Notes under the pieces: model-generated
What the model saw: only the letters and a program-made list of their open reading frames with translations
Database searches by the model: none
What the model was told of the DNA's origin: nothing
Translations under genes and position numbers: made by a program
Part shown: positions 1 to 64,000 of the stretch, piece after piece
Numbering within the stretch: the first letter of the stretch is position 1
How the letters are laid out: each line of letters starts with the position of its first letter
Source of the DNA: Geitlerinema sp. PCC 7407
GTDB lineage: Bacteria > Cyanobacteriota > Cyanobacteriia > PCC-7407
Reading direction: 5' to 3'
Assembly (NCBI RefSeq): GCF_000317045.1
Contig: NC_019703.1
Coordinates: forward strand, 1,352,501 to 1,416,500
DNA length: 64,000 bases

Positions 1-463
1 CGATCGCCTGCCGCGCTAGCACCCGCAGGATCTCGACTTGCTCATCACTGACGTCGTGAACGACCTCGTCGAGGGCGCAGATCGCCCCCAAAATCTGGCC
101 GCCCGCTGTCAGCAGCGGCACCCCCACCAGAAAGCGCAGCAGCGATCCCACCGGCAAAGGCGATCGCCCAGGAGCCGTCCCGCTCTCTTGGCTCTGGATC
201 ACCACAAAAAAATCCTGCTGGCAGGCCATGAATCGCCACAGGCGATCGCTCGCTTCGATCTGGGGAATCTCCAAATCCGCCTTGGCGCGAAACCACTGAC
301 GGGTACCATCCGCCAAATACACCAGGGCCAAGGGAGTCTGACAGGCGTGGGCGACCAAGCGCGCCAAATCGCCAAACGCCTCATTAATTGGAACTGAATG
401 CTGGGAAGGAGATAGGTCGAGCCTAGGCTCTGAGGATCTAGGCGCTTGCGATGTCATGGTCAT
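1..463 (-). CDS. GAF-domain protein, N-terminal part (runs off left edge)
   Basis: The minus-strand reading frame starts at ATG 463 (or ATG 457, same frame) and stays open to the edge, so only about 154 residues are visible. After a short polar N-terminus, residues 25-150 look like a GAF domain: a helix with LARLVAHACQTPLALVYL, a strand pair around RQWFRAKADL, and the typical closing pattern GVPLLTAGGQILGAICALDE. GAF domains of this type are common at the front of cyanobacterial sensor kinases, diguanylate cyclases and phosphatases. The output domain lies outside the window, so the function is unknown. The frame is clean, and the plus-strand ORF over it has no recognisable domain. Confidence 0.75.
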   Translation of the reverse strand, partial: MTMTSQAPRSSEPRLDLSPSQHSVPINEAFGDLARLVAHACQTPLALVYLADGTRQWFRAKADLEIPQIEASDRLWRFMACQQDFFVVIQSQESGTAPGRSPLPVGSLLRFLVGVPLLTAGGQILGAICALDEVVHDVSDEQVEILRVLARQAI

Positions 464-908
464 CTACCGTTTCACAGATTGCCGTTGGCCACGCAGTTGG
501 GACCGGTGGCCTAGAAGGAAAAAATGGGAGGCTCAGAATACGTACTTCACTCAAGCTCAAGATGACCGCAATGTCCCATGACTAGCCCTTGGGGAGCAAG
601 GGGGCTGTAACCATAGCGATTTGGAGAAGCCCTGCGGGAATTTTCAGCGGCGACGGCGGCGGTCCCAGCACCCTTAGAAATGTGCGAATCGTCAGCCGAA
701 ATGGCCCTTGCTAGAAAATGCTAGACTCCGCAGACTCTGCCTAGACAGGCTTTGGTTCGGCTCAGCGGATGACTGACAGGGGCAAATGCACGTCATGAGC
801 TGCTCTGACCTTGCCGAGTCAATATAGCGCTTCTCCCATCAAACCAGGCCAAAGGGATGGGAAGGGGGGCCACTATAATGGACGTCTAGGATTTTTTTGA
901 TAGGCAGC
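464..908. other. Intergenic region between GAF gene and prfC
   Basis: About 445 bases between divergent genes with no convincing ORF. It should carry both promoters. A perfect TATAAT lies at 874-879 on the plus strand, 30 bases before the prfC start. A short direct repeat of TGCTAGA-like sequence occurs near 708-725. No strong terminator or known RNA was recognised. Confidence 0.5.
874..879 (+). promoter_or_regulatory. -10 box upstream of prfC
   Basis: This is a perfect TATAAT, 30 bases before the ATG at 909, which would place the transcript start near 886 with a leader of about 20 bases. No good TTGACA-like -35 box is seen 16-18 bases upstream, so the assignment rests on the -10 match and position only. 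Confidence 0.45.
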
Positions 909-2537
909 ATGTCCAGCGAATTGCAAACAGAAATTCAGGAAGCCATCGATCGGCGGCGAACCTTTGCTATCATCTCGCATCCAGACGCTGGTAAAACGAC
1001 ACTGACCGAAAAGCTGCTGCTGTACGGAGGTGCGATTCACGAGGCGGGGGCAGTCAAAGCGCGTCGAGCTCAGCGCCATGCTACCTCGGACTGGATGGAA
1101 ATGGAGCAGCAGCGGGGCATTTCTATCACATCGACGGTTTTGCAATTTGCGTATCAGGGGTATCACATTAACCTGCTGGACACGCCGGGACACCAGGATT
1201 TTAGTGAAGACACCTACCGGACGCTGGCGGCGGCAGATAACGCGGTCATGCTGGAGGACGGGGCCAAGGGCCTAGAGCCCCAGACCCGCAAGCTGTTTGA
1301 AGTCTGTCGAATGCGATCGCTGCCTATCTTCACCTTCTTCAACAAGATGGACCGGCCCACCCGCGATCCCCTAGAGCTGCTCGACGAAATTGAGCAGGAG
1401 CTGGGGCTGCAGACCTATGCGGTGAACTGGCCCATCGGCACAGGCGATCGCTTCAAGGGCGTATTCGATCGCCGCACGCGCCAGGTCCACCTGTTTGAGC
1501 GGACGGCTCACGGTAAGCGCATTGCGGGAGAGACCGTCTTTGACGCCAATGACCCCCGCCTCAAGGATCTGATCGAGCCGGCCATCTATGGGCAGTTCCA
1601 GGAGGAGCTGGAGCTGATCGAAGGGGCAGCCGCTGAACTTGATATCGAAAAAGTCCACGCGGGCCAAATGACCCCGGTTTTCTTTGGCAGCGCCATGACC
1701 AACTTTGGCGTGGAGCTGTTCCTCGATGCCTTCCTGGACTACGCCCTCAAGCCGGGGCCGCGCCGCAGCTCGATCGGAGAAGTAGACCCCAGCTATCCGG
1801 AGTTTTCGGGCTTTGTCTTCAAGCTCCAGGCCAACATGGACACGCGCCACCGCGATCGCATTGCCTTCATTCGCGTGTGCTCGGGCAAGTTCGAAAAAGA
1901 CATGACGGTCAACCACGCGCGATCGGGCAAAATGGTGCGTCTGTCCCGCCCCCAAAAGCTGTTTGGCCAAGACCGCGAGTCGATTATTACGGCCTATCCC
2001 GGAGACGTGATCGGCCTGAACAATCCGGGGGCTTTTGCCATTGGCGACACCATCTATAGCGGCCCTCAGCTGGAATACGACGGCATTCCGTGCTTCTCGC
2101 CGGAGCTGTTTGCCTATCTCAGAAACCCTAATCCCTCGAAGTTTAAGCAGTTCCATAAGGGCGTCTCGGAGCTGCGGGAAGAAGGCGCGGTGCAAATCAT
2201 GTACTCCATGGATGATGCCAAGCGCGACCCGATCCTGGCGGCGGTGGGTCAGCTTCAGTTTGAGGTGGTGCAGTTCCGCCTGCAAAACGAGTACGGCGTC
2301 GAAACGCAGCTGGAGCTGCTGCCCTACAACCTTGCACGCTGGGTCGAGGAGGGCTGGCCAGCCCTAGAGCAGCTGGGCCGCATTTTCAACGTGGCGACGG
2401 TCAAGGATAGCTGGGGCCGACCAGTGCTGCTGTTCCGCAATGAGTGGAATTTGCAGCAGTTCCAGGCCGACAATCCCAAGCTCAGCCTGAAGGCGATCGC
2501 GCCTGTGACGGCAGGCCAGGAACCCATTTCGGTCTAG
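909..2537 (+). CDS. prfC: Peptide chain release factor 3
   Basis: RF3 is a cytosolic translational GTPase that removes RF1/RF2 from the ribosome after peptide release. Counting from ATG 909 the protein has 542 residues, near the family length. The P-loop SHPDAGKT is at 23-30, the G2 region with RGISIT at 69-74, DTPGH at 91-95 and NKMD at 145-148. The C-terminal part matches RF3 rather than EF-G or the LepA/TypA families (VMYSMDD-like segment, [20 protein letters not shown]). A TTG at 897 in the same frame could extend it by four residues, but ATG 909 fits family N-termini better. It is likely monocistronic or co-transcribed with the membrane protein 38 bases downstream. Confidence 0.96.
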
Positions 2538-2575
2538 ATGCTAGGCTGAAGCGAGCTTGAAGGGGGCACGCTGTT

Positions 2576-5098
2576 ATGGTCCATCCCGGTTCTGATGCCA
2601 AGGGGCCCGATACTGCTGGGCTGTCGCAGCAGCTTGAACAAGGGCTTGCTGCCCTCAAGCAGGGTGACTATGCCGGGTCGATCGCGCCGCTAATGGCAGT
2701 AGAGCGATCGCACCCCAACCCGACCGTGGTGCTGCGATCGCGTCAGGCTTTGGCGGTGGCCTTTGACCGGCTAGGACAGCCTGCGAAGGCCCTGCCCTAT
2801 GCCCAGTCTCTGGCCCAAAGCGCCCAGCCTCCCCTCAAGGCTTGGGGCGATCGCACCGTCGCTAGCTTGCTAGAGCGCTACCCAGAACTGGCTCAATCTC
2901 AGCCGGGACCTGCGGCAGGCGACCTGACGGGGTTCGTGCCCCTCGATGCTTCGCCCTCTCTTGCGCCGATCCGCCCAGCGAATCCGCCAGCTCCTCCTGG
3001 AGACGCTACGGGCTTTGTGCCCCTGGAGGCGGGAGCGACGCCTGTGCAGCCTGCTCCGCCCCAGCCCCGCCGTTCGCGTCCTTCCCCGACGCTACCGCCG
3101 ACAGCCCTCCCCCAGGCCGCCTCAGCCCCCTCTCAGCCTGCGGCGAAAGCGCCAGTGTCTCCGGCGCCAGACTCAGCGCTCGAAAGCGCTGCCCCTGCTG
3201 CCCCATCGCCCCGCGCAACGCCTCCCGAAGAAGCAGTCCCGGCGGCTGTGCCCCACGTCTGGCAGCAGGCGGGGCGCGCCCAACAGTGGCGATCGCTGCG
3301 CAAGGCAAAACTGGGACAGCTGTGGGCGATTCAGCTTCTGAGCGCGCTTGCCTTTCTGTGGCTCACGCGCTTTCTGCTCTCCCTCAGCGTGGAGTGGCTG
3401 TACTGGCTGTCAGGGCAGGTCCCGCTTCTCCCCCGATTTACCTTTTTGTCCCCTGTGCTCCAGAATCCGGGGCGATTTGCCTGGGCTCTAGTGGGTCTGG
3501 TGCTGCTGGCCCTGCCGTGGCTGATGGATGTCTGGCTGCGCTTGATTTATGGTCTCCAGCCCTTGTCCCCCAAGGCCCTCAGCGACTACAGCCCTGAGGC
3601 GACTAAGCTTCTGCGCCAGCGATCGCGCCAGTGGAAAGTCGATCCGCTGAAGCTGGGACTTTTGCCCCTAGATGCGCCGCTAATTTTCACCTATGGTCAT
3701 CTGCGGCGCACGGCTCGCATTGTCGTCAGTCAAGGGCTCCTGCGTCAGCTCAGCGACGATGAAATCGCCGCTCTCTACGCTGTGGAGATGGGCCACGTAG
3801 AGCAGTGGAGCTTTGGGATTCTCTCGGGGCTGGTGCTGTTCCTTCAGATTCCCTATGGCCTGTACTGGGGATTTGCCCAAGTGGGCGATCGCCTGCCGAC
3901 CTGGCTGCGCCAGTCGCCCATTCCCGCCTTTTTGCGCCAGCGATCGCTGGTGTCTTTCTTCCAGGGCATTGCCGCCGTCAGCAGCAGCCTGAGCTATGGC
4001 GTCTTTTGGCTGTTGCGCTGGCCCCTGCTGTGGCTGAGCCGCACCCGCAGCTACTACAGCGATCGCGCCGCAGCCGAACTGACCGGCAACCCCAACGGCC
4101 TCACCCGCGCCCTGCTCAAGATTGCCTCGGGCACCGCTCAGGCGCTCCAGCAGCAGCAAAAAACCCCCTACGCCCTCGAAGCCTTTGAGCTGCTGGCGCC
4201 TTTGGGGTACTGCACTGCTGCGACCCTCGGCAGCCTGGGCGCGATCGCCCCCTTTGAGACGGTTCTCGAGTGGGAGCGACAAAATCCCCAGCGCCACTGG
4301 CTCGCCCTCAACAACGCTCACCCTCCCACCGGCGATCGCCTCCAGTTGCTTGCTCTCTACGCCCAGTTTTGGCAGATCGACAGTGAGCTGCGCTGGCCAA
4401 CCCTGGCCAAACCCGCCCCCGCCAAAATGGCCCTCCTAGCCGGGCTTTCGCCCGCAGAGCAGCAGCGCCTTCTCCAGCAAGGAATGCCATTCTTCGGCGT
4501 CTTCTTGGGCTTCTGCTTTGCCGCCACGCTCTGGTTGGTGGGCTGGCTGGGCGATTCGCTGGGCAATCCGGGCCTGGCCTGGATGGCGGGCGATCGCACC
4601 TTGCTCCTGGGCTGCGCGCTGCTCGGGTTTGGCCTGGGCACCATTCTGCGCATCAACCGATTTTTCCCCGACTTGCCGCCGGCCTCAGCGGGCGATCGCG
4701 CGACCCTCCCCAGCCTGCTCAGCTCCACCCCCGCCTTGCCCATCGACAGCCATCCTGTGCGCCTCTCCGGTCAGCTCTTGGGCCGCCCCGGCTTCAGCAA
4801 TGCCTGGGGTCAAGACCTCTATCTCCAGACCGCCCAGGGCCTAGTTCGTCTGCACTGCTGCTCCCCCCTTGGTCCCCTGGGAGTTGCCCTGATGCCCGTG
4901 ACGCGCCCGCAGCCCCTGCTGCATCAGCCCGTGATGGTTACCGGCTGGTTTCGCCGCGGCCTGACCCCCTGGATCGATGTTGAGATGATTCGCAGCGGGC
5001 ATCGCACCAACAGCCAAAGCTTTCACCCCGTTTGGTCGACCCTGGTTGGCAGCGCGATCGCCCTCTGGGGGATTTACATCATCTACCAAGGGGGATAG
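2576..5098 (+). CDS. M48-peptidase-like integral membrane protein with degenerate zinc motif
   Basis: This 840-residue protein has a TPR-like N-terminus (about 15-110, two helical hairpins including LKQGDYAGSIAPL), a long Pro/Ala-rich linker (about 115-230), then several membrane spans around a domain resembling M48 (HtpX/Ste24) peptidases. Where those enzymes carry HEXXH, this protein reads VEMGHVEQ (about residue 402), so the first zinc His and the catalytic Glu context are changed. A second conserved patch, SRTRSYYSDRAAAELTGNPNGLTRALLKIA, corresponds to the family's downstream ExxxD region. The C-terminus has more hydrophobic segments and a beta-rich tail. By homology it is annotated as a Zn-dependent protease; from the sequence I would call it a probable pseudo-peptidase or membrane scaffold. 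Confidence 0.8.
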   Translation: MVHPGSDAKGPDTAGLSQQLEQGLAALKQGDYAGSIAPLMAVERSHPNPTVVLRSRQALAVAFDRLGQPAKALPYAQSLAQSAQPPLKAWGDRTVASLLERYPELAQSQPGPAAGDLTGFVPLDASPSLAPIRPANPPAPPGDATGFVPLEAGATPVQPAPPQPRRSRPSPTLPPTALPQAASAPSQPAAKAPVSPAPDSALESAAPAAPSPRATPPEEAVPAAVPHVWQQAGRAQQWRSLRKAKLGQLWAIQLLSALAFLWLTRFLLSLSVEWLYWLSGQVPLLPRFTFLSPVLQNPGRFAWALVGLVLLALPWLMDVWLRLIYGLQPLSPKALSDYSPEATKLLRQRSRQWKVDPLKLGLLPLDAPLIFTYGHLRRTARIVVSQGLLRQLSDDEIAALYAVEMGHVEQWSFGILSGLVLFLQIPYGLYWGFAQVGDRLPTWLRQSPIPAFLRQRSLVSFFQGIAAVSSSLSYGVFWLLRWPLLWLSRTRSYYSDRAAAELTGNPNGLTRALLKIASGTAQALQQQQKTPYALEAFELLAPLGYCTAATLGSLGAIAPFETVLEWERQNPQRHWLALNNAHPPTGDRLQLLALYAQFWQIDSELRWPTLAKPAPAKMALLAGLSPAEQQRLLQQGMPFFGVFLGFCFAATLWLVGWLGDSLGNPGLAWMAGDRTLLLGCALLGFGLGTILRINRFFPDLPPASAGDRATLPSLLSSTPALPIDSHPVRLSGQLLGRPGFSNAWGQDLYLQTAQGLVRLHCCSPLGPLGVALMPVTRPQPLLHQPVMVTGWFRRGLTPWIDVEMIRSGHRTNSQSFHPVWSTLVGSAIALWGIYIIYQGG

Positions 5099-5260
5099 CC
5101 GCCAGATGTAACGAAAAGTTGCCGTTGTGAGCAATTTGATGTTACATTCCTTCATAAAGGAATCCACTTTACCTTGACGTGGCTCAATATTCAGCGCCAT
5201 TTACCGGCCCATTGGTCGTCTTGGTATCAGGTTTTCCTCCTCCCAACACAGCAAGCTTAG

Positions 5261-5285
5261 CCAGCCGAACCCTCGGCTGGTTTTT
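5261..5285 (+). terminator. Rho-independent terminator
   Basis: A perfect 8-bp stem CCAGCCGA / TCGGCTGG with loop ACCC is followed directly by TTTTT. It lies 160 bases beyond the stop of the M48-like gene, so it ends either a long 3' UTR or a separate small RNA. Confidence 0.85.
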
Positions 5286-5807
5286 GTATCAAATAGCCTC
5301 CAGAAATCTAGAGATTTTCGCGATCGAATCCGATTTTCCTGACAAAAAATCGATTCTCCGTAGTCTCCACAATTTTCATTTAAGACAAAATGTCTTACCT
5401 TTCTCGACCTCTAAAAACCAGGCCCATTCTAGTGTTTAAGGATGCCCTGTCCAACTTAAGGATGAAATCTGCAACTAAAGCTAGCTCGGTACTAAACGGC
5501 GTGATACCTTATTGAATGGCACAAAAATTTAGATGAAGCAGTTGCAGCAGATCAAAGCACGATTTAGCAAAGCCAAAAAGTCTTGACCGAAGCGATTAAT
5601 GTCGCGATCGCCCGGAGTGGCCAGTAGTGACTTTGACATCGCCTCGTCCTAAAAAAGTTGAGCAATATGGCAAGCAGCTAGCGTGGTTTATGCCTGAGTG
5701 GCGTGTGCAGAAGAGGCCCATGGGAAGGAGGTTACCCGCTGATTCTGCTGAGCCTTTAACTAATACTTTGCCAAAGTTTTTAATCAAGTTTGTCTAGATC
5801 AGCACCT

Positions 5808-5812
5808 GGAGG
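5808..5812 (+). promoter_or_regulatory. Ribosome binding site of the RRM gene
   Basis: GGAGG lies 11 bases before ATG 5824 and supports that start. Confidence 0.7.
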
Positions 5813-5823
5813 TATCGATTCGT

Positions 5824-6276
5824 ATGCCGATTCGTCTCTACGTGGGCAATCTGCCCAAAGACCTGGATCGCCAAGAGCTAGAAGCTGCATTTGCAGAAGC
5901 TGGTGAACTACTGGCGATCAAGGTAATTACCGACCGTAAAACCAACAAGTGTCGGGGATTTGGCTTCATCACCGTCAAGAGTGATGAGGAAGCTGATGAA
6001 GTCATTGAGAAATTCAATGGCTACCAAGTCAAGGATTGTGCAATCAAGATCGAGAAGGCGCTGCCTCGCTCGAAGGGCAAAGAAGAAGGCGCTGCACCTG
6101 CACCCTCGAACGCTGGCGGCGGTGCTCGTCGCAAGGGCGGCAGCGGTGGCGGTGGTGGCAAAGCCCGCCGCAGCACGACCTCTACGACGTCGGATGCGGT
6201 GCAGCCTGATCCGCGCTGGGCTCAAGACCTAGAGAAGTTGAAGGAACTGTTGGCCGCTCAAACGACGACCAACTAA
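5824..6276 (+). CDS. RRM-type RNA-binding protein
   Basis: A cytosolic RNA-binding protein of 150 residues. A single RRM fills residues 3-80, with RNP2 LYVGNL at 5-10 and RNP1 CRGFGFITV at 43-51, both intact with their aromatic RNA contacts. A Gly/Arg/Ser-rich linker (about 95-120) and a short C-terminal helix (PRWAQDLEKLKELLAAQ) follow. Cyanobacterial Rbp proteins of this build bind mRNAs, and several are cold-induced or help localise thylakoid-protein transcripts; which subtype this is cannot be told here. A long leader upstream and a hairpin-rich 3' region downstream suggest post-transcriptional control of its own mRNA. Confidence 0.93.
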   Translation: MPIRLYVGNLPKDLDRQELEAAFAEAGELLAIKVITDRKTNKCRGFGFITVKSDEEADEVIEKFNGYQVKDCAIKIEKALPRSKGKEEGAAPAPSNAGGGARRKGGSGGGGGKARRSTTSTTSDAVQPDPRWAQDLEKLKELLAAQTTTN

Positions 6277-6367
6277 GTTGCTTTTTACTTTCGGCTTGAT
6301 GCCTAAGGTCTGTCTAGACAGCTAGCCTATGGCTTCAAGCTGACTCGGAATCGGCATAACTGATGAG

Positions 6368-6422
6368 CTAGAGCTTGGTTCTGCGGGGCGGCTAGGAAGC
6401 CGCTGGCAAGACTAGGCTCTAG
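6368..6422 (+). other. Hairpin in the 3' region of the RRM gene
   Basis: CTAGAGC (6368-6374) pairs with GCTCTAG (6416-6422), CTTG with CAAG inside it, and GCGGC with GCCGC at the tip, giving a branched or bulged hairpin about 55 bases long. A second 6-bp stem GGACGC / GCGTCC follows at about 6433-6466, before the terminator. Confidence 0.5.
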
Positions 6423-6504
6423 TTCCATTTTTGGGACGCAGTGCTGCAAAAATCTTGGCGTCCTGGAGCTGCAGCGTTGAGGCCGAGAGCGAGTAAATTG
6501 CCCT

Positions 6505-6550
6505 AAAGCATTGCCCGGCGTGCAGTCATGCGCCGGGCAATGCTTTTAAA
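6505..6550. terminator. Strong bidirectional terminator between RRM gene and crt operon
   Basis: A perfect 16-bp stem (6505-6520 with 6531-6546, core GCATTGCCCGGCG / CGCCGGGCAATGC) with a 10-base loop ends in TTTT on the plus strand and has TTT on the minus strand. It separates the convergent RRM gene and the crtB-distal gene. Confidence 0.9.
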
Positions 6551-6585
6551 GACAAAAATAAAGAACTAAAAAGGCCCGTAGAGTC

Positions 6586-6972
6586 TTACCAGCTCAGCTT
6601 GAGCCAGCTTTGCAAGTGAGCTTGTAGTTCCTGGGCGAAGGCGTCCCGCTGTGCGAAGCGATCGGTGCGCACAGGCTTGCGATCGTTGTCTAGGGTCCAT
6701 CCATAGTCGCTGCTGAGGCGCAGCTTGTTCTGCCAGTCGGCGACGGAGATAATAAGCTGCTCTGCGGGGCTGTTGTCGTAGTCACAGACCCGGAAAACAT
6801 AGTTGAAGGTGTTCTGGCTCGCGGCGGCCACGGTGGATGGCTGGCCGTAGAGTTCTTTCAGGCGATCGCCCACTTGCTGGGTCAATTCTGGCTGATCGAT
6901 CTCGGTCAGGGTCCGCACTGCCAAGGTCAAGGCAAAATAGAATTCCTCGACCGGAATAAACTCAAGCTGCAT
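6586..6972 (-). CDS. Conserved hypothetical protein downstream of crtB
   Basis: With the start at ATG 6972 the product has 128 residues. The frame extends upstream to 7128, but that part lies inside crtB and is probably not translated. The sequence begins MQLEFIPVEEFYFALTLA and contains an acidic helix (TEIDQPELTQQVGDRLKELYG), then a beta-rich half with FRVCDYDN and a C-terminal amphipathic helix. No signal peptide or membrane span is seen. The gap to the crtB stop is 11 bases, so it is very likely the third gene of the carotenoid operon. I do not recognise the family; a link with carotenoid enzymes is inference from position. Confidence 0.7.
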   Translation of the reverse strand: MQLEFIPVEEFYFALTLAVRTLTEIDQPELTQQVGDRLKELYGQPSTVAAASQNTFNYVFRVCDYDNSPAEQLIISVADWQNKLRLSSDYGWTLDNDRKPVRTDRFAQRDAFAQELQAHLQSWLKLSW

Positions 6973-6983
6973 AAACGTCAATT

Positions 6984-9775
<2,792 letters not shown>

Positions 9776-11770
9776 ATGGGTAAAGTAGTCGGCATTGACT
9801 TGGGGACCACGAACTCAGTCGTCGCCGTAATGGAAGGCGGGAAACCCGTTGTCATTGCCAACGCTGAAGGAATGCGCACGACTCCCTCCGTGGTGGGTTT
9901 CAGTAAAGAAGGGGAGCGTTTGGTTGGCCAAATGGCGCGTCGCCAGACCGTGCTCAACCCTCAGAATACTTTCTACGGCGTCAAGCGCTTCATGGGTCGC
10001 AAGTATTCTGAGCTGACCCCGGCCTCCAAGCGCGTTCCGTACACCATTCGCCGTGACGAAAACGCCAATATTCGCATCAAGTGCCCTCGGCTAGAGCGCG
10101 ACTTTGCGCCAGAGGAAATTTCCGCCATGGTCCTGCGGAAGCTGGCCGATGAGGCGAGTCGCTACCTGGGGCAGCCGGTGACGGGGGCGGTCATTACGGT
10201 GCCGGCCTATTTTAATGACTCTCAGCGGCAGGCAACGCGGGACGCGGGCCGGATTGCGGGGCTGGAGGTGAAGCGGATTCTCAATGAGCCCACGGCGGCG
10301 TCCTTGGCCTACGGTCTTGATCGGGCGAATAACCAAACGATCTTGGTGTTTGATTTGGGCGGCGGCACCTTTGATGTGTCGGTGCTGGAGGTCGGTGATG
10401 GGGTGTTCGAGGTCAAGGCCACAAGCGGCGATACGCAGCTGGGGGGCAATGACTTTGATGAGAAGATTGTCGACTGGCTGGCGGACCAGTTTTTGGAGGC
10501 AGAGGGGGTCGATCTGCGGCGCGATCGCCAGGCGCTCCAGCGTCTGACCGAGGCCTCGGAGAAGGCCAAGATTGAGCTCTCTGGCGTCAACGTTACTGAC
10601 ATTAACCTGCCGTTCATCACGGCGACGGCGGACGGTCCCAAGCATTTGGAGACGCGGCTCACGCGGGTGCAGTTTGAGGATCTGTGCCGCGATCTGGTGG
10701 AGCGACTGCGCTATCCCGTAAAGCAGGCGCTCGCCGATGCGGGCCTGTCGCCCAACGCCATCGATGAGGTGGTGCTGGTGGGGGGCTCGACCCGGATGCC
10801 GATGGTGCAAGACTTGGTGCGATCGCTGGTGGACCTAGAGCCCAATCAGAACGTCAACCCCGACGAGGTGGTGGCGGTGGGCGCTGCGATCCAGGCGGGG
10901 ATTCTGGGCGGTGAAGTAAAAGATATTTTGCTGCTCGATGTGACACCGCTGTCGATGGGTCTGGAGACGATCGGCGGCGTCATGAAGAAAATCATTCCGC
11001 GCAATACGACGATTCCGGTGCGCCGCTCGGATATTTTCTCGACGTCCGAAAATAACCAAAGCGTGGTGGAAGTCCATGTCCTCCAGGGAGAGCGGGATAT
11101 TGCCTCGGGCAACAAGTCCCTGGGCCGCTTCAAGCTGACGGGGATTCCGCCGGCGCCGCGCGGGGTGCCTCAGGTCCAGATTTCCTTCGACATCGATGCG
11201 AACGGCATCTTGCAGGTGATGGCCCTGGACAAGACGACGGGGCGGGAGCAAGGCCTGACCATTCAGGGCGCTTCGACGCTGTCGACGGAAGAGGTCGAGC
11301 AGATGATCCGGGAGGCGGAGGAGTTCGCTGAGAGCGATCGCCTCAAGAAGGCCCGCGTTGACAAGCGCAACAAGGCAGAGGCGATCGCCCTCAAGGCGGA
11401 GCGCAAGCTGCGGGAGGTGGCCCTGGACTTTGGCATGTACTTTGCTAGCGATCGCCGCAAGAAAATCGAAGGGCTGATCCGAGAGCTGCGCGAGTGCCTC
11501 GATCAAGAGGACGATCGCGGCGTGGATCTGGCCCAAGCCGATCTCCAGGATGCTCTCTACGAGCTAGACCGCGAGGTGCGAATCAGCATCCAGGACGAAG
11601 AAGAAGAGGGCTTCTTTGAGCCGCTGCGCCGGACGTTTTCGGGCGATCGCGATCGCGATCGCCGACGAGACGATCGCCCCTTGTACGGGGGCAGCTCCGG
11701 CAGTCGCTCCGGGACCAGCACCTACAATTACGATAACGATGAGTGGGATGATGACGACGACTGGCTCTAG
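9776..11770 (+). CDS. dnaK: Hsp70 chaperone DnaK (DnaK1-like)
   Basis: A 664-residue Hsp70. The ATPase domain covers about 1-385 with [13 protein letters not shown] at the start, [14 protein letters not shown] near 190 and [14 protein letters not shown] near 330. The substrate domain has the Hsp70 beta-sandwich pattern ([38 protein letters not shown]). The C-terminal lid is shorter than in E. coli DnaK and ends in a charged, low-complexity tail ([10 protein letters not shown], then [10 protein letters not shown]), which resembles cyanobacterial DnaK1 and lacks the EEVD-like or standard bacterial tail. A run of overlapping HIP1 octamers (11641-11662) encodes the Asp-Arg repeat in the tail. The J-protein gene follows 93 bases downstream. 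Confidence 0.96.
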
Positions 11771-11863
11771 TCTGGCTCCTGGGCGATCGCCCAGTTGAGT
11801 CATCGGCCTGTCGGCTGCTCTCCTTTTTCCCTGTTCTAGCTTTTTCACCTGCCTCCTACGTTC

Positions 11864-12847
11864 ATGCAGAACTTCCGCAACTATTACGAGCTTCTGGGTG
11901 TTGCCAGAGAGGCTTCCCTTGACGAAATCAAGCAAGTCTATCGCCGGCTGGCCCGTCAGTATCACCCCGACCTGAACCCAGGAGACAAAGCGGCGGAAGA
12001 AAAATTCAAAGACATCACCGAGGCCTACGAGGTGCTGTCGGATACGACCAAGCGGGCCGAATACGACAAATACAGTCGTTTTTGGAAGCAGCGCGGCTTC
12101 AAGCGCACTGCGCCTGCCGGTGGCTGGATGGGGCGGCGGGGGCCCGATACGGACTATAGCCAGTTCTCGGACTTCAATAGTTTTGTCGATCAGCTGCTGG
12201 GACGGCGAGCCCAAACGCGCACCGCGACGACGGCGCCTGCTGCTCGGGCCGCTGCTGCCCGCCGCGCCGCCGCTGCGCCCAACCCCTACGAGCCGGGGAC
12301 CAGCCGAACGTCCTACACGGTGCCCCCCCGAGTCGAGCGCCGAGATGCTGAGGCGTTTTTGAGCATGCCTCTAGAGAAGGCCTACACTGGCGGACGAGAG
12401 CGGGTCCGCCTCGAAGACGGGCGATCGCTCGAAGTGGACATGCCCCCGGGAATGTTCACCGATCAGCGGATCCGCCTCAAGGGTCAAGGCATCGGCGGCG
12501 GAGACCTGTACCTCAAGATCACCGTCTTGCCCCATCCCCTGTTCCGCCTCGAAGGGACCGATGTGGTGTGTGTGATCCCGGTGACCCCGAGTGAAGCAGT
12601 GCTGGGAGGGCCGATTGAGGTGCCGACCCTGGACGGCCCAGTGAGTATCAATATTCCGCCGAGCGTGTCCTCTGGCCAGCGTTTGCGCCTGGCTGGCAAG
12701 GGCTATCCCTCAGAAGAGGGGCGCGGCGATCAAATTGTTGAAATTCAGCTCGTGCTGCCCAAGACGCTGACCCCGGAAGAGCGCGACTGCTACGAAAGAC
12801 TCCGCAGCGTAGAGACCTTCAATCCCCGAGCAAATTTGCTCGGCTAG
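11864..12847 (+). CDS. dnaJ: DnaJ-class co-chaperone without zinc finger
   Basis: A 327-residue J-protein that would stimulate the neighbouring DnaK ATPase. The J domain spans 5-72 with the essential HPD at 34-36. A linker rich in Ala/Arg (about 115-150) replaces the Gly/Phe region, no CXXCXGXG zinc repeats are present, and two C-terminal beta domains (about 160-320) follow with [20 protein letters not shown] and [10 protein letters not shown]. That is the type II/CbpA layout. Gene order dnaK-dnaJ argues for a functional pair. Its stop is 93 bases from the sufU start. Confidence 0.92.
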
Positions 12848-12940
12848 GCAATCTTGCGGGCCGAAATCCTCGGCAAACGAATCGGCCCTGATAGGATCGA
12901 AGGGACGGTTTGATGAACTATCACGATAGCGAACGCAACC

Positions 12941-13423
12941 ATGACCTCTTCCCTGGGAAATCTGCGCGATCTTTATCAGCAGGTGATTCTCGAGCACTAC
13001 AAAAAGCCTCGGCACAAAGGCCAGACCGATCCGGTTCATCGGCGCCAGCGAGGACACAATCCCTCCTGCGGCGACACGATCGAGCTGACGGTGCAGCTGG
13101 CTGAGGCGGGCGATCGCATTGAGTCGGTGAAGTTTGAGGGAGAGGGCTGCGCGATCGCCATGGCGTCTGCGGATTTGATGGCAGAGGCGCTGCGGGGCAA
13201 AACCCTGGCCGAAGCGGCAGAGATGGTGCAGCGCTTCCAGGACATGATGAAGGGCGAAGCCGAATTTCCGCGGGAGCTGCGCAAACTCAATGTCATGCAA
13301 GGCGTCTCCCAATTTCCGGTGCGCATCAAGTGCGCGACGCTGACCTGGCACACCCTCAAAGCTGCCCTGGAGCAGCCGTCGGGCGAAGTGGCCGAAGGCT
13401 TTGTCAGCAACGAAAACGAATAA
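12941..13423 (+). CDS. sufU: SufU/IscU-like iron-sulfur cluster assembly protein
   Basis: A 160-residue cytosolic protein of the U-type scaffold family. The three conserved cysteines are present at Cys43 (NPSCGD, with the following Asp45), Cys70 (GEGCAIA) and Cys131 (RIKCATLTWHTL). The insertion between the second and third cysteines (about 103-125) is the mark of SufU rather than IscU. In Bacillus, SufU is a zinc-dependent sulfur acceptor for the SufS desulfurase. No SufS or SufBCD gene is in the window. It lies between dnaJ and ycf51, 14 bases before the latter. Proximity to chaperones recalls the hsc/isc link, but that is inference. Confidence 0.9.
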   Translation: MTSSLGNLRDLYQQVILEHYKKPRHKGQTDPVHRRQRGHNPSCGDTIELTVQLAEAGDRIESVKFEGEGCAIAMASADLMAEALRGKTLAEAAEMVQRFQDMMKGEAEFPRELRKLNVMQGVSQFPVRIKCATLTWHTLKAALEQPSGEVAEGFVSNENE

Positions 13424-13437
13424 AGCGATTACAACTC

Positions 13438-13956
13438 ATGATTACAACTGCCGAGTTTGCAAAAGCTGCGGGCTGGGGGGGGATTTTGACCCTGGTGCTG
13501 GCGGCTCTGACGGTTTTGGCGTTTGTGCTCCAGTGGGGCATTCGCTTCCGACTGGTGGGCGCGACAGGCTTTATGGGGGTGTTGACCAGCGGCCTGTTTG
13601 CCCTCAGCTTGGTGCCGATTATGCGGACGTCGATTCCGGGAGCGGTGCGCTACACGGTCGTCTACGACAATGGAGCCAATCAGGCGGTGGTAGCGGTCGC
13701 GCCCGAGATTACTGAGACAGAGCTCGAGGCGACTTTGCGTCAGGCTGCGGGCGATCTGTTTTCCCTGGGGCGCTATGGCGGCCAGGACAATCAGTTTATG
13801 ATCCGCGCCCGCACGATCATTCATCCGTCGGAGGGTCTCTCGAAGCCCCTTTTCTTGGGCCAAGTGAAGCGATCGCTGGCGGTGCGGGAAGACGAAAATA
13901 TGCAGGTCGAGCTGTTCCGCCAAAATTTTGCTGAGCTCCCGAGCGATCGCGCTTAG
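13438..13956 (+). CDS. ycf51: Ycf51-family membrane protein (DUF2518)
   Basis: A 172-residue protein with two N-terminal membrane helices (about 10-32 and 40-58) and a soluble C-terminal domain with the family stretches VRYTVVYDNGANQAVV, LEATLRQAAGDLFSLGRYGG and SKPLFLGQVKRSLAVREDEN. Ycf51 is conserved in cyanobacteria and red-type plastids and has no established function. ATG 13438 is chosen because the longer frame from 13330 overlaps sufU. The 14-base gap to sufU suggests one transcript. Confidence 0.9.
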   Translation: MITTAEFAKAAGWGGILTLVLAALTVLAFVLQWGIRFRLVGATGFMGVLTSGLFALSLVPIMRTSIPGAVRYTVVYDNGANQAVVAVAPEITETELEATLRQAAGDLFSLGRYGGQDNQFMIRARTIIHPSEGLSKPLFLGQVKRSLAVREDENMQVELFRQNFAELPSDRA

Positions 13957-14029
13957 CAGGCTTGGGATTTCCGTCATCTGACCGAGGCGAGATCTCGGTG
14001 GGGCTGAGTCGCAATTGGGTCGGAAATGC

Positions 14030-14046
14030 TAGTGTTAAGTACACTA
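14030..14046. promoter_or_regulatory. Inverted repeat upstream of the alcohol dehydrogenase gene
   Basis: TAGTGT-TAAGT-ACACTA is a perfect 6-bp inverted repeat, 52 bases before the ATG at 14098. It could be an operator or part of a leader; no regulator is identified. Confidence 0.3.
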
Positions 14047-14097
14047 CATATGCCGCCGGTTTTGTCATTAACTGTCGTCACATCTTTCTGAGACTTT

Positions 14098-15330
14098 ATG
14101 GTCAATTCGCCGCAATCTGCTGTGCCCATGCCTTCTGGTTTGCTCCCGTCGTTGGCGATCGCCCCAGCGCAGGTGGTGCGAGGTGCGGGCGTGGTGGCTA
14201 CCCTAGGTGAAGTCATTGCCCGGTTGGGGCAGCGTCCCCTAATCGTGGGGGGCGATCGCACGCTCGCTGCGGTTGAGCCTTTCTTGGCGCCTGTCCTGCA
14301 AACGTTGACCGCCGCCCAAGCCACCTATGGCCCAGATTGCAGTGAATCCAGCTTGGCGGCCCTGCGCCAGGCCGTCGCTGATCACCAGGCCGACATCATC
14401 ATCGGAGTTGGCGGCGGTAAAGCGCTGGATACGGCCAAGCTCTTGGCCCATCAGTGCCAGTTGCCGATTGTGACCATTCCCACCTCGGGCGCCACCTGCG
14501 CGGCTTGGACGGCGCTGTCCAATATTTATTCAGAGCAGGGCGCGTTCTTGTACGATGTGGCGCTGCCCCACTGCCCCGAAGTTCTGGTGCTCGATTATGA
14601 CCTGATCCAAACGGCACCCCAGCGGACTCTAGTGGCGGGCATTGGCGATGCGATCGCCAAATGGTACGAAGCCTCCGTCAGCAGCGGAGACTCTGACCAG
14701 ACCCTGATCATCGCTGCTGTGCAGCAAGCGCGGGTTTTGCGCGATCTCCTGTTCCAGAAGTCTGCCTTGGCCCTGCGATCGCCCGGCAGCCCAGTGTGGC
14801 AAGAAGTGGTGGACGCCACGGTGCTGCTGGCGGGCGTGATTGGCGGTATTGGTGGTGCTCAGTGCCGGACCGTGGCGGCCCACGCTGTCCACAACGGCCT
14901 AACTCACCTGGAGGCCAGCCACTCCATGCTCCACGGCGAAAAAGTGGCCTACGGAATTTTGGTCCAGCTGCGCCTCGAAGAGCTAGTCCAGGGCAACCAG
15001 CTAGCGGCCACTGCGCGCCACCAGCTCCTCAAGTTTTATGAAGCGATCGGCCTGCCCCGCAGCCTCGAGGATCTGGGCCTGGCCGATGTAACCCTGGCTG
15101 AGCTGACTCGGGCAGCCGAAGTTGCCTGCTCACCCAATTCTGATATTCACCGGCTGCCTTTCCCGGTCGTGCCGACGCAGCTGATGGCGGCGATGGTGTC
15201 AACCACTGCGCCGACAGAACTGGGCCGGCGATCGCCCGCGGACGCTCGAAACGCTGCGGAAATCGGTAGCGCCGTGATGGTTTCTGATGTCTCGATGGTA
15301 TCCCTGAACGAAAGTGAGGTAACGAAATGA
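14098..15330 (+). CDS. Iron-containing alcohol dehydrogenase family protein (glycerol dehydrogenase-like)
   Basis: A 410-residue NAD(P)-dependent enzyme of the Fe-ADH/GldA family. The nucleotide-binding half has VGGGKALDTAKLLAH and IVTIPTSGATCAAWTALSNIY. The metal ligands expected for the family are visible: Asp in GIGDAIAKWYEA, His in HAVHNGL and His in LHGEKVAYG. The C-terminal 35 residues are an unusual extension with repeated VS segments. The stop overlaps the aminotransferase start by four bases (ATGA), so the two are translationally coupled. True substrate unknown; glycerol is only the family default, and a sugar-phosphate-like polyol or amino-alcohol is possible. Confidence 0.88.
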   Translation: MVNSPQSAVPMPSGLLPSLAIAPAQVVRGAGVVATLGEVIARLGQRPLIVGGDRTLAAVEPFLAPVLQTLTAAQATYGPDCSESSLAALRQAVADHQADIIIGVGGGKALDTAKLLAHQCQLPIVTIPTSGATCAAWTALSNIYSEQGAFLYDVALPHCPEVLVLDYDLIQTAPQRTLVAGIGDAIAKWYEASVSSGDSDQTLIIAAVQQARVLRDLLFQKSALALRSPGSPVWQEVVDATVLLAGVIGGIGGAQCRTVAAHAVHNGLTHLEASHSMLHGEKVAYGILVQLRLEELVQGNQLAATARHQLLKFYEAIGLPRSLEDLGLADVTLAELTRAAEVACSPNSDIHRLPFPVVPTQLMAAMVSTTAPTELGRRSPADARNAAEIGSAVMVSDVSMVSLNESEVTK

Positions 15331-16550
15331 GCCTGGACTGGATCACCCCTGCCGATCGCCTCAAATCGCTACCTCCTTACGTGTTTGCCCGCCTCGACGA
15401 GCTGAAAGCTCGGGTGCGAGAGCAGGGAGTCGACCTGATCGACCTGGGCATGGGCAACCCCGACGGGCCGACGCCCCAGCCCGTGGTCGAAGCTGCGATG
15501 GCTGCGCTCCAGGACACGCGCAACCACGGCTATCCCCCCTTCGAAGGGACTGCGAGCTTTCGGCGCACCATTACCGAGTGGTACCACCGCCGCTATGGCG
15601 TCACCCTCGACCCGGAAGGCGAAGCGCTGCCCCTGCTCGGCTCAAAGGAAGGTCTTGCTCACCTGGCGATCGCCTACATCAATCCCGGGGACCTGATCCT
15701 GGTCCCTAGCCCCGCCTATCCAGCGCACTTTCGCGGTCCTGTGATTGCAGGCGGCGAAATTTACGACATTCTCCTCAAGCCTGACAATGGCTGGCTGATT
15801 GATCTGGCAACCATTCCAGACGAAGTTGCCCAGCGCGCCAAAATCCTCTATTTCAACTACCCCAGCAACCCCACTGCGGCCACCGCGCCTCGGGAGTTCT
15901 TCGAAGAGGTGGTTGCGTTTGCCCGCAAGCACGAAATCATGCTGGTGCACGATTTGTGCTACGCCGAGCTGGCCTTTGACGGATATCAACCGACCAGCCT
16001 GCTCGAAATTCCGGGCGCCAAGGACATCAGCGTCGAGTTCCACACCCTGTCCAAGACCTACAACATGGCAGGCTGGCGGGTTGGATTCGTGGTGGGCAAC
16101 CGCCATATTATCCAGGGGCTGCGCACCCTCAAGACCAACCTGGACTACGGCATTTTTGCGGCGCTGCAGACAGCGGCCGAGACCGCCCTGCGCCTCCCGG
16201 ATGTCTATGTGCATGAAGTCCAGGCTCGCTATCGCAGCCGCCGGGACTTCTTGATCGAGGGTCTGGCTGAGCTCGGCTGGGACGTGCCCAAAACGCGAGC
16301 GACGATGTACCTCTGGGTGCCCTGCCCGCCTGGCAGCACGTCCACGGACTTCGCGCTGACCGTGCTCGAGAAAACCGGAATTGTCGTGACGCCAGGAAAT
16401 GCCTTTGGGCGCGGCGGTGAAGGCTACGTGCGCGTTAGCTTGATTGCCGAGCAGGAGCGCCTGGGCGAAGCGCTTCGCCGCCTCAAGCAGCACAACATTA
16501 CCTACCGCTCTTTTAGCCCTTCAACGGCGATCGCCTCTGGTCTAGACTGA
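15327..16550 (+). CDS. Class I PLP aminotransferase (AspC/DapL-like)
   Basis: A 407-residue fold-type I aminotransferase. The PLP lysine is in HTLSKTYNMAGWRVGF, the Asn-pocket in YFNYPSNPTAATAP, the Asp contact in LVHDLCYAELAFDG, and a C-terminal Arg in GEGYVRVSLIAE. Homologs in cyanobacteria are annotated as aspartate or LL-diaminopimelate aminotransferases, but the sequence does not settle the substrate. It overlaps the upstream dehydrogenase by four bases and is followed 35 bases later by a strong terminator, so the two genes form a closed operon. Confidence 0.92.
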   Translation: MSLDWITPADRLKSLPPYVFARLDELKARVREQGVDLIDLGMGNPDGPTPQPVVEAAMAALQDTRNHGYPPFEGTASFRRTITEWYHRRYGVTLDPEGEALPLLGSKEGLAHLAIAYINPGDLILVPSPAYPAHFRGPVIAGGEIYDILLKPDNGWLIDLATIPDEVAQRAKILYFNYPSNPTAATAPREFFEEVVAFARKHEIMLVHDLCYAELAFDGYQPTSLLEIPGAKDISVEFHTLSKTYNMAGWRVGFVVGNRHIIQGLRTLKTNLDYGIFAALQTAAETALRLPDVYVHEVQARYRSRRDFLIEGLAELGWDVPKTRATMYLWVPCPPGSTSTDFALTVLEKTGIVVTPGNAFGRGGEGYVRVSLIAEQERLGEALRRLKQHNITYRSFSPSTAIASGLD

Positions 16551-16585
16551 TGCGCTCGCGCTGATTGACACATTTGAATTGATCA

Positions 16586-16615
16586 AAAAAGGGGCTATGT
16601 TTGTAGCCCCTTTTT
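16586..16615 (+). terminator. Terminator of the dehydrogenase-aminotransferase operon
   Basis: A perfect 12-bp stem with GGGGCTA / TAGCCCC at its core, a 6-base loop, and a TTTTT run on the 3' arm. Confidence 0.9.
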
Positions 16616-17347
16616 GTGTGTAGGGAAAGTGATAGAAAGTGCGCCGATTTCGCGGTCTTGCACTCAAGAATTGTCCCAATAAGGGAGCCTAGTTGGAATC
16701 AACTAGGCTCTAGGGACTTGGTTCAATTCAGACGAAGTAACGGAACTTGGAACTAACAAAAACAATGCGGAACGAAATGAAACACAAACCAAACTAGACA
16801 GAATCAGCAATGAGGTAAAAGTAATGTTTGCTCGAAATGCCAACCTTAGAAATCACTAGGACTGAGTCAGCTATCGTCTATCCAGACTGTAGGTTTGGCT
16901 TGGCGTTCAGGCGCTTGAAAACGTAACGAAATTGAAGCGACTGTTAGTGAGACAAAGTCCTGAACGCCTTACCACATTGCTAACAAACTGACTGTTGTCT
17001 AAGAAAAATAAGGAGTAGCATCCGGTTTAGAGCGGGAGGCACAAGCTCTAAGACCGACCAGTTTCGAAGGGGGTTGTGTTGAGGCTCTTTCCTTCGCTGT
17101 GCCTAATATCAAAATAACACCAAGGTCGGTGGTGTGATCCCCAATTTAAGAAACTTGATAGGCTGTGATACGTTGCAATATTAGCTGCAATATTTCGAAA
17201 ACTTGTGGGAAATAGAGAAATGGGCTCTAGGAATTTGCTTGGGAAACGCTCGAATTGATGAGGGCTTTCCTAATTGCTTGGGCAGCTACGGCAAGCGAGA
17301 CTTTATCGGTTTGCCGTAGCTGTTTCGGTGCTCTAAGGGGGGCAGAG
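16616..17347. other. Non-coding stretch rich in inverted repeats
   Basis: More than 700 bases without a supportable ORF and AT-richer than its neighbours. Inverted repeats include a perfect 11-bp hairpin at 16685-16710 (GAGCCTAGTTG / CAACTAGGCTC), a long-range pair GGCGTTCAGG (about 16901) with CCTGAACGCC (about 16962) enclosing a CGCTT / AAGCG stem, AGGCACA (about 17037) with TGTGCCT (about 17097), GACCGACC (about 17053) with GGTCGGT (about 17125), and a 12-bp stem at 17283-17322. A direct repeat of TGCAATATT occurs near 17175-17195. No tmRNA, RNase P RNA, SRP RNA or tRNA signature was found. Confidence 0.55.
17283..17322. other. 12-bp hairpin between convergent genes
   Basis: CAGCTACGGCAA pairs perfectly with TTGCCGTAGCTG across a 16-base loop. 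It lies 25 bases past the stop of the minus-strand peptidoglycan-binding gene. Neither side has a good T-tract, so it may be a processing or stability hairpin rather than a simple terminator. Confidence 0.55.
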
Positions 17348-18157
17348 CTACTGGCGACGCAGGAGCGCCTGCCAGGTGGCGGGACCGACGACACCATCTG
17401 CGGTTAGGCCCGCGTCTTTTTGGGCTGCTTCGACAGCGACTTCGGTTCCTTCTCCGAAGATGCCGTCAACCTCGCCTTGGTATAGCTTGATGGCTTTCAG
17501 GCGCTCTTGGAGTTGGGTGACGGCGGGGCCGCGATCGCCCCGCCGCAAAATGGGAAGGGTGACTTCTGCGGGGGCTGCCTCTGGAGCAGGCGCTGAGCCC
17601 TCAGAAGTCTCCGGGGGCGCGGGGGCGGCGGCACTCGCAGTGGGATTGGCATCAGGGGCAGCGGGCTGGGGAGTCGCTGGGGGAGTTGCCTGGGGCGTGG
17701 TGGGGCCGCGATCGCTCGGGGCAGGTCGCGGAAAGCTGGTGGCGCCGGCAGAAGTGCGGGTATCTGTGGGGGCGATCGCCTCGGAACTGCTGGGCAAGAG
17801 ACGCCTCCAGGTGGCAGGGCCGACGATGCCATCGGCGGTGAGCCCGGCAGCTTTCTGGAAGTTGGCGACGGCGGCGGCGGTGCCTTCGCTGTAGACTCCG
17901 TCCACAGCGCCGGTGTAGTACCCCAACAGTCGCAGCAAAGCCTGCACTTCGGAGACATCAGCCCCCTGGCTGCCTAGCTTCAGGAAGGGACGGTCGATCT
18001 GGGGCAGGGGGGCAGAGGAGGATCGGGGCGCGATCGCCTCAGACGCCTCGGAGGGCGGTTCGCTTTGGGCGATCGCGCCTGCGCTGCTCAGACTGCCGAT
18101 GAGCAGCAGCAAAGCCCATCGCGCTGCCCGGAGAGGGAGCCACAATTTCGCTTGCAT
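17348..18157 (-). CDS. Exported protein with two peptidoglycan-binding domains
   Basis: The 269-residue product has a signal peptide (about 1-31; hydrophobic WALLLLIGSLSSAGAIAQ) and two PG_binding_1 domains, at about 58-120 (LKLGSQGADVSEVQALLRLLGYYTGAVDGVYSEGT, then VGPATWRRLL) and about 203-268 (LRRGDRGPAVTQLQERLKAIKLYQGEVDGIFGEGT, then VGPATWQALL). An 80-residue Pro/Ala/Thr-rich linker joins them. No catalytic domain is present, so it is probably a cell-wall-anchored binding protein. It is transcribed divergently from the ADP-ribosylglycohydrolase-like gene. Confidence 0.9.
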   Translation of the reverse strand: MQAKLWLPLRAARWALLLLIGSLSSAGAIAQSEPPSEASEAIAPRSSSAPLPQIDRPFLKLGSQGADVSEVQALLRLLGYYTGAVDGVYSEGTAAAVANFQKAAGLTADGIVGPATWRRLLPSSSEAIAPTDTRTSAGATSFPRPAPSDRGPTTPQATPPATPQPAAPDANPTASAAAPAPPETSEGSAPAPEAAPAEVTLPILRRGDRGPAVTQLQERLKAIKLYQGEVDGIFGEGTEVAVEAAQKDAGLTADGVVGPATWQALLRRQ

Positions 18158-18302
18158 TTAGATTTTGCCTCCTCATCGTGAACTCACGTCTAGCCGCAGC
18201 ACATTTTATCAAACCCCTTTGCATTCATGCTTTTCGGGCAGCTAGCCTGGCGGGTCTGGGGGCCTAACCTGCTGGCTGAAGCAAGGTCATCATCTCGCTT
18301 CT

Positions 18303-18359
18303 ATTCATCTCAACACCAAATCAAAGATGATGGTGTGAGGCTTCTGCTGCTTGAGCTAA
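18303..18359. repeat. 57-base dispersed repeat, copy 1
   Basis: This copy matches 28426-28482 with five differences over 57 bases. Its core forms a stem CTCA-(A)-CACCA with TGGTGTGAG. It lies between the divergent peptidoglycan-binding and ADP-ribosylglycohydrolase-like genes, 39 bases before the latter's start. A change of A to G on one stem side is matched by T to C on the other in copy 2. Confidence 0.75.
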
Positions 18360-18397
18360 AGGTGCAGGACGTTCGGGACTTGCGACAAGAGAGAGAG

Positions 18398-19348
18398 ATG
18401 CGCTATTCGCTGGTAAGCCGCTTTCAGGGCGCGTTGGTTGGCACGGTGTTGGGAGAGCGAGCGAGGGCTGGGGGCGATCGCCCGCTGAAGGGTGAGCAGC
18501 GCTCTGGCTTGCAGGCTCAGCCAGAGCCGATTAGCGCGATCGCCGATCGGCTAACCCGGGGTGCCCAGGCCTTGGTGGAAGGACGAACGGTGATTCCCGA
18601 CGTGTGGCGATCGCTGCTGGCGGAGCCCCTGCCCGGGGAAAATGAGCCGCCCAGCGCGGCCTTGGCGATCGCCCTCGCCCTGCCCGTGTTCCTGGTGTTC
18701 CATGGCAGTCCCTACGAGCGCAGTAGCGCCCTTGAGGCGATCGCGGCGGCTCGGCCAGACCCCGAGTTTTTGGTGGGAGCTACGGTTTGGCTGGAGGCGA
18801 TCGCCCTGGGACTCACCGATCGCCTAGAACCCCCGACCCTGCTGGCCCACGGCCTCGAAGCGCTGCCAGACTCGCCAGATTCAGCGTCGCTTGCCCCCTT
18901 GCGCCAGGCCCTGAACCAGGCGCAAATCTGCCTCAGCACCCAAAAGCCTCTCAACCAAACAGAACGCGCCTTAACGGCCCTGAATCTCGGGCCGACCGGC
19001 GGCACTGCGAAGGCGATCGCCCTCGCCGCCGCTCACTTTCTCAGTGCGCCAGACAACCCAGCCCTGCTTCTCGGGCGGCTCCAGCCCCCAACGGCCGATC
19101 CGCGAGCCGTAGGCGCTCTCGCGGGAGGCTTGAGCGGCCTCTACAATGGTCTGTCTGGTCTACCAATCCTGAGCCGCCTGGCCCTTGCCGCGTCGCCGTC
19201 TGGCCCAACAGATCAGCTATCAACGCTGAAAACGGCTGGTGCCGCCCTAGCGGGAGTCTGGGCTGGGGCCATGGACCCCACCGAGTTTGCGGCGGCAGGA
19301 CAATCGGGACTGGCGATCGCCGCTGCGCGGGTGATTCGGCCTCGCTGA
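18398..19348 (+). CDS. ADP-ribosylglycohydrolase-like protein
   Basis: With ATG 18398 the protein has 316 residues. An upstream extension to 18227 would read through the dispersed repeat and is rejected. The N-terminus (RYSLVSRFQGALVGTVLGE) and the all-helical, Ala-rich build recall the ADP-ribosylglycohydrolase/DraG fold, including a C-terminal GLSGLYNGLSGLP segment, but the metal-binding acidic pairs typical of active DraG enzymes are not obvious. No signal peptide. It may be a non-catalytic member; the family call is tentative. Confidence 0.6.
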   Translation: MRYSLVSRFQGALVGTVLGERARAGGDRPLKGEQRSGLQAQPEPISAIADRLTRGAQALVEGRTVIPDVWRSLLAEPLPGENEPPSAALAIALALPVFLVFHGSPYERSSALEAIAAARPDPEFLVGATVWLEAIALGLTDRLEPPTLLAHGLEALPDSPDSASLAPLRQALNQAQICLSTQKPLNQTERALTALNLGPTGGTAKAIALAAAHFLSAPDNPALLLGRLQPPTADPRAVGALAGGLSGLYNGLSGLPILSRLALAASPSGPTDQLSTLKTAGAALAGVWAGAMDPTEFAAAGQSGLAIAAARVIRPR

Positions 19349-19737
19349 ACCCGCCCCCAAAATGCCCCGCTCCCAAATCCATTCGATAGACTGGAGACAG
19401 GCTCATCCCTTCTCAGCTGGCGTGAATCGGTCGAAAACGGTTAAACGCTTCTCGATCGCTAGCTTTTGGTCATTTTCTGCAAGGTGAAGTAAGCTCGAAA
19501 AAATCTCCGTAAATTTTCGGAATCTAACGCCATTGCCAGCAACCTTCACCACGATGATCTTTCATCCGGGGGATTGACCCTGCGAAAACGGTGAGTTGAG
19601 ATAGACAAATCCATCAATTCACCCCATACTCGCGAAAGTTGATACGGATTTCTCCAATAGGTAACGATTAGTACCTATGCCAGTTTGCTCCATGACGGTC
19701 TCTAGTCTTCCTTGGTGTTGCCGCAGTTAGAGCCACT
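19349..19737. other. Leader/promoter region of the 7TM-HD gene
   Basis: 389 bases, AT-rich, no ORF supported. The only clear structure is an inverted repeat ATAGGTA-N8-TACCTAT at 19657-19678, 60 bases before the start codon. Confidence 0.45.
19657..19678. promoter_or_regulatory. Inverted repeat, candidate operator
   Basis: ATAGGTA and TACCTAT are perfect 7-bp arms with an 8-base spacer ACGATTAG. The 22-bp symmetry suits a dimeric regulator; it could also be a small RNA hairpin. Confidence 0.35.
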
Positions 19738-22311
19738 ATGAGAACGCTTCATACCTTCACGCGGCAAGTGGATCGTTGGTGTCGGCGTGCGATCAATCAG
19801 CTTCCCGAGCTTCGACGGGCCGACGTGTCCCTCCCTGTCTGCTCACCCCATCCCCAAAAGCTGTCAGTGACTCCTGTGAATCGCTCTCCTTCGACGCAAG
19901 AGACCGGCACAGACCCGCTCTCTCCTGACGCATCTCCTCAGCCATCTAGGACCGAAACCTTGCCGCAGGACGCTAGAGAGGCGACCTGCTTACCCTGCCG
20001 TCGGCGTCCCCAAACGCCCACGATGTTTCTAATCGCGGTGGTGTCTCTGACCAGTGCCATTGGCTATCGCTTCTACAATGAACCAGAGCTGAACATCGGG
20101 ACGCGGGCGCCCCAGACCATCGAAGTGCCTAGGGATGCCAATGTCGAAGATACTCGGACGACGGAGGAGCGCCGAAAAGCGGCTCGAACCGGTGCAGTGC
20201 CGGTTTTGATGCTGGATCAGGAGGTGACGCGGCAGCTGACTGCCGATCTCCAGAACCAGCTTGATGAAATTAACCGACTGCGAGAGTTGGGCGGTGCGTT
20301 TCCCTTTGCGCCCATTAGTTTGGTGTCTCTGGAGTCCCAGCTATTTATTCGTCAGGCTCAGGAGTGGGAATGGCGAACGATCTTGGAGGCCATTAATCGC
20401 ACGGCCACTGCCAGTGATAGTCCCGGCAATGGCGGTGCTGCTCTGGCGATGCCCCAGCTGCCCCTAAATGAGACGCAGCAGATGGTGGTGGCGGAGCTGC
20501 AAAACTATCGTCAAGCGACGTCGCCTCAGGCTTTTGCGAGTTTGATAGAGACGATCAATGAGGTGCGGCGCCGCTATCCGCGGGCGATCGCCGCCCTGTC
20601 GAGTCCCGAAAACCGCATTGATGCGGCCTACTCGGTGGTTTTGCTGGATCTTTCAGATGACGAGTGGACCCAGGTGCAGCGATCGACCCAGCAGGCGCTC
20701 AGCCGCATCCTGGCCCAGGGGCTGCCACCAGGTCTGCCCGATAACTTGCTCAAGAACGCGATTCGGATGCAGATAGCCGCAACGGTTCCGTCGGGGACCG
20801 AGGCGATCGCCCTTGACCTGCTGTTCGATGTTCTGCACCAGCGCTCGAACCTAGTTAAGGACAATGAGCGGACCAAGCAACAGGCAGAGCAAGCGGCCTT
20901 GGCGGTCGAGCCGGTGATCCTCCGTGTGCGCCAGGGAGAAGTCATCGTCCGCGAGGGCGAAGAAATCACGGCGTCGGATTTTGCGCTGCTGGACTACTTC
21001 CGCCTCAGTCGCCGCAGCGTAAACTGGGTGGGCCTAATCGGCTTTATGGCGCTGTCGGGAGGCGCTGTCGGTTTGTTTTGGTTTGTGGAGCGACGTTTTC
21101 ATCCGGGACTGCGGCGGCGCGATCGCATTTTGGTCCTGTTACTGGTTCTCAGTACGCCTCTGCTGATTGCCCTGCGCGCTCCCTCCACCAACTTGCCTCT
21201 CGTGGGTATGTTGATTGGTGGCTTTTACGGTTCGGCGCTAGCCGTGACGGGGGTGGGCGCTTTGGCACTCCTGTTGCCCGTGGGTCTAGATTTGGCCTGG
21301 GGCAGTCTCCTGTCGAGTGCGGCTGGGGGGCTGGTGGGGGGCCTGATGGCCGGTCGACTGCGATCGCGCGAAGAGTTTGCGCTGCTTGGCCTCACCGTAG
21401 GAGCCACCGAAGCCGTGGTCTATCTCCTCGCTAGCGCCGTCTTGAGCGGGACAGCTGGACCGGTCTGGTATCTAGCCCTCAAGGCGGCGGGCCTTCAGGC
21501 GATGATAGGGTCCGCCTGGAGCGTGGTTGCCCTGGGCCTGAGTCCCTACCTCGAGCATTTCTTTGATCTAGTCACGCCGATTCGCTTGGCCGAGCTGGCC
21601 AACCCGAACCGGCCCTTGCTGAAGCGCCTCGCGTCCGAGGCTCCCGGCACCTTTCAGCACACGCTGTTTGTGGCGAGCTTGGCGGAGGCGGCGGCCCGCG
21701 CCCTGCGCTGCAACGTCGAGCTGATTCGGGCTGGCACCCTCTACCATGACATTGGCAAGATGCACGACCCGCTGGGCTTCATCGAAAACCAGATGGGCGG
21801 GCCCAACAAGCACGACGCCATCAACGACCCCTGGATCAGTGCGGCCTTGATCAAAAAGCACGTGACCGAGGGGCTGGTGATGGCCCGCAAGTACCGGCTG
21901 CCCTGTGCGATTCAGGCCTTCATTCCTGAGCACCAGGGCACGATGCTGATCGCCTACTTCTATCACCAGGCGAAGCAGCGGGCTGAGGCAGATCCCACGC
22001 TGGTGGTGGATGAGGGAGAGTTTCGCTACAGCGGTCCGATTCCCCAGTCTCGCGAGACTGGAATCGTGATGCTGGCGGATTCCTGTGAGGCGGCTCTGCG
22101 ATCGCTCAAGGACGCCACCTACGAGGAAGCCCTGGTCATGGTCAACAAAATTTTGCGCGCTCGCTGGCAAGATCAGCAGCTGTCGGAATCGGGGCTAACT
22201 CGAGCCGAAATGTCTACGATCGCCGAGGTGTTTGTCCAGGTTTGGCAGCAGTTTAACCACCAGCGCATCGCCTATCCTAAGGCGGTCCTGTCTCCCCAGT
22301 CGGCGAACTGA
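19738..22311 (+). CDS. 7TM-HD family phosphohydrolase (PgpH-like)
   Basis: An 857-residue membrane enzyme. After a cytosolic N-terminal tail and one membrane segment (about 98-113), an extracytoplasmic 7TMR-HDED domain covers about 120-400, then seven membrane helices (about 430-630), then a cytosolic HD domain (about 635-810). Catalytic residues are visible: FQHTLFVASLAEAAA with the first His, the HD pair in LYHDIGKMHDP, later His residues in GPNKHDAIND, IKKHVTEG and PEHQGT. PgpH proteins of this layout hydrolyse cyclic di-AMP in other bacteria; that role here is inference from the family. The 95-residue polar N-terminal extension is longer than in typical homologs; a later start is possible but no better ATG is evident. 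Confidence 0.92.
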   Translation: MRTLHTFTRQVDRWCRRAINQLPELRRADVSLPVCSPHPQKLSVTPVNRSPSTQETGTDPLSPDASPQPSRTETLPQDAREATCLPCRRRPQTPTMFLIAVVSLTSAIGYRFYNEPELNIGTRAPQTIEVPRDANVEDTRTTEERRKAARTGAVPVLMLDQEVTRQLTADLQNQLDEINRLRELGGAFPFAPISLVSLESQLFIRQAQEWEWRTILEAINRTATASDSPGNGGAALAMPQLPLNETQQMVVAELQNYRQATSPQAFASLIETINEVRRRYPRAIAALSSPENRIDAAYSVVLLDLSDDEWTQVQRSTQQALSRILAQGLPPGLPDNLLKNAIRMQIAATVPSGTEAIALDLLFDVLHQRSNLVKDNERTKQQAEQAALAVEPVILRVRQGEVIVREGEEITASDFALLDYFRLSRRSVNWVGLIGFMALSGGAVGLFWFVERRFHPGLRRRDRILVLLLVLSTPLLIALRAPSTNLPLVGMLIGGFYGSALAVTGVGALALLLPVGLDLAWGSLLSSAAGGLVGGLMAGRLRSREEFALLGLTVGATEAVVYLLASAVLSGTAGPVWYLALKAAGLQAMIGSAWSVVALGLSPYLEHFFDLVTPIRLAELANPNRPLLKRLASEAPGTFQHTLFVASLAEAAARALRCNVELIRAGTLYHDIGKMHDPLGFIENQMGGPNKHDAINDPWISAALIKKHVTEGLVMARKYRLPCAIQAFIPEHQGTMLIAYFYHQAKQRAEADPTLVVDEGEFRYSGPIPQSRETGIVMLADSCEAALRSLKDATYEEALVMVNKILRARWQDQQLSESGLTRAEMSTIAEVFVQVWQQFNHQRIAYPKAVLSPQSAN

Positions 22312-22320
22312 GGCCCAAGA

Positions 22321-23154
22321 TCAGCCTTTGACGCCGCTGCCGGCCTCCGAGGGGACGATGTAGCGCTGGAGAAAGGCGAACAGCAGCAAAATCGGCAAGA
22401 TTGACAGCACCGACCCGGCAGCGATGATTCGCCAGTCGGGGGAAAATACGCCCTCTAGGGAGGCAACACCTAGGGGCAGGGTGTAGTAGTCTGAGCCCGG
22501 ATCTAGAACGATCAGTGGCCACAGAAAGTCGCTCCAGGAGCCGATAAACACAAAAATTGCCAGGGTAATCAGCGCTGGGCGAATAGCAGGCAGCATGACG
22601 TGCCACCACAGCCCCAGCTCAGAGCAGCCATCGATGCGGGCTGCTTCTTCGAGCTCCTTGGGGACGCCCAAAAACGCCTGCCGCAGCAGAAAGATGCCAA
22701 AGGCCGAGGCGATCGCCGGAAAAATCAGGCCTAGATAGCTGTTGCGCAGGCCGAGCTGGACGGTGAGCACGTACAGCGGAATCATGACGATCTGAAAGGG
22801 AATCAAAATCGTCGCAATGATCGAGGTCAAGATCCAGTCTCGCCCGCGAAAACTGAGCCGTGCCAAAGGATAGGCTGCCAGGGAACAAAACAGCAGATTC
22901 AGGGTGACTGTCAGGACCGCAACGATGGTGCTGTTGATGAGGTAGCGACCAAAGGGGGCCAGCTGCCACACCTGGGCGTAGTTTTCGAGGGTTGGCTGCT
23001 GCGGCAGAAGCTGGGGCGGGTACTGGAAGATGTCCTCGGTGGGCGCTTTGAGGGAGGTGCTCACCAGCCACAGCAGGGGCAAGAGCATGACGAAGGCGAT
23101 CGCCAGCAGCAGGCCATAGGTCACTAGCGTTTTTCCGGTACCGTTGCGAATCAT
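22321..23154 (-). CDS. Sugar ABC transporter permease (MalG/UgpE type)
   Basis: A 277-residue inner-membrane permease with six predicted helices. The EAA loop that docks the ATPase is intact: KELEEAARIDGCSELGLWWHVMLPAIRPALI (about 180-210). This belongs to the second permease of carbohydrate importers (CUT1). No partner permease, binding protein or ATPase gene is nearby, so its complex must be completed from elsewhere in the genome. It ends 10 bases from the convergent 7TM-HD gene. Confidence 0.9.
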   Translation of the reverse strand: MIRNGTGKTLVTYGLLLAIAFVMLLPLLWLVSTSLKAPTEDIFQYPPQLLPQQPTLENYAQVWQLAPFGRYLINSTIVAVLTVTLNLLFCSLAAYPLARLSFRGRDWILTSIIATILIPFQIVMIPLYVLTVQLGLRNSYLGLIFPAIASAFGIFLLRQAFLGVPKELEEAARIDGCSELGLWWHVMLPAIRPALITLAIFVFIGSWSDFLWPLIVLDPGSDYYTLPLGVASLEGVFSPDWRIIAAGSVLSILPILLLFAFLQRYIVPSEAGSGVKG

Positions 23155-23231
23155 GGCAAGAGCGCCCGTGGGCCAAGGATTTCTCGGTTGCTATCTTGCC
23201 ACGAAAGCCCGCCATCTCAAACTGTCTGGGC

Positions 23232-24182
23232 TCAAACTCGCCGGGCGATCGCAAATCGGTCATGCCCCGCGAGGTCCCGTTCGATCCGAATATCCCGGTA
23301 GGTTCCCAAGTCTGCCAGCAGCGCGGCGATCGCCTCTCCCTGGCCCGCCATCATCTCCACGACCCAGAGACCGCCGGGTTCGAGATAGGCCGGAGCGCTC
23401 TCGGCCAAATGGCGAATGCAGTCGAGACCGTCAGGCCCTCCATCGAGGGCCAGGGAAGGCTCATGCTGTACGACCTCGGGCTGGAGCGTCGGCACGATGG
23501 CGCTGGGAATGTAGGGAGGATTGGAGACGACGCCTGCGAGCTGGCCCCGCCCCGGCCCCAGCGGTTCCAGCCAAGACCCCTGATGAAACTGCACGCGATC
23601 GCCCATAAAATACCGCTCTGCGTTGCGCTGGGCGATCGCGATCGCTGCGGGACTCGTGTCCACTGCGTGAATGTGAGCCTGGGGAAGTGCCTCTGCCAAA
23701 CCGAGGGCGATCGCCCCGCTGCCCGTTCCCAGGTCTGCCCAGTGCCCGCGCGTCGCCGCAGTCCCCTCCACCGCCTGCACCACCAGATCAATGATCAGCT
23801 CGGTCTCGGGACGAGGAATCAGCACAGCCGGCGACACCTCCAGCCAAAAGTGCCGCCACGGCGCCAAACCGACCAAATACTGCACCGGTACCCGCTCTTG
23901 GACCCGCTGCTTCCATCGCTGCTCTAGCTCCTCCAGGGAAAACTTGGCGGCAATGGCCGCGCGATCGCCCAGGGTCCCCAGGCGCAGCGCCAACGGATCG
24001 ACGCGGGCGATCGCCTGCAAAAACCAGTCAACCTCTCCAGTCGGGACGCCCGCCGCTGCGGCCGCCTGCTGGGCCTGCGATCGCCACGCTGCCAGCGCTT
24101 GGCCCGAAATTTGATGCTGCCAATCCTCACCGCCCAAGCCGCCCCCAGAAGCTGGGTGTGAAGAACGCTGCTGGTTCGCCAT
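23232..24182 (-). CDS. prmC: Release factor glutamine methyltransferase
   Basis: PrmC/HemK methylates the Gln of the GGQ motif in RF1 and RF2 using S-adenosylmethionine. From ATG 24182 the protein has 316 residues. An N-terminal helical bundle (about 20-110) leads to a Rossmann methyltransferase with VLIPRPETELI, ADLGTGSGAIALGLA and the signature NPPYIPS. The longer frame from 24239 would start inside the upstream terminator hairpin, so the shorter start is preferred. It pairs functionally with the prfC gene at the left end of the window, though not in the same operon. Confidence 0.94.
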   Translation of the reverse strand: MANQQRSSHPASGGGLGGEDWQHQISGQALAAWRSQAQQAAAAAGVPTGEVDWFLQAIARVDPLALRLGTLGDRAAIAAKFSLEELEQRWKQRVQERVPVQYLVGLAPWRHFWLEVSPAVLIPRPETELIIDLVVQAVEGTAATRGHWADLGTGSGAIALGLAEALPQAHIHAVDTSPAAIAIAQRNAERYFMGDRVQFHQGSWLEPLGPGRGQLAGVVSNPPYIPSAIVPTLQPEVVQHEPSLALDGGPDGLDCIRHLAESAPAYLEPGGLWVVEMMAGQGEAIAALLADLGTYRDIRIERDLAGHDRFAIARRV

Positions 24183-24221
24183 AGTAGTTTGCCGTCGCCC
24201 CGTGCTCCCATCAACAACAAA

Positions 24222-24254
24222 AGTTGCAGCTTTACCCAAGGTAAGGCTGCAACT
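24222..24254 (-). terminator. Terminator of the tic22 gene
   Basis: AGTTGCAGC / GCTGCAACT plus an inner TTACC / GGTAA form a long hairpin with loop CAA. On the minus strand it is followed by TTTTGTTGTTG, which fits a rho-independent terminator for tic22 just ahead of prmC. Confidence 0.75.
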
Positions 24255-24364
24255 CTTGCTTACGCAGAATTTTTGCAGATTTCTAGCCGGTTTGTCCGAT
24301 CGCCAGATGAGGGCGCTGTCGAGCTGACAGGACGCCGCGATCGCGGCCGACTACGGGCGATCGC

Positions 24365-25147
24365 CTATCGCTGCTGCTGCACCGACTGCACAAAGTTCTT
24401 GAACTCCTGGGACTGCACATACTGACGTGACTCCGGCGTCATCACAAACACCACCTTCTCGAGCCACTCGTCATTCTTGCTGCGCAACTCCTGCAAAACG
24501 CCATCAATGCTGAGCACTTGAATGTCAGCTTCTGGCTGTTTTTGCTTGACGACATTCAGCACGCTCTGAGCTTCCTGAGCGCTAAAGAACAGCGGAATCA
24601 CCTCCGGCTCGCCCTGCTTAAAGCTCATCGGAATCAGACCCTTATTGGGGCCGTAGCGCACTGCAAAAAGAGGCACTGCATCCGGATTGGACTCCTGACC
24701 ACTTTGGCGCAGGATCGATGCAGCAGCATCGGTCTGACTCTTGGTCGGAATAAAGCGGAAGGCAACCGGCTGAGGGTTATCTTTTTGCTCCATTGCCAGC
24801 TGATAAACATCGCTGAGGAAAATAGGAATAACGCGCGTTTGGTTACCCACTTGAGGATTGTCGGTCTTGAGGCGATTGAGAAACGCTTCGGCATCTTGGC
24901 GGCTGATAAAAATGCCCATCACCTCAACATTCTTCGCCGCACCGCCGCTGCCACCTTCGGCGGGCACAGAAGCCACTAGCGGCGTCAGATTCCCGTCGGC
25001 GATCGTGTAAGCGACCGCGCTCTGAAGCTTTTCGACAATCTCATCGTCGGTCAGTGCCAAAACTTGCGTTGCGAAGCTGAGGGCTGAACCCATCACCGTC
25101 GCTCCGATGAGTCCTAAGGTTGTAGTCCAACGAACGAGTGATTTCAT
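24365..25147 (-). CDS. Tic22 family protein
   Basis: A 260-residue exported protein. ATG 25147 gives an N-terminal signal (KSLVRWTTTLGLIGATVMGSALSFATQVLA). The mature part has the two-fold Tic22 pattern: VEVMGIFISRQDAEAFLNRLK ... IPIFLSDVYQLAMEQ and a second half with VPLFAVRYGPNKGLIPMSFKQGEPEVIPLFFSAQEAQ. In plants Tic22 works in the chloroplast envelope intermembrane space; cyanobacterial homologs are periplasmic and are linked to outer-membrane protein biogenesis. It has its own terminator, so it is probably monocistronic. Confidence 0.9.
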   Translation of the reverse strand: MKSLVRWTTTLGLIGATVMGSALSFATQVLALTDDEIVEKLQSAVAYTIADGNLTPLVASVPAEGGSGGAAKNVEVMGIFISRQDAEAFLNRLKTDNPQVGNQTRVIPIFLSDVYQLAMEQKDNPQPVAFRFIPTKSQTDAAASILRQSGQESNPDAVPLFAVRYGPNKGLIPMSFKQGEPEVIPLFFSAQEAQSVLNVVKQKQPEADIQVLSIDGVLQELRSKNDEWLEKVVFVMTPESRQYVQSQEFKNFVQSVQQQR

Positions 25148-25731
25148 AAATGCTCCTAGCATCAATAAAACAGCAATCAAAGATGGGAAGAGCGCTCAAC
25201 AGTAATGAACGCTTAGATCGGACTCATTTCCCTATTTTGGTGAGCGAGCATTCCTTCTCGTCTTGATTTGACAAATCTGCTTTGAGGCGCTGATTCAACT
25301 GACAATTCTGGACCATCATCTTCTCATTTGCAAATCATTCGGCTGATGTAAATAAAAGCCCCAGAAAGCTGAAAATGATAGATTTTGTATGCGCGATCGC
25401 CTGAAAGTCCAGAGCTTGAAGAATGATCCTTGGTAGTATCTTTGACTGTAATCAACAGCCGGATTCCTGATAAAAGTTAGCGAACTTTTTGAGATCATTT
25501 CTGCTTTGGGTCTTGGCTTTTTAAGCTTTCGCAGAAGGATCAAGGTGTCGGTTAGCGTCGGGCCTCTGCTAAGGGAAGGACTGGCGGCTCAAGCTTTAGG
25601 TTCCTTGGGTACAGGCAAATCCGCAATATTTCGGACATGGGCACTTGGAGAAGAGCGGGACGCGGAAGGGCGTTTTCAGGGGGCAGGAGACAGGCTAACT
25701 TTGACTTAACTGGAAGTAGGTGGAGGATGAG
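25148..25731. other. 584-base intergenic region
   Basis: This lies between the divergent tic22 and binding-protein genes. No ORF has family support. It is AT-rich in 25160-25520 and should hold both promoters. A weak hairpin AAAAGTT-AGCG-AACTTTTT near 25474-25492 is the only structure noted. Confidence 0.4.
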
Positions 25732-27063
25732 ATGACGCGCGCAAGGATTGGTAGATTCAACCTTTGGATGGTTTTGGCGGCGGGCTGGATGTCGCGCGCA
25801 CGGGGCGGGCGATCGCGCTGGACACGTCTGGGGGCGATCGCGACCCTAGCCATTATGGTAGCGGGTTGCGAAGGCGGCACGGGCTCTGGTGGCGGTCTCA
25901 AAATTGGTACACTGCTGCCCATTACGGGGGACCTCGCCCAGTATGGCCAGCCTATGGAAGACAGCGCTCGTCTCCTGGTCGAAACGGTCAATGCCTGTGG
26001 CGGGGTGCTAGAGCAGCCCATCACTCTAATTACGGCGGATGACGAGACGGATCCGGCACGGGGCACGACGGCCATGGCCAAGCTGGCGGAGGTCGATCGG
26101 GTGGCGGCCGTGATTGGGGCGGCCTCTAGCGCGGTGTCTAGCGCCACGGTGGATATCGCGGTCCGCAACCGAGTGCTCCAAATTTCTCCGGCCAGCACGA
26201 GTCCTGTCTTCACAGAGCGGGCTCAAAAAGGCGACTTCCAGGGCTACTGGTTCCGCACTGCGCCGCCGGACACCTTCCAGGGAGAGGCGATCGCCCAGTT
26301 GGCTAAAAAGCGCAACTATCAGCGAGTTTCGGTACTGGCTATCAATAATGACTATGGCAACGGTCTCGTAGATTCCTTTGTGTCCTCTTTCCAGGCCATC
26401 GACGGCAAGCTCCAGGGGCAGCCGACCCGCTACGCTCCCGACACGGCCAGCTTTACCTCTGAGGTGAGCGCTGCGTTTCAGGGCGACCCCGATGCTGTCT
26501 TATTGGTTGCCTACCCCGAGACGGGCAGCCTGATCCTCAAGACGGCCTATCAGCAGGGCCTCTTGAACGGCGAGACCCCGGTGATCGCAACCGATGGCAT
26601 GAAAGACAATAATATTGCCGAGCTGGTCGGGGCTGGCTCTGATGGTAAGCTGATCGCCGCGGGCCTGAGCGGGACGGCGCCCAGCGCTGGCGGGCCTGCG
26701 CTCCAGGCCTTTCGCGATCGCTATCAGCAAAAGTACAGCCGTCAGCCCAGCGTCTACGACCCAAATACTTGGGACGCGGGTGCCTTGATTGTTTTGGCTG
26801 CCGAGGCCGCAAAGTCAACCGAAGGCTCGGCCATCAAAGACAAGGTTGCAGAAGTCGCCAACGCGCCGGGCCAAGAAGTCTCGGACGTCTGCGAAGCGCT
26901 CCGACTGGTGCGGGAAGGCCAGGACGTCAACTATCAAGGGGCCAGCGGTGTGGTCGACTTTGATGCCCAGGGGGACGTGACCGGCACCTATGACGTGTGG
27001 AGCGTGACCGATCAGGGCCGTCTGACGGTGACCGACCAGGTCGTGGTCGGCGGCGAGTCCTAG
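25732..27063 (+). CDS. ABC transporter substrate-binding lipoprotein (branched-chain amino acid/NatB type)
   Basis: A 443-residue periplasmic binding protein (type 1 fold). The start at ATG 25732 is preferred over GTG 25720 because GGAGG lies five bases upstream. A basic N-terminus and hydrophobic stretch end in the lipobox MVAGC, so the mature protein is lipid-anchored. The binding domain begins LKIGTLLPITGDLAQYGQPM and contains AAVIGAASSAVSSA, RVSVLAINNDYGNG and PVIATDGMKD, as in LivJ/NatB proteins. No permease or ATPase is adjacent. A hairpin follows the stop, then a tRNA gene on the other strand. Confidence 0.92.
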   Translation: MTRARIGRFNLWMVLAAGWMSRARGGRSRWTRLGAIATLAIMVAGCEGGTGSGGGLKIGTLLPITGDLAQYGQPMEDSARLLVETVNACGGVLEQPITLITADDETDPARGTTAMAKLAEVDRVAAVIGAASSAVSSATVDIAVRNRVLQISPASTSPVFTERAQKGDFQGYWFRTAPPDTFQGEAIAQLAKKRNYQRVSVLAINNDYGNGLVDSFVSSFQAIDGKLQGQPTRYAPDTASFTSEVSAAFQGDPDAVLLVAYPETGSLILKTAYQQGLLNGETPVIATDGMKDNNIAELVGAGSDGKLIAAGLSGTAPSAGGPALQAFRDRYQQKYSRQPSVYDPNTWDAGALIVLAAEAAKSTEGSAIKDKVAEVANAPGQEVSDVCEALRLVREGQDVNYQGASGVVDFDAQGDVTGTYDVWSVTDQGRLTVTDQVVVGGES

Positions 27064-27077
27064 CCACAAATGCAAAA

Positions 27078-27108
27078 GCCGAGGCCCCTTTGTCTGTCGG
27101 GCCTCGGC
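27078..27108. terminator. Hairpin between binding-protein gene and tRNA-Pro
   Basis: A perfect 10-bp stem GCCGAGGCCC / GGGCCTCGGC lies 15 bases past the stop. The T-tract is poor on the plus side. On the minus side it is followed by TTTTGC, so it may also end the tRNA transcript. Confidence 0.65.
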
Positions 27109-27134
27109 GGTCTATCAAGCAAGTTGTTTGTCAA

Positions 27135-27208
27135 TCGGGATGACAGGATTTGAACCTGCGGCATCCTGCTCCCAAAGCAGGCGCGCTACCAAGCTGCGCT
27201 ACATCCCG
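27135..27208 (-). tRNA. tRNA-Pro (anticodon TGG)
   Basis: The minus strand folds as a complete cloverleaf: a 7-bp acceptor CGGGATG / CATCCCG, a D arm GCGC-AGCTTGGTA-GCGC, an anticodon arm CCTGC-TTTGGGA-GCAGG with TGG at positions 34-36, and a T arm GCAGG-TTCAAAT-CCTGT. The discriminator is A and CCA is not encoded. No intron. Confidence 0.97.
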
Positions 27209-27486
27209 TTTCGCTAACATAGTATAGCTTGCTTTGGGAGCGATCTGTGCGCCCTTCTGGAGAATTGGGTAGCGTGTGTGGGTGAAAAAGTGGGTGAGCA
27301 ATTCTCGCAACTGTTCTGTCTCTGAGGGTGAACAGCGCTGGGTTTGGCGCGGAGCGAGATTTCCTAAATATTGATCCAAATATTGATTTTCTGAAGCTTT
27401 CCCTCGTGCTTTTCGACGGCGTCCAACGCTCTTGGGTGCTGCCCTGATGTGTCAGTGTTTCCTGTTAATTTCGCTGCAAAACTCCG

Positions 27487-27927
27487 ATGACGCAATCTTC
27501 TTCTGCTCGCTCTGTGCGATCGCTGGATTGGTCCCTCGATCAGCTGCCGGGCCTCGATGCCCAGGCCCAAGCCCTGCTGCGCGATCGCGGCATCCTCACC
27601 ACGCTACAGCTGCTGAAGGCCGCCCAGACCTCACCCCAAAAAATTCAGCTGGCCCAGATAGCGCGAGTACCCGTGAACGCTGTCATCAAATGGGTTGCTC
27701 TGGCAGATTTGGCGCGGGTGCCCGACGTCGGCTGCGTCTTCTGTGGCTTGCTGCTCCACGCCGGCATTGCCTCCGTCACCCAGCTGGCCCAAACGCCTCC
27801 CCATCGCCTGACCCAGCAAATTCTGCGGCTCCAGGTGGCGATGATGCAGCGCCGCGATCTGTGCCCATCGGTCAACGAGGTCACCCGCTGGGTCCAACAG
27901 GCGCGATCGCTCTCTCCCGTGCGATGA
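27487..27927 (+). CDS. DUF4332-type helix-hairpin-helix protein
   Basis: A 146-residue soluble, mostly helical protein. It has two helix-hairpin-helix-like segments (DQLPGLDAQAQALLRDRGILTTLQLL and ADLARVPDVGCVFCGLLLHAGIASVTQLAQ), the pattern of DUF4332 proteins, which are predicted to bind nucleic acid or act as adaptors. No catalytic motif. Upstream is the divergent tRNA-Pro gene; downstream is a 560-base hairpin-rich gap. Confidence 0.7.
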   Translation: MTQSSSARSVRSLDWSLDQLPGLDAQAQALLRDRGILTTLQLLKAAQTSPQKIQLAQIARVPVNAVIKWVALADLARVPDVGCVFCGLLLHAGIASVTQLAQTPPHRLTQQILRLQVAMMQRRDLCPSVNEVTRWVQQARSLSPVR

Positions 27928-28491
27928 CTCCGGCTGAACTCGAACTCTGAACAAGGGAATAGAGCCTACCGATCGCAAAAGCCGCCTTCTGAGGAATAAG
28001 AACGCATGCGATCGCTCGAAATAGGGAATACTGAAGAAACGTCAGGGTTGGTGATATACTCCTACGCTGATACTGACGTATGCAGCGTAGGCTTCTCAGT
28101 GACCCCTGGTATCCCATCGGGCGTTTCCTGAGCTTTATTGACGATACGGGATGCCCCACCGCACCGGAACAATACAAAGAGTGTTGTTCTCTCCTTTGTA
28201 CTGCTGGAATTTTACCTGCCCACAGATGCGACGACGAATCGTCTGTTTCTAGGCAGAACCCCCTATTCCAGGTTGTCAAGGTTCAAGTTTCAGGGCGGCG
28301 ATTGGCTCAAACCCTTAGCCTGATTATCTCACACCCGTTTTGCATCATGAGAGATTTGCTCGTTTCTTCCCTCTCCCCTCCTCGCGCCTGCGGCATAGGT
28401 CAGAGGAGTGTCGTTCGCTCGCTCGCATTCATCTCAACGCCAAATCAAAGATGATGGCGTGAGGCTTCGGCTGCTTTGGCTAACGTCAGAA
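27928..28491. other. Hairpin-rich intergenic region with repeat copy 2
   Basis: No supportable ORF in 564 bases. Hairpins seen in order are CCTACGCTG / CAGCGTAGG (28061-28091), TACAAAG / CTTTGTA (28173-28200), and CTGCC / GGCAG (28216-28256) enclosing GACGA-CGAA-TCGTC (28230-28243). The 57-base dispersed repeat is at 28426-28482, ending nine bases short of the acetyltransferase stop codon. The array of stems suggests a structured RNA. Confidence 0.5.
28426..28482. repeat. 57-base dispersed repeat, copy 2
   Basis: Second copy of the element at 18303-18359. The core stem reads CTCA-(A)-CGCCA with TGGCGTGAG. The two stem differences from copy 1 are on opposite strands and keep pairing. It sits just beyond the 3' end of the minus-strand GNAT gene. 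Confidence 0.75.
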
Positions 28492-29016
28492 TCAGTCTGG
28501 ATACCAAAACATTCCTTTGATACCTTCCGGGTCGGGCATAAAGCCCAACGTGCGGTAAAAATCCACCACGTGGGGATCGGCAAATAGGGTAATGTTGCTG
28601 ATATCTTCGTTGCGCAACTTTTTAATCATGTGCCGCATCAATGCCTTGCCCAGGCCTTTGCCCTGGAAGTTGGGATGAATAACCACATCCCAAATCGTGG
28701 CGTTGAACGCGTGATCAGACGTTGCCCTGGAAAACCCAATCAAGCGCCGCCGTTCCCCCCGCTGTTCCCACATTGAAACGACGAGGAAGCTGTGTTCGAT
28801 CGCCTTTTTGACCTTCCGCAGGGGCCGGCGCGCCCAACCTACCGCATCACACAGCTCTTCGAGCTCGTAGAGATCAATTTCTCGATCGGTGCTGAAGAAA
28901 ATTCTCGAAGCATTCTCAGCGCGATCGCCCAGCACTTCGAGCGCCTTTTCTTCCATTGGAGTCGTCCTGGCCGTTGCGGCGGAGTCTGAAGTGAACCAGC
29001 TTTTCCAAAAACCCAT
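28492..29016 (-). CDS. GNAT acetyltransferase (Ycf52-like)
   Basis: With ATG 29016 (MGFWKSWF) the product has 174 residues. The GNAT core has the acetyl-CoA loop in [24 protein letters not shown], preceded by a strand [22 protein letters not shown] and followed by [19 protein letters not shown]. This matches the cyanobacterial and plastid Ycf52/NSI-like group, whose plant members acetylate chloroplast proteins. The substrate in cyanobacteria is not established. The longer frame to 29139 overlaps the divergent gene's promoter and is rejected. Confidence 0.87.
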
Positions 29017-29089
29017 GCAGGCTTGACTAAGGTAGTAGAAGTTAATCGACAGTACTAGATAGTATATCTCCCGTACTCTTTTCCCAATT

Positions 29090-29815
29090 ATGGCTTCGGG
29101 TCTGAAATCCTCTACCCTGGAATTGCTCAAACGCTTCAATCGGGCGTTTCCGCAGTTCTATGAGCAGTTTGTCAGTAGCGAAATCCAGCTCCAGAATCTG
29201 AGGCTCGCCTATCAACTCTACAAAACCCAGCAAGCCGTAATTGAACTCAAACCCGAGGGCAACAAAAGCGCGCTTCAGTTTGCCTATCGAAACCAGTCCT
29301 TCCTGCTCAGCGATATTTTCGGGGTGCTGGCGGCCTATGGCCTGACCATTCACAGCCTGAGCCTGTACGGGCAGATCTACCCGCCGATGCTGGTGTTTAT
29401 CAAGCTGGTGGTCTCGCGGGGCGGCAAAGCCCTCACGGACAAAACGGCGGAAAACGTCTGTCGGGCGGTGCGAGAAGCCTTAGCCGGGCATTTCGAAGTA
29501 GAGGAAATGCTGGCTGTGGAGTTCAACCTCGATTCAGGCTTGGAGCAGGTCGAAACGGAATTTTATGTGGACCCTGTGTTTCACTTGCCCGCGCTGCTGA
29601 TTGAGGCGGATAACCAGCCGGGCCTGTTCTACAAAGTCATGTATGCCATCTGGCAAGAGGATCTGCTGGTGGTGAATGCCAACCTGCTGGTCTGGCGGGG
29701 GCGTACCCGGCTGATTTTGTATTTGCTGGGTCCCAATGAAAGCTTGATTCCGGAGTATCTGGGCCAAAAGATTGCAGAGGGGGTGCGCCAGCGCTTGCTG
29801 GGGCGGCGGGCTTAG
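29090..29815 (+). CDS. Conserved cyanobacterial protein with ACT-like domains
   Basis: A 241-residue soluble protein. The first third is helical ([21 protein letters not shown]); then two regions look like ACT repeats: [29 protein letters not shown] (about 66-95) and [35 protein letters not shown] (about 168-204), similar in style to the tail of GlnD. No nucleotidyltransferase motif is present. It may bind an amino acid or a nitrogen signal; no evidence beyond the fold pattern. The protein following 90 bases later is an alpha/beta hydrolase. Confidence 0.7.
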
Positions 29816-29905
29816 GGGCGGCCAAGAGTGCTGGAATAGAAGGCGATCGCCCGCTTCGCGTTCAGGATTTCCTACGATGGCGAGTCTTCAGGATACGATA
29901 GATCT

Positions 29906-30844
29906 ATGGCAATGATCGATATCCAGGGAGTCCACCACGCCTACGAACTTACGGCGTCTACCACTTCTCCCTCCGCCCTCGTTTTTATTCACGGTTGGCT
30001 CCTGAGCCGAAACTACTGGTCTCCGATTACTGAACGTCTTTCTCCCCACTACCAGTGTTTGGTCTATGACTTGCGGGGATTTGGGGATTCTCAGCCCGGA
30101 GCGGGTCCCCAGCTAGATAATCTGGCTTTAGAGTACTCTGTCAACGCTGAGGTGCCGCTGCTTGGCCTCTCAGGCTATTCGCCGCGCGCCTACGCCTACG
30201 AGCTGGGATTGCTGCTGGACAAGCTGAATATCCGGCGGGCCTGGCTAGTGGGGCACTCTCTGGGAGGGACGATCGCCCTGTGGGGAGCCCACCAGCTGAG
30301 CGATCGCGTTCAGGGGGTGATCTGCCTCAACGCGGGAGGCGGCATTTACCTCAAAGAAGAGTTTGAGAAATTTCGCAAAGCGGGTCAGCAAATCGTCAAG
30401 TTCCGCCCCCGCTGGTTTCAGCAACTGCCTTTTATGGACTTGATGTTTAGCCGAGCCAGCGTTGCCCAGCCAATTTCTCGCCGCTGGGGTCGCCAGCGTC
30501 TCGTGGACTTTTTGGTGGCCGACACCGCCGCTGCCCTAGGAACGCTTCTAGACTCGACTACTGAGGCCGAGGTGCACCACCTGCCGAAAATTGTCTCGCA
30601 GCTGCGACAGCCGGTGCATTTCATTGCTGGCGCAGAAGACCCGATCATGGAGCCGCAGTATGTGCGTCACCTGGCCAGCTTCCATCCCTTGTTCCAAGAA
30701 ACAGGGGTGAATGTGGTGGAAATCCCGCAGTGTGGCCACATGGCGATGATCGAGCAGCCGGATGCGGTGGCGACGGCGATTCGCGAGGTTGTGGCCTACC
30801 ACGAGGTCGAGCCTTCGATGGTGGCTGACGCTCAAGAAACGTAA
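29906..30844 (+). CDS. Alpha/beta hydrolase
   Basis: A 312-residue serine hydrolase. The oxyanion region [12 protein letters not shown] (about 27-38), the nucleophile elbow GHSLGG (about 116-121), the acid in GAEDPIMEP (about 248) and the catalytic His in [12 protein letters not shown] (about 280) are all present. A helical lid lies between about 150 and 210. No signal peptide. Substrate unknown; homologs are generic esterases or haloperoxidase-like enzymes. Its 3' end overlaps the convergent tsaD by 13 bases. Confidence 0.9.
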
Positions 30845-31872
30845 AGCTGCATCACCTCGGCGATCGACAGGCGCGACTGAGCGCCCAGGCTGAGGGACGA
30901 TCGGTGTCCCCGCTGGAGGTGATCTGCGGCGGCACAGGCGATCATGGCTGCGTTATCGGTACAGAAGCCCATGGGTGGGAACAAGACGCGAATGCCCCGC
31001 GCTGCGGCCGCCTCCTGGAGGTGTTGCCGCAGGCCGCTGTTGGCCGCGACGCCCCCGCCGACGGCGATGGTGCTGAGCCCAAAGTCTTGGGCGCAGGCGA
31101 TCGCCCGCTTGGTGAGCGATCGCGCCACCGTCCGCTGGAAACTCGCCGCCAAATCTGCCACGGGCAGCGGGCCCTCGTCCTGGAGCTTTTGGGTCAGGCG
31201 CAGCACCGCTGTCTTGAGGCCGCTAAAGCTGGAGTCGTAGGGATGGTATCCCCCCTCCGGCAGCGAAATTTGGCCCTCCGGCAGCGGAAAAGCTCGCGGA
31301 TCGCCCTCCTTGGCCAACCGGTCAATCACAGGCCCGCCGGGATAGCCCAGCTTCAGCAGACGCGCCACCTTATCAAAAGCTTCCCCGGCCGCATCATCCC
31401 GCGTTTGGCCGAGCTGAGTGTAGACGCCACAGTCCTTGACGTGGATCAAGCTAGTGTGGCCGCCCGAGACCAAGAGACAGAGAAACGGCGGCTCTAGGGT
31501 CGGTTCTGTGAGATAGGATGCATAAATGTGCCCCTCCAGGTGATGAACGCCAATAAATGGCTTGTTATGAACCATGGAGAGAGTTTTGGCGGCGGTCAGG
31601 CCCACCAAGAGGGCACCCACCAGGCCGGGCGCGCAGGTGGCGGCGATCCCATCAATGTCGGACCAGCCTAGCCCCGCCTCTTGAAACGCTTGGGCGATCG
31701 CCGGATTGATCAGCTCCACGTGCCGCCGAGAGGCCACCTCCGGCACCACCCCACCGTAGGGTTGATGCACCGCGATCTGAGATGAGACAACATTACTGCA
31801 AACGCTGCGATCGCGAACGATCGCCACCGATGTCTCATCACAGCTAGTTTCAAGAGCTAAAACAGTCGCCAT
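30832..31872 (-). CDS. tsaD: tRNA N6-threonylcarbamoyladenosine transferase TsaD
   Basis: A 346-residue ASKHA-fold enzyme that transfers the threonylcarbamoyl group to A37 of ANN-decoding tRNAs, together with TsaB and TsaE. The start [16 protein letters not shown], the metal-binding [12 protein letters not shown] (about 110-121), [10 protein letters not shown] and [12 protein letters not shown] are diagnostic. It is divergent from psaF. The 13-base tail overlap with the hydrolase gene is unusual but both ends are supported by family lengths. Confidence 0.96.
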
Positions 31873-31919
31873 TCAAAAATTACGTTTTCAATTAATAAAC
31901 TACGTTGAAAAACTTAAAC

Positions 31920-31937
31920 TTTACTGAGTTTACTTAG
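31920..31937 (+). promoter_or_regulatory. Direct repeat upstream of psaF (HLR1-like)
   Basis: TTTACTGAG and TTTACTTAG are tandem 9-mers about 200 bases before psaF. HLR1 sites bound by RpaB at photosystem I promoters are tandem TTACA-type repeats with a period of ten. This match has the right style but a period of nine and T in place of A, so it is only a candidate. Confidence 0.3.
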
Positions 31938-32017
31938 AAGAGTATGATTGCTTCCTAGTACACCCCATTGGCTGCTCCCATGGGACTCCCAGGCTGATAA
32001 ACTATTCAGCTTAAGCT

Positions 32018-32033
32018 ATGTAAATGATTACAT
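32018..32033. promoter_or_regulatory. Inverted repeat ATGTAA-N4-TTACAT upstream of psaF
   Basis: Perfect 6-bp arms, 104 bases before the start codon. TTACAT followed by TT also resembles half an HLR1 site. It is not an NtcA box, which needs GTA-N8-TAC (spacing here is six). Confidence 0.3.
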
Positions 32034-32136
32034 TTAGCATAGCAAAAGTGTGTTAGTAAAATCAGTTTGGTTTGCCATTGCAGCCACTTCATTTGTACAA
32101 CAAACTTTGTGTTTCGTAATAAAGGGAAACAATTCT

Positions 32137-32622
32137 ATGCGGCGATTGTTTGCTCTCGTTCTAGTCGTTTTCCTCTGGATCGGGTTTGCGCCGCCCGCTT
32201 CGGCTGACGTGGCCGGACTGACCCCCTGTGGTGACTCCCCTGCCTTCCTTCAGCGGGCCAAAAACGCAACCACTCCAGGAGCCAAAGCGCGGTTCGAGCG
32301 TTATGCAGAGTCTCAGGTCCTCTGTGGCCCCGAAGGCCTGCCCCACCTCATCGTTGATGGTCGCCTCGACCACGCAGGTGAGTTTCTGATTCCGGGACTC
32401 CTGTTCCTCTACATTGCAGGTTGGATCGGCTGGGCTGGCCGTTCCTACATCATCGCCATTCGCAAGGAAGGCAACCCTGAAGAGAAGGAAATCATCATCG
32501 ATATTCCTCTGGCTCTGAAGCTTTCCCTCGCTGCTCTGGCGTGGCCTGCTACCGCTCTCAAAGAGATCCTCTCTGGCGAGATTGCGGCGAAGAACGAAGA
32601 AATCACCGTTTCTCCTCGCTAG
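32137..32622 (+). CDS. psaF: Photosystem I subunit III (PsaF)
   Basis: PsaF is a PSI core subunit with a lumenal N-terminal domain. ATG 32137, preceded by AAAGGGAAA, gives 161 residues with a cleavable signal ([22 protein letters not shown]). The mature part begins [14 protein letters not shown]; two cysteines ([20 protein letters not shown]) form the family's lumenal disulfide. A membrane span follows near 90-110 ([20 protein letters not shown]) and a hydrophobic C-terminal segment ends it. psaJ starts 49 bases later. Confidence 0.97.
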
Positions 32623-32671
32623 TTTGGCGAGCTGAACCGACCCATTTCCGAACTTTTGGAGGAATTATTCC

Positions 32672-32800
32672 ATGGATGGCTTGCTGAGATATCTATCGAG
32701 CGCGCCGGTTGCTGGAACCATCGTGGTGTTTATCGCCGCCGGGATCCTGATTGAGTTCAATCGTTTCTTCCCTGACTTGCTCTTCCACCCCATGCCCTAG
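32672..32800 (+). CDS. psaJ: Photosystem I subunit IX (PsaJ)
   Basis: A 42-residue single-span PSI subunit found by reading the gap between psaF and psaL. It starts [18 protein letters not shown], has one membrane helix (about 10-28) and ends [12 protein letters not shown], the family pattern. The ribosome site TTGGAGGAA lies just upstream. PsaJ stabilises PsaF in the complex. Confidence 0.96.
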
Positions 32801-32854
32801 GCCTGGGTGTTTTCTGTCTTTGCTTGCAAGTGTTTGGACTGGAGATAAACTGAC

Positions 32855-33337
32855 ATGACGATTGATGTTGTCAAGCCCGCTGGTGATCCCCAGGTTGGTC
32901 ATCTGGCCACCCCCATCAGCGCTTCTGGCTTCACCAAAGCCCTCATCAATAACCTGCCTGCTTACCGGGCTGGCCTTTCGCCCAACCGTCGGGGTCTAGA
33001 AGTTGGCATGGCCCACGGCTACCTGCTGTTTGGCCCCTTTGCGCTCCTGGGACCGCTGCGGGACTCTGATGTGCCCTACCTGGCTGGTTTGCTGGGCGCG
33101 ATCGGCTTGGTGGTGATCCTCACCATCTGCCTGTCGCTGTACGGCAGCGTTGGCGTGGGCAAGCCCATCGCCACCGTGACCACCCCCAATCCCCCGGCGG
33201 ATCTGGGCAGCAGCGAAGGCTGGAGCGAGTTTGCGAGCGGCTTCTTGATCGGCGGCATCGGCGGTGCGCTGTTTGCGTATGCCTTGACCGCGAACTTGGG
33301 TCTGCTGCAAAACATCTCTGGCAACCTATTTAACTAA
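32855..33337 (+). CDS. psaL: Photosystem I subunit XI (PsaL)
   Basis: A 160-residue membrane subunit that mediates PSI oligomer contacts. Diagnostic features are the N-terminal [18 protein letters not shown], the chlorophyll-region [30 protein letters not shown], and membrane helices near 55-75, 77-98 and 125-150. The order psaF-psaJ-psaL differs from species with psaL-psaI together, and I find no psaI ORF after it. Confidence 0.97.
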
Positions 33338-33501
33338 CGTTTGAATTTTGTGGCGGCTCAAGGCTCCAGATTTTGGCGTTTGGGCTGCTTTTGATCTCCG
33401 GTCCTACCGTGACTGGCGATCGCGCTTTTGAGCTAACAAATACCGGTTCAAAGCACCTTGGCTTAATAACGTACGCTAGCGTGTCTTACTAAGCACAAAA
33501 G

Positions 33502-33532
33502 TCGGGGCTCCCTTGGGTGAAGGGAGCCCCGA
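33502..33532. terminator. Hairpin between psaL and gmk
   Basis: A perfect 13-bp stem TCGGGGCTCCCTT / AAGGGAGCCCCGA with loop GGGTG. The minus strand continues with CTTTTGTG, so it probably ends gmk and blocks read-through in both directions. Confidence 0.8.
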
Positions 33533-33606
33533 ACTCTAGGTGGGGTGCTGAATTGTCGCTAGACGCCCAAAACCGTCGGCACAAGGGCATTCTGGCGATG
33601 CTGACC

Positions 33607-34203
33607 CTAGGTCGCCGCTAGATCAGGCTCGCGGCAGTTTGAGTTAAACAGCGCGGCCTCGAGCTCGGCTAGAGCTTGGTCAAAATCATCATTGACGATC
33701 TGAATATCGAATTCGTCTGCCGCTTCAATTTCTTCCTGGGCCCGAGCCAGTCGCCGGACGATGGCGCTTTCGGAATCCTGGCCGCGGCCGCGAATGCGCG
33801 TCTCTAGCTCATCCACGGATGGCGGCAAAATGAAGACCTGGATCGCTTCGGGGAAGGTCTGACGAACTTGGCGCGCGCCTTCAAGCTCGATCTCGAGGAT
33901 GACTGAGCGACCCTGGCGAATCTGCTCAAGCACTGGCTGGCGCGGGGTGCCATAGTAGTTGCCCGCAAATTCGGCCCATTCGAGGAGCTCGCCTTCGGCG
34001 GCCATGCGCTCGAAAGCAGACCGCTCAACAAAGTAGTAGTGTTTGCCATCGACCTCGCCCGGCCTCGGAGCGCGAGTGGTTGCAGACACTGAGAAGTACA
34101 AATCTGGATGAGACCGGAGGAGGACCCGCAGCAGAGTTCCTTTGCCGACGCCGCTCGGTCCTGTGAAAACAATGAGTTTGCCGTGTCCCATGCGCTCTTC
34201 CAT
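33607..34203 (-). CDS. gmk: Guanylate kinase
   Basis: Phosphorylates GMP to GDP. From ATG 34203 ([13 protein letters not shown]) the protein has 198 residues; ATG 34191 is an alternative. The P-loop [13 protein letters not shown], the GMP-binding [22 protein letters not shown] and the [14 protein letters not shown]-like segment ([13 protein letters not shown]) are intact. It lies 124 bases downstream of remA in the same direction, a pairing also found in Bacillus. Confidence 0.96.
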
Positions 34204-34327
34204 TGGATGCTTGGTTGCCAGTCCATCCAGTCTATCGTTTGATGGCGTCGCGCAAATTGCGGGAATCACAGAGGTTCGGGCTCGGAAATGACACGGCGCT
34301 TAGGGGGATCGGCAGCTTGGTGGAGGA

Positions 34328-34594
34328 TTAGTCTTCTGCGTGCTGACCGTCTTTGCTGATCACAAAGCGGTTGGCGACGGTCTCGGGCTGGATGGCAGAG
34401 AGCACGATGTGGCCGGAGTCGGTGACGATGACGGCGCGGGTACGGCGGCCGTAGGTGGCGTCGATGAGCTGACCGCGATCGCGGGCGTCGGTGATGATGC
34501 GCTTGATGGGGGCGGACTCCGGGCTGACGATGGCAACGACCCGACTGGCCGAAACGATATTCCCGAAGCCGATATTAATGAGCTTAATGTCCAT
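34328..34594 (-). CDS. remA: RemA-like protein (DUF370)
   Basis: An 88-residue protein starting [29 protein letters not shown], with [48 protein letters not shown] following; both stretches are diagnostic of the RemA/DUF370 family. In Bacillus, RemA is a DNA-binding activator of matrix genes that forms ring-like assemblies. The basic patch TYGRRTR is retained. The longer frame to 34711 has no family match and is rejected. The order remA-gmk matches Firmicutes. Confidence 0.93.
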
Positions 34595-35077
34595 AGGAGG
34601 GCAACACTTTAACTGTGCAAAGCACTTGTAAGAGTTTGTGTCAAATGATTTGCTTTCATGGTATCGACAAAAAATCTGGCTAACAAGGCTGAAATCTTGC
34701 AAAAACAGCATTTTCAGCGTTCTAAGGCCATTTTTCTAACTTTTGGTAGAGATCTGAGATGAACCCTCCTTTGGGCGGGTGGGTAATGGGCGATCGCCTG
34801 CTTCGGAGATTTCCTGGCAAGTGGTTGAGGCGCGATATTTTTTGTCAAGATGAAGCGAGATTGGCTCGGGCTCAGTCGTGGAAACTTGAAAATGAGTCTG
34901 TTCGGAGGACTAGAGTGTCCTGCCAGAGCGATAATCGATTGCGGCTTCCCGAACAATCCTAGACCTAAAAAATCGCGCTGCTAGAAAAATGATGGCAGCG
35001 TGCGAGGGTTTGTTCCGCGATCGCCTAGGTTCAGGCCTAGGTCGTTGGGCTTTGTTTTTTTGGATGGCGACTAGATT
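34595..35077. other. Divergent region remA / NFACT gene
   Basis: 483 bases holding both promoters. A frame at 34759-34962 has no family features and is not called. CCTAGG occurs twice at about 35027-35041 as a short palindrome repeat. Nothing else stands out. Confidence 0.4.
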
Positions 35078-36817
35078 GTGCAACCGGTTGACTTTACGAC
35101 TCTCACTGCGGCGTGTCACGAGATTCGCGATCGCTGGCTGCCGGCTCGCCTAGAGCAGGTCTATCAGCGCGATCGCCACACGGTGCAGCTGGCGCTGCGA
35201 ACCCTGAGCGGGCGGGGTTGGCTGACGGTGTCTTGGCATCCCCAGGCGGCGCGGGTGTGCCTGGAGAGCCCGCCGCCCCGAACCCCAGACACCTTCACCT
35301 TTAGCCAGCAGCTGCGGCACCAGGTGGGGGGGCTGGCGCTGGTGGCGATCGCCAATCCCGCGCCCTGGGAGCGAGTGCTGGACCTCCAGTTTGCCCAGCG
35401 GCCCGGAGACGCGCCCCTTGCGCACCTCTACGTCGAGATCATGGGCAAGCGCAGCAACGTGATTTTGGTGAACCAGGAGGGACTCATTGTCACGGCGGCC
35501 TATCAGGTGAGCCCGCAGCAGTCCAGCGTGCGCCCGGTCCAGACCGGTCAGCCCTACGAAGCGCCGCCGCGCCTGACCGATCCGATGCCCAACCTGGAGG
35601 AATCCCCAGAGCGCTGGCGAGAGCGCATTGCGCTGATTCCGGGGCCGGTGGGCCGCAATCTCCTCCGGGCCTACCAGGGCCTGAGTTCGGCGCTGGTGGC
35701 CAGCATGGTTCACCAGGCAGGCCTCGACCCAGACCAGTCTACCGAGGCCCTGGCCCCCGCCGACTGGGATCGCCTGTTTCAGCAGTGGCTGGGCTGGCTA
35801 AAGTGTCTAGAAACAGGGACTTTTTTGCCGGGCTGGACGGCGACGGGCTACACGGTGATGGGCTGGCAGGCGATCGCCCCGGTGGACAGCGTCCAGCACC
35901 TGCTCCAGCGCTACTACGGCGATCGGCTCAACCAGCAGGTCTTCCAGGCCCTGCGCCACCAGATCAGCCAGCGCCTCAAGGTCGTGCTGGCCAAGCTCGG
36001 CACCAAGCGCCAAACCTTTGAGGATCGTCTGGCGCAGTCGGACGGTGCGGATACGTTTCGGGCTCAGGCGGATCTGCTGATGGCCCACCTCCACGAGTGG
36101 ACTCCCGGCCTAAAGGCGATCGCCCTGGCAGATTTTGAGACGGGGGAGCCGGTCACTATTCCCCTAGACCCTGAGAAAAATGCCGTCCAAAACGCCCAGG
36201 CACTCTATAAAAAGCACCAGAAACTGCGGCGTGCCCGAGCGGCAGTGGAGCCCCTGCTGGCGGAGGTGTACGCAGAAATCGCCTATCTAGAAGAAGTCGA
36301 AACGGCGATCGCCCAAATCGAGAGCTATGCCAGCGCCGCCGATCTGCAAGCCCTGGAGGAGATTCGCGAAGAGCTGATCCAGCAAGGCTACATGGCCGAT
36401 ACGGAATACCGCAGCCGCACCGATGGGGGCGAGGGGACGGACTACCACCGCTACACGACGCCCAGCGGCTGCGAAGTGCTCGTGGGCCGCAACAATCGCC
36501 AGAACGATCAGCTGACCTTTCGGGTGGCGGGGGACTATGACCTGTGGTTTCACACCCAGGAAATTCCTGGGAGCCACGTGCTGCTGCGCCTAGAGCCAGG
36601 AACCTCGCCCGAGGAGGCGGACCTCCAGTTTGTGGCGGATGTGGCCGCCTACCACAGCCGCGCCCGCCAAAGCGACCAAGCGCCGGTGGTCTACACCGAG
36701 CCGAAAAATGTCTACAAGCCTAGGGGCGCCAAGCCGGGAACGGTAATCTACAAGCGGGAGCGCATTCTGTGGGGGCGATCGCAGATCGGCGCGACCTATG
36801 AGCGGCGATCGCCCTAG
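35078..36817 (+). CDS. NFACT family protein (RqcH / fibronectin-binding-protein A homolog)
   Basis: A 579-residue protein with an NFACT-N domain (about 1-200; QPVDFTTLTAACHEIRDRWLPARLEQVYQ at its start), a helical/coiled-coil middle (about 260-440) and an NFACT-R (DUF814) domain (about 455-570) with DYDLWFHTQEIPGSHVLLRL and ADVAAYHSRARQSDQAPVVYT. Bacterial RqcH binds stalled 50S-peptidyl-tRNA and adds Ala tails. The start is GTG. The region corresponding to the Asp-Arg pair of active RqcH may be WERVLD (Glu-Arg), so tailing activity is uncertain. Confidence 0.9.
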   Translation: MQPVDFTTLTAACHEIRDRWLPARLEQVYQRDRHTVQLALRTLSGRGWLTVSWHPQAARVCLESPPPRTPDTFTFSQQLRHQVGGLALVAIANPAPWERVLDLQFAQRPGDAPLAHLYVEIMGKRSNVILVNQEGLIVTAAYQVSPQQSSVRPVQTGQPYEAPPRLTDPMPNLEESPERWRERIALIPGPVGRNLLRAYQGLSSALVASMVHQAGLDPDQSTEALAPADWDRLFQQWLGWLKCLETGTFLPGWTATGYTVMGWQAIAPVDSVQHLLQRYYGDRLNQQVFQALRHQISQRLKVVLAKLGTKRQTFEDRLAQSDGADTFRAQADLLMAHLHEWTPGLKAIALADFETGEPVTIPLDPEKNAVQNAQALYKKHQKLRRARAAVEPLLAEVYAEIAYLEEVETAIAQIESYASAADLQALEEIREELIQQGYMADTEYRSRTDGGEGTDYHRYTTPSGCEVLVGRNNRQNDQLTFRVAGDYDLWFHTQEIPGSHVLLRLEPGTSPEEADLQFVADVAAYHSRARQSDQAPVVYTEPKNVYKPRGAKPGTVIYKRERILWGRSQIGATYERRSP

Positions 36818-36918
36818 TGCTTTTCCTCGTTTTGGGGACGCTGGGGTGATTAGCAGCGGTTATTGGAGGAACCTGGTTTCGGCGTGAAGTTTTATAAAGA
36901 AAAAATCGTGTCCGTTGT

Positions 36919-36924
36919 TACAAT
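36919..36924 (+). promoter_or_regulatory. -10-like box before the 24-codon ORF
   Basis: TACAAT, 22 bases before ATG 36947. No consensus -35 box is seen. Confidence 0.3.
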
Positions 36925-36946
36925 GAGCCACAGAAAGGGATTAATA

Positions 36947-37021
36947 ATGACGAAGCCCACTGCAAACTGGGAATGCGCAGACCGGGTCTTCCTCCCCTGT
37001 TCGAGTATCACAACGAATTAA
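36947..37021 (+). CDS. Possible 24-residue protein or sRNA with internal ORF
   Basis: ATG 36947 opens 24 codons (MTKPTANWECADRVFLPCSS then ITTN) ending in TAA. AAAGGGA sits seven bases before the ATG, a -10-like box lies upstream, and a strong terminator starts 11 bases after the stop. The whole unit of about 130 bases is therefore a free-standing short transcript between two unrelated genes. The peptide has two Cys and two aromatic residues but no membrane segment. I do not recognise it. The transcript could equally be a small RNA: its TTCCTCCCC (36989-36997) could pair with ribosome sites. Confidence 0.4.
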   Translation: MTKPTANWECADRVFLPCSSITTN

Positions 37022-37032
37022 ATAGGTAAAAT

Positions 37033-37059
37033 GCCAGCCCCTCGAAGGCTGGCTTTTTT
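37033..37059 (+). terminator. Rho-independent terminator
   Basis: A 7-bp stem GCCAGCC / GGCTGGC with loop CCTCGAA is followed by TTTTTT. It ends the short transcript that includes the 24-codon ORF. Confidence 0.88.
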
Positions 37060-37089
37060 GTCTTTGGGTGCTGGGCGCTGGGGGCTGGG

Positions 37090-39012
37090 CTAGCGCGATC
37101 GCCCGCCCTGTTGCTGGACGGGAATCTCGATCACAAACTCGGTGCCTGAGCCCAGGACAGAGTGGCAGTGCAGCCGCCCCCCGTGGCGCTCCACGACGAT
37201 TTGGTGGCTGATCGAGAGGCCGAGTCCTGTGCCTTTGCCAACCTCTTTGGTGGTGAAAAAGGGGTCGAAGATCCGCTCGAGGACCGACGGCGCCATGCCG
37301 GGACCGTTGTCGGCGATCGCCAGGCGCACCCAGCGCGGGTCAAGCTGCGTCGTGGTGATCTTGAGGGTGGGCGGCGCACTCTGAAGGGCGATCGCCCCGT
37401 AGCCAGACCGAGCTGCGGTCCAGGTTCGCTGACTGTCGAGGGCATCAATGGCGTTGCTGAGGATGTTCATAACGACCTGATTGAGCTGCCCAGAGTAGCA
37501 TTCCACCCGCGGCAGAGCCCCGTAGTCTTTGACGACGCGAATTTCGGGGCGATCGCCCTTGGGCTTGAGGCGATTGTGCAAAATCATCAGCGTGCTGTCG
37601 ATGCCCTCATGCAGATCAACGGCCTTGACCTCGGCCTCGTCGAGCCGCGAAAAGGTGCGCAGGGACTGAACAATTTCGCGAATGCGATCGGCCCCGACCC
37701 TCATCGAGGCCAGCAGCTTGGGCAGATCCGTCTGCAAAAATTCCAGGTCCATCTCCTCAATCTCGGCGATCAGGTCTTGGGGCGGGTCGGGGTAGTGGGT
37801 TTGGTAGCGCTCCAGCAGCTGCAACAGGCTCCGGGTATAGGTATTGGCGTGCTCCAGATTGCCAAAAATGAAGTTGATGGGGTTGTTAATTTCGTGGGCA
37901 ACTCCCGCCACCAGCTGGCCAAGGCTCGACATTTTTTCGCTCTGGATCAGCTGGGCCTGGGTTTGCTGGAGGTGATGCAGCGTAGCGCTCAGGGCTTGGG
38001 TCCGCTCCTCTACGCGCTGCTCCAGGGTTTCGCGGGCCTGCTCGAGGCGACGGGTGTCGTCGCCGGTGCGCTCGATCAGGTGGTTCAGGGACTGGGCCAG
38101 GGACCCGATTTCGTCGCGGGAGGTGACGGGGGCGCGCAGCTCGAAGTTGGAGTCTCGGGTGACGCGCTGGGCGACGTCGGTAACGGCCTCGATGGGCTGG
38201 GCGATCGCCTGCCCCAGAACCGCGGCCAATCGAGCAGCGATCGCCCCTGAGAGCACCATTCCCACCAAAATGAGATGAAGCCGCAAACTCTCAGCCCAGT
38301 CTAGACGCACAACGGCATCACTCTCTTGGCTCTGGGCCGCCCGGATACCCTGCTCGAGACGCTCGGCCAAGCGCTCAAACTCGACACTATGGCGGGTTGC
38401 TGTGCCTTGGGCTCCTTTGCTCAAGACCTCCTGCTGAGCCGCCGCGATGTCTGAGGTCGCTACGTTGCCTGGGTCAATGTCTTGCCACAGGGTTTCCATC
38501 AGCTGGCGATAGGAGTCAGCGGCGACCGTGTATTGCTCCATGAGGTCTTGGAGCGTGTCGACATTCATGGCCAGGTGCTCGGGGTGATCCTGGGCAAAGG
38601 CCTGGAGGTCCGCGGCGATCGCCCTAATCTGCGCCGCATCACTCAAAAACTTTTCGCGCTCGTAGTTAAACCAAATCGAGTCGCCCAACACCGTAATCAG
38701 GCGCTGGGGATGGGAGCGCACCTCCAGGACCGTCAGCTCAAGATTTTTGAGCAAATCTTTTTGCTGGTTGGCGAGCAGCAACTGCTGGCGGGCCTGGCCT
38801 TGCAGCACGTCCCCCACCCACAGCCCCGTCGAAGTGCCCAAAATCGCCACGCCGATCACCAAGGCATAGCTATGGCTAATTTTTTGGCGAATACTGCGCT
38901 GGGCCAGCAGCTTGAGAAGTGAAAGCTTTGTCTGCTTGAAGCGTCTAAGCCCCTCCTTGAGAGGAGATTCGTTGTGAGACAAAATTCCCCTGTCCAATGG
39001 CTTCATACACAT
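37090..39012 (-). CDS. Membrane sensor histidine kinase
   Basis: A 640-residue kinase: cytosolic tail, membrane helix 1 (about 48-66), a periplasmic helical sensor (about 70-240), membrane helix 2 (about 245-265), HAMP (about 268-320), a coiled coil, a HisKA-like phosphoacceptor GVAHEINNPINFIFGNLEH, and an HATPase domain with NQVVMNILSNAIDAL, DNGPGM, FDPFFTTKEVGKGTGLGLS. All catalytic boxes are intact. Its start overlaps the PhnD-like lipoprotein gene by 68 bases (a TTG or later start could shorten this), so the two are made together. No response regulator is adjacent. Confidence 0.93.
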   Translation of the reverse strand: MCMKPLDRGILSHNESPLKEGLRRFKQTKLSLLKLLAQRSIRQKISHSYALVIGVAILGTSTGLWVGDVLQGQARQQLLLANQQKDLLKNLELTVLEVRSHPQRLITVLGDSIWFNYEREKFLSDAAQIRAIAADLQAFAQDHPEHLAMNVDTLQDLMEQYTVAADSYRQLMETLWQDIDPGNVATSDIAAAQQEVLSKGAQGTATRHSVEFERLAERLEQGIRAAQSQESDAVVRLDWAESLRLHLILVGMVLSGAIAARLAAVLGQAIAQPIEAVTDVAQRVTRDSNFELRAPVTSRDEIGSLAQSLNHLIERTGDDTRRLEQARETLEQRVEERTQALSATLHHLQQTQAQLIQSEKMSSLGQLVAGVAHEINNPINFIFGNLEHANTYTRSLLQLLERYQTHYPDPPQDLIAEIEEMDLEFLQTDLPKLLASMRVGADRIREIVQSLRTFSRLDEAEVKAVDLHEGIDSTLMILHNRLKPKGDRPEIRVVKDYGALPRVECYSGQLNQVVMNILSNAIDALDSQRTWTAARSGYGAIALQSAPPTLKITTTQLDPRWVRLAIADNGPGMAPSVLERIFDPFFTTKEVGKGTGLGLSISHQIVVERHGGRLHCHSVLGSGTEFVIEIPVQQQGGRSR

Positions 39013-39847
39013 CCCGAATCATGTTGTAGTCGGTGTCGTCAGCGGTCACAAGCTGCGAGCCCTGATACTTTTGGGTTTCCTCTCCCCGCACGAGTGCTGC
39101 GATGAGCGGGGTTTGGGCGGCCACCATGCGATCGCGCAGAGCCTCGACCCAAGCCAGCTCCAGGCCACTGGCGGCCACAAAGACATCGCTGGGCAGCGGC
39201 GGGCCTTGGGCGATCGTGGAAAACTGAGAAGCCTCGGGGGCCAAAAACGTTTGGTAGTCGACAGCCGATCCGCCCCACGCATCGACCCGACCAGCCTGGA
39301 GCGCCTCGACGCCCTCGTCTCCCAGCATGGCCAAGGTGAGATCGCGGCGGGGGTCCAGACCTGCCTCCATGAGTAGTTTGGTCGGCCCGAGGTGACCGCT
39401 GGTCGAGCCAATGCTCGAGAGGGCGAGGGTTTTGCCGCGCAGGTCGCTCACGTTCTGAATGCCCGACCCCGCAGGCACCACGATCACCGAGTGATAGTTG
39501 GGCCGGGTGATGGCGATGACGGGCTGGGCGTTGGTGCGAGCGCGGATCAAGACATATTCTGCGGGGCCGGTCAGGGCCAGATCCACGTCTCCCTGTCGGA
39601 GGGCGATCGCCGCTGCGGTGTAGCTCTCGACCGGGAAAAACTGAATTTTCTTGCCGGTTGCTTGGGCGAGCGCATCTCGGAAGGCTCCGTAGTTTTCTTC
39701 GAGATTCTCCAGCCCCTGGATGTCGGTGACGGCAAACTGAATCGTCTCTGGTCCCGCCAAAGCGCTAGGGCGATCGGAGGCGGTGCGGGCTGCGCTGCAT
39801 CCGCCCAAAAAGAGCAACAAGTAGGCTAAAAAATTGCGCCGCTGCAT
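38945..39847 (-). CDS. PhnD-like phosphate/phosphonate-binding lipoprotein
   Basis: A 300-residue type 2 binding protein. The signal FLAYLLLFLGGC places the lipid-anchored Cys at residue 17. The mature domain has the PhnD pattern (IQFAVTDIQGLENLEENYGAFRDALAQATG, GDVDLALTGPAEYVLIRAR, LRGKTLALSSIGSTSGHLGP, DEGVEALQAGRVDAWGGSAVDYQ). PhnD-type proteins bind phosphonate, phosphite or related oxyanions. No ABC permease or ATPase follows; instead the next gene is a sensor kinase. The pair looks like a ligand-binding sensor, not an importer. Confidence 0.9.
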   Translation of the reverse strand: MQRRNFLAYLLLFLGGCSAARTASDRPSALAGPETIQFAVTDIQGLENLEENYGAFRDALAQATGKKIQFFPVESYTAAAIALRQGDVDLALTGPAEYVLIRARTNAQPVIAITRPNYHSVIVVPAGSGIQNVSDLRGKTLALSSIGSTSGHLGPTKLLMEAGLDPRRDLTLAMLGDEGVEALQAGRVDAWGGSAVDYQTFLAPEASQFSTIAQGPPLPSDVFVAASGLELAWVEALRDRMVAAQTPLIAALVRGEETQKYQGSQLVTADDTDYNMIRDVYEAIGQGNFVSQRISSQGGA

Positions 39848-40157
39848 GGCGTGTTCAGAGATTCAAGAATTGAATGGGGGCTGAAACTTTGCAAGGGCAG
39901 GGTACTGAAGCGAGGCAGGTCGGGGGCACCTTGAGGATGCGGTGCGTAGACTTGGGGGAATCAAACCTGCGCGGGAGAGTGGTTGCTCCTAGACTAATCG
40001 CTGAAAGGGAATTGTTAATGTTTGCTAGCTGACATCAGGGGCGATCGCCCTTTGGCCATCCGGGGTGAAAGGCCCAAAAGCAACCATCCCCGGGGCGATC
40101 GCGCGATCGCCCCGGGGATGGCTGCTGTCAGCAGCGAGCTGCTGCGGTGCGCAACGC
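39848..40157. other. Intergenic region with a HIP1 palindrome
   Basis: 310 bases between two minus-strand genes. It contains the 38-bp palindrome at 40084-40121 and the promoter of the PhnD-like gene. No ORF. Confidence 0.5.
40084..40121 (-). terminator. 38-bp perfect HIP1 palindrome, likely terminator of the porin gene
   Basis: Two 19-base arms, CCATCCCCGGGGCGATCGC and GCGATCGCCCCGGGGATGG, abut with no spacer. Each contains one HIP1 octamer. On the minus strand the stem is followed by TTGCTTTTGGG, and it lies 36 bases past the porin stop, so termination is plausible. Confidence 0.75.
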
Positions 40158-41735
40158 CTAGAAACTAAAGGTGGTGCGCAAAGTGCCAATCACCGCGTCT
40201 TGGTTGTCGCTGTTGTGATTGGGCGCTGTCAGCCAGATGACCCCCGGCGTGATCGAGAGATTTTCGTTGAGCTGATACTGATAGAAAGCCTCTAGGTGCA
40301 GCGATGTATCCGGGTCTTCGCCGAAGCCCTCAATGCTGCTGTCTGTCACTTTGGGCTCCATCCCCACGATGATGCCGCCCAGGTTGCCTTCCTTGCCGAG
40401 GTCCGGGAAGCCAAGGGTGACGGCCCAGTTCCAGATGTCCAGCGCCCCGCGATCGATGGCTCCATTCAGAGTCGAAAGGTTGCGGCTGTTGGTGTAGCCA
40501 GCCCAGCCGCCCACCACAAAGCGATCGCTCAGGCGCCACGACAGCTCAACCCCGTAGGAGTTGGTCACCACCGGCACGTCTAGCAAGCTGGCGTAGTTAG
40601 ATAAAAAGCTGCCGGTGCCCGTTTCCGCCGGTGCGTCCGGGTTGTTGCTGTAGGCATTGACGTAGGTCAGGCCGATGTCCAGGCGATCGAGGGGCTTGAC
40701 CACGAGCTGGGCCAGCGCGCCGTAGGAGCCGTCAAACAAGCCGCTGCCCGAAGCGGGACTGTTGGCGTCGCCGGCCAAATAGCCCAGGCTCAGCTCTAGC
40801 TTGTCTCCGAAGGCGTGCCGCACCCCAACTCCGGCTCCGGCCACGGGGTAGTAGATGGGGTGGCGGGTCCCAAAGGCCGAAATAGCGCCCGAAGCCCCGT
40901 CCCCGTCAAGGGCGTTGACCGTGCTGGCGAAGTCGTCCGAAGCGCCGCCAGCTGCGGCCACGGTGACTTCGGTGCTGTCGCCCAGCGGGAAGGTATAGAG
41001 CAGGACTTCTAGGCCAATGTCATTCGCTTCGTCTTGCTCAAAGGCCAAGGCGCCCTCGAGGAGATCGCCCCGGCCCTGGGTGTTGCCGGTGGACAGACGC
41101 GTGCGCAGGTTGTCGCGGCCTGTGAAGCTGGTTTCGAGATTCAGGCGGAGGCGATCGCTGAAGGTTGGGTTGTCGCTCAGGGAGTTGCCAAAGGCGTCCT
41201 CCCCGTCGAAGGCGCTGGTCAGCGCGAAGATGGCTTCCCCTTCTAGGCGCGTCGTGGTGGAAAACTGGTTGGCCTCCAGCTCAGCGGTGCGCGCCTCCAG
41301 GGAGTCCACGCGGCCCCGCAGCGTCGCCAGCTCAGCGGCAAATTCTTCTTGGAGGCGCTGCAAGGTTGCCAAATCTTCGCGCGTGGCCAGGTCGGCGGTC
41401 CCGGCGGCGATCAGTTCGTTGACGCGATCGAGACAGGCGTTGAGACCGGCCGCAAACTCGTAGCGGGTCATGGCCCGGTTGCCGCGATAGGTGCCGTCCG
41501 GGTAGCCCGCGATGCAGCCGTAGCGCTCAACCAGCGATTGCAGCGCCTGAAAGGCCCAGTCGGTGGGCTGCACGTCCGAAAGCTGCGAGACAGAGGTGAC
41601 CTGCTCGAGGGCGGCGCTCTCTGCCTCGAGGGCGGGGGGTTCAGCGGCGATCGCCCCACTGGCGAGACCCAGTGTCATCAAGACGGCAGATCCCACGAGC
41701 TGCCGACGCAGTGGATAGGAGTGTTCCACGGTCAA
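40158..41735 (-). CDS. SLH-domain outer-membrane porin (iron-uptake-porin family)
   Basis: A 525-residue outer-membrane protein. A signal peptide (about 1-30) is followed by an SLH domain (about 52-110; DVQPTDWAFQALQSLVERYGCIAGYPDGTYRGNRAMTRYEF), a coiled coil (about 115-160) and a beta-barrel (about 165-525) ending in the aromatic strand GTLRTTFSF. This is the common cyanobacterial OprB-like porin group, some members of which help take up iron or inorganic ions. It is divergent from znuA across a region with Zur-like sites, so zinc-responsive expression is possible. Confidence 0.92.
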   Translation of the reverse strand: MTVEHSYPLRRQLVGSAVLMTLGLASGAIAAEPPALEAESAALEQVTSVSQLSDVQPTDWAFQALQSLVERYGCIAGYPDGTYRGNRAMTRYEFAAGLNACLDRVNELIAAGTADLATREDLATLQRLQEEFAAELATLRGRVDSLEARTAELEANQFSTTTRLEGEAIFALTSAFDGEDAFGNSLSDNPTFSDRLRLNLETSFTGRDNLRTRLSTGNTQGRGDLLEGALAFEQDEANDIGLEVLLYTFPLGDSTEVTVAAAGGASDDFASTVNALDGDGASGAISAFGTRHPIYYPVAGAGVGVRHAFGDKLELSLGYLAGDANSPASGSGLFDGSYGALAQLVVKPLDRLDIGLTYVNAYSNNPDAPAETGTGSFLSNYASLLDVPVVTNSYGVELSWRLSDRFVVGGWAGYTNSRNLSTLNGAIDRGALDIWNWAVTLGFPDLGKEGNLGGIIVGMEPKVTDSSIEGFGEDPDTSLHLEAFYQYQLNENLSITPGVIWLTAPNHNSDNQDAVIGTLRTTFSF

Positions 41736-41768
41736 AGTTCCTCACACACAAAGTTCAAAGTTTAGGTC

Positions 41769-41791
41769 TTATTGCAATTGAGTTGCAATAA
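41769..41791. promoter_or_regulatory. 23-bp inverted repeat before the porin gene
   Basis: TTATTGCAA-TTGAG-TTGCAATAA has perfect 9-bp arms and ends 34 bases before the porin ATG. It does not match Fur or Zur consensus. Candidate operator for an unidentified regulator. Confidence 0.45.
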
Positions 41792-41954
41792 ATATTTGTC
41801 GAGTTGTGAATCTGAGATCAAACGAGCTGCCTAGCGATCGCGTCTTGAGCCCTTTGAAAAGCTCTTTCTGCGGCGTTTTGAAGCTTTTTGGCAGCGGCGA
41901 TCGCTGCCCGATGACCCGCCAAATCAGAAAATTCTCAGGATTCTCATCGTGCAA

Positions 41955-41969
41955 TGAGAATGATTCTAT
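41955..41969 (+). promoter_or_regulatory. Zur-like box 1
   Basis: TGAGAATGATTCTAT has the 7-1-7 form of cyanobacterial Zur boxes (TGATAAT-N-ATTATCA) with the core AAT-G-ATT intact. It lies 117 bases before znuA. Confidence 0.6.
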
Positions 41970-41974
41970 TAGAA

Positions 41975-41989
41975 TGAGACTTGTTCTCA
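41975..41989 (+). promoter_or_regulatory. Zur-like box 2
   Basis: TGAGACTTGTTCTCA is a second imperfect 7-1-7 repeat, five bases after box 1. Tandem boxes are usual for strongly Zur-repressed zinc uptake genes. Confidence 0.5.
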
Positions 41990-42085
41990 AAATTTTTCTG
42001 AATTTTGTTTCTGGTCACCTTGCGAATGCTTCCTAGAGTCGATCGCTGGGTTGACGCGTCTGCACCCCTTTCTTGCTGCTCTGCC

Positions 42086-43099
42086 ATGACCTGCTCTCGA
42101 CTTTTGCCGCTGATTTCCCTGGGCCTAGCGCTGACTGCTGTCGGCTGTAGCCAGGCGACTCCCCCTTCAGCCAGCACCGGCACCCCAGAAGCTCAGTCTG
42201 AGACTCAGGCATCCGCAGCGGGCGATCGCCTCAAGGTCGTGACCACCTTTCCGCCCATGTACTGGTTCACCAAGGCCGTGGCTGGCGATGCGGCGGAGGT
42301 CGAAGTGATCGTGCCGCCGGGAGCCGAAGTCCACGAGTATCAGGCCACCCCGGCCGCCGTCCAGGCGATCGCCCAGGCCGATGTGCTGGTGACCAACGGT
42401 CTCGGCCTAGAGGAATTTTTGGAAACCACCCTGCGCAATGCCCAAAACGCCAACCTCAAAACGGTGGTGGCCAGCGAAGGCATCCAGGCCCTCGGCGAGA
42501 TATCGCCGACAGTGCTAGTGGCTGATGCCAGTTCTGGAGCTCATGACCATGACCATGAAGGGGAGGCCACGGCGGAAGCCCATTCCCACACGGCAGGCAA
42601 CCCCCACGTCTGGATTGATCCGGTCTTGGCTCAGCAGCAGATCACCCAGATTCGGGACGGCCTGATCGCGGCGGACCCCGCCAATCGCAGCACCTACGAG
42701 ACCAACGCCGCTGCTTACTTGCAGCAGGTTCAGCAGCTCCATCAAACCTACGAGACGCGCCTCAAGCCGCTTCAGGGCTGCACCTTTGTCACCTTCCATG
42801 ACGCCTATCCCTATCTGGCCAATCGCTATCAGCTCCAGCAAGTGGCCGTGGTCCAAATTCCTGAAGATAGCCTCTCCCCTGGCGATATTCAGACAACGAT
42901 CGATGCGGTGAAACGCTACGATGCAAAAGCTCTCTTGGGAGAGCCCGGCGTGGATAATAAGCTGCTGGCCAGCTTGTCCCAAGACCTCAAGCTCACGCTG
43001 CGCGAAGTTGACCCGCTGGAGTCGGGGCCGCTCGACCCTCAGCACTACCTCACGACCATGGCGCAAAATCTGCAAACCCTGGAAGCGGCCTGCCAGTAG
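42086..43099 (+). CDS. znuA: Zinc ABC transporter substrate-binding lipoprotein
   Basis: A cluster A-I metal-binding protein. ATG 42086 gives 337 residues with lipobox LTAVGC. The mature domain has LKVVTTFPPMYWFTKAVAG, the first metal His in GAEVHEYQATP, a His/Asp-rich loop GAHDHDHEGEATAEAHSH typical of zinc rather than manganese binders, the second His in GNPHVWIDPV and a third in FVTFHDAYPYLA. It should deliver Zn to ZnuB. The upstream frame to 42005 overlaps the promoter and is rejected. Confidence 0.95.
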   Translation: MTCSRLLPLISLGLALTAVGCSQATPPSASTGTPEAQSETQASAAGDRLKVVTTFPPMYWFTKAVAGDAAEVEVIVPPGAEVHEYQATPAAVQAIAQADVLVTNGLGLEEFLETTLRNAQNANLKTVVASEGIQALGEISPTVLVADASSGAHDHDHEGEATAEAHSHTAGNPHVWIDPVLAQQQITQIRDGLIAADPANRSTYETNAAAYLQQVQQLHQTYETRLKPLQGCTFVTFHDAYPYLANRYQLQQVAVVQIPEDSLSPGDIQTTIDAVKRYDAKALLGEPGVDNKLLASLSQDLKLTLREVDPLESGPLDPQHYLTTMAQNLQTLEAACQ

Positions 43100-43245
43100 C
43101 CTGAGAGTGTCTATATAAATCCCTGCTCGAGGCGATCGCCCTTCACCCCGATCTGCCTTCTCTCACCAATTTTCCCTTCCCTGATCAACCCATTTTGGCC
43201 TTGCAACCACGTTGCACTCTTTCTTCTGTGCCCCTTGAGTTATCA

Positions 43246-44052
43246 ATGAACGGTTTTGTGTCGCCTTTGGATGCTTCCCCTGAGACTCCCGCGCCTGTGC
43301 TGTCGGTTGAGCGCTTGACGGTTCAGCGGGGCACCTTCACCGCCCTGGAGGATGTCTCATTTTCCCTACTGCCTGGGACCAACACGGCGGTGGTCGGCCC
43401 CAACGGCGCCGGCAAAAGCACGCTAGTCCAGGCGATTTTGGGCTTGATTCCCTACACGGCGGCCCGCATCGAGATCCTGGGGCGTCCGCTGAAGCGCCTA
43501 GGGGCTTTGGGGCGAGAGATTGGCTATGTGCCCCAAAACTTTTTGTTTGATCGGGGATTTCCCTTGGCGGTAACGGAACTGGTGGGGCTGGGCTGGGCGC
43601 CCCGGTCTGCGGCGTGGCGCTGGCCCTGGCAGCGCGATCCGGCCCGCGAGGCGGCGATCGCCCAGGCCCTGCGGCGCGTCGACGCCGACCATCTGCGCCA
43701 GCAGCCCATCGGCACCCTCAGCGGCGGCGAGCTCAAGCGGGTGCTCCTGGCCTACTGTCTGGTGTCGCCGCGGCGGCTGCTGGTCCTTGACGAAGCCTTT
43801 GCGGGGCTGGATGTGTCGGGAGAGGCTGACTTTTATGGGCTGCTCCATGAGCTGCAGCAGGAGCAAAATTGGGCGATTTTGCAGGTGTCCCACGACATCG
43901 ATATGGTGAACCGCCACTGCGATCGCGTGCTGTGTCTCAACCGCCGCCTGGTGTGCCACGACGCGCCCCAGACAGCCTTTTCTTCCCAAAATCTGTTGGC
44001 GACCTACGGTCCTGCGTTTCAGCAGTATCCCCACTCCCACGGCTGGGGCTAA
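43246..44052 (+). CDS. znuC: Zinc ABC transporter ATP-binding protein
   Basis: A 268-residue ABC ATPase. Walker A VGPNGAGKST, Q-loop YVPQNFLFDRGFPL, signature LSGGELKRVLLA, Walker B LLVLDEAFAGLDV and the switch His in LQVSHDID are all present. ATG 43246 (MNGFVSPLDASPE) is chosen over a TTG at 43195. It lies 146 bases after znuA; a common transcript is likely because no terminator is seen between them. Confidence 0.95.
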   Translation: MNGFVSPLDASPETPAPVLSVERLTVQRGTFTALEDVSFSLLPGTNTAVVGPNGAGKSTLVQAILGLIPYTAARIEILGRPLKRLGALGREIGYVPQNFLFDRGFPLAVTELVGLGWAPRSAAWRWPWQRDPAREAAIAQALRRVDADHLRQQPIGTLSGGELKRVLLAYCLVSPRRLLVLDEAFAGLDVSGEADFYGLLHELQQEQNWAILQVSHDIDMVNRHCDRVLCLNRRLVCHDAPQTAFSSQNLLATYGPAFQQYPHSHGWG

Positions 44053-44097
44053 GATGCTGGTCTAGGCGCCCTTGTTGTTGTCCCTGCGCGATCGCCC

Positions 44098-44964
44098 ATG
44101 GCCTTACCCTTTGTGTTGAATGACTGGGCCGTCTTGGCCCAGACCAGCAACCTGCTGGATCTGATGCAGTTTCCCTTCATGCAGCGGGCGATCGCGGGTG
44201 GCGTCCTGATGGGCGTGCTCGGCGGCTTTCTCGGCAGCTTTGTCACCCTGCGTCAGCTCTCGTTTTTCAGTCATGCGGTCGGTCACGCGGCGCTGGCGGG
44301 CATCGTGCTGGGCATCTTGCTCCAGATCAACCCGACCTGGATGCTGCTGCCCTTTACGTTGGCCTTTGGGGTCGGGGTGCTGTACCTGATCGACCACACA
44401 GACCTGTGGAGCGACAACATTTTTAGCATTGCCGTCTCAGCGGCCCTAGCCATCGGCGTGATCCTGACCGGGCTCATCAAGGGCTATCGCGGCAACCTGA
44501 TGTCTGTGCTGTTCGGAGACATTCTGGCGATCGATGGCCTCGACCTGACGCTAATGGGGCTGCTGCTGCTGGCCAGCTTGCTGTATCTGTTGCCGACCCT
44601 GCGCCAGCAAGTCCTGCTCACTCTCAACCCGGCTGTGGCTCAGGTCCAGGGCATTGCGGTGGGGTTCCATCGCTATTGTTTTGTGGTCCTGCTCTCCCTG
44701 GCGATCGCCGTCTCCATCAAAGCCGTCGGCGTCCTGCTGGTGAATGCCTTTCTCGTCATCCCTGCCTCCAGCGCTAAGCTGCTGAGCCACCAATTTGGCC
44801 GTTTTTTGTGGCTGTCTGTGGGGCTGGGCGCCCTCAGCAGCCTGCTGGGCATGGGAGTCTCCGCCGAATTCAGCCTGGCCTCGGGTCCGAGCATTGTGCT
44901 GGTGCAGTTTGGTCTGTTTCTGGCAGCCTTTACCCTAACCAAGCTCAAGCTCGTGATGCCCTGA
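44098..44964 (+). CDS. znuB: Zinc ABC transporter permease
   Basis: A 288-residue inner-membrane protein of the ABC-3 family with about eight helices. It has the family core GGVLMGVLGGFLGSFVTLRQLSFFSHAVGHAALAGIVLG and the coupling stretch KAVGVLLVNAFLVIPASSAKLL. It is 45 bases after znuC and completes the importer. Confidence 0.95.
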   Translation: MALPFVLNDWAVLAQTSNLLDLMQFPFMQRAIAGGVLMGVLGGFLGSFVTLRQLSFFSHAVGHAALAGIVLGILLQINPTWMLLPFTLAFGVGVLYLIDHTDLWSDNIFSIAVSAALAIGVILTGLIKGYRGNLMSVLFGDILAIDGLDLTLMGLLLLASLLYLLPTLRQQVLLTLNPAVAQVQGIAVGFHRYCFVVLLSLAIAVSIKAVGVLLVNAFLVIPASSAKLLSHQFGRFLWLSVGLGALSSLLGMGVSAEFSLASGPSIVLVQFGLFLAAFTLTKLKLVMP

Positions 44965-45039
44965 GCCGCCTGCCCTCTAGGCTAGGTGTGGTAGGCTCAG
45001 GGCCGTGATTGTCCTGATTGGCCCACGCTTTCTTGTCCT

Positions 45040-46194
45040 GTGACCCTAAAGTACGCCCTCGTCCATGAATGGCTTACCCCCAAGGCAACCGGGGGCTCAG
45101 AGCTGGTTGTGCGAGAAATTTTGCAGCACATCGACGCGGATCTCTACGCTCTAATTGACTTTGAGTCCACCAATCCCGAGAGCTACCTGTATCGCCGCGC
45201 CATTGGCACGACTTTTTTGCAGCGGTTTCCCGGAGCGCGCGCAGGTGTTCAGAAGTATTTGCCCCTGCTGCCCCTGGCGATCGAGCAGCTCGACTTGCAG
45301 GGCTATGACGTGATCTTGTCGTCCTCCCACGCGGTCGCCAAGGGCGTGATCACTGGCCCCAGCCAGCTGCACGTGTGCTACTGCCACACGCCCATGCGCT
45401 ACGCCTGGGACCTCACCTTTGACTATCTGCGCAGCAGCCGCCTCGGACGAGGCTGGATCAGCGCTCCGACCCGCTATCTGCTGCACCGCCTGCGCCAGTG
45501 GGACGTGATTTCGGCCAATCGGGTGGACTATTTCATTGCCAACTCGCGGCACACTGCTCGCCGAATCTGGCGCTGCTACCGCCGCCGGGCCGAGGTGATC
45601 TACCCACCGGTGCAGGTGAAGCGTTTTCCCTTTCGGGCGGACAAAGAAGACTTTTATCTCACGGTGTCGCGGCTGGTCAGCTACAAGAAGGTGTCTCTGA
45701 TTGTGCAGGCGTTCAATCAGTCGGGGCGATCGCTGGTAGTGATTGGCGGCGGCCCTGAGCTGGAGCAGCTGCGACAAATAGCGCGGCCCAATGTCCAGAT
45801 CCTCGGTCCCCAGCCGGACGCGGTGGTCGAAGACTACATGGCCCGGGCCAAAGCCTTTGTCTACGCGGCCTGCGAAGACTTTGGCATTGCGCCGGTGGAG
45901 GCCCAGGCCTGCGGAACGCCAGTGCTCGCCTACGGCGCGGGGGGTGCTCTGGAGACGGTGCGCGATTTGCAGCAGCATCCCGAAACAGGAACGGGACTCT
46001 TTTTTCCGGAGCAGACTCCCCAGTCCTTGATAAAAGCGGTGGAGGCCTTTGAAGCGCTTCAGATCCAGTTCCAGCCCGAGCAGGCCCGTCTCAACGCGAT
46101 CGCCTTTTCCCCCGAGGTTTTCGCCCAGCGCTACCTTGACTTTGTCGAGGCATGCTACCAGGAGTTTCAAAATCGCCAAACTAGCTCACCGTAG
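45040..46194 (+). CDS. GT4 family glycosyltransferase
   Basis: A 384-residue GT-B glycosyltransferase with a GTG start. The N-domain begins LVHEWLTPKATGGSELVVREIL and carries VCYCHTPMRYAWDLTFDYL; the C-domain has DFYLTVSRLVSYKKVSLIVQAF, VVIGGGPELEQL and the donor-binding CEDFGIAPVEAQACGTPVLAYGAGGALETV, where the E-x7-E pair is intact. Homologs in polysaccharide clusters are annotated as mannosyltransferases; donor not determined. It opens a cell-surface polysaccharide block. Confidence 0.92.
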   Translation: MTLKYALVHEWLTPKATGGSELVVREILQHIDADLYALIDFESTNPESYLYRRAIGTTFLQRFPGARAGVQKYLPLLPLAIEQLDLQGYDVILSSSHAVAKGVITGPSQLHVCYCHTPMRYAWDLTFDYLRSSRLGRGWISAPTRYLLHRLRQWDVISANRVDYFIANSRHTARRIWRCYRRRAEVIYPPVQVKRFPFRADKEDFYLTVSRLVSYKKVSLIVQAFNQSGRSLVVIGGGPELEQLRQIARPNVQILGPQPDAVVEDYMARAKAFVYAACEDFGIAPVEAQACGTPVLAYGAGGALETVRDLQQHPETGTGLFFPEQTPQSLIKAVEAFEALQIQFQPEQARLNAIAFSPEVFAQRYLDFVEACYQEFQNRQTSSP

Positions 46195-46308
46195 TTTTCA
46201 CTACTGGTTGTTTTCTAGGAAACATTCATCCTAGAGACAGGGTCCCTGGTGTTATAAATTTCTGGCCTTATGATGAGGACGTGTGTGGTGTGATGTCCAA
46301 GGAGTAAA

Positions 46309-47040
46309 ATGACTGCCCAAAGCCAAATTGTTTCCGGCAAGGGGATAAGGGCATTCATGAAGCGAGGTTTTGCAGCGACGTCGCTTCGTGGGAAGTCCAG
46401 CAAAATCGGGGATTTGAGCATTGATAGTGATTGGCTAAAGCGAGCCTTTGATATCGCTTTTGCCGCTACGATTCTGCTGCTTTTTTCTCCTTTGTATTTG
46501 ATTTTGATTTTGCTGATTGCAATTAGCTCTCCAGGCCCGATTTTTTATGTGCAAGAGCGGGTTGGCCGCGACCACCGGCGCTTTCACTGCCTCAAGTTCC
46601 GCACGATGGTGGTCAATGCCGATACGATCTTGCAAGAGCTGCTGGATGCTTCTCCCGAGCTGCGCCAAGAGTTTGAAGCCAATTTCAAGCTCAAGCGGGA
46701 TCCTCGAATTACCTGGATTGGACGCTTTTTGCGCTTGACGAGCCTGGATGAATTTCCTCAGTTCTGGAATGTGCTCAAGGGCGATATGAGCGTGGTGGGA
46801 CCGCGGCCGCTGGTGCCGGAGGAGCTGCCGCGCTATGGCCGCTATATCGATCGCATTTTGAAGGCGCGGCCAGGTATTACGGGGCTGTGGCAGGTGTCGG
46901 GGCGCAATGATATTCCTTACCACCGCCGGGTCCAGATTGATCTGTATTACGTCAACTTTAGAACGCTGGTGCTGGACTGCTGGATCATTGTCAAAACCAT
47001 TGGCATTGTGGTCTTCCCGAAAAATAACGGGGCGTACTAG
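46309..47040 (+). CDS. Lipid-linked sugar transferase (WcaJ/RfbP type)
   Basis: A 243-residue bacterial sugar transferase that would move a sugar-1-phosphate onto undecaprenyl phosphate to start polysaccharide synthesis. A membrane helix (about 45-72) precedes the catalytic domain with PIFYVQERVGRDHRRFHCLKFRTM, RLTSLDEFPQFWNVLKGDMSVVGPRPL and KARPGITGLWQVSGRNDIPY. The protein is a short form without the N-terminal membrane bundle of full-length WcaJ. A terminator follows at 47117. Confidence 0.93.
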   Translation: MTAQSQIVSGKGIRAFMKRGFAATSLRGKSSKIGDLSIDSDWLKRAFDIAFAATILLLFSPLYLILILLIAISSPGPIFYVQERVGRDHRRFHCLKFRTMVVNADTILQELLDASPELRQEFEANFKLKRDPRITWIGRFLRLTSLDEFPQFWNVLKGDMSVVGPRPLVPEELPRYGRYIDRILKARPGITGLWQVSGRNDIPYHRRVQIDLYYVNFRTLVLDCWIIVKTIGIVVFPKNNGAY

Positions 47041-47480
47041 CAGCCTGTCCGCAAATGTGGGGCGATCGCCGAACAGCGTCAGCTCAAAGGGCGATTGCCC
47101 GCTCGATAGTGCTGCTAAAAAGGGTAAGCTTGGCTTGCCCTTTTGTATTTTTGGGGGGCAGACCCCTCTGCTGCGGCGATCGCCGCCATCCCTCAAGCTT
47201 CAGCGGGGATGGGGTGCGGCGACTGCTGCTCGGCAAGGATCCCCACAGGAGCAGCCCAGATAGCTTGTGAGAAAAAAGCGGGAATAATCGTGCTGACTCG
47301 ATCTCAATTTTGGTGGGCGGCTGGGGAACCCTAGCCTTGGCGCAGCGACTGATGCGGACAATCGGCTTTCTAAAGCCTCAGCAAGACTGCGATCGCCCCA
47401 ACCCGTCCCAACCTCACGCTGCGGTGAGGTCTGAGGTGACTCATTTGCCCAAGTTCAGTTGAAATAGGAAAGGTCAGAGA
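47041..47480. other. Intergenic region before gmd
   Basis: 440 bases. A terminator lies at 47117-47149. No ORF is supported; frames seen here are short and have no family match. The rest presumably carries the gmd promoter. Confidence 0.45.
47117..47149 (+). terminator. Terminator after the sugar transferase gene
   Basis: AAAAGGGTAAGC pairs with GCTTGCCCTTTT (one wobble) around loop TTG, followed by GTATTTTT. It lies 77 bases past the stop. Confidence 0.8.
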
Positions 47481-48560
47481 ATGACGCAACGGAAACGAGC
47501 GCTAATCACAGGTATCACCGGCCAAGACGGGTCCTATCTCAGTGAGCTGCTGCTCGAAAAAGGCTACGAAGTTCATGGCATCATCCGGCGAACTTCTACC
47601 TTCAACACCGATCGCATTGATCACATTTATGTTGACCCCCACAACGAAGATGCCCGTCTATTTCTGCACTATGGTGACCTGACCGACGGCACGACGCTCC
47701 GACGAATCTTGGAGGAAGTGCAGCCGGTCGAAATTTACAATCTGGGGGCGCAGTCCCATGTGCGAGTGAGCTTTGACTCGCCGGAGTACACCGCCGACGC
47801 GGTGGGTATGGGGACTCTGCGGCTGCTCGAGGCGATCCGAGACTATCGGCACCGCACGGGGATCGAGGTGCGCTTTTATCAGGCGGGCTCCTCGGAGATG
47901 TTTGGCAAGGTGCAGGATGTGCCTCAGCGGGAAACGACGCCTTTTTATCCCCGCAGCCCCTACGCCTGCGCCAAGGTCTACGCCCACTGGCAAACGGTGA
48001 ACTACCGTGAGTCCTACGGGATGTTTGCCTGCAATGGCATTTTGTTTAACCACGAGTCGCCGCGCCGGGGCGAGACCTTCGTGACGCGGAAGATCACGCG
48101 GGCGATCGCCCGCATCGTGGCCGGCAAGCAGAACAAAATTTATCTGGGTAACCTCGACGCCAAGCGCGACTGGGGCTACGCCAAGGACTACGTGCGGGCA
48201 ATGTGGCTGATGCTCCAGCAAGACGAGCCCGACGACTACGTGGTGGCAACCGGTGAAACCCACTCGGTCGAAGAATTCTTGCAGGTAGCCTTCCAGTATG
48301 TGAATCTAAACTGGCAAGATTACGTTGAGTTTGACGAGCGCTATCTGCGGCCAGCAGAGGTTGATCTGCTGATTGGCGATCCGACCAAGGCGAAGGAAAA
48401 ACTGGGCTGGGAGCCCTCGGTCACCTTCGAGGAGCTGGTGGCGCTGATGGTCGAAGCGGACTTGCAGGCCCTGGGGCTGACGACGCCCAATGGCAAGGCG
48501 CTGTCGGTAATTCGTGAGAATGCTTTTATTCGTCAAGATGTTGGTAGTCTCATGTCCTAG
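47481..48560 (+). CDS. gmd: GDP-mannose 4,6-dehydratase
   Basis: A 359-residue extended SDR enzyme making GDP-4-keto-6-deoxymannose. The NADP motif [24 protein letters not shown] is at about 10-33, with [15 protein letters not shown] next. The active-site Tyr-x3-Lys is in [22 protein letters not shown], and [24 protein letters not shown] is a family stretch. Together with the next gene it forms the standard route to GDP-L-fucose. Confidence 0.97.
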
Positions 48561-48594
48561 GGCTTGGGCTCTGGGCTTGGGTCAGATGGGTTGA

Positions 48595-49620
<1,026 letters not shown>

Positions 49621-49658
49621 GCGATCGCTGACCCCCAGATTTTTTTCACTCACCCTGA

Positions 49659-50282
49659 ATGACTCCTCAGAAAACGGTGGACAAAACCCAGTTGCGCCGA
49701 TCGCTCTTGGCCCAGCGGCGATCGCTCTCGTCCCAGGCTTGGCAAACCCAAAGCGTAGCGATTTGTGGGCATCTCAGCCGCTGGGAGCCCTTTCAGCAGG
49801 CCCGGACGGTGCTGAGCTACTTTAGTTTTCGCCAAGAGCCGGATTTGCTGCCCCTGTACGCCTATCCCAAGGTGTGGGGCTTTCCCCGCTGCGTGGGCTC
49901 TGCCCTGGTGTGGCATCACTGGTCGCTAGGCGAGGCCTGGTCCCTGGGCTCCTTTGGGATTCGAGAGCCCCACGCGTCGGCACCGACGGTGCGGCCAGAA
50001 GAGGTGGACTTGCTGCTGGTGCCGGCGGTGGCGTGCGATCGCCGGGGCTATCGCCTGGGCTATGGCGGCGGCTTCTACGATCGCCTCCTGAGCCACCCAG
50101 ACTGGCAGCAGGTCCCGACGGTGGGGATTGTCTTTTCCTTTGCCCATGTGTCGGAGCTGCCTGCCGATCCGTGGGACAAGCCGCTCCAGGCGGTGTGTAG
50201 CGACGCTGGTCTGACGGCGATCGCGGATATCGGCGCGATCGCGACGAATTGTGACCCGGGGATCGCGGCCCAACATCGTTAA
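49659..50282 (+). CDS. 5-formyltetrahydrofolate cyclo-ligase
   Basis: A 207-residue ATP-dependent enzyme that returns 5-formyl-THF to 5,10-methenyl-THF. The family site PAVACDRRGYRLGYGGGFYDRLL is intact and the N-terminal DKTQLRRSLLAQRRSLSSQAWQTQS is typical. The start is ATG 49659, 38 bases after fcl. The function is folate housekeeping and unrelated to the fucose genes. Confidence 0.93.
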   Translation: MTPQKTVDKTQLRRSLLAQRRSLSSQAWQTQSVAICGHLSRWEPFQQARTVLSYFSFRQEPDLLPLYAYPKVWGFPRCVGSALVWHHWSLGEAWSLGSFGIREPHASAPTVRPEEVDLLLVPAVACDRRGYRLGYGGGFYDRLLSHPDWQQVPTVGIVFSFAHVSELPADPWDKPLQAVCSDAGLTAIADIGAIATNCDPGIAAQHR

Positions 50283-50342
50283 TCCTGTGTGCAGATTTTT
50301 CTCCTGAGGGAACCTTTAATTTAAAGACTCAGGAGATCAGCC

Positions 50343-51788
50343 ATGCATCAAGCCGAAACGCCGGAGTGGGAGCAGGTTCGGGCGGCCTTCCAGGCGATCT
50401 GGGGCTACCCAGACTTTCGGCCGCCCCAGGGAGACATTGTGCGATCGCTGCTGGCGGGTCGGGACGCCCTAGTGGTCATGCCCACCGGCGGCGGCAAATC
50501 GATTTGTTTTCAGCTGCCCGCCCTGATGCAGCGGGGTCTGACCCTGGTAGTGTCGCCGCTGGTGGCCCTGATGGAGAACCAGGTCCAGGAGCTGCGCGAT
50601 CGCCAGCTGCCGGCGGCTCTGCTCCACAGCGAGCGATCGGGCCTAGAGCGCAAGCAGGTGCTGCGGGCGCTAGAGGGCCAGTCTCTGCGGCTGCTGTACC
50701 TGTCTCCCGAAACCCTGCTGAGTCCGCCGGTGTGGGAGCGGCTGTGCCGCCCGGAGATCGGGATCAATGGCTTGATTTTGGATGAGGCTCACTGCCTGGT
50801 GCAGTGGGGAGAAACCTTTCGGCCTGCCTACCGGCGGCTGGGGGCGGTGCGATCGGCCCTGTTGGCGACCAAGCCGCCGGGAGCGCGTCTAGCGATCGCG
50901 GCTTTTACGGCGACGGCGGACCCGGCGGCCCAGCGCATTTTGCGGGAGGTGCTCGGCCTGCGTCAGCCTGCTATTTTTCGTCTCAACCCCTACCGAGCGA
51001 ACCTGAGCCCGCGGGTGCAGGTGGCCTGGAGCCCCCGCGATCGCCGCCAGAAGCTGGTGCGTTTTGTGCAGGCCCATCCGGGGGCGGGCTTGGTGTACGT
51101 GCGCACGCGCCGCGACAGCGAAGAACTATCCCAAACCCTGCGGTCCCAGGGCTTCGCGACGGCGGCTTACCATGCGGGCCTCGGCGCAGGCGATCGCCGC
51201 CAAATCGAGGCGGACTGGCAGGGCGATCGCCTCCGGTTCGTAGTGTGCACCAACGCCTTTGGTATGGGGGTCAACAAGCCCAATGTCCGCTGGGTGGCCC
51301 ATTTTCAGCGGCCCCAGCTCCTGTCTGAGTATGTGCAGGAGATCGGGCGGGCGGGGCGCGATGGCCAACCGGCCCAGGCCCTGACGCTGGTGAGCGAGCC
51401 CACGGGCTGGCTCGACCCCAGTGATCGCCAGCGGCAGGCATTTTTTGCTGGGCAGATCCAGGAGCGCTATCGCTCGGCCCAGGCGCTGCTGAGCCAGATT
51501 CCCCGCCAGGGCCGGGTCGAGGAGGTGTCCAAACGCTTTCCCGACGGGGCGATCGCCCTGGCCCTGCTCCACAGCGCCGGTCTGCTGCGCTGGCGATCGC
51601 CCTTCGAGTACACCCTCCACGGCACAGCCAAAGCCCTGACGCCGCCTGCCTCGGCCCAAGATATGACGGTTTATTTGAAAAGCCGCCAGTGCCGCTGGCG
51701 ATCGCTGCTCCAGGGTTTTGGCTTTGACCAAGAGGCAACTGATTTTCGCTGCGGCCACTGCGACAACTGCCAGCGATCGCGCCCCTAG
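50343..51788 (+). CDS. Short RecQ-family DNA helicase
   Basis: A 481-residue superfamily 2 helicase. Motif 0/I FRPPQGDIVRSLL and MPTGGGKSICFQLPA, motif II LILDEAHCLVQWG, motif III FTATADPAAQ, motif V/VI FVVCTNAFGMGVNKPNVRWVAHFQRP and YVQEIGRAGRDGQPA are intact. The C-terminus has a Cys4-like zinc site (CRWR, CGHCDNC) but no RQC winged helix or HRDC. It is shorter than the second RecQ at 54.4 kb and clearly a different paralog. The 3' end overlaps the convergent LpxB-related gene by four bases. Confidence 0.93.
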   Translation: MHQAETPEWEQVRAAFQAIWGYPDFRPPQGDIVRSLLAGRDALVVMPTGGGKSICFQLPALMQRGLTLVVSPLVALMENQVQELRDRQLPAALLHSERSGLERKQVLRALEGQSLRLLYLSPETLLSPPVWERLCRPEIGINGLILDEAHCLVQWGETFRPAYRRLGAVRSALLATKPPGARLAIAAFTATADPAAQRILREVLGLRQPAIFRLNPYRANLSPRVQVAWSPRDRRQKLVRFVQAHPGAGLVYVRTRRDSEELSQTLRSQGFATAAYHAGLGAGDRRQIEADWQGDRLRFVVCTNAFGMGVNKPNVRWVAHFQRPQLLSEYVQEIGRAGRDGQPAQALTLVSEPTGWLDPSDRQRQAFFAGQIQERYRSAQALLSQIPRQGRVEEVSKRFPDGAIALALLHSAGLLRWRSPFEYTLHGTAKALTPPASAQDMTVYLKSRQCRWRSLLQGFGFDQEATDFRCGHCDNCQRSRP

Positions 51789-53050
51789 CTCAGCAGGCGA
51801 TCGCGCAGACAGGCCGCAATCCGATCCGCTGCGCCGGGGGCGCCCATGCGGCGGCGGCCATTCTCCGCAATGATTTGCAGGCGATCGGGGTCCTGGAGCA
51901 GCGCCTCCAGCGTAGTGATGACCTTGCTGGGCTCCGCTGCCAAAATCACCGAACAGCCCAGCAGACGGGTCTGGGCCTCGGCGAAGGCAGGGGTAAACTG
52001 GGGACCGCCGCCCGCCAGGGTCAGGGCCGGTTTGCCGAGACCAACAAACTGCTCGGTGGCCGTCCCGGCCATGGCGATGGCAAAGTCTGCCTGGTGCAGA
52101 CAGTCATTAAAGGATTTCTGAGATAAAAATAAAGCCGCCTTGCCCTGGCGAAACACTTGCGTGTCGGGGTCCGGCAGGGGATTGGCCAGGGAGCCGTCGG
52201 TGACCGATTGCCAGCCCCGATCGGCCAGCATGGCCCGCAACGGCTCCAGCTCCAGACCCGGCGCGATCGCCCCCAAGAACCGCAGCGATCGCCGAGAAAA
52301 GCGCTCCGTCAGGCCCGCCACCGCCTGCAAAATCAGCTGCCAGTTGTTGTAGGCCTCGGGAGGCCGCGATCCGGGGATGAGCGTCACGATCAGCGGTGCC
52401 ACTGCGGCCTCCGCCTCGGTCTCGTAATAGCGCGATCGCCCCGTCGGCGCTAGGCCATCCATCATCGGATTGCCCAGATCAAATGCCGGGATCTTCCACT
52501 GTTGCAGGGAATCCGTCGTCAGCGAATCGCGGGGAAACACTGCCCGAGCGCGATCGCGGCTCATCAGCCAGCGCTCCCACGGCAAATAGACCGACCCCGC
52601 CCAGCCTTCCATCTTCTCAAACCACGAGCGGCGCGGCAGCCACCCCGCCTCATCTCGCAGGTAATACTCCGACTTCGCCGTCCCCACGAACGCGTAAGGC
52701 GCCCCGCTGAGCCACGCAAACAGCAGCGGCACGATATCCCCCACCGCCAGCACCACGCCCCCTTCCTTGGCCCAGGCCTTCACTGTCCGGAGTTGGGCCA
52801 GGGTCAGCTGCACCAGTCCCCCCTGGACATCGCGGGCCAGCTGCCGCCCATCCATATAAATGAAGCCCCCCGACGGCATGCGCTTGACGGGGCCTGCCAG
52901 AGGAATCTGGCAAGCCGTGTAGGCGTGGCCTTCCCCGACGATCGGGAGCGCCGCAATCTCTGGCGGATTGTCCTGGGCCTGCAGCGCCTGCAAAATCCGC
53001 ACTGCAATGATATCTTCGCCGTGGCCGTTACTGAGACAGAGTAGCTTCAT
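51785..53050 (-). CDS. LpxB-related glycosyltransferase-like protein
   Basis: A 421-residue protein of the lipid-A-disaccharide-synthase-related group found in cyanobacteria. It begins KLLCLSNGHGEDIIAVRIL; later are VGEGHAYTACQIPLAGPVKRMPSGGFIYMDGRQL and a C-terminal donor region TATEQFVGLGKPALTLAGGGPQFTPAFAEAQ. The layout is GT-B. True LpxB is a separate family; the substrate of this group is not established. Confidence 0.87.
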   Translation of the reverse strand: MKLLCLSNGHGEDIIAVRILQALQAQDNPPEIAALPIVGEGHAYTACQIPLAGPVKRMPSGGFIYMDGRQLARDVQGGLVQLTLAQLRTVKAWAKEGGVVLAVGDIVPLLFAWLSGAPYAFVGTAKSEYYLRDEAGWLPRRSWFEKMEGWAGSVYLPWERWLMSRDRARAVFPRDSLTTDSLQQWKIPAFDLGNPMMDGLAPTGRSRYYETEAEAAVAPLIVTLIPGSRPPEAYNNWQLILQAVAGLTERFSRRSLRFLGAIAPGLELEPLRAMLADRGWQSVTDGSLANPLPDPDTQVFRQGKAALFLSQKSFNDCLHQADFAIAMAGTATEQFVGLGKPALTLAGGGPQFTPAFAEAQTRLLGCSVILAAEPSKVITTLEALLQDPDRLQIIAENGRRRMGAPGAADRIAACLRDRLLS

Positions 53051-53178
53051 CGATATTTTTTGCCTAACCGTGCACGGTGCACTGGCACTAGACTACCGCA
53101 GAGCGCGCCGCTGGCAGCGTGGCCCAGCCCTAGAGGCTGCGACGAACTGCGCGCCCCTAAAGTCCCCCCGATCAAGAA

Positions 53179-53202
53179 AACCTGCCGCCTTGGCGACAGG
53201 TT
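53179..53202 (-). terminator. Terminator of the PEP-CTERM gene
   Basis: AACCTG-C-CGCC / GGCG-A-CAGGTT forms a hairpin. On the minus strand it is followed by TTTTCTTG, 34 bases beyond the PEP-CTERM stop. Confidence 0.7.
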
Positions 53203-53236
53203 GACCCGCTGAGATGGAGATCAAGCTCAACCAAAC

Positions 53237-53959
53237 CTAGATGGGGCGATCGGCCGATCGCTTTTTGCTGGCCAGCAGGCCCAGGCCTCCCGCCACAGCA
53301 AGCGCCCCCAGGGTTCCCGGCTCTGGCACCGGCCGCAAATCTCCGGTAATACTCACGTCGTAGCCCGTCCCGCCGCCGTGGTCAGCCCGCAGAATTTGAA
53401 TGTAGTTTTTGCCCGCGCCCAGGCTGCCGAGGGCAATGGGGGCATATTCGCCCACCGGGGCGCCCCCTGCGGCCGTAGCGCCAAACTTGTACACGCCATT
53501 CACCCAAACGAAAATACCGTTGTCGACCCCAAAGCGACCGATGAGATTGTCGATGCCCTTCGGGCCGCCGTCGATCTCGTAGAGGATGGCGGTCTCGCTG
53601 TTGACGGCCCAGGTCAGCGGAATGCTCTGCAAACCGCTCCACGCGACATTGGTGAGGGCGTTGACCGGATCGCTCAGCCAGCTCCCCAGAGCCGCCACGC
53701 CGCTGAGGTCTGGCGCTACGGCGAAGGTTGCGGTGGGATCGCCGGTGGAGACGTTGGGGCCGGGAAAGTAGGCGGCCAGAGGGTCACCGGGGTTACCGGG
53801 ATAGAGGTCCCCGAGGCTGCTGTTGTAGTAGCCTTGGCTGCCGTTGTTGATGAGCTGAGCGGCCTGAGCGCCGGGGACGGCAAGGGCTGTCCAGGCTAGA
53901 GCGGCACCGCTGGCGGCGATCGCCCAACGAATGCGAGATGTCATTGTTAAATCCCTCAA
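53237..53959 (-). CDS. PEP-CTERM sorting-domain protein
   Basis: A 240-residue exported protein. A signal peptide (about 1-33, ending VPGAQA) and the C-terminal tripartite tag VPEPGTLGALAVAGGLGLLA + SKKRSADRPI mark a substrate of exosortase (EpsH/XrtB-like) processing. The middle is beta-rich with many Gly/Asn/Ser (LINNGSQGYYNSSLGDLYPG; VNGVYKFGATAAGG). Such proteins are found at the surface or in the matrix. No exosortase is in this window. A structured leader precedes it. Confidence 0.9.
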   Translation of the reverse strand: MRDLTMTSRIRWAIAASGAALAWTALAVPGAQAAQLINNGSQGYYNSSLGDLYPGNPGDPLAAYFPGPNVSTGDPTATFAVAPDLSGVAALGSWLSDPVNALTNVAWSGLQSIPLTWAVNSETAILYEIDGGPKGIDNLIGRFGVDNGIFVWVNGVYKFGATAAGGAPVGEYAPIALGSLGAGKNYIQILRADHGGGTGYDVSITGDLRPVPEPGTLGALAVAGGLGLLASKKRSADRPI

Positions 53960-54438
53960 ATTCTTGGATCACTCAGCGCCAACACGGGGGAACTGAAAGG
54001 CTCAAAATCTCACCTGGAGCGTAGCCGGTGAGTCGGGTAGCTATCGTCTGAGTCCCTGAAGGGTCCGGGCGGCTCTCTGAAGGGCTGAACCGCCAATTCC
54101 TGCGGCCCTGAACCGCTGGTGATGCGTTGGAATCTACGTGTTATTGCTGATATTTCCAAGCTTAGTGGCGAGCCTCTGGGCAATAGGCAAAGCTTCAATA
54201 AACCTTGGAGAGACTGCGTGAAGCCGACGTAAAGTCTGGGGGTGCTGGTTTCGCCAAAGGGCGATCGCCCTGCGTAATTTCTGGTGGATTTCCCCAACGC
54301 TGCCTTCCCACACCGTCCAGGCTGCCCAAAGCCGCTGGGTTTCGCTAAGATAGCTAACCGAGCTTTCCTCTCGCGGCTTTCTGATCCTGCGGGCCTCTGG
54401 GAAGATGGAACTAGTTCTCTGGCGCTGAGCCGTGGTGC
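53960..54438. other. Leader of the PEP-CTERM gene and recQ promoter
   Basis: 479 bases without a supported ORF. On the minus strand, 53990-54125 contains four TTCAG motifs in inverted-repeat context (GGCGG / CCGCC enclosing two of them, then ACCCTTCAGGG) and TAGC / GCTA arms, suggesting a structured 5' leader for the PEP-CTERM mRNA. The rest should hold the recQ promoter. Confidence 0.45.
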
Positions 54439-56664
54439 ATGGCAACCAAGCTTTCCCCCTACGCTTCAAAATTTGACACCCTAGAAGACGCTCTCAAGCA
54501 CTTTTTTGGCTACGAGTCTTTTCGGCCGGGGCAGCGCGAAATTGTCGAGGCAGCCCTCGATCGCCGCGATGTCATGGTCATCATGCCCACCGGCGGCGGC
54601 AAATCCCTGTGCTTTCAGCTGCCAGCCCTCCTAAATTCTGGGGTGAGCGTCGTGGTGTCGCCCCTGATTGCTCTGATGCAGGACCAGGTCGCCTCCCTCC
54701 AGAAAAACGGCGTGGGAGCAACCTTTCTCAACAGCAGCATCAGCGGAGAAGAGGTGCGATCGCGCCAAAACGAGATTCTCGATGGCCGGATCAAGCTGCT
54801 CTATGTCGCCCCCGAGCGGCTGCTCAATGAACAATTTTTGCTGTGGCTCAACGACGTGCGCCAGCAGGTTGGGCTCTCCACCTTTGTGATCGATGAGGCC
54901 CACTGCGTTTCGGAGTGGGGCCACGATTTTCGGCCAGAGTACCGCCAGCTGCTGCAAATTCGCCAGCGCTTCCCGGAGGTGCCGGTGATGGCCCTGACGG
55001 CGACGGCGACAGACCGGGTGCGCCAGGACATGGGGGAGCAGCTGGCCCTGCGGCAGCCCTACGTGCACATCGCCAGCTTCAACCGGCCCAATCTGTACTA
55101 CGAGGTCCGGCCGAAGGGCAAAAACAGCTATGACGAGCTGCTGCAAAAGATTCGGCATGTCGAGGGATCTTGCATCGTCTACTGCCTTAGTCGGCGGCGG
55201 GTCAACGAGCTGACAACGCGATTGCAGCAGGAGGGCATCGAGGCGCTGCCCTACCATGCGGGGCTTTCCGATGACGTGCGAACCGAGAACCAGACGCGCT
55301 TCATTCGGGATGATGTGCGGGTGATCGTGGCGACGATCGCCTTTGGGATGGGCATCAACAAGCCGGATGTGCGCCTGGTGATGCACTACGATCTGCCGCG
55401 CAACATCGAGGCCTACTACCAGGAGTCGGGGCGCGCGGGCCGGGACGGGGAGACGGCCCAGTGCCTGCTGTTTTACGGGCCGGGGGACATCAAAAGCCTC
55501 GACTGGATCATTGACCAGAAGGTGCACCCGGTGACGGGGGAGCCGCTGGAGCAGGAGCAGCGCATTGCGCGGCAGCAGCTGCGCCAGGTAATCGACTATG
55601 CCGAGAGTACGGTGTGCCGCCGCACGATCCAGCTCAGCTACTTTGGCGAGGAGTTTCCGGGCAATTGCCAAAATTGCGACAACTGCCTGCATCCCAAGCC
55701 CCTAGAAGATTGGACCATTGAGGCGCAGAAGTTTCTCTCCTGCGTGGCCCGCTGTCGGGAACGCTTTGGCGTGAACTACATCATTGATGTGCTGCGGGGC
55801 TCCAAAAACAAAAAGGTCCTGAGCAATGGCCACCAGGCGCTGTCGACCTACGGCATTGGGCGCGATCGCAGCGTGGATGCGTGGCGATCGCTGGCCCGCA
55901 CCCTGATTCATCAGGGCCTGGTGGACGAAACGAGCGATGGATTTTCGGTCCTCAAGCTGAATGCGGCGAGCTGGGAAGTGATGCGCAAACAGCGCACGGT
56001 GCTGGTGGCGGCCCTGCCGGCCGAGCCGGTGCTTGAGGCGCGAGCAGAGGCCCAGATCGAGGCGGAAATGCTGTTTGAGCGGCTGCGATCGCTGCGCAAG
56101 CAGCTGGCGGACGAGCAGGCGATCGCCCCCTACATGGTGTTTGCGGATTCGAGCCTGCGCCTGATGGCCCAGCAGCGCCCCACGACTTTGCAGCAGTTTG
56201 CCGGTATCTCGGGGGTGGGCAGCCACAAGCTGGCTCTCTACGGCGATCGCTTCATTGCGGAGATCCGCGACTACTGCGAGGAGCAGGGACTGACCGTGGC
56301 TTCGGAGTCGCGCTCCCTAGCCTCGCCCGCACGATCGCGATCGCGCGGCGCCCTGTCCAACACCCACTTTGCGACCCTGGCCCTCCACCAGGAAGGCGCG
56401 TCGGCCAGCGACATTGCCCAGCAGCGGGGCTATCGCCTGGGCACGATCGTGGATCATCTGGCCCTGCTGCTGGAGGCAGGGCAGCGGGTCGATATCGATC
56501 GCCTGGTGCCGCCGGAGCGCCAAAACGCCATTTTGGAGGCGATCGCAGCCCACGGAGACGCGGCTCTGCTGGTCCTGCGTCAGCACCTGGGCGAAGCCTA
56601 CACCCACGATGAAATTCGCCTCGTGCGATCGTGGTGGCGGGGCGACAATCGTCAATCGTCCTAA
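54439..56664 (+). CDS. recQ: ATP-dependent DNA helicase RecQ (full length)
   Basis: A 741-residue RecQ. Helicase core about 15-350 with MPTGGGKSLCFQLPA, FVIDEAHCVSEWGHDFRPEY, ALTATATDRVRQD, VIVATIAFGMGINKPDVRLVMHYDLP and YYQESGRAGRDGE. The zinc site CRRTIQLSYFGEEFPGNCQNCDNC (about 394-417), RQC winged helix (about 430-510) and HRDC (about 530-610, LRKQLADEQAIAPYMVFADSSLRLMAQQRPT) follow. A C-terminal helix-turn-helix (about 645-735; HQEGASASDIAQQRGYRLGTIVDHL) is the HTH extension found in some RecQs. This is the canonical repair helicase, unlike the short paralog at 50.3 kb. Confidence 0.95.
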   Translation: MATKLSPYASKFDTLEDALKHFFGYESFRPGQREIVEAALDRRDVMVIMPTGGGKSLCFQLPALLNSGVSVVVSPLIALMQDQVASLQKNGVGATFLNSSISGEEVRSRQNEILDGRIKLLYVAPERLLNEQFLLWLNDVRQQVGLSTFVIDEAHCVSEWGHDFRPEYRQLLQIRQRFPEVPVMALTATATDRVRQDMGEQLALRQPYVHIASFNRPNLYYEVRPKGKNSYDELLQKIRHVEGSCIVYCLSRRRVNELTTRLQQEGIEALPYHAGLSDDVRTENQTRFIRDDVRVIVATIAFGMGINKPDVRLVMHYDLPRNIEAYYQESGRAGRDGETAQCLLFYGPGDIKSLDWIIDQKVHPVTGEPLEQEQRIARQQLRQVIDYAESTVCRRTIQLSYFGEEFPGNCQNCDNCLHPKPLEDWTIEAQKFLSCVARCRERFGVNYIIDVLRGSKNKKVLSNGHQALSTYGIGRDRSVDAWRSLARTLIHQGLVDETSDGFSVLKLNAASWEVMRKQRTVLVAALPAEPVLEARAEAQIEAEMLFERLRSLRKQLADEQAIAPYMVFADSSLRLMAQQRPTTLQQFAGISGVGSHKLALYGDRFIAEIRDYCEEQGLTVASESRSLASPARSRSRGALSNTHFATLALHQEGASASDIAQQRGYRLGTIVDHLALLLEAGQRVDIDRLVPPERQNAILEAIAAHGDAALLVLRQHLGEAYTHDEIRLVRSWWRGDNRQSS

Positions 56665-56879
56665 TTCTTGCTAAATCAGATAGAGTTTAGGCGCAAAATT
56701 TTCGAACTATTTCCTAGGGGCGATCGCCCCAATTTTGCTCAAAAATGAAATGTATCTCTAGAGGGAAGGAGTGAATCCGCGGATTTTCTAGGATTGGTTT
56801 GGTTTTGGTCAAAAAACTCACGAATTGACGCTTTTATTCCCAAACCCTTTGATCAACCCTAGACCATTAGGAAAGCTCT

Positions 56880-57230
56880 ATGAAACTCAATTTTGACCGC
56901 TTCGCAAAATACTTGGCAAAAGGTTTTTGGGTCGTTTTTCTTGCTGTATTTGCCAGCGTTTCGCTCTCCTTTACTCCGGCGACGGCGCCTAGTTTTGCTG
57001 CCCCGAATGCTTACAAAGCCGCTATTGAACAAGACGTCCAGCAAGTGGACGAAAATCGCCTAGACGCCTACGAAAGCGCCAAGGAAACGGTCAACAGCCG
57101 CAATGGCATTGAAAAAGAATACGAAGAAAACGAAGAAGCCTATCTCGAAGAGCATCCTGAAGAAGGCGGCCTGATGAGCGGCGCGAAGCAGGTGCTTGAG
57201 AAACTCTCTAGCAGCGACAGCGATCGCTAA
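56880..57230 (+). CDS. Small exported acidic protein of unknown function
   Basis: A 116-residue protein. Residues 12-42 are a signal peptide or anchor (KYLAKGFWVVFLAVFASVSLSFTPATAPSFAA). The rest is highly acidic and helical (EQDVQQVDENRLDAYESAKETVNSRNGIEKEYEENEEAYLEEHPEEGG). A pI well below neutral and the lack of Cys or ligand motifs suggest a lumenal or periplasmic helical protein. I do not recognise it. The gene stands alone with its own terminator. Confidence 0.7.
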   Translation: MKLNFDRFAKYLAKGFWVVFLAVFASVSLSFTPATAPSFAAPNAYKAAIEQDVQQVDENRLDAYESAKETVNSRNGIEKEYEENEEAYLEEHPEEGGLMSGAKQVLEKLSSSDSDR

Positions 57231-57282
57231 GAAGTTTTTTCGTGCCCCCGCGATTGCTCTTAGCTATCGCGCTCAACACACA

Positions 57283-57322
57283 AAAGCACGGTGCAGAACG
57301 CTGCTCTCACCGTGCTTTTTTT
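57283..57322 (+). terminator. Terminator of the small exported protein gene
   Basis: An 11-bp stem AAAGCACGGTG / CACCGTGCTTT with a 14-base loop, followed by TTTT. Confidence 0.88.
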
Positions 57323-57379
57323 AATTTGTTGATGATTGATTAGTTGGAGCTAATTCGCAAAAAATCTAGGGGCGATCGC

Positions 57380-57664
57380 CTATTTTTCGACTTTGACCCC
57401 TTTCCAAAAAGCAATATAGCCTTGGATGTTTTTTGCGGCGTCCTTGGGCTCAGGGTAGTACCAGGCGGCATCCGGATTTTCCTGGCCGTTGACGCTCAGG
57501 GTGTAGTAGCTCGCGACCCCTTTCCATGAGCAGGTGGTGTGGGTGCTGCTTTCTTTGAAATATTCGGAATGAATCGCGCTGGGCGGGAAGTAGACATTGC
57601 CTTCCACCAGCTCAAACTGATCGCTTTCGGCTAAAACAGTACCGTTCCAAACTGCGCGGGCCAT
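57380..57664 (-). CDS. DUF427 family protein
   Basis: A 94-residue beta-rich protein with ATG 57664 (MARAVWNGTVLAESDQFELVEGNVYFPPSAIHSEYF). The stretch THTTCSWKGVASYYTLSVNG and DAAWYYPEPKDAAKNIQGYIAFWKGV are diagnostic of DUF427. Function unknown. The longer frame from 57757 lacks family support. Confidence 0.9.
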   Translation of the reverse strand: MARAVWNGTVLAESDQFELVEGNVYFPPSAIHSEYFKESSTHTTCSWKGVASYYTLSVNGQENPDAAWYYPEPKDAAKNIQGYIAFWKGVKVEK

Positions 57665-57892
57665 TGCTGTTTCTCCTAAGAAAATACCCCTGAACTGCCA
57701 GGGACCAGCCAGGAGTGGACAGACAAATTCCTGTCCTCGGCTGGGCTTTCCTTCCACTGTAGCGGGATAGGGTGGAAACGTTCCGAGGTCTGCCGCACAG
57801 CGATCGCGTTTTTCGTCCGAGAACCGCTGTATTCTGTTGGCAGATATTTGGCTCCTAGATATTCATTCCACTTTTTCGTAGCTGACTGGCCT

Positions 57893-59860
57893 ATGAAACG
57901 CCCTGCGATCGCCCCTCCCTATCAACCCACGCCCCGCGAACAAGACAGTCGCAAACAGCTCCTGCGCCACGACACTCTCAAGGGTGTGCCAGAGGTGTGG
58001 GCGGAGGTGTCCCAGCGCTTTGGGCAGATCACGGCGCTCATTGACCCCCACGCCCAGCCGGTGGTGAGCCTCACCTACAGCCAGCTCAGTCAGCAGATCG
58101 GCCAATTTGCCGCAGGCTTGCAGGCCCTCCAGGTCCACGCAGAGCCCTGGGAGTCCGAGGACCTGCCGCCCCGAGTAGCCCTCTTCGCAGACGACAGCCC
58201 CCGCTGGCTGATCGCCGACCAAGGCTCCATGATGGCGGGCACGGCGGATGTGGTGCGCAGCTCCCAGGCCGACCGCGACGAGCTGCTGTTCATTCTGGAA
58301 GATAGCGGTGCCCGGACGCTGATTGTCGAAAATGTGGCCACCCTGAAGAAGCTCCAGGCCGGCCTGGGCAACCTGCCCCTCAAGCAAATTATTCTGCTGT
58401 CTGATGAGACCAGCGAGGCGATCGCCGGGGTGCCGGTCGCGAACTTTTCCCAGGTGATGGAGCTAGGGCGCGATCGATCGCCAGAGCCCATCCAGTGGCG
58501 AAAAGACGTCTTGGCTACCCTCATTTACACCTCAGGCACCACCGGCAAGCCCAAGGGCGTGATGCTGACCCATGGCAACCTGCTGCACCAGATCACGACC
58601 CTGGGCGTGGTGGTCCAGCCCAAACCGGGCGATCGCGTTTTGACCCTGCTGCCGACCTGGCATAGCTTTGGCCGCGTCGGCGAATACTTCCTGCTGGCCC
58701 AGGGCTGCACCCAGATCTACACCAGCATTCGCCACGTCAAAGCCGACTTTCGCAAGCACAAGCCCCAGTTTATGGTGGGTGTCCCTCGCCTCTGGGAGTC
58801 CATCTATGAAGGGGTGCAAAAACAGTTCCGCGAACAGCCCGAAAGCCGCCAAAAGCTGATTAATACGCTCCTTGACTTCAGTCGCCAGTATGTCGAAGCC
58901 AAGCGCGTGGCCCAGGGCCTGTTGCTGTCGGCGGAGCAGCCCGGGGGCCTCGCAAAGGCGATCGCCTCCCTCAAAGCTGCTGCCTTTTGGCCCCTGCACC
59001 AGCTCGGCGAGCGCCTGGTCTATCGCAAAGTCCGAGAAGCGACCGGCGGCGAGCTGACCTGCGTGATCAGCGGCGGCGGCTCCCTGGCCATGCACCTAGA
59101 AATGTTCTTTGAAATTGTCGGGGTTGACGTGCTGGTCGGCTACGGCCTGACCGAAACCTCGCCTGTCCTGAGCGCTCGCCGCTCCTGGCACAACCTGCGC
59201 GGCTCCTCTGGCCGCCCGATTCCTGGCACCGCCCTCAAGATCGTCGACCCGGAAACCCGCCAGCCCCTGGCTTTTGGCGATCGCGGCTTGGTCTTGGCCC
59301 AGGGGCCTCAGATCATGGGCGGCTACTTCCGCAACCCCACCGCCACCGCCAAAGCCATCGACCCAGAAGGCTGGTTCGACACCGGAGACCTGGGCTGGAT
59401 GACCCCCAACTACGATCTGGTGCTGACGGGCCGCGCCAAGGACACCATCGTCCTCACCAACGGCGAAAACATCGAGCCTCAGCCCATCGAAGACGCCTGC
59501 CTGCGCAGCGCCTACATCGACCAAATCATGCTCGTCGGCCAGGACCAAAAGAGCCTGGGCGCCCTGATCGTCCCCAACCTCGAAGCGCTCCAGCAGTGGG
59601 CCTTGGGCGCTGGCATCACCAGCTCACCCGATGCCTCCCCTGACCTCCAGCATCCCAAAGTCCAGGAGCTCATCCGCCAAGAACTCAACCGCGAAGTGCG
59701 CGATCGCCCCGGCTATCGCCCCGACGATCGCATCGGTCCCTTCCGGCTCATGGCCGAACCTTTCTCCGTCGAAAACGGCATGATGACCCAAACGCTAAAA
59801 ATTCGTCGCCCTGTCGTCATGGAACGCTACCAGGGTATGATTGACGAGATGTTTTCCTGA
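57893..59860 (+). CDS. aas: Acyl-ACP/acyl-CoA synthetase (AMP-binding)
   Basis: A 655-residue ANL-family enzyme from ATG 57893. The AMP motif TLIYTSGTTGKPKGVMLTHGN (about 217-237), GYGLTETSPVLSARR (about 415-429), WFDTGDLGWM and a late hinge segment (DLVLTGRAKDTIVLTNGENIEPQPIED) are intact. It most resembles cyanobacterial Slr1609-type Aas, which reactivates free fatty acids onto ACP at the membrane. A TTG-start extension to 57848 is less likely. Confidence 0.92.
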   Translation: MKRPAIAPPYQPTPREQDSRKQLLRHDTLKGVPEVWAEVSQRFGQITALIDPHAQPVVSLTYSQLSQQIGQFAAGLQALQVHAEPWESEDLPPRVALFADDSPRWLIADQGSMMAGTADVVRSSQADRDELLFILEDSGARTLIVENVATLKKLQAGLGNLPLKQIILLSDETSEAIAGVPVANFSQVMELGRDRSPEPIQWRKDVLATLIYTSGTTGKPKGVMLTHGNLLHQITTLGVVVQPKPGDRVLTLLPTWHSFGRVGEYFLLAQGCTQIYTSIRHVKADFRKHKPQFMVGVPRLWESIYEGVQKQFREQPESRQKLINTLLDFSRQYVEAKRVAQGLLLSAEQPGGLAKAIASLKAAAFWPLHQLGERLVYRKVREATGGELTCVISGGGSLAMHLEMFFEIVGVDVLVGYGLTETSPVLSARRSWHNLRGSSGRPIPGTALKIVDPETRQPLAFGDRGLVLAQGPQIMGGYFRNPTATAKAIDPEGWFDTGDLGWMTPNYDLVLTGRAKDTIVLTNGENIEPQPIEDACLRSAYIDQIMLVGQDQKSLGALIVPNLEALQQWALGAGITSSPDASPDLQHPKVQELIRQELNREVRDRPGYRPDDRIGPFRLMAEPFSVENGMMTQTLKIRRPVVMERYQGMIDEMFS

Positions 59861-59895
59861 TCCACCCCCTCAACGATCTTCGGTCACGCAAATCT

Positions 59896-60330
59896 ATGGA
59901 AGTTTCGAATTCCCAACTGCTTCTAAAGCGAGCTATCAACGTGAAGGTTGTTGTAACTTCCCGGTGGAAAGAAGAAGCACAGCAGCAGCTCCAAGGCCAG
60001 ATCAATCAGCTAGACCGCCAGCTCCAGCAGTTGGAGATGCAGGCTCAGCGGATGATCACAGAAATTCAGAAGCAAAACCCCCAATCTGCGCAGCAGATTG
60101 ACTCTGTTCAAACGCAGCTCAATCAGCGCAAAAGCGAACTGCTCGAACAGAAAAATCAAATTCTTCAGCAGCTGCAGCAGGTCCAACTGCTAGAGCTAGA
60201 ACAAGAGGTCAATCAGGGTCAAATCGAAGGCTTCTTCCGCGTTGAAAAAGGGGACAACCTGATTCAAAAAATGCAGGTGGAAGTGTTGCTGCGCGATGGC
60301 ATCGTAGAAGACATTCGCGGCGATATTTAG
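59896..60330 (+). CDS. YlqD-family coiled-coil protein
   Basis: A 144-residue soluble protein: beta strands at the start (LLKRAINVKVVVTSRW), a long Gln-rich coiled coil (about 25-110) and beta strands again at the end (GFFRVEKGDNLIQKMQVEVLLRDGIVEDIRGDI). This is the YlqD layout. Function unknown. It starts 36 bases after the synthetase gene and may be co-transcribed. Confidence 0.82.
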   Translation: MEVSNSQLLLKRAINVKVVVTSRWKEEAQQQLQGQINQLDRQLQQLEMQAQRMITEIQKQNPQSAQQIDSVQTQLNQRKSELLEQKNQILQQLQQVQLLELEQEVNQGQIEGFFRVEKGDNLIQKMQVEVLLRDGIVEDIRGDI

Positions 60331-60607
60331 GCTTTAGCGTTTTGGTGGGCGATCGCCTTCGGCGGCTCTTAGGGAACTGCTCTCGGGAATGAAAAGCTCG
60401 AAGAGCGATCGCCCTTAGCGGGTCAAAACTATCTCGTTTTCGAGTCTCCGCGCTCCTAGCGGCTGCCAGGTGCTGCGCAAAGGCGCGTGCCTGCCCTCGA
60501 CTCCCTTTTGCCTTCCACGGTTTGTGGACGTTATCTCGTTCTGGCACCGCCAGTCGAGATACAATGCCTTGTGGTCTAAACAGCGTTTATTCATAGTCGG
60601 AACCTCC

Positions 60608-61900
60608 ATGATTCACGAAGTTTTCATGCCCGCTCTGAGCTCCACGATGACCGAGGGGAAAATCGTTTCCTGGGTCAAATCGCCGGGTGACAAGGTGGAA
60701 AAAGGTGAAACCGTCGTTGTCGTGGAATCCGACAAGGCCGATATGGACGTCGAGTCCTTCTACGAAGGCTACCTGGCCACCATCATCGTGGATGCGGGCG
60801 GCTCCGCACCGGTCGGAAACGCGATCGCCCTGATTGCTGAGACCGAAGCCGAAATCGAGCAGGCCCAGCAGCGCGCCAGCACCCAGAGCGCCCCTGCCGC
60901 TGCACCCGCCGCGCCCGCCCCGTCTGCTGCCGCCCCTGCCGCCGAAGCTCCCAGCGCCGCCAGCAACGGCGCCTCGGCTAGCCCCGCCGCCCGCGAAGGC
61001 CGCCTCATTGTCTCGCCTCGCGCCCGCAAGCTTGCCAAAGAACTGAAAGTTGACCTGTCTACTCTGCGCGGCAGCGGCCCCCACGGCCGCATCGTCGCCG
61101 AAGACGTCGAAGCGGCCGCTGGACGTCCCGCCAGCGCGCCGACCGTCCAGGCTGCCAGCCTTACTGCGGCTGCGCCGGTCGTCGCCAGCGCGCCCGCTGC
61201 TGCGGCTCCCGCTCCGGCCCCAGTGGTCCCCGGCGAAGTCACCCCCTTCAACACCCTCCAGAAGGCTGTGGTCCAGGGCATGGTGGCCAGCCTCCAGGTT
61301 CCTGTTTTCCGGGTCAGCTACAGCATCGGCACCGACAAGCTCGACCAGCTCTACAAGCAGGTGAAGTCCAAGGGCGTGACGATGTCTGCCCTGCTGGCCA
61401 AGGCCGTCGCTCTGACCCTGCAAAAGCATCCCCTGCTCTACGCCGCCTACACGGATCAAGGCACGCACTACAACAGCGCCATCAACGTGGCGGTGGCGGT
61501 GGCCATGGACGACGGCGGCCTGATCACCCCGGTCCTGCAAAACGCTGACCAGGTGGATCTCTACTCCCTCTCGCGCACCTGGAAAGACCTGGTGCAGCGG
61601 GCTCGGGTCAAGCAGCTACAGCCCCAAGAGTACAACTCGGGCACCTTCACAATTTCCAACCTGGGCATGTTTGGCGTCGATACCTTTGACGCGATCTTGC
61701 CGCCGGGCCAGGGTTCGATCTTGGCGATCGGCGCTGCGAAGTCCCAGGTGGTGGCCACGGGGAATGGCTTCTCGATCCAGAAGCAAATGCAGGTCAATAT
61801 CACCTGCGATCACCGGATCATCTATGGAGCGCACGCAGCGGCTTTCCTCAAGGATCTGGCCGACCTGATCGAAAACAACACCCACTCCCTGACGCTCTAG
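60608..61900 (+). CDS. Dihydrolipoamide acetyltransferase, pyruvate dehydrogenase E2
   Basis: A 430-residue E2. The lipoyl domain (about 1-77) carries the lipoylated Lys43 in ESDKADMDVES. An Ala/Pro-rich linker leads to the E1/E3-binding domain (about 133-170; RLIVSPRARKLAKELKVDLSTLRGSGPHGRIVAEDV), a second linker, then the acetyltransferase core (about 215-430). The catalytic His is in CDHRIIYGAHAAAFL; Tyr replaces the usual Asp after the His loop, as in plastid-type E2. The frame upstream to 60470 is rejected because MIHEVFMPALSSTM is the family N-terminus. Confidence 0.95.
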   Translation: MIHEVFMPALSSTMTEGKIVSWVKSPGDKVEKGETVVVVESDKADMDVESFYEGYLATIIVDAGGSAPVGNAIALIAETEAEIEQAQQRASTQSAPAAAPAAPAPSAAAPAAEAPSAASNGASASPAAREGRLIVSPRARKLAKELKVDLSTLRGSGPHGRIVAEDVEAAAGRPASAPTVQAASLTAAAPVVASAPAAAAPAPAPVVPGEVTPFNTLQKAVVQGMVASLQVPVFRVSYSIGTDKLDQLYKQVKSKGVTMSALLAKAVALTLQKHPLLYAAYTDQGTHYNSAINVAVAVAMDDGGLITPVLQNADQVDLYSLSRTWKDLVQRARVKQLQPQEYNSGTFTISNLGMFGVDTFDAILPPGQGSILAIGAAKSQVVATGNGFSIQKQMQVNITCDHRIIYGAHAAAFLKDLADLIENNTHSLTL

Positions 61901-61926
61901 GCAATCGCCCAACCGACAACTAAAGG

Positions 61927-62937
61927 ATGGCAGGCATGAAAGCAGTGCGAATGACCGCACCGGGAGATCCTGAGGTTCTCCAACTGGCGGAGGTGGCCAA
62001 GCCCGAACCGAGCGATCGCGCCTTGCTGGTGCGGCTCAAGGCCGCCGGTGTCAATCCCATCGACACCAAGCTGCGGCAGCGGGGGACCTTCTACCCCGAT
62101 CAAATGCCTGCCATTCTCGGCTGTGACGGGGCGGGCATCGTGGAAGCAGTAGGCCCTGGGGTGCAGCGCTTTCGGGTGGGAGATGCGGTGTACTTCTGCA
62201 ACGGCGGCCTGGGAGGACATCCGGGCACCTACGCGGAGTACGCCACCGTGGATGAGCGCTTTGCGGCCCACAAGCCGGTCTCTGTGGACTTTGTGACGGC
62301 GGCGGCGGCTCCCCTCGTGCTCATCACGGCCTGGGAAGCGCTCTACGATCGCGCTCGCCTCGACGGCGGCCAGCGAGTGCTGGTTCATGCTGGGGCCGGG
62401 GGCGTGGGGCATGTGGCCATCCAGCTAGCCAAGCTAAGAGGGGCGCAAGTGGCCACGACGGTCAGCAGCGAAGAAAAGGCTGACTTCGTGCGGCAGCTGG
62501 GCGCTGATCACGCTATTTTTTATCAAAAAGAAGATTTTGTGGCGTCGGCCCTGAGCTGGACCGGCGGCGAAGGGGTGGACATCGGCTTCGATACGGTGGG
62601 GGGTGCAGTGCTCTCCCAAACCTTCGCGGCGACTCGGGTCTACGGCGATGTGGTGACGATCTTGGCGCCGGACGCCCAGACTGACTGGAAGACGGCCCGC
62701 GATCGCAACTTGCGCTTTAGCCTGGAGCTGATGCTGACACCGATGCTTCAAGGGTTGACCGAGGCTCAGCAACAGCAGGCGCAGATTCTAGAGGAGTGCG
62801 CTCGCTGGATTGACGGCGGGCAGCTGCGGATTCACGTCGGCCAAACGTTTCCTTTGGCAGAAGCGGCAGCGGCCCATCGCCAGCTGGCGACGGGCCAAAC
62901 TGTGGGCAAAATTGTGCTGATTCCGGATGCTGAATGA
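61927..62937 (+). CDS. Zinc-type (MDR) NADPH:quinone oxidoreductase-like protein
   Basis: A 336-residue medium-chain dehydrogenase/reductase. It has VNPIDTKLRQRG, GCDGAGIVEAVGPGVQRFRVGDAVYF in the catalytic domain, and the nucleotide-binding VLVHAGAGGVGHVAIQLAKLRG. The structural-zinc cysteine lobe of alcohol dehydrogenases is missing, which fits the quinone-reductase/crotonyl-reductase subgroup. Alternative start at ATG 61936. The stop overlaps the next gene by four bases (ATGA). Confidence 0.9.
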   Translation: MAGMKAVRMTAPGDPEVLQLAEVAKPEPSDRALLVRLKAAGVNPIDTKLRQRGTFYPDQMPAILGCDGAGIVEAVGPGVQRFRVGDAVYFCNGGLGGHPGTYAEYATVDERFAAHKPVSVDFVTAAAAPLVLITAWEALYDRARLDGGQRVLVHAGAGGVGHVAIQLAKLRGAQVATTVSSEEKADFVRQLGADHAIFYQKEDFVASALSWTGGEGVDIGFDTVGGAVLSQTFAATRVYGDVVTILAPDAQTDWKTARDRNLRFSLELMLTPMLQGLTEAQQQQAQILEECARWIDGGQLRIHVGQTFPLAEAAAAHRQLATGQTVGKIVLIPDAE

Positions 62938-64000
62938 GGCGATCGCCCGGGGCGTGGGTCGAGTGGCGTAGGGCTGGAGCCCAGATCTTGGGGGTAATAC
63001 TGCTGCTTGCGGCGCTGTGGTGCTGCTGGCTGATGCCGGCTGGGGCGGCTCCCTTTGGCGATGACGCATCGAAGCGTCAGCCCGATCGCCAGCTCTTGAC
63101 CCTGGAGCTTCTGCAAGAAAGGCTGCGATCGCCCCTCGATCGCGACGGCCTGAAAGTTCTGGATCTGCGGCAGCTCACCATCGATCTGCGGCCCGAAAAT
63201 GCCGAATTTCGAGAGCAGTTTTACCGGCGCTTGCAAGCCCAGCTTCAGCGCTCGGGCTCCTCTCCCCTGGGTCTCGATTTGAGCTATTCCCTGGTGCAGG
63301 GAGAGTTCCGCATTAGCCAACTGGGCCTGCGGGTGCCGCGCTATGGCCAGGCCCTCTCGCCCCTGCTGACCCCCGAGGAGCAGACCCAGCTTCAGCGCGA
63401 TCGCCGCCGCCTGAGCCAGCTCCAGCAGCTCTCTCAGTCCCTCCTGTTCGAAAATAGCCTGGGCACCACGCCCCCGGCCCAAATCTCGGTTTTTCGAGGC
63501 CCGCTCAACCTGACCCAGGCCCGGTTCAGCGGCTTTGCCAACTTCAGCAATACGTTTTTCCTCGATCGCGTCGAGGCTCAAGGCGCGACCTTTGGTCAAG
63601 ATGTGGACTGGTCGGAGGCGCGCTTTAGCCAGCTTTCCAACTTCGCCAGCGTCAGCTTCCAGCAGGCGAGCCGCTTCCGCAACACGATCTTTTTTGATCG
63701 GGTCCGCTTCAATCAGGCTCGTTTTCAAGGGCCTGTGAGCTTCCAGGGAAGCGAGTTTCAGGAGACGGCCAACTTCAACCAGGCGCTGTTTGAGAGAAGC
63801 GCAAACTTTAGCCGGATCCAGTGGCAGCAAAATGCGGACCTGGCTCAAACTCAATGGCTGGACCAGGTGCAGTTCAACAAGTCTAGGTTCTTGGAAAGCT
63901 GCTTTTTTAATGAGGCGATTTTTGAGAAATTCGCCACGTTTCGCGAGGTGCTTTTCCGGCGGCCGGTCAACTTGCGGGGGGCGACCATCCTCGATCAGGT
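62934..64000 (+). CDS. Pentapeptide-repeat-like exported protein, N-terminal part (runs off right edge)
   Basis: ATG 62934 overlaps the previous stop as ATGA. A signal or membrane segment (about 15-38, GVILLLAALWCCWLMPAGAA) is followed by a helical domain (about 50-180), then from about 185 a run of imperfect pentapeptide-like repeats with Phe at the centre (ARFSGFANFSNTFF; ARFSQLSNFASVSF; NQARFQGPVSFQG; NQALFERSANFSRI). These form a right-handed beta-helix in known members. The frame stays open to the edge with at least 355 residues. Function unknown. Confidence 0.85.
   Translation, partial: MRRSPGAWVEWRRAGAQILGVILLLAALWCCWLMPAGAAPFGDDASKRQPDRQLLTLELLQERLRSPLDRDGLKVLDLRQLTIDLRPENAEFREQFYRRLQAQLQRSGSSPLGLDLSYSLVQGEFRISQLGLRVPRYGQALSPLLTPEEQTQLQRDRRRLSQLQQLSQSLLFENSLGTTPPAQISVFRGPLNLTQARFSGFANFSNTFFLDRVEAQGATFGQDVDWSEARFSQLSNFASVSFQQASRFRNTIFFDRVRFNQARFQGPVSFQGSEFQETANFNQALFERSANFSRIQWQQNADLAQTQWLDQVQFNKSRFLESCFFNEAIFEKFATFREVLFRRPVNLRGATILDQ

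Follow-up and report, generated by a model that had tools for sequence, protein, structure and literature searches.

A possible protein-free transposon family across cyanobacteria with an RNA module on the omega-core of resident TnpB

Palindrome-associated transposable elements (PATEs) were described in Haloquadratum walsbyi (PMC3119063), and a PATE-like element is known from Halanaerobium (PMC7290912). For transposons encoding TnpB, it is established or has been proposed that the omega-RNA scaffold ends at the right end (RE) of the transposon with the flank serving as guide, and that TnpB cuts the vacated site beside the target motif, with repair then restoring the transposon (PMC8612924, PMC10278001). 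Here, we analyzed a stretch of 64,000 nucleotides from Geitlerinema sp. PCC 7407, referred to below as the window. Our main reading, to which we give a probability of about 0.6, is that the window holds a PATE with an RNA module and an omega-RNA end, which TnpA would move and which would guide TnpB, both acting in trans.

Boundaries and ends of the element

A preliminary description of the window had pointed to a 57-base repeat with a stem. The two copies agree at 52 of 57 bases, with copy 1 at 18303-18359 as reported there and copy 2 at 28427-28483, one base past the position assigned to it. The stem, CTCA-A-CRCCA against TGGYGTGAG, was confirmed in the repeat copies, and its pattern occurs twice in the window versus 0 times in 100 shuffles. 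Searching the whole genome for the 31-nt hairpin with up to three mismatches returned 16 places, and the reversed control returned 0. As had been proposed, the repeat is dispersed, structured, distinct from HIP1 and non-coding, its largest ORF having no Pfam match. The 57 bases did not hold up as a unit; the unit is a 429-bp element, of which they are the portion that copy 1 retained.

A whole-element search of the 4.68-Mb genome recovered about 18 full-length copies, 14 at 84-100% identity and four at 73-77%, plus further fragments. In the window, a single copy is complete (28051-28483) and another survives as an end remnant (18294-18359). The 429-bp element at 28051-28479 reads from its left end (LE) to its RE on the minus strand, with sharp boundaries in the 18 full-length alignments and unrelated flanks; including TTAG, the full copy measures 433 bp, and most copies agree over this length, their edges being sharp on both sides. 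The remnant, also on the minus strand, is a truncated LE of about 66 bp, 88% identical to the element over 66 bp with no match beyond. A small ORF at 28080-28454 was rejected as a gene, as it has no Pfam match and shows 1-4-nt indels between copies.

The target tetranucleotide TTAG (28480-28483, minus strand) lies to the left of LE, outside the element. It precedes every intact IS and 17 of the 18 full-length copies, the remaining copy having TTAA. The LE hairpin (28433-28463, minus strand) reads CTCACGCCATCATCTTTGATTTGGCG-T-TGAG with an extrahelical T, which on the active strand is the counterpart of the A bulge first noticed on the plus strand. The RE hairpin (28061-28091, minus strand) reads CCTACGCTG-CATAC-GTCA-GTAT-CAGCGTAGG, with GAGAAG before it and AGTATATCAC after it. 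In transposon orientation, the tetranucleotide is followed by the LE hairpin and, at the far end, by the RE hairpin and TCAC, the same layout as in the intact IS. No target duplication was found, TTAG being absent from the right flank of the copies, and there are no terminal inverted repeats, as no inverted pair joins the element ends.

Three intact 1849-bp IS605 copies in this genome encode TnpB (PF07282/PF01385) and a divergent Y1 TnpA (PF01797, E = 5.6e-41), and have both LE (88% over 52 bp) and RE (85-87% over 112 bp) in common with the element. The RE region (28051-28162, minus strand), which is common to TnpB-encoding IS and occupies the omega-RNA core position, is 83-91% identical over 112-115 bp to the RE of related copies. 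About 15 additional places in the genome match only the first ~110 bp of the element; these are parts of ~1450-bp elements that encode a TnpB-like protein (PF07282, PF01385, PF12323). The earlier statement that the repeat lacks transposase holds for the element copy itself and not for the genome, because a Y1 transposase that would recognise the hairpin is supplied elsewhere in it.

An empty site could be reconstructed at one copy (L026; G000:C1:1723195-1723625), an insertion that introduces several stops into a GGDEF diguanylate cyclase gene. When the flanks were joined so as to keep exactly one TTAG, the GGDEF domain was continuous (PF00990, E = 1.7e-47), and the restored protein aligned to 3icl across the junction without a gap; dropping TTAG from the joined flanks broke the frame. 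Owing to this insertion, the strain is presumably without that diguanylate cyclase. Because of the TTAG site, the lack of inverted repeats and target duplication, the IS605-matching ends and the GGDEF restoration, we assign the element to the non-autonomous IS200/IS605 type (PATEs), and the 57-mer, judged by its sequence, is the ordinary left end of such a transposon. These insertion features are the ones that define IS200/IS605 elements and PATEs, so the hairpin first noticed would be a transposase-binding left end. The element is presumably mobilised in trans by TnpA.

The interior RNA module

The preliminary description had taken a stem change, A..T in copy 1 against G..C in copy 2, as a mark of selection on structure. 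The swap is present, but it is a single event among this genome's copies, and one such A-T/G-C pair is feeble support for selection on structure. Two copies (L021 and L032), compared with others of the same genome, carry one-sided changes that disrupt the LE stem. Covariation is clearer in the RE hairpin, whose covarying forms among copies are CTACGCTG/CAGCGTAG, CTACACCG/CGGTGTAG and CCGTGCTC/GAGCGCGG. Selection on structure was itself borne out, with the strong covariation sitting in the RE hairpin and the interior RNA instead of the LE stem.

The interior of the element, which is the site of tnpB in a normal IS, holds a conserved RNA module, and this is fused to the end of tnpB that forms omega-RNA. 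The module (28137-28276, minus strand) comprises three nested stems, a pseudoknot and the first omega-core stem. The main subfamily of Geitlerinema copies differs from a diverged one (L031-L034) by paired changes in this interior: CTGGAAT/ATTCCAG versus TCAAAGT/ACTTTGA, CTGCC/GGCAG versus GCATC/GATGC, and CGGTGCGG/CCGTATCG versus GTCTGCGG/CCGTGGAC. When the two subfamilies were aligned with MAFFT, two-sided changes affected 12 of 25 pairs and 98.9% of cells were paired, compared with 34-52% in slid controls, a contrast that amounts to essentially one evolutionary comparison. We therefore built a covariance model of 140 positions, R1. A MAFFT alignment of 13 sequences from five genomes had two-sided changes at 14 of 25 pairs and 98.2% of cells paired, and slid versions of it yielded one to four two-sided pairs and 32-53% pairing. 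G-U pairs on the LE-to-RE strand (38 of 319 paired cells) indicate that this is the folding strand, although their count does not separate RNA from single-stranded DNA because G-T pairs are tolerated in DNA. The pseudoknot, in which AGTAC../GTACT crosses TTGAACA/TGTTCAA, recurs in the module; in distant R1 members, the second pseudoknot stem alone is clear. By the pattern of these substitutions, the interior is a conserved RNA-like structure of ~140 nt.

No Rfam 15 family matches the element (E ≤ 5) or 17 other R1 loci (E ≤ 1); as far as sequence models reach, the RNA cargo is a structured family absent from Rfam. A weak candidate for an extended -10 box, TGA-GATAAT (28323-28328, minus strand), lies 52 nt upstream of the module. 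Variants occur at the same position in other Geitlerinema copies, and TATAAT is found in L094 and L113. A promoter common to the loci in this position was not detected, as the -10 box is not enriched over background (a 5/6 match at 14 of 30 loci versus 10 expected).

Relatives in other cyanobacteria

R1 was searched against 291 genomes of the cyanobacterial class and matched in 18 of them, several with multiple copies, with E-values down to 2e-22 outside the Geitlerinema genome. The repeat had been put forward as a possible new element of the Geitlerinema lineage; 17 further sampled cyanobacterial genomes contain the interior RNA. These relatives were reached by the covariance model alone, because the exact LE pattern was found in no other species and full-length DNA homologues, among 96 genomes, occurred in the Geitlerinema genome only. 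The check that the preliminary description had suggested, for more copies and with a covariance model, came out in favour of its idea. Several of the matches in other genomes, among them L095, L108, L109, L111, L112, L119 and L120, lie within elements that span roughly 430-600 bp and are bounded by TTAG-LE and RE-GTCAC. The LE hairpin, with its bulge at the equivalent place, recurs with different sequences in other genera.

None of the 27 R1 loci checked outside the Geitlerinema genome has a gene for TnpA, TnpB or IscB within about 1.5 kb. With full-length TnpB queries, a TnpB remnant consisting of the last 23-31 codons was recognisable at six of these 27 loci; tblastn with short queries found no TnpB tail downstream of any R1 match. 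In G265, the element that carries the module has ends of quite another kind, TTAT...GTCAA, and its LE and RE match a TnpB-encoding IS of that genome. On the 3' side of this module, 94 nt match where a tnpB gene of the G265 genome, from another TnpB lineage, ends. The module has therefore been joined to omega-cores from more than one TnpB lineage. TnpB and Y1 TnpA are present in all 18 genomes with R1, a condition of the trans model. As TnpB is common in cyanobacteria, this co-occurrence is weak evidence.

Further features were observed around some of these loci. At L095, L111, L112 and L120 (G115 and G190), opposite-strand ORFs of about 51-52 aa lie in the stretch that separates LE from the RNA module; in L112 and L120 they match RHH_1/CopG (PF01402) above the Pfam cut-off, and those of L095 and L111 are of a third kind, below every Pfam cut-off. 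Related elements at L105, L108, L109 and L117 share a conserved stretch upstream of the module, GGTTAACTTCACC...TTGGTGTCTGATAAGCC..., and have a variant module, AATACAAAT...ATTTGTA, and opposite-running ORFs of about 150-170 aa. HEARO RNAs, some without adjoining iscB, occur at other loci in G086, G115, G170, G190, G199 and G287.

The distribution of the module bears on whether the element might be a plain PATE, in which only the end hairpins matter, for TnpA, and the interior structure is a functionless ancestral relic. That PATEs can consist of little more than their ends is well known (PMC3119063, PMC7290912), and one internally deleted Geitlerinema copy of 287 bp (L057; G000:C1:3573542-3573830) is without much of the interior while both its ends are intact. 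However, a relic would not hold 14 two-sided pair changes at 98% pairing across several genera, nor would it recur as one module inside different IS ends, and we consider this explanation unlikely.

Proposed mechanism and comparison with known systems

An omega-like scaffold at RE is indicated by homology to the end of tnpB, over 112 nt in the Geitlerinema genome, where it corresponds to the RE of the element, and over 94 nt in G265. R1 matches the TnpB-bearing IS of the Geitlerinema genome over only 23 positions, at its 3' end; an ordinary IS therefore does not include the 5' module. A role of the 5' module in TnpB binding is unsupported by homology, because the module was not found in TnpB-bearing IS. 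RNAs from the module would most likely be stand-alone guide RNAs for TnpB in trans, which is the simplest reading because a conserved RNA is fused to the scaffold in elements without tnpB. TnpA acting in trans would excise and paste the element via its two end hairpins. Transcription would run from LE to RE into the flank, so that the RNA would terminate in a guide taken from the sequence at the insertion site. TnpB from other IS copies would then bind this RNA and cut the vacated TTAG site, and the element would thereby be restored by repair. The element would thus parasitise both TnpA and TnpB, with the conserved 5' module replacing the tnpB mRNA as source or stabiliser of the guide RNA.

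Besides the lack of -10 enrichment, the commonness of TnpB in cyanobacteria and the absence of the 5' module from TnpB-bearing IS, the orientation of the copies counts against this explanation. Relative to GC-skew replichores, 17 of 22 element copies have the active strand on the leading-strand template (p = 0.017), and the TnpB-bearing IS lean 11:5 the opposite way to the 17:5 of the PATE copies (Fisher p = 0.008). A bias toward insertion in the lagging-strand template was accordingly rejected for the element copies. The orientation of the copies runs counter to the TnpB IS as well as to lagging-strand-template insertion.

The RNA might alternatively be a regulator, for example a decoy titrating TnpB or TnpA or a control on their mRNAs, in which case the 3' end derived from the flank would not matter. 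The omega-core is kept though tnpB is missing, and the divergent small ribbon-helix-helix gene (PF01402, E = 1.5e-7) beside the module in some relatives suggests regulated expression. We nevertheless hold a purely regulatory role to be improbable: the module adjoins RE, so transcription would probably continue into the flank, as it does for omega-RNA. It is very unlikely that the interior serves the excised single-strand circle as DNA; although the paired strand is the one that is single-stranded during IS200/IS605 transposition and would tolerate G-T pairs, end hairpins suffice for TnpA in IS608, autonomous IS of the family are without such an interior, and the 3' part coincides with omega-RNA.

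If the element does encode a trans-acting omega-RNA, non-autonomous transposons would parasitise not only a transposase but also the RNA-guided nuclease that holds transposons in place, which would account for the persistence of PATEs without tnpB. Such RNAs would be natural omega-RNAs free of coding constraint, and they would show guide RNAs becoming separate genes, as on the path from TnpB to CRISPR-Cas12. That the elements form one protein-free family across cyanobacteria, with a 5' RNA module grafted on the omega-core of the resident TnpB and with TnpA and TnpB both borrowed, is a tentative and, taken as a whole, somewhat doubtful proposal. Compared with Rfam and the open literature searched, an omega-RNA-bearing PATE is new.

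Like HEARO, the omega-RNA of IscB (RF02033), the module is a structured RNA on IS200/IS605-like elements in cyanobacteria. Identity with HEARO was rejected, as RF02033 matches neither the element nor the R1 loci (E ≤ 1) nor any place in the Geitlerinema genome; that genome has no RRXRR gene for IscB, and in the other genomes HEARO and IscB are at other places or absent. With PATEs, the element shares near-terminal palindromes, the absence of inverted terminal repeats and target duplication, ends related to the IS605 type, a length too short for a transposase and the expansion of one copy family in a genome. Unlike PATEs, which are short non-coding elements or fused, degenerate ends, it has a conserved structured interior found across genera and across different element ends. 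Like the omega-RNA or reRNA of TnpB in ISDra2 and its relatives (PMC8612924, PMC10278001), its 3' part is homologous to the RE end of tnpB; its scaffold would stop at RE and take its guide from the flank, and TTAG would be the TAM. Unlike those RNAs, it lies on an element without tnpB and has, in the place of the coding region, an extra 5' module made up of a pseudoknot and three stems.
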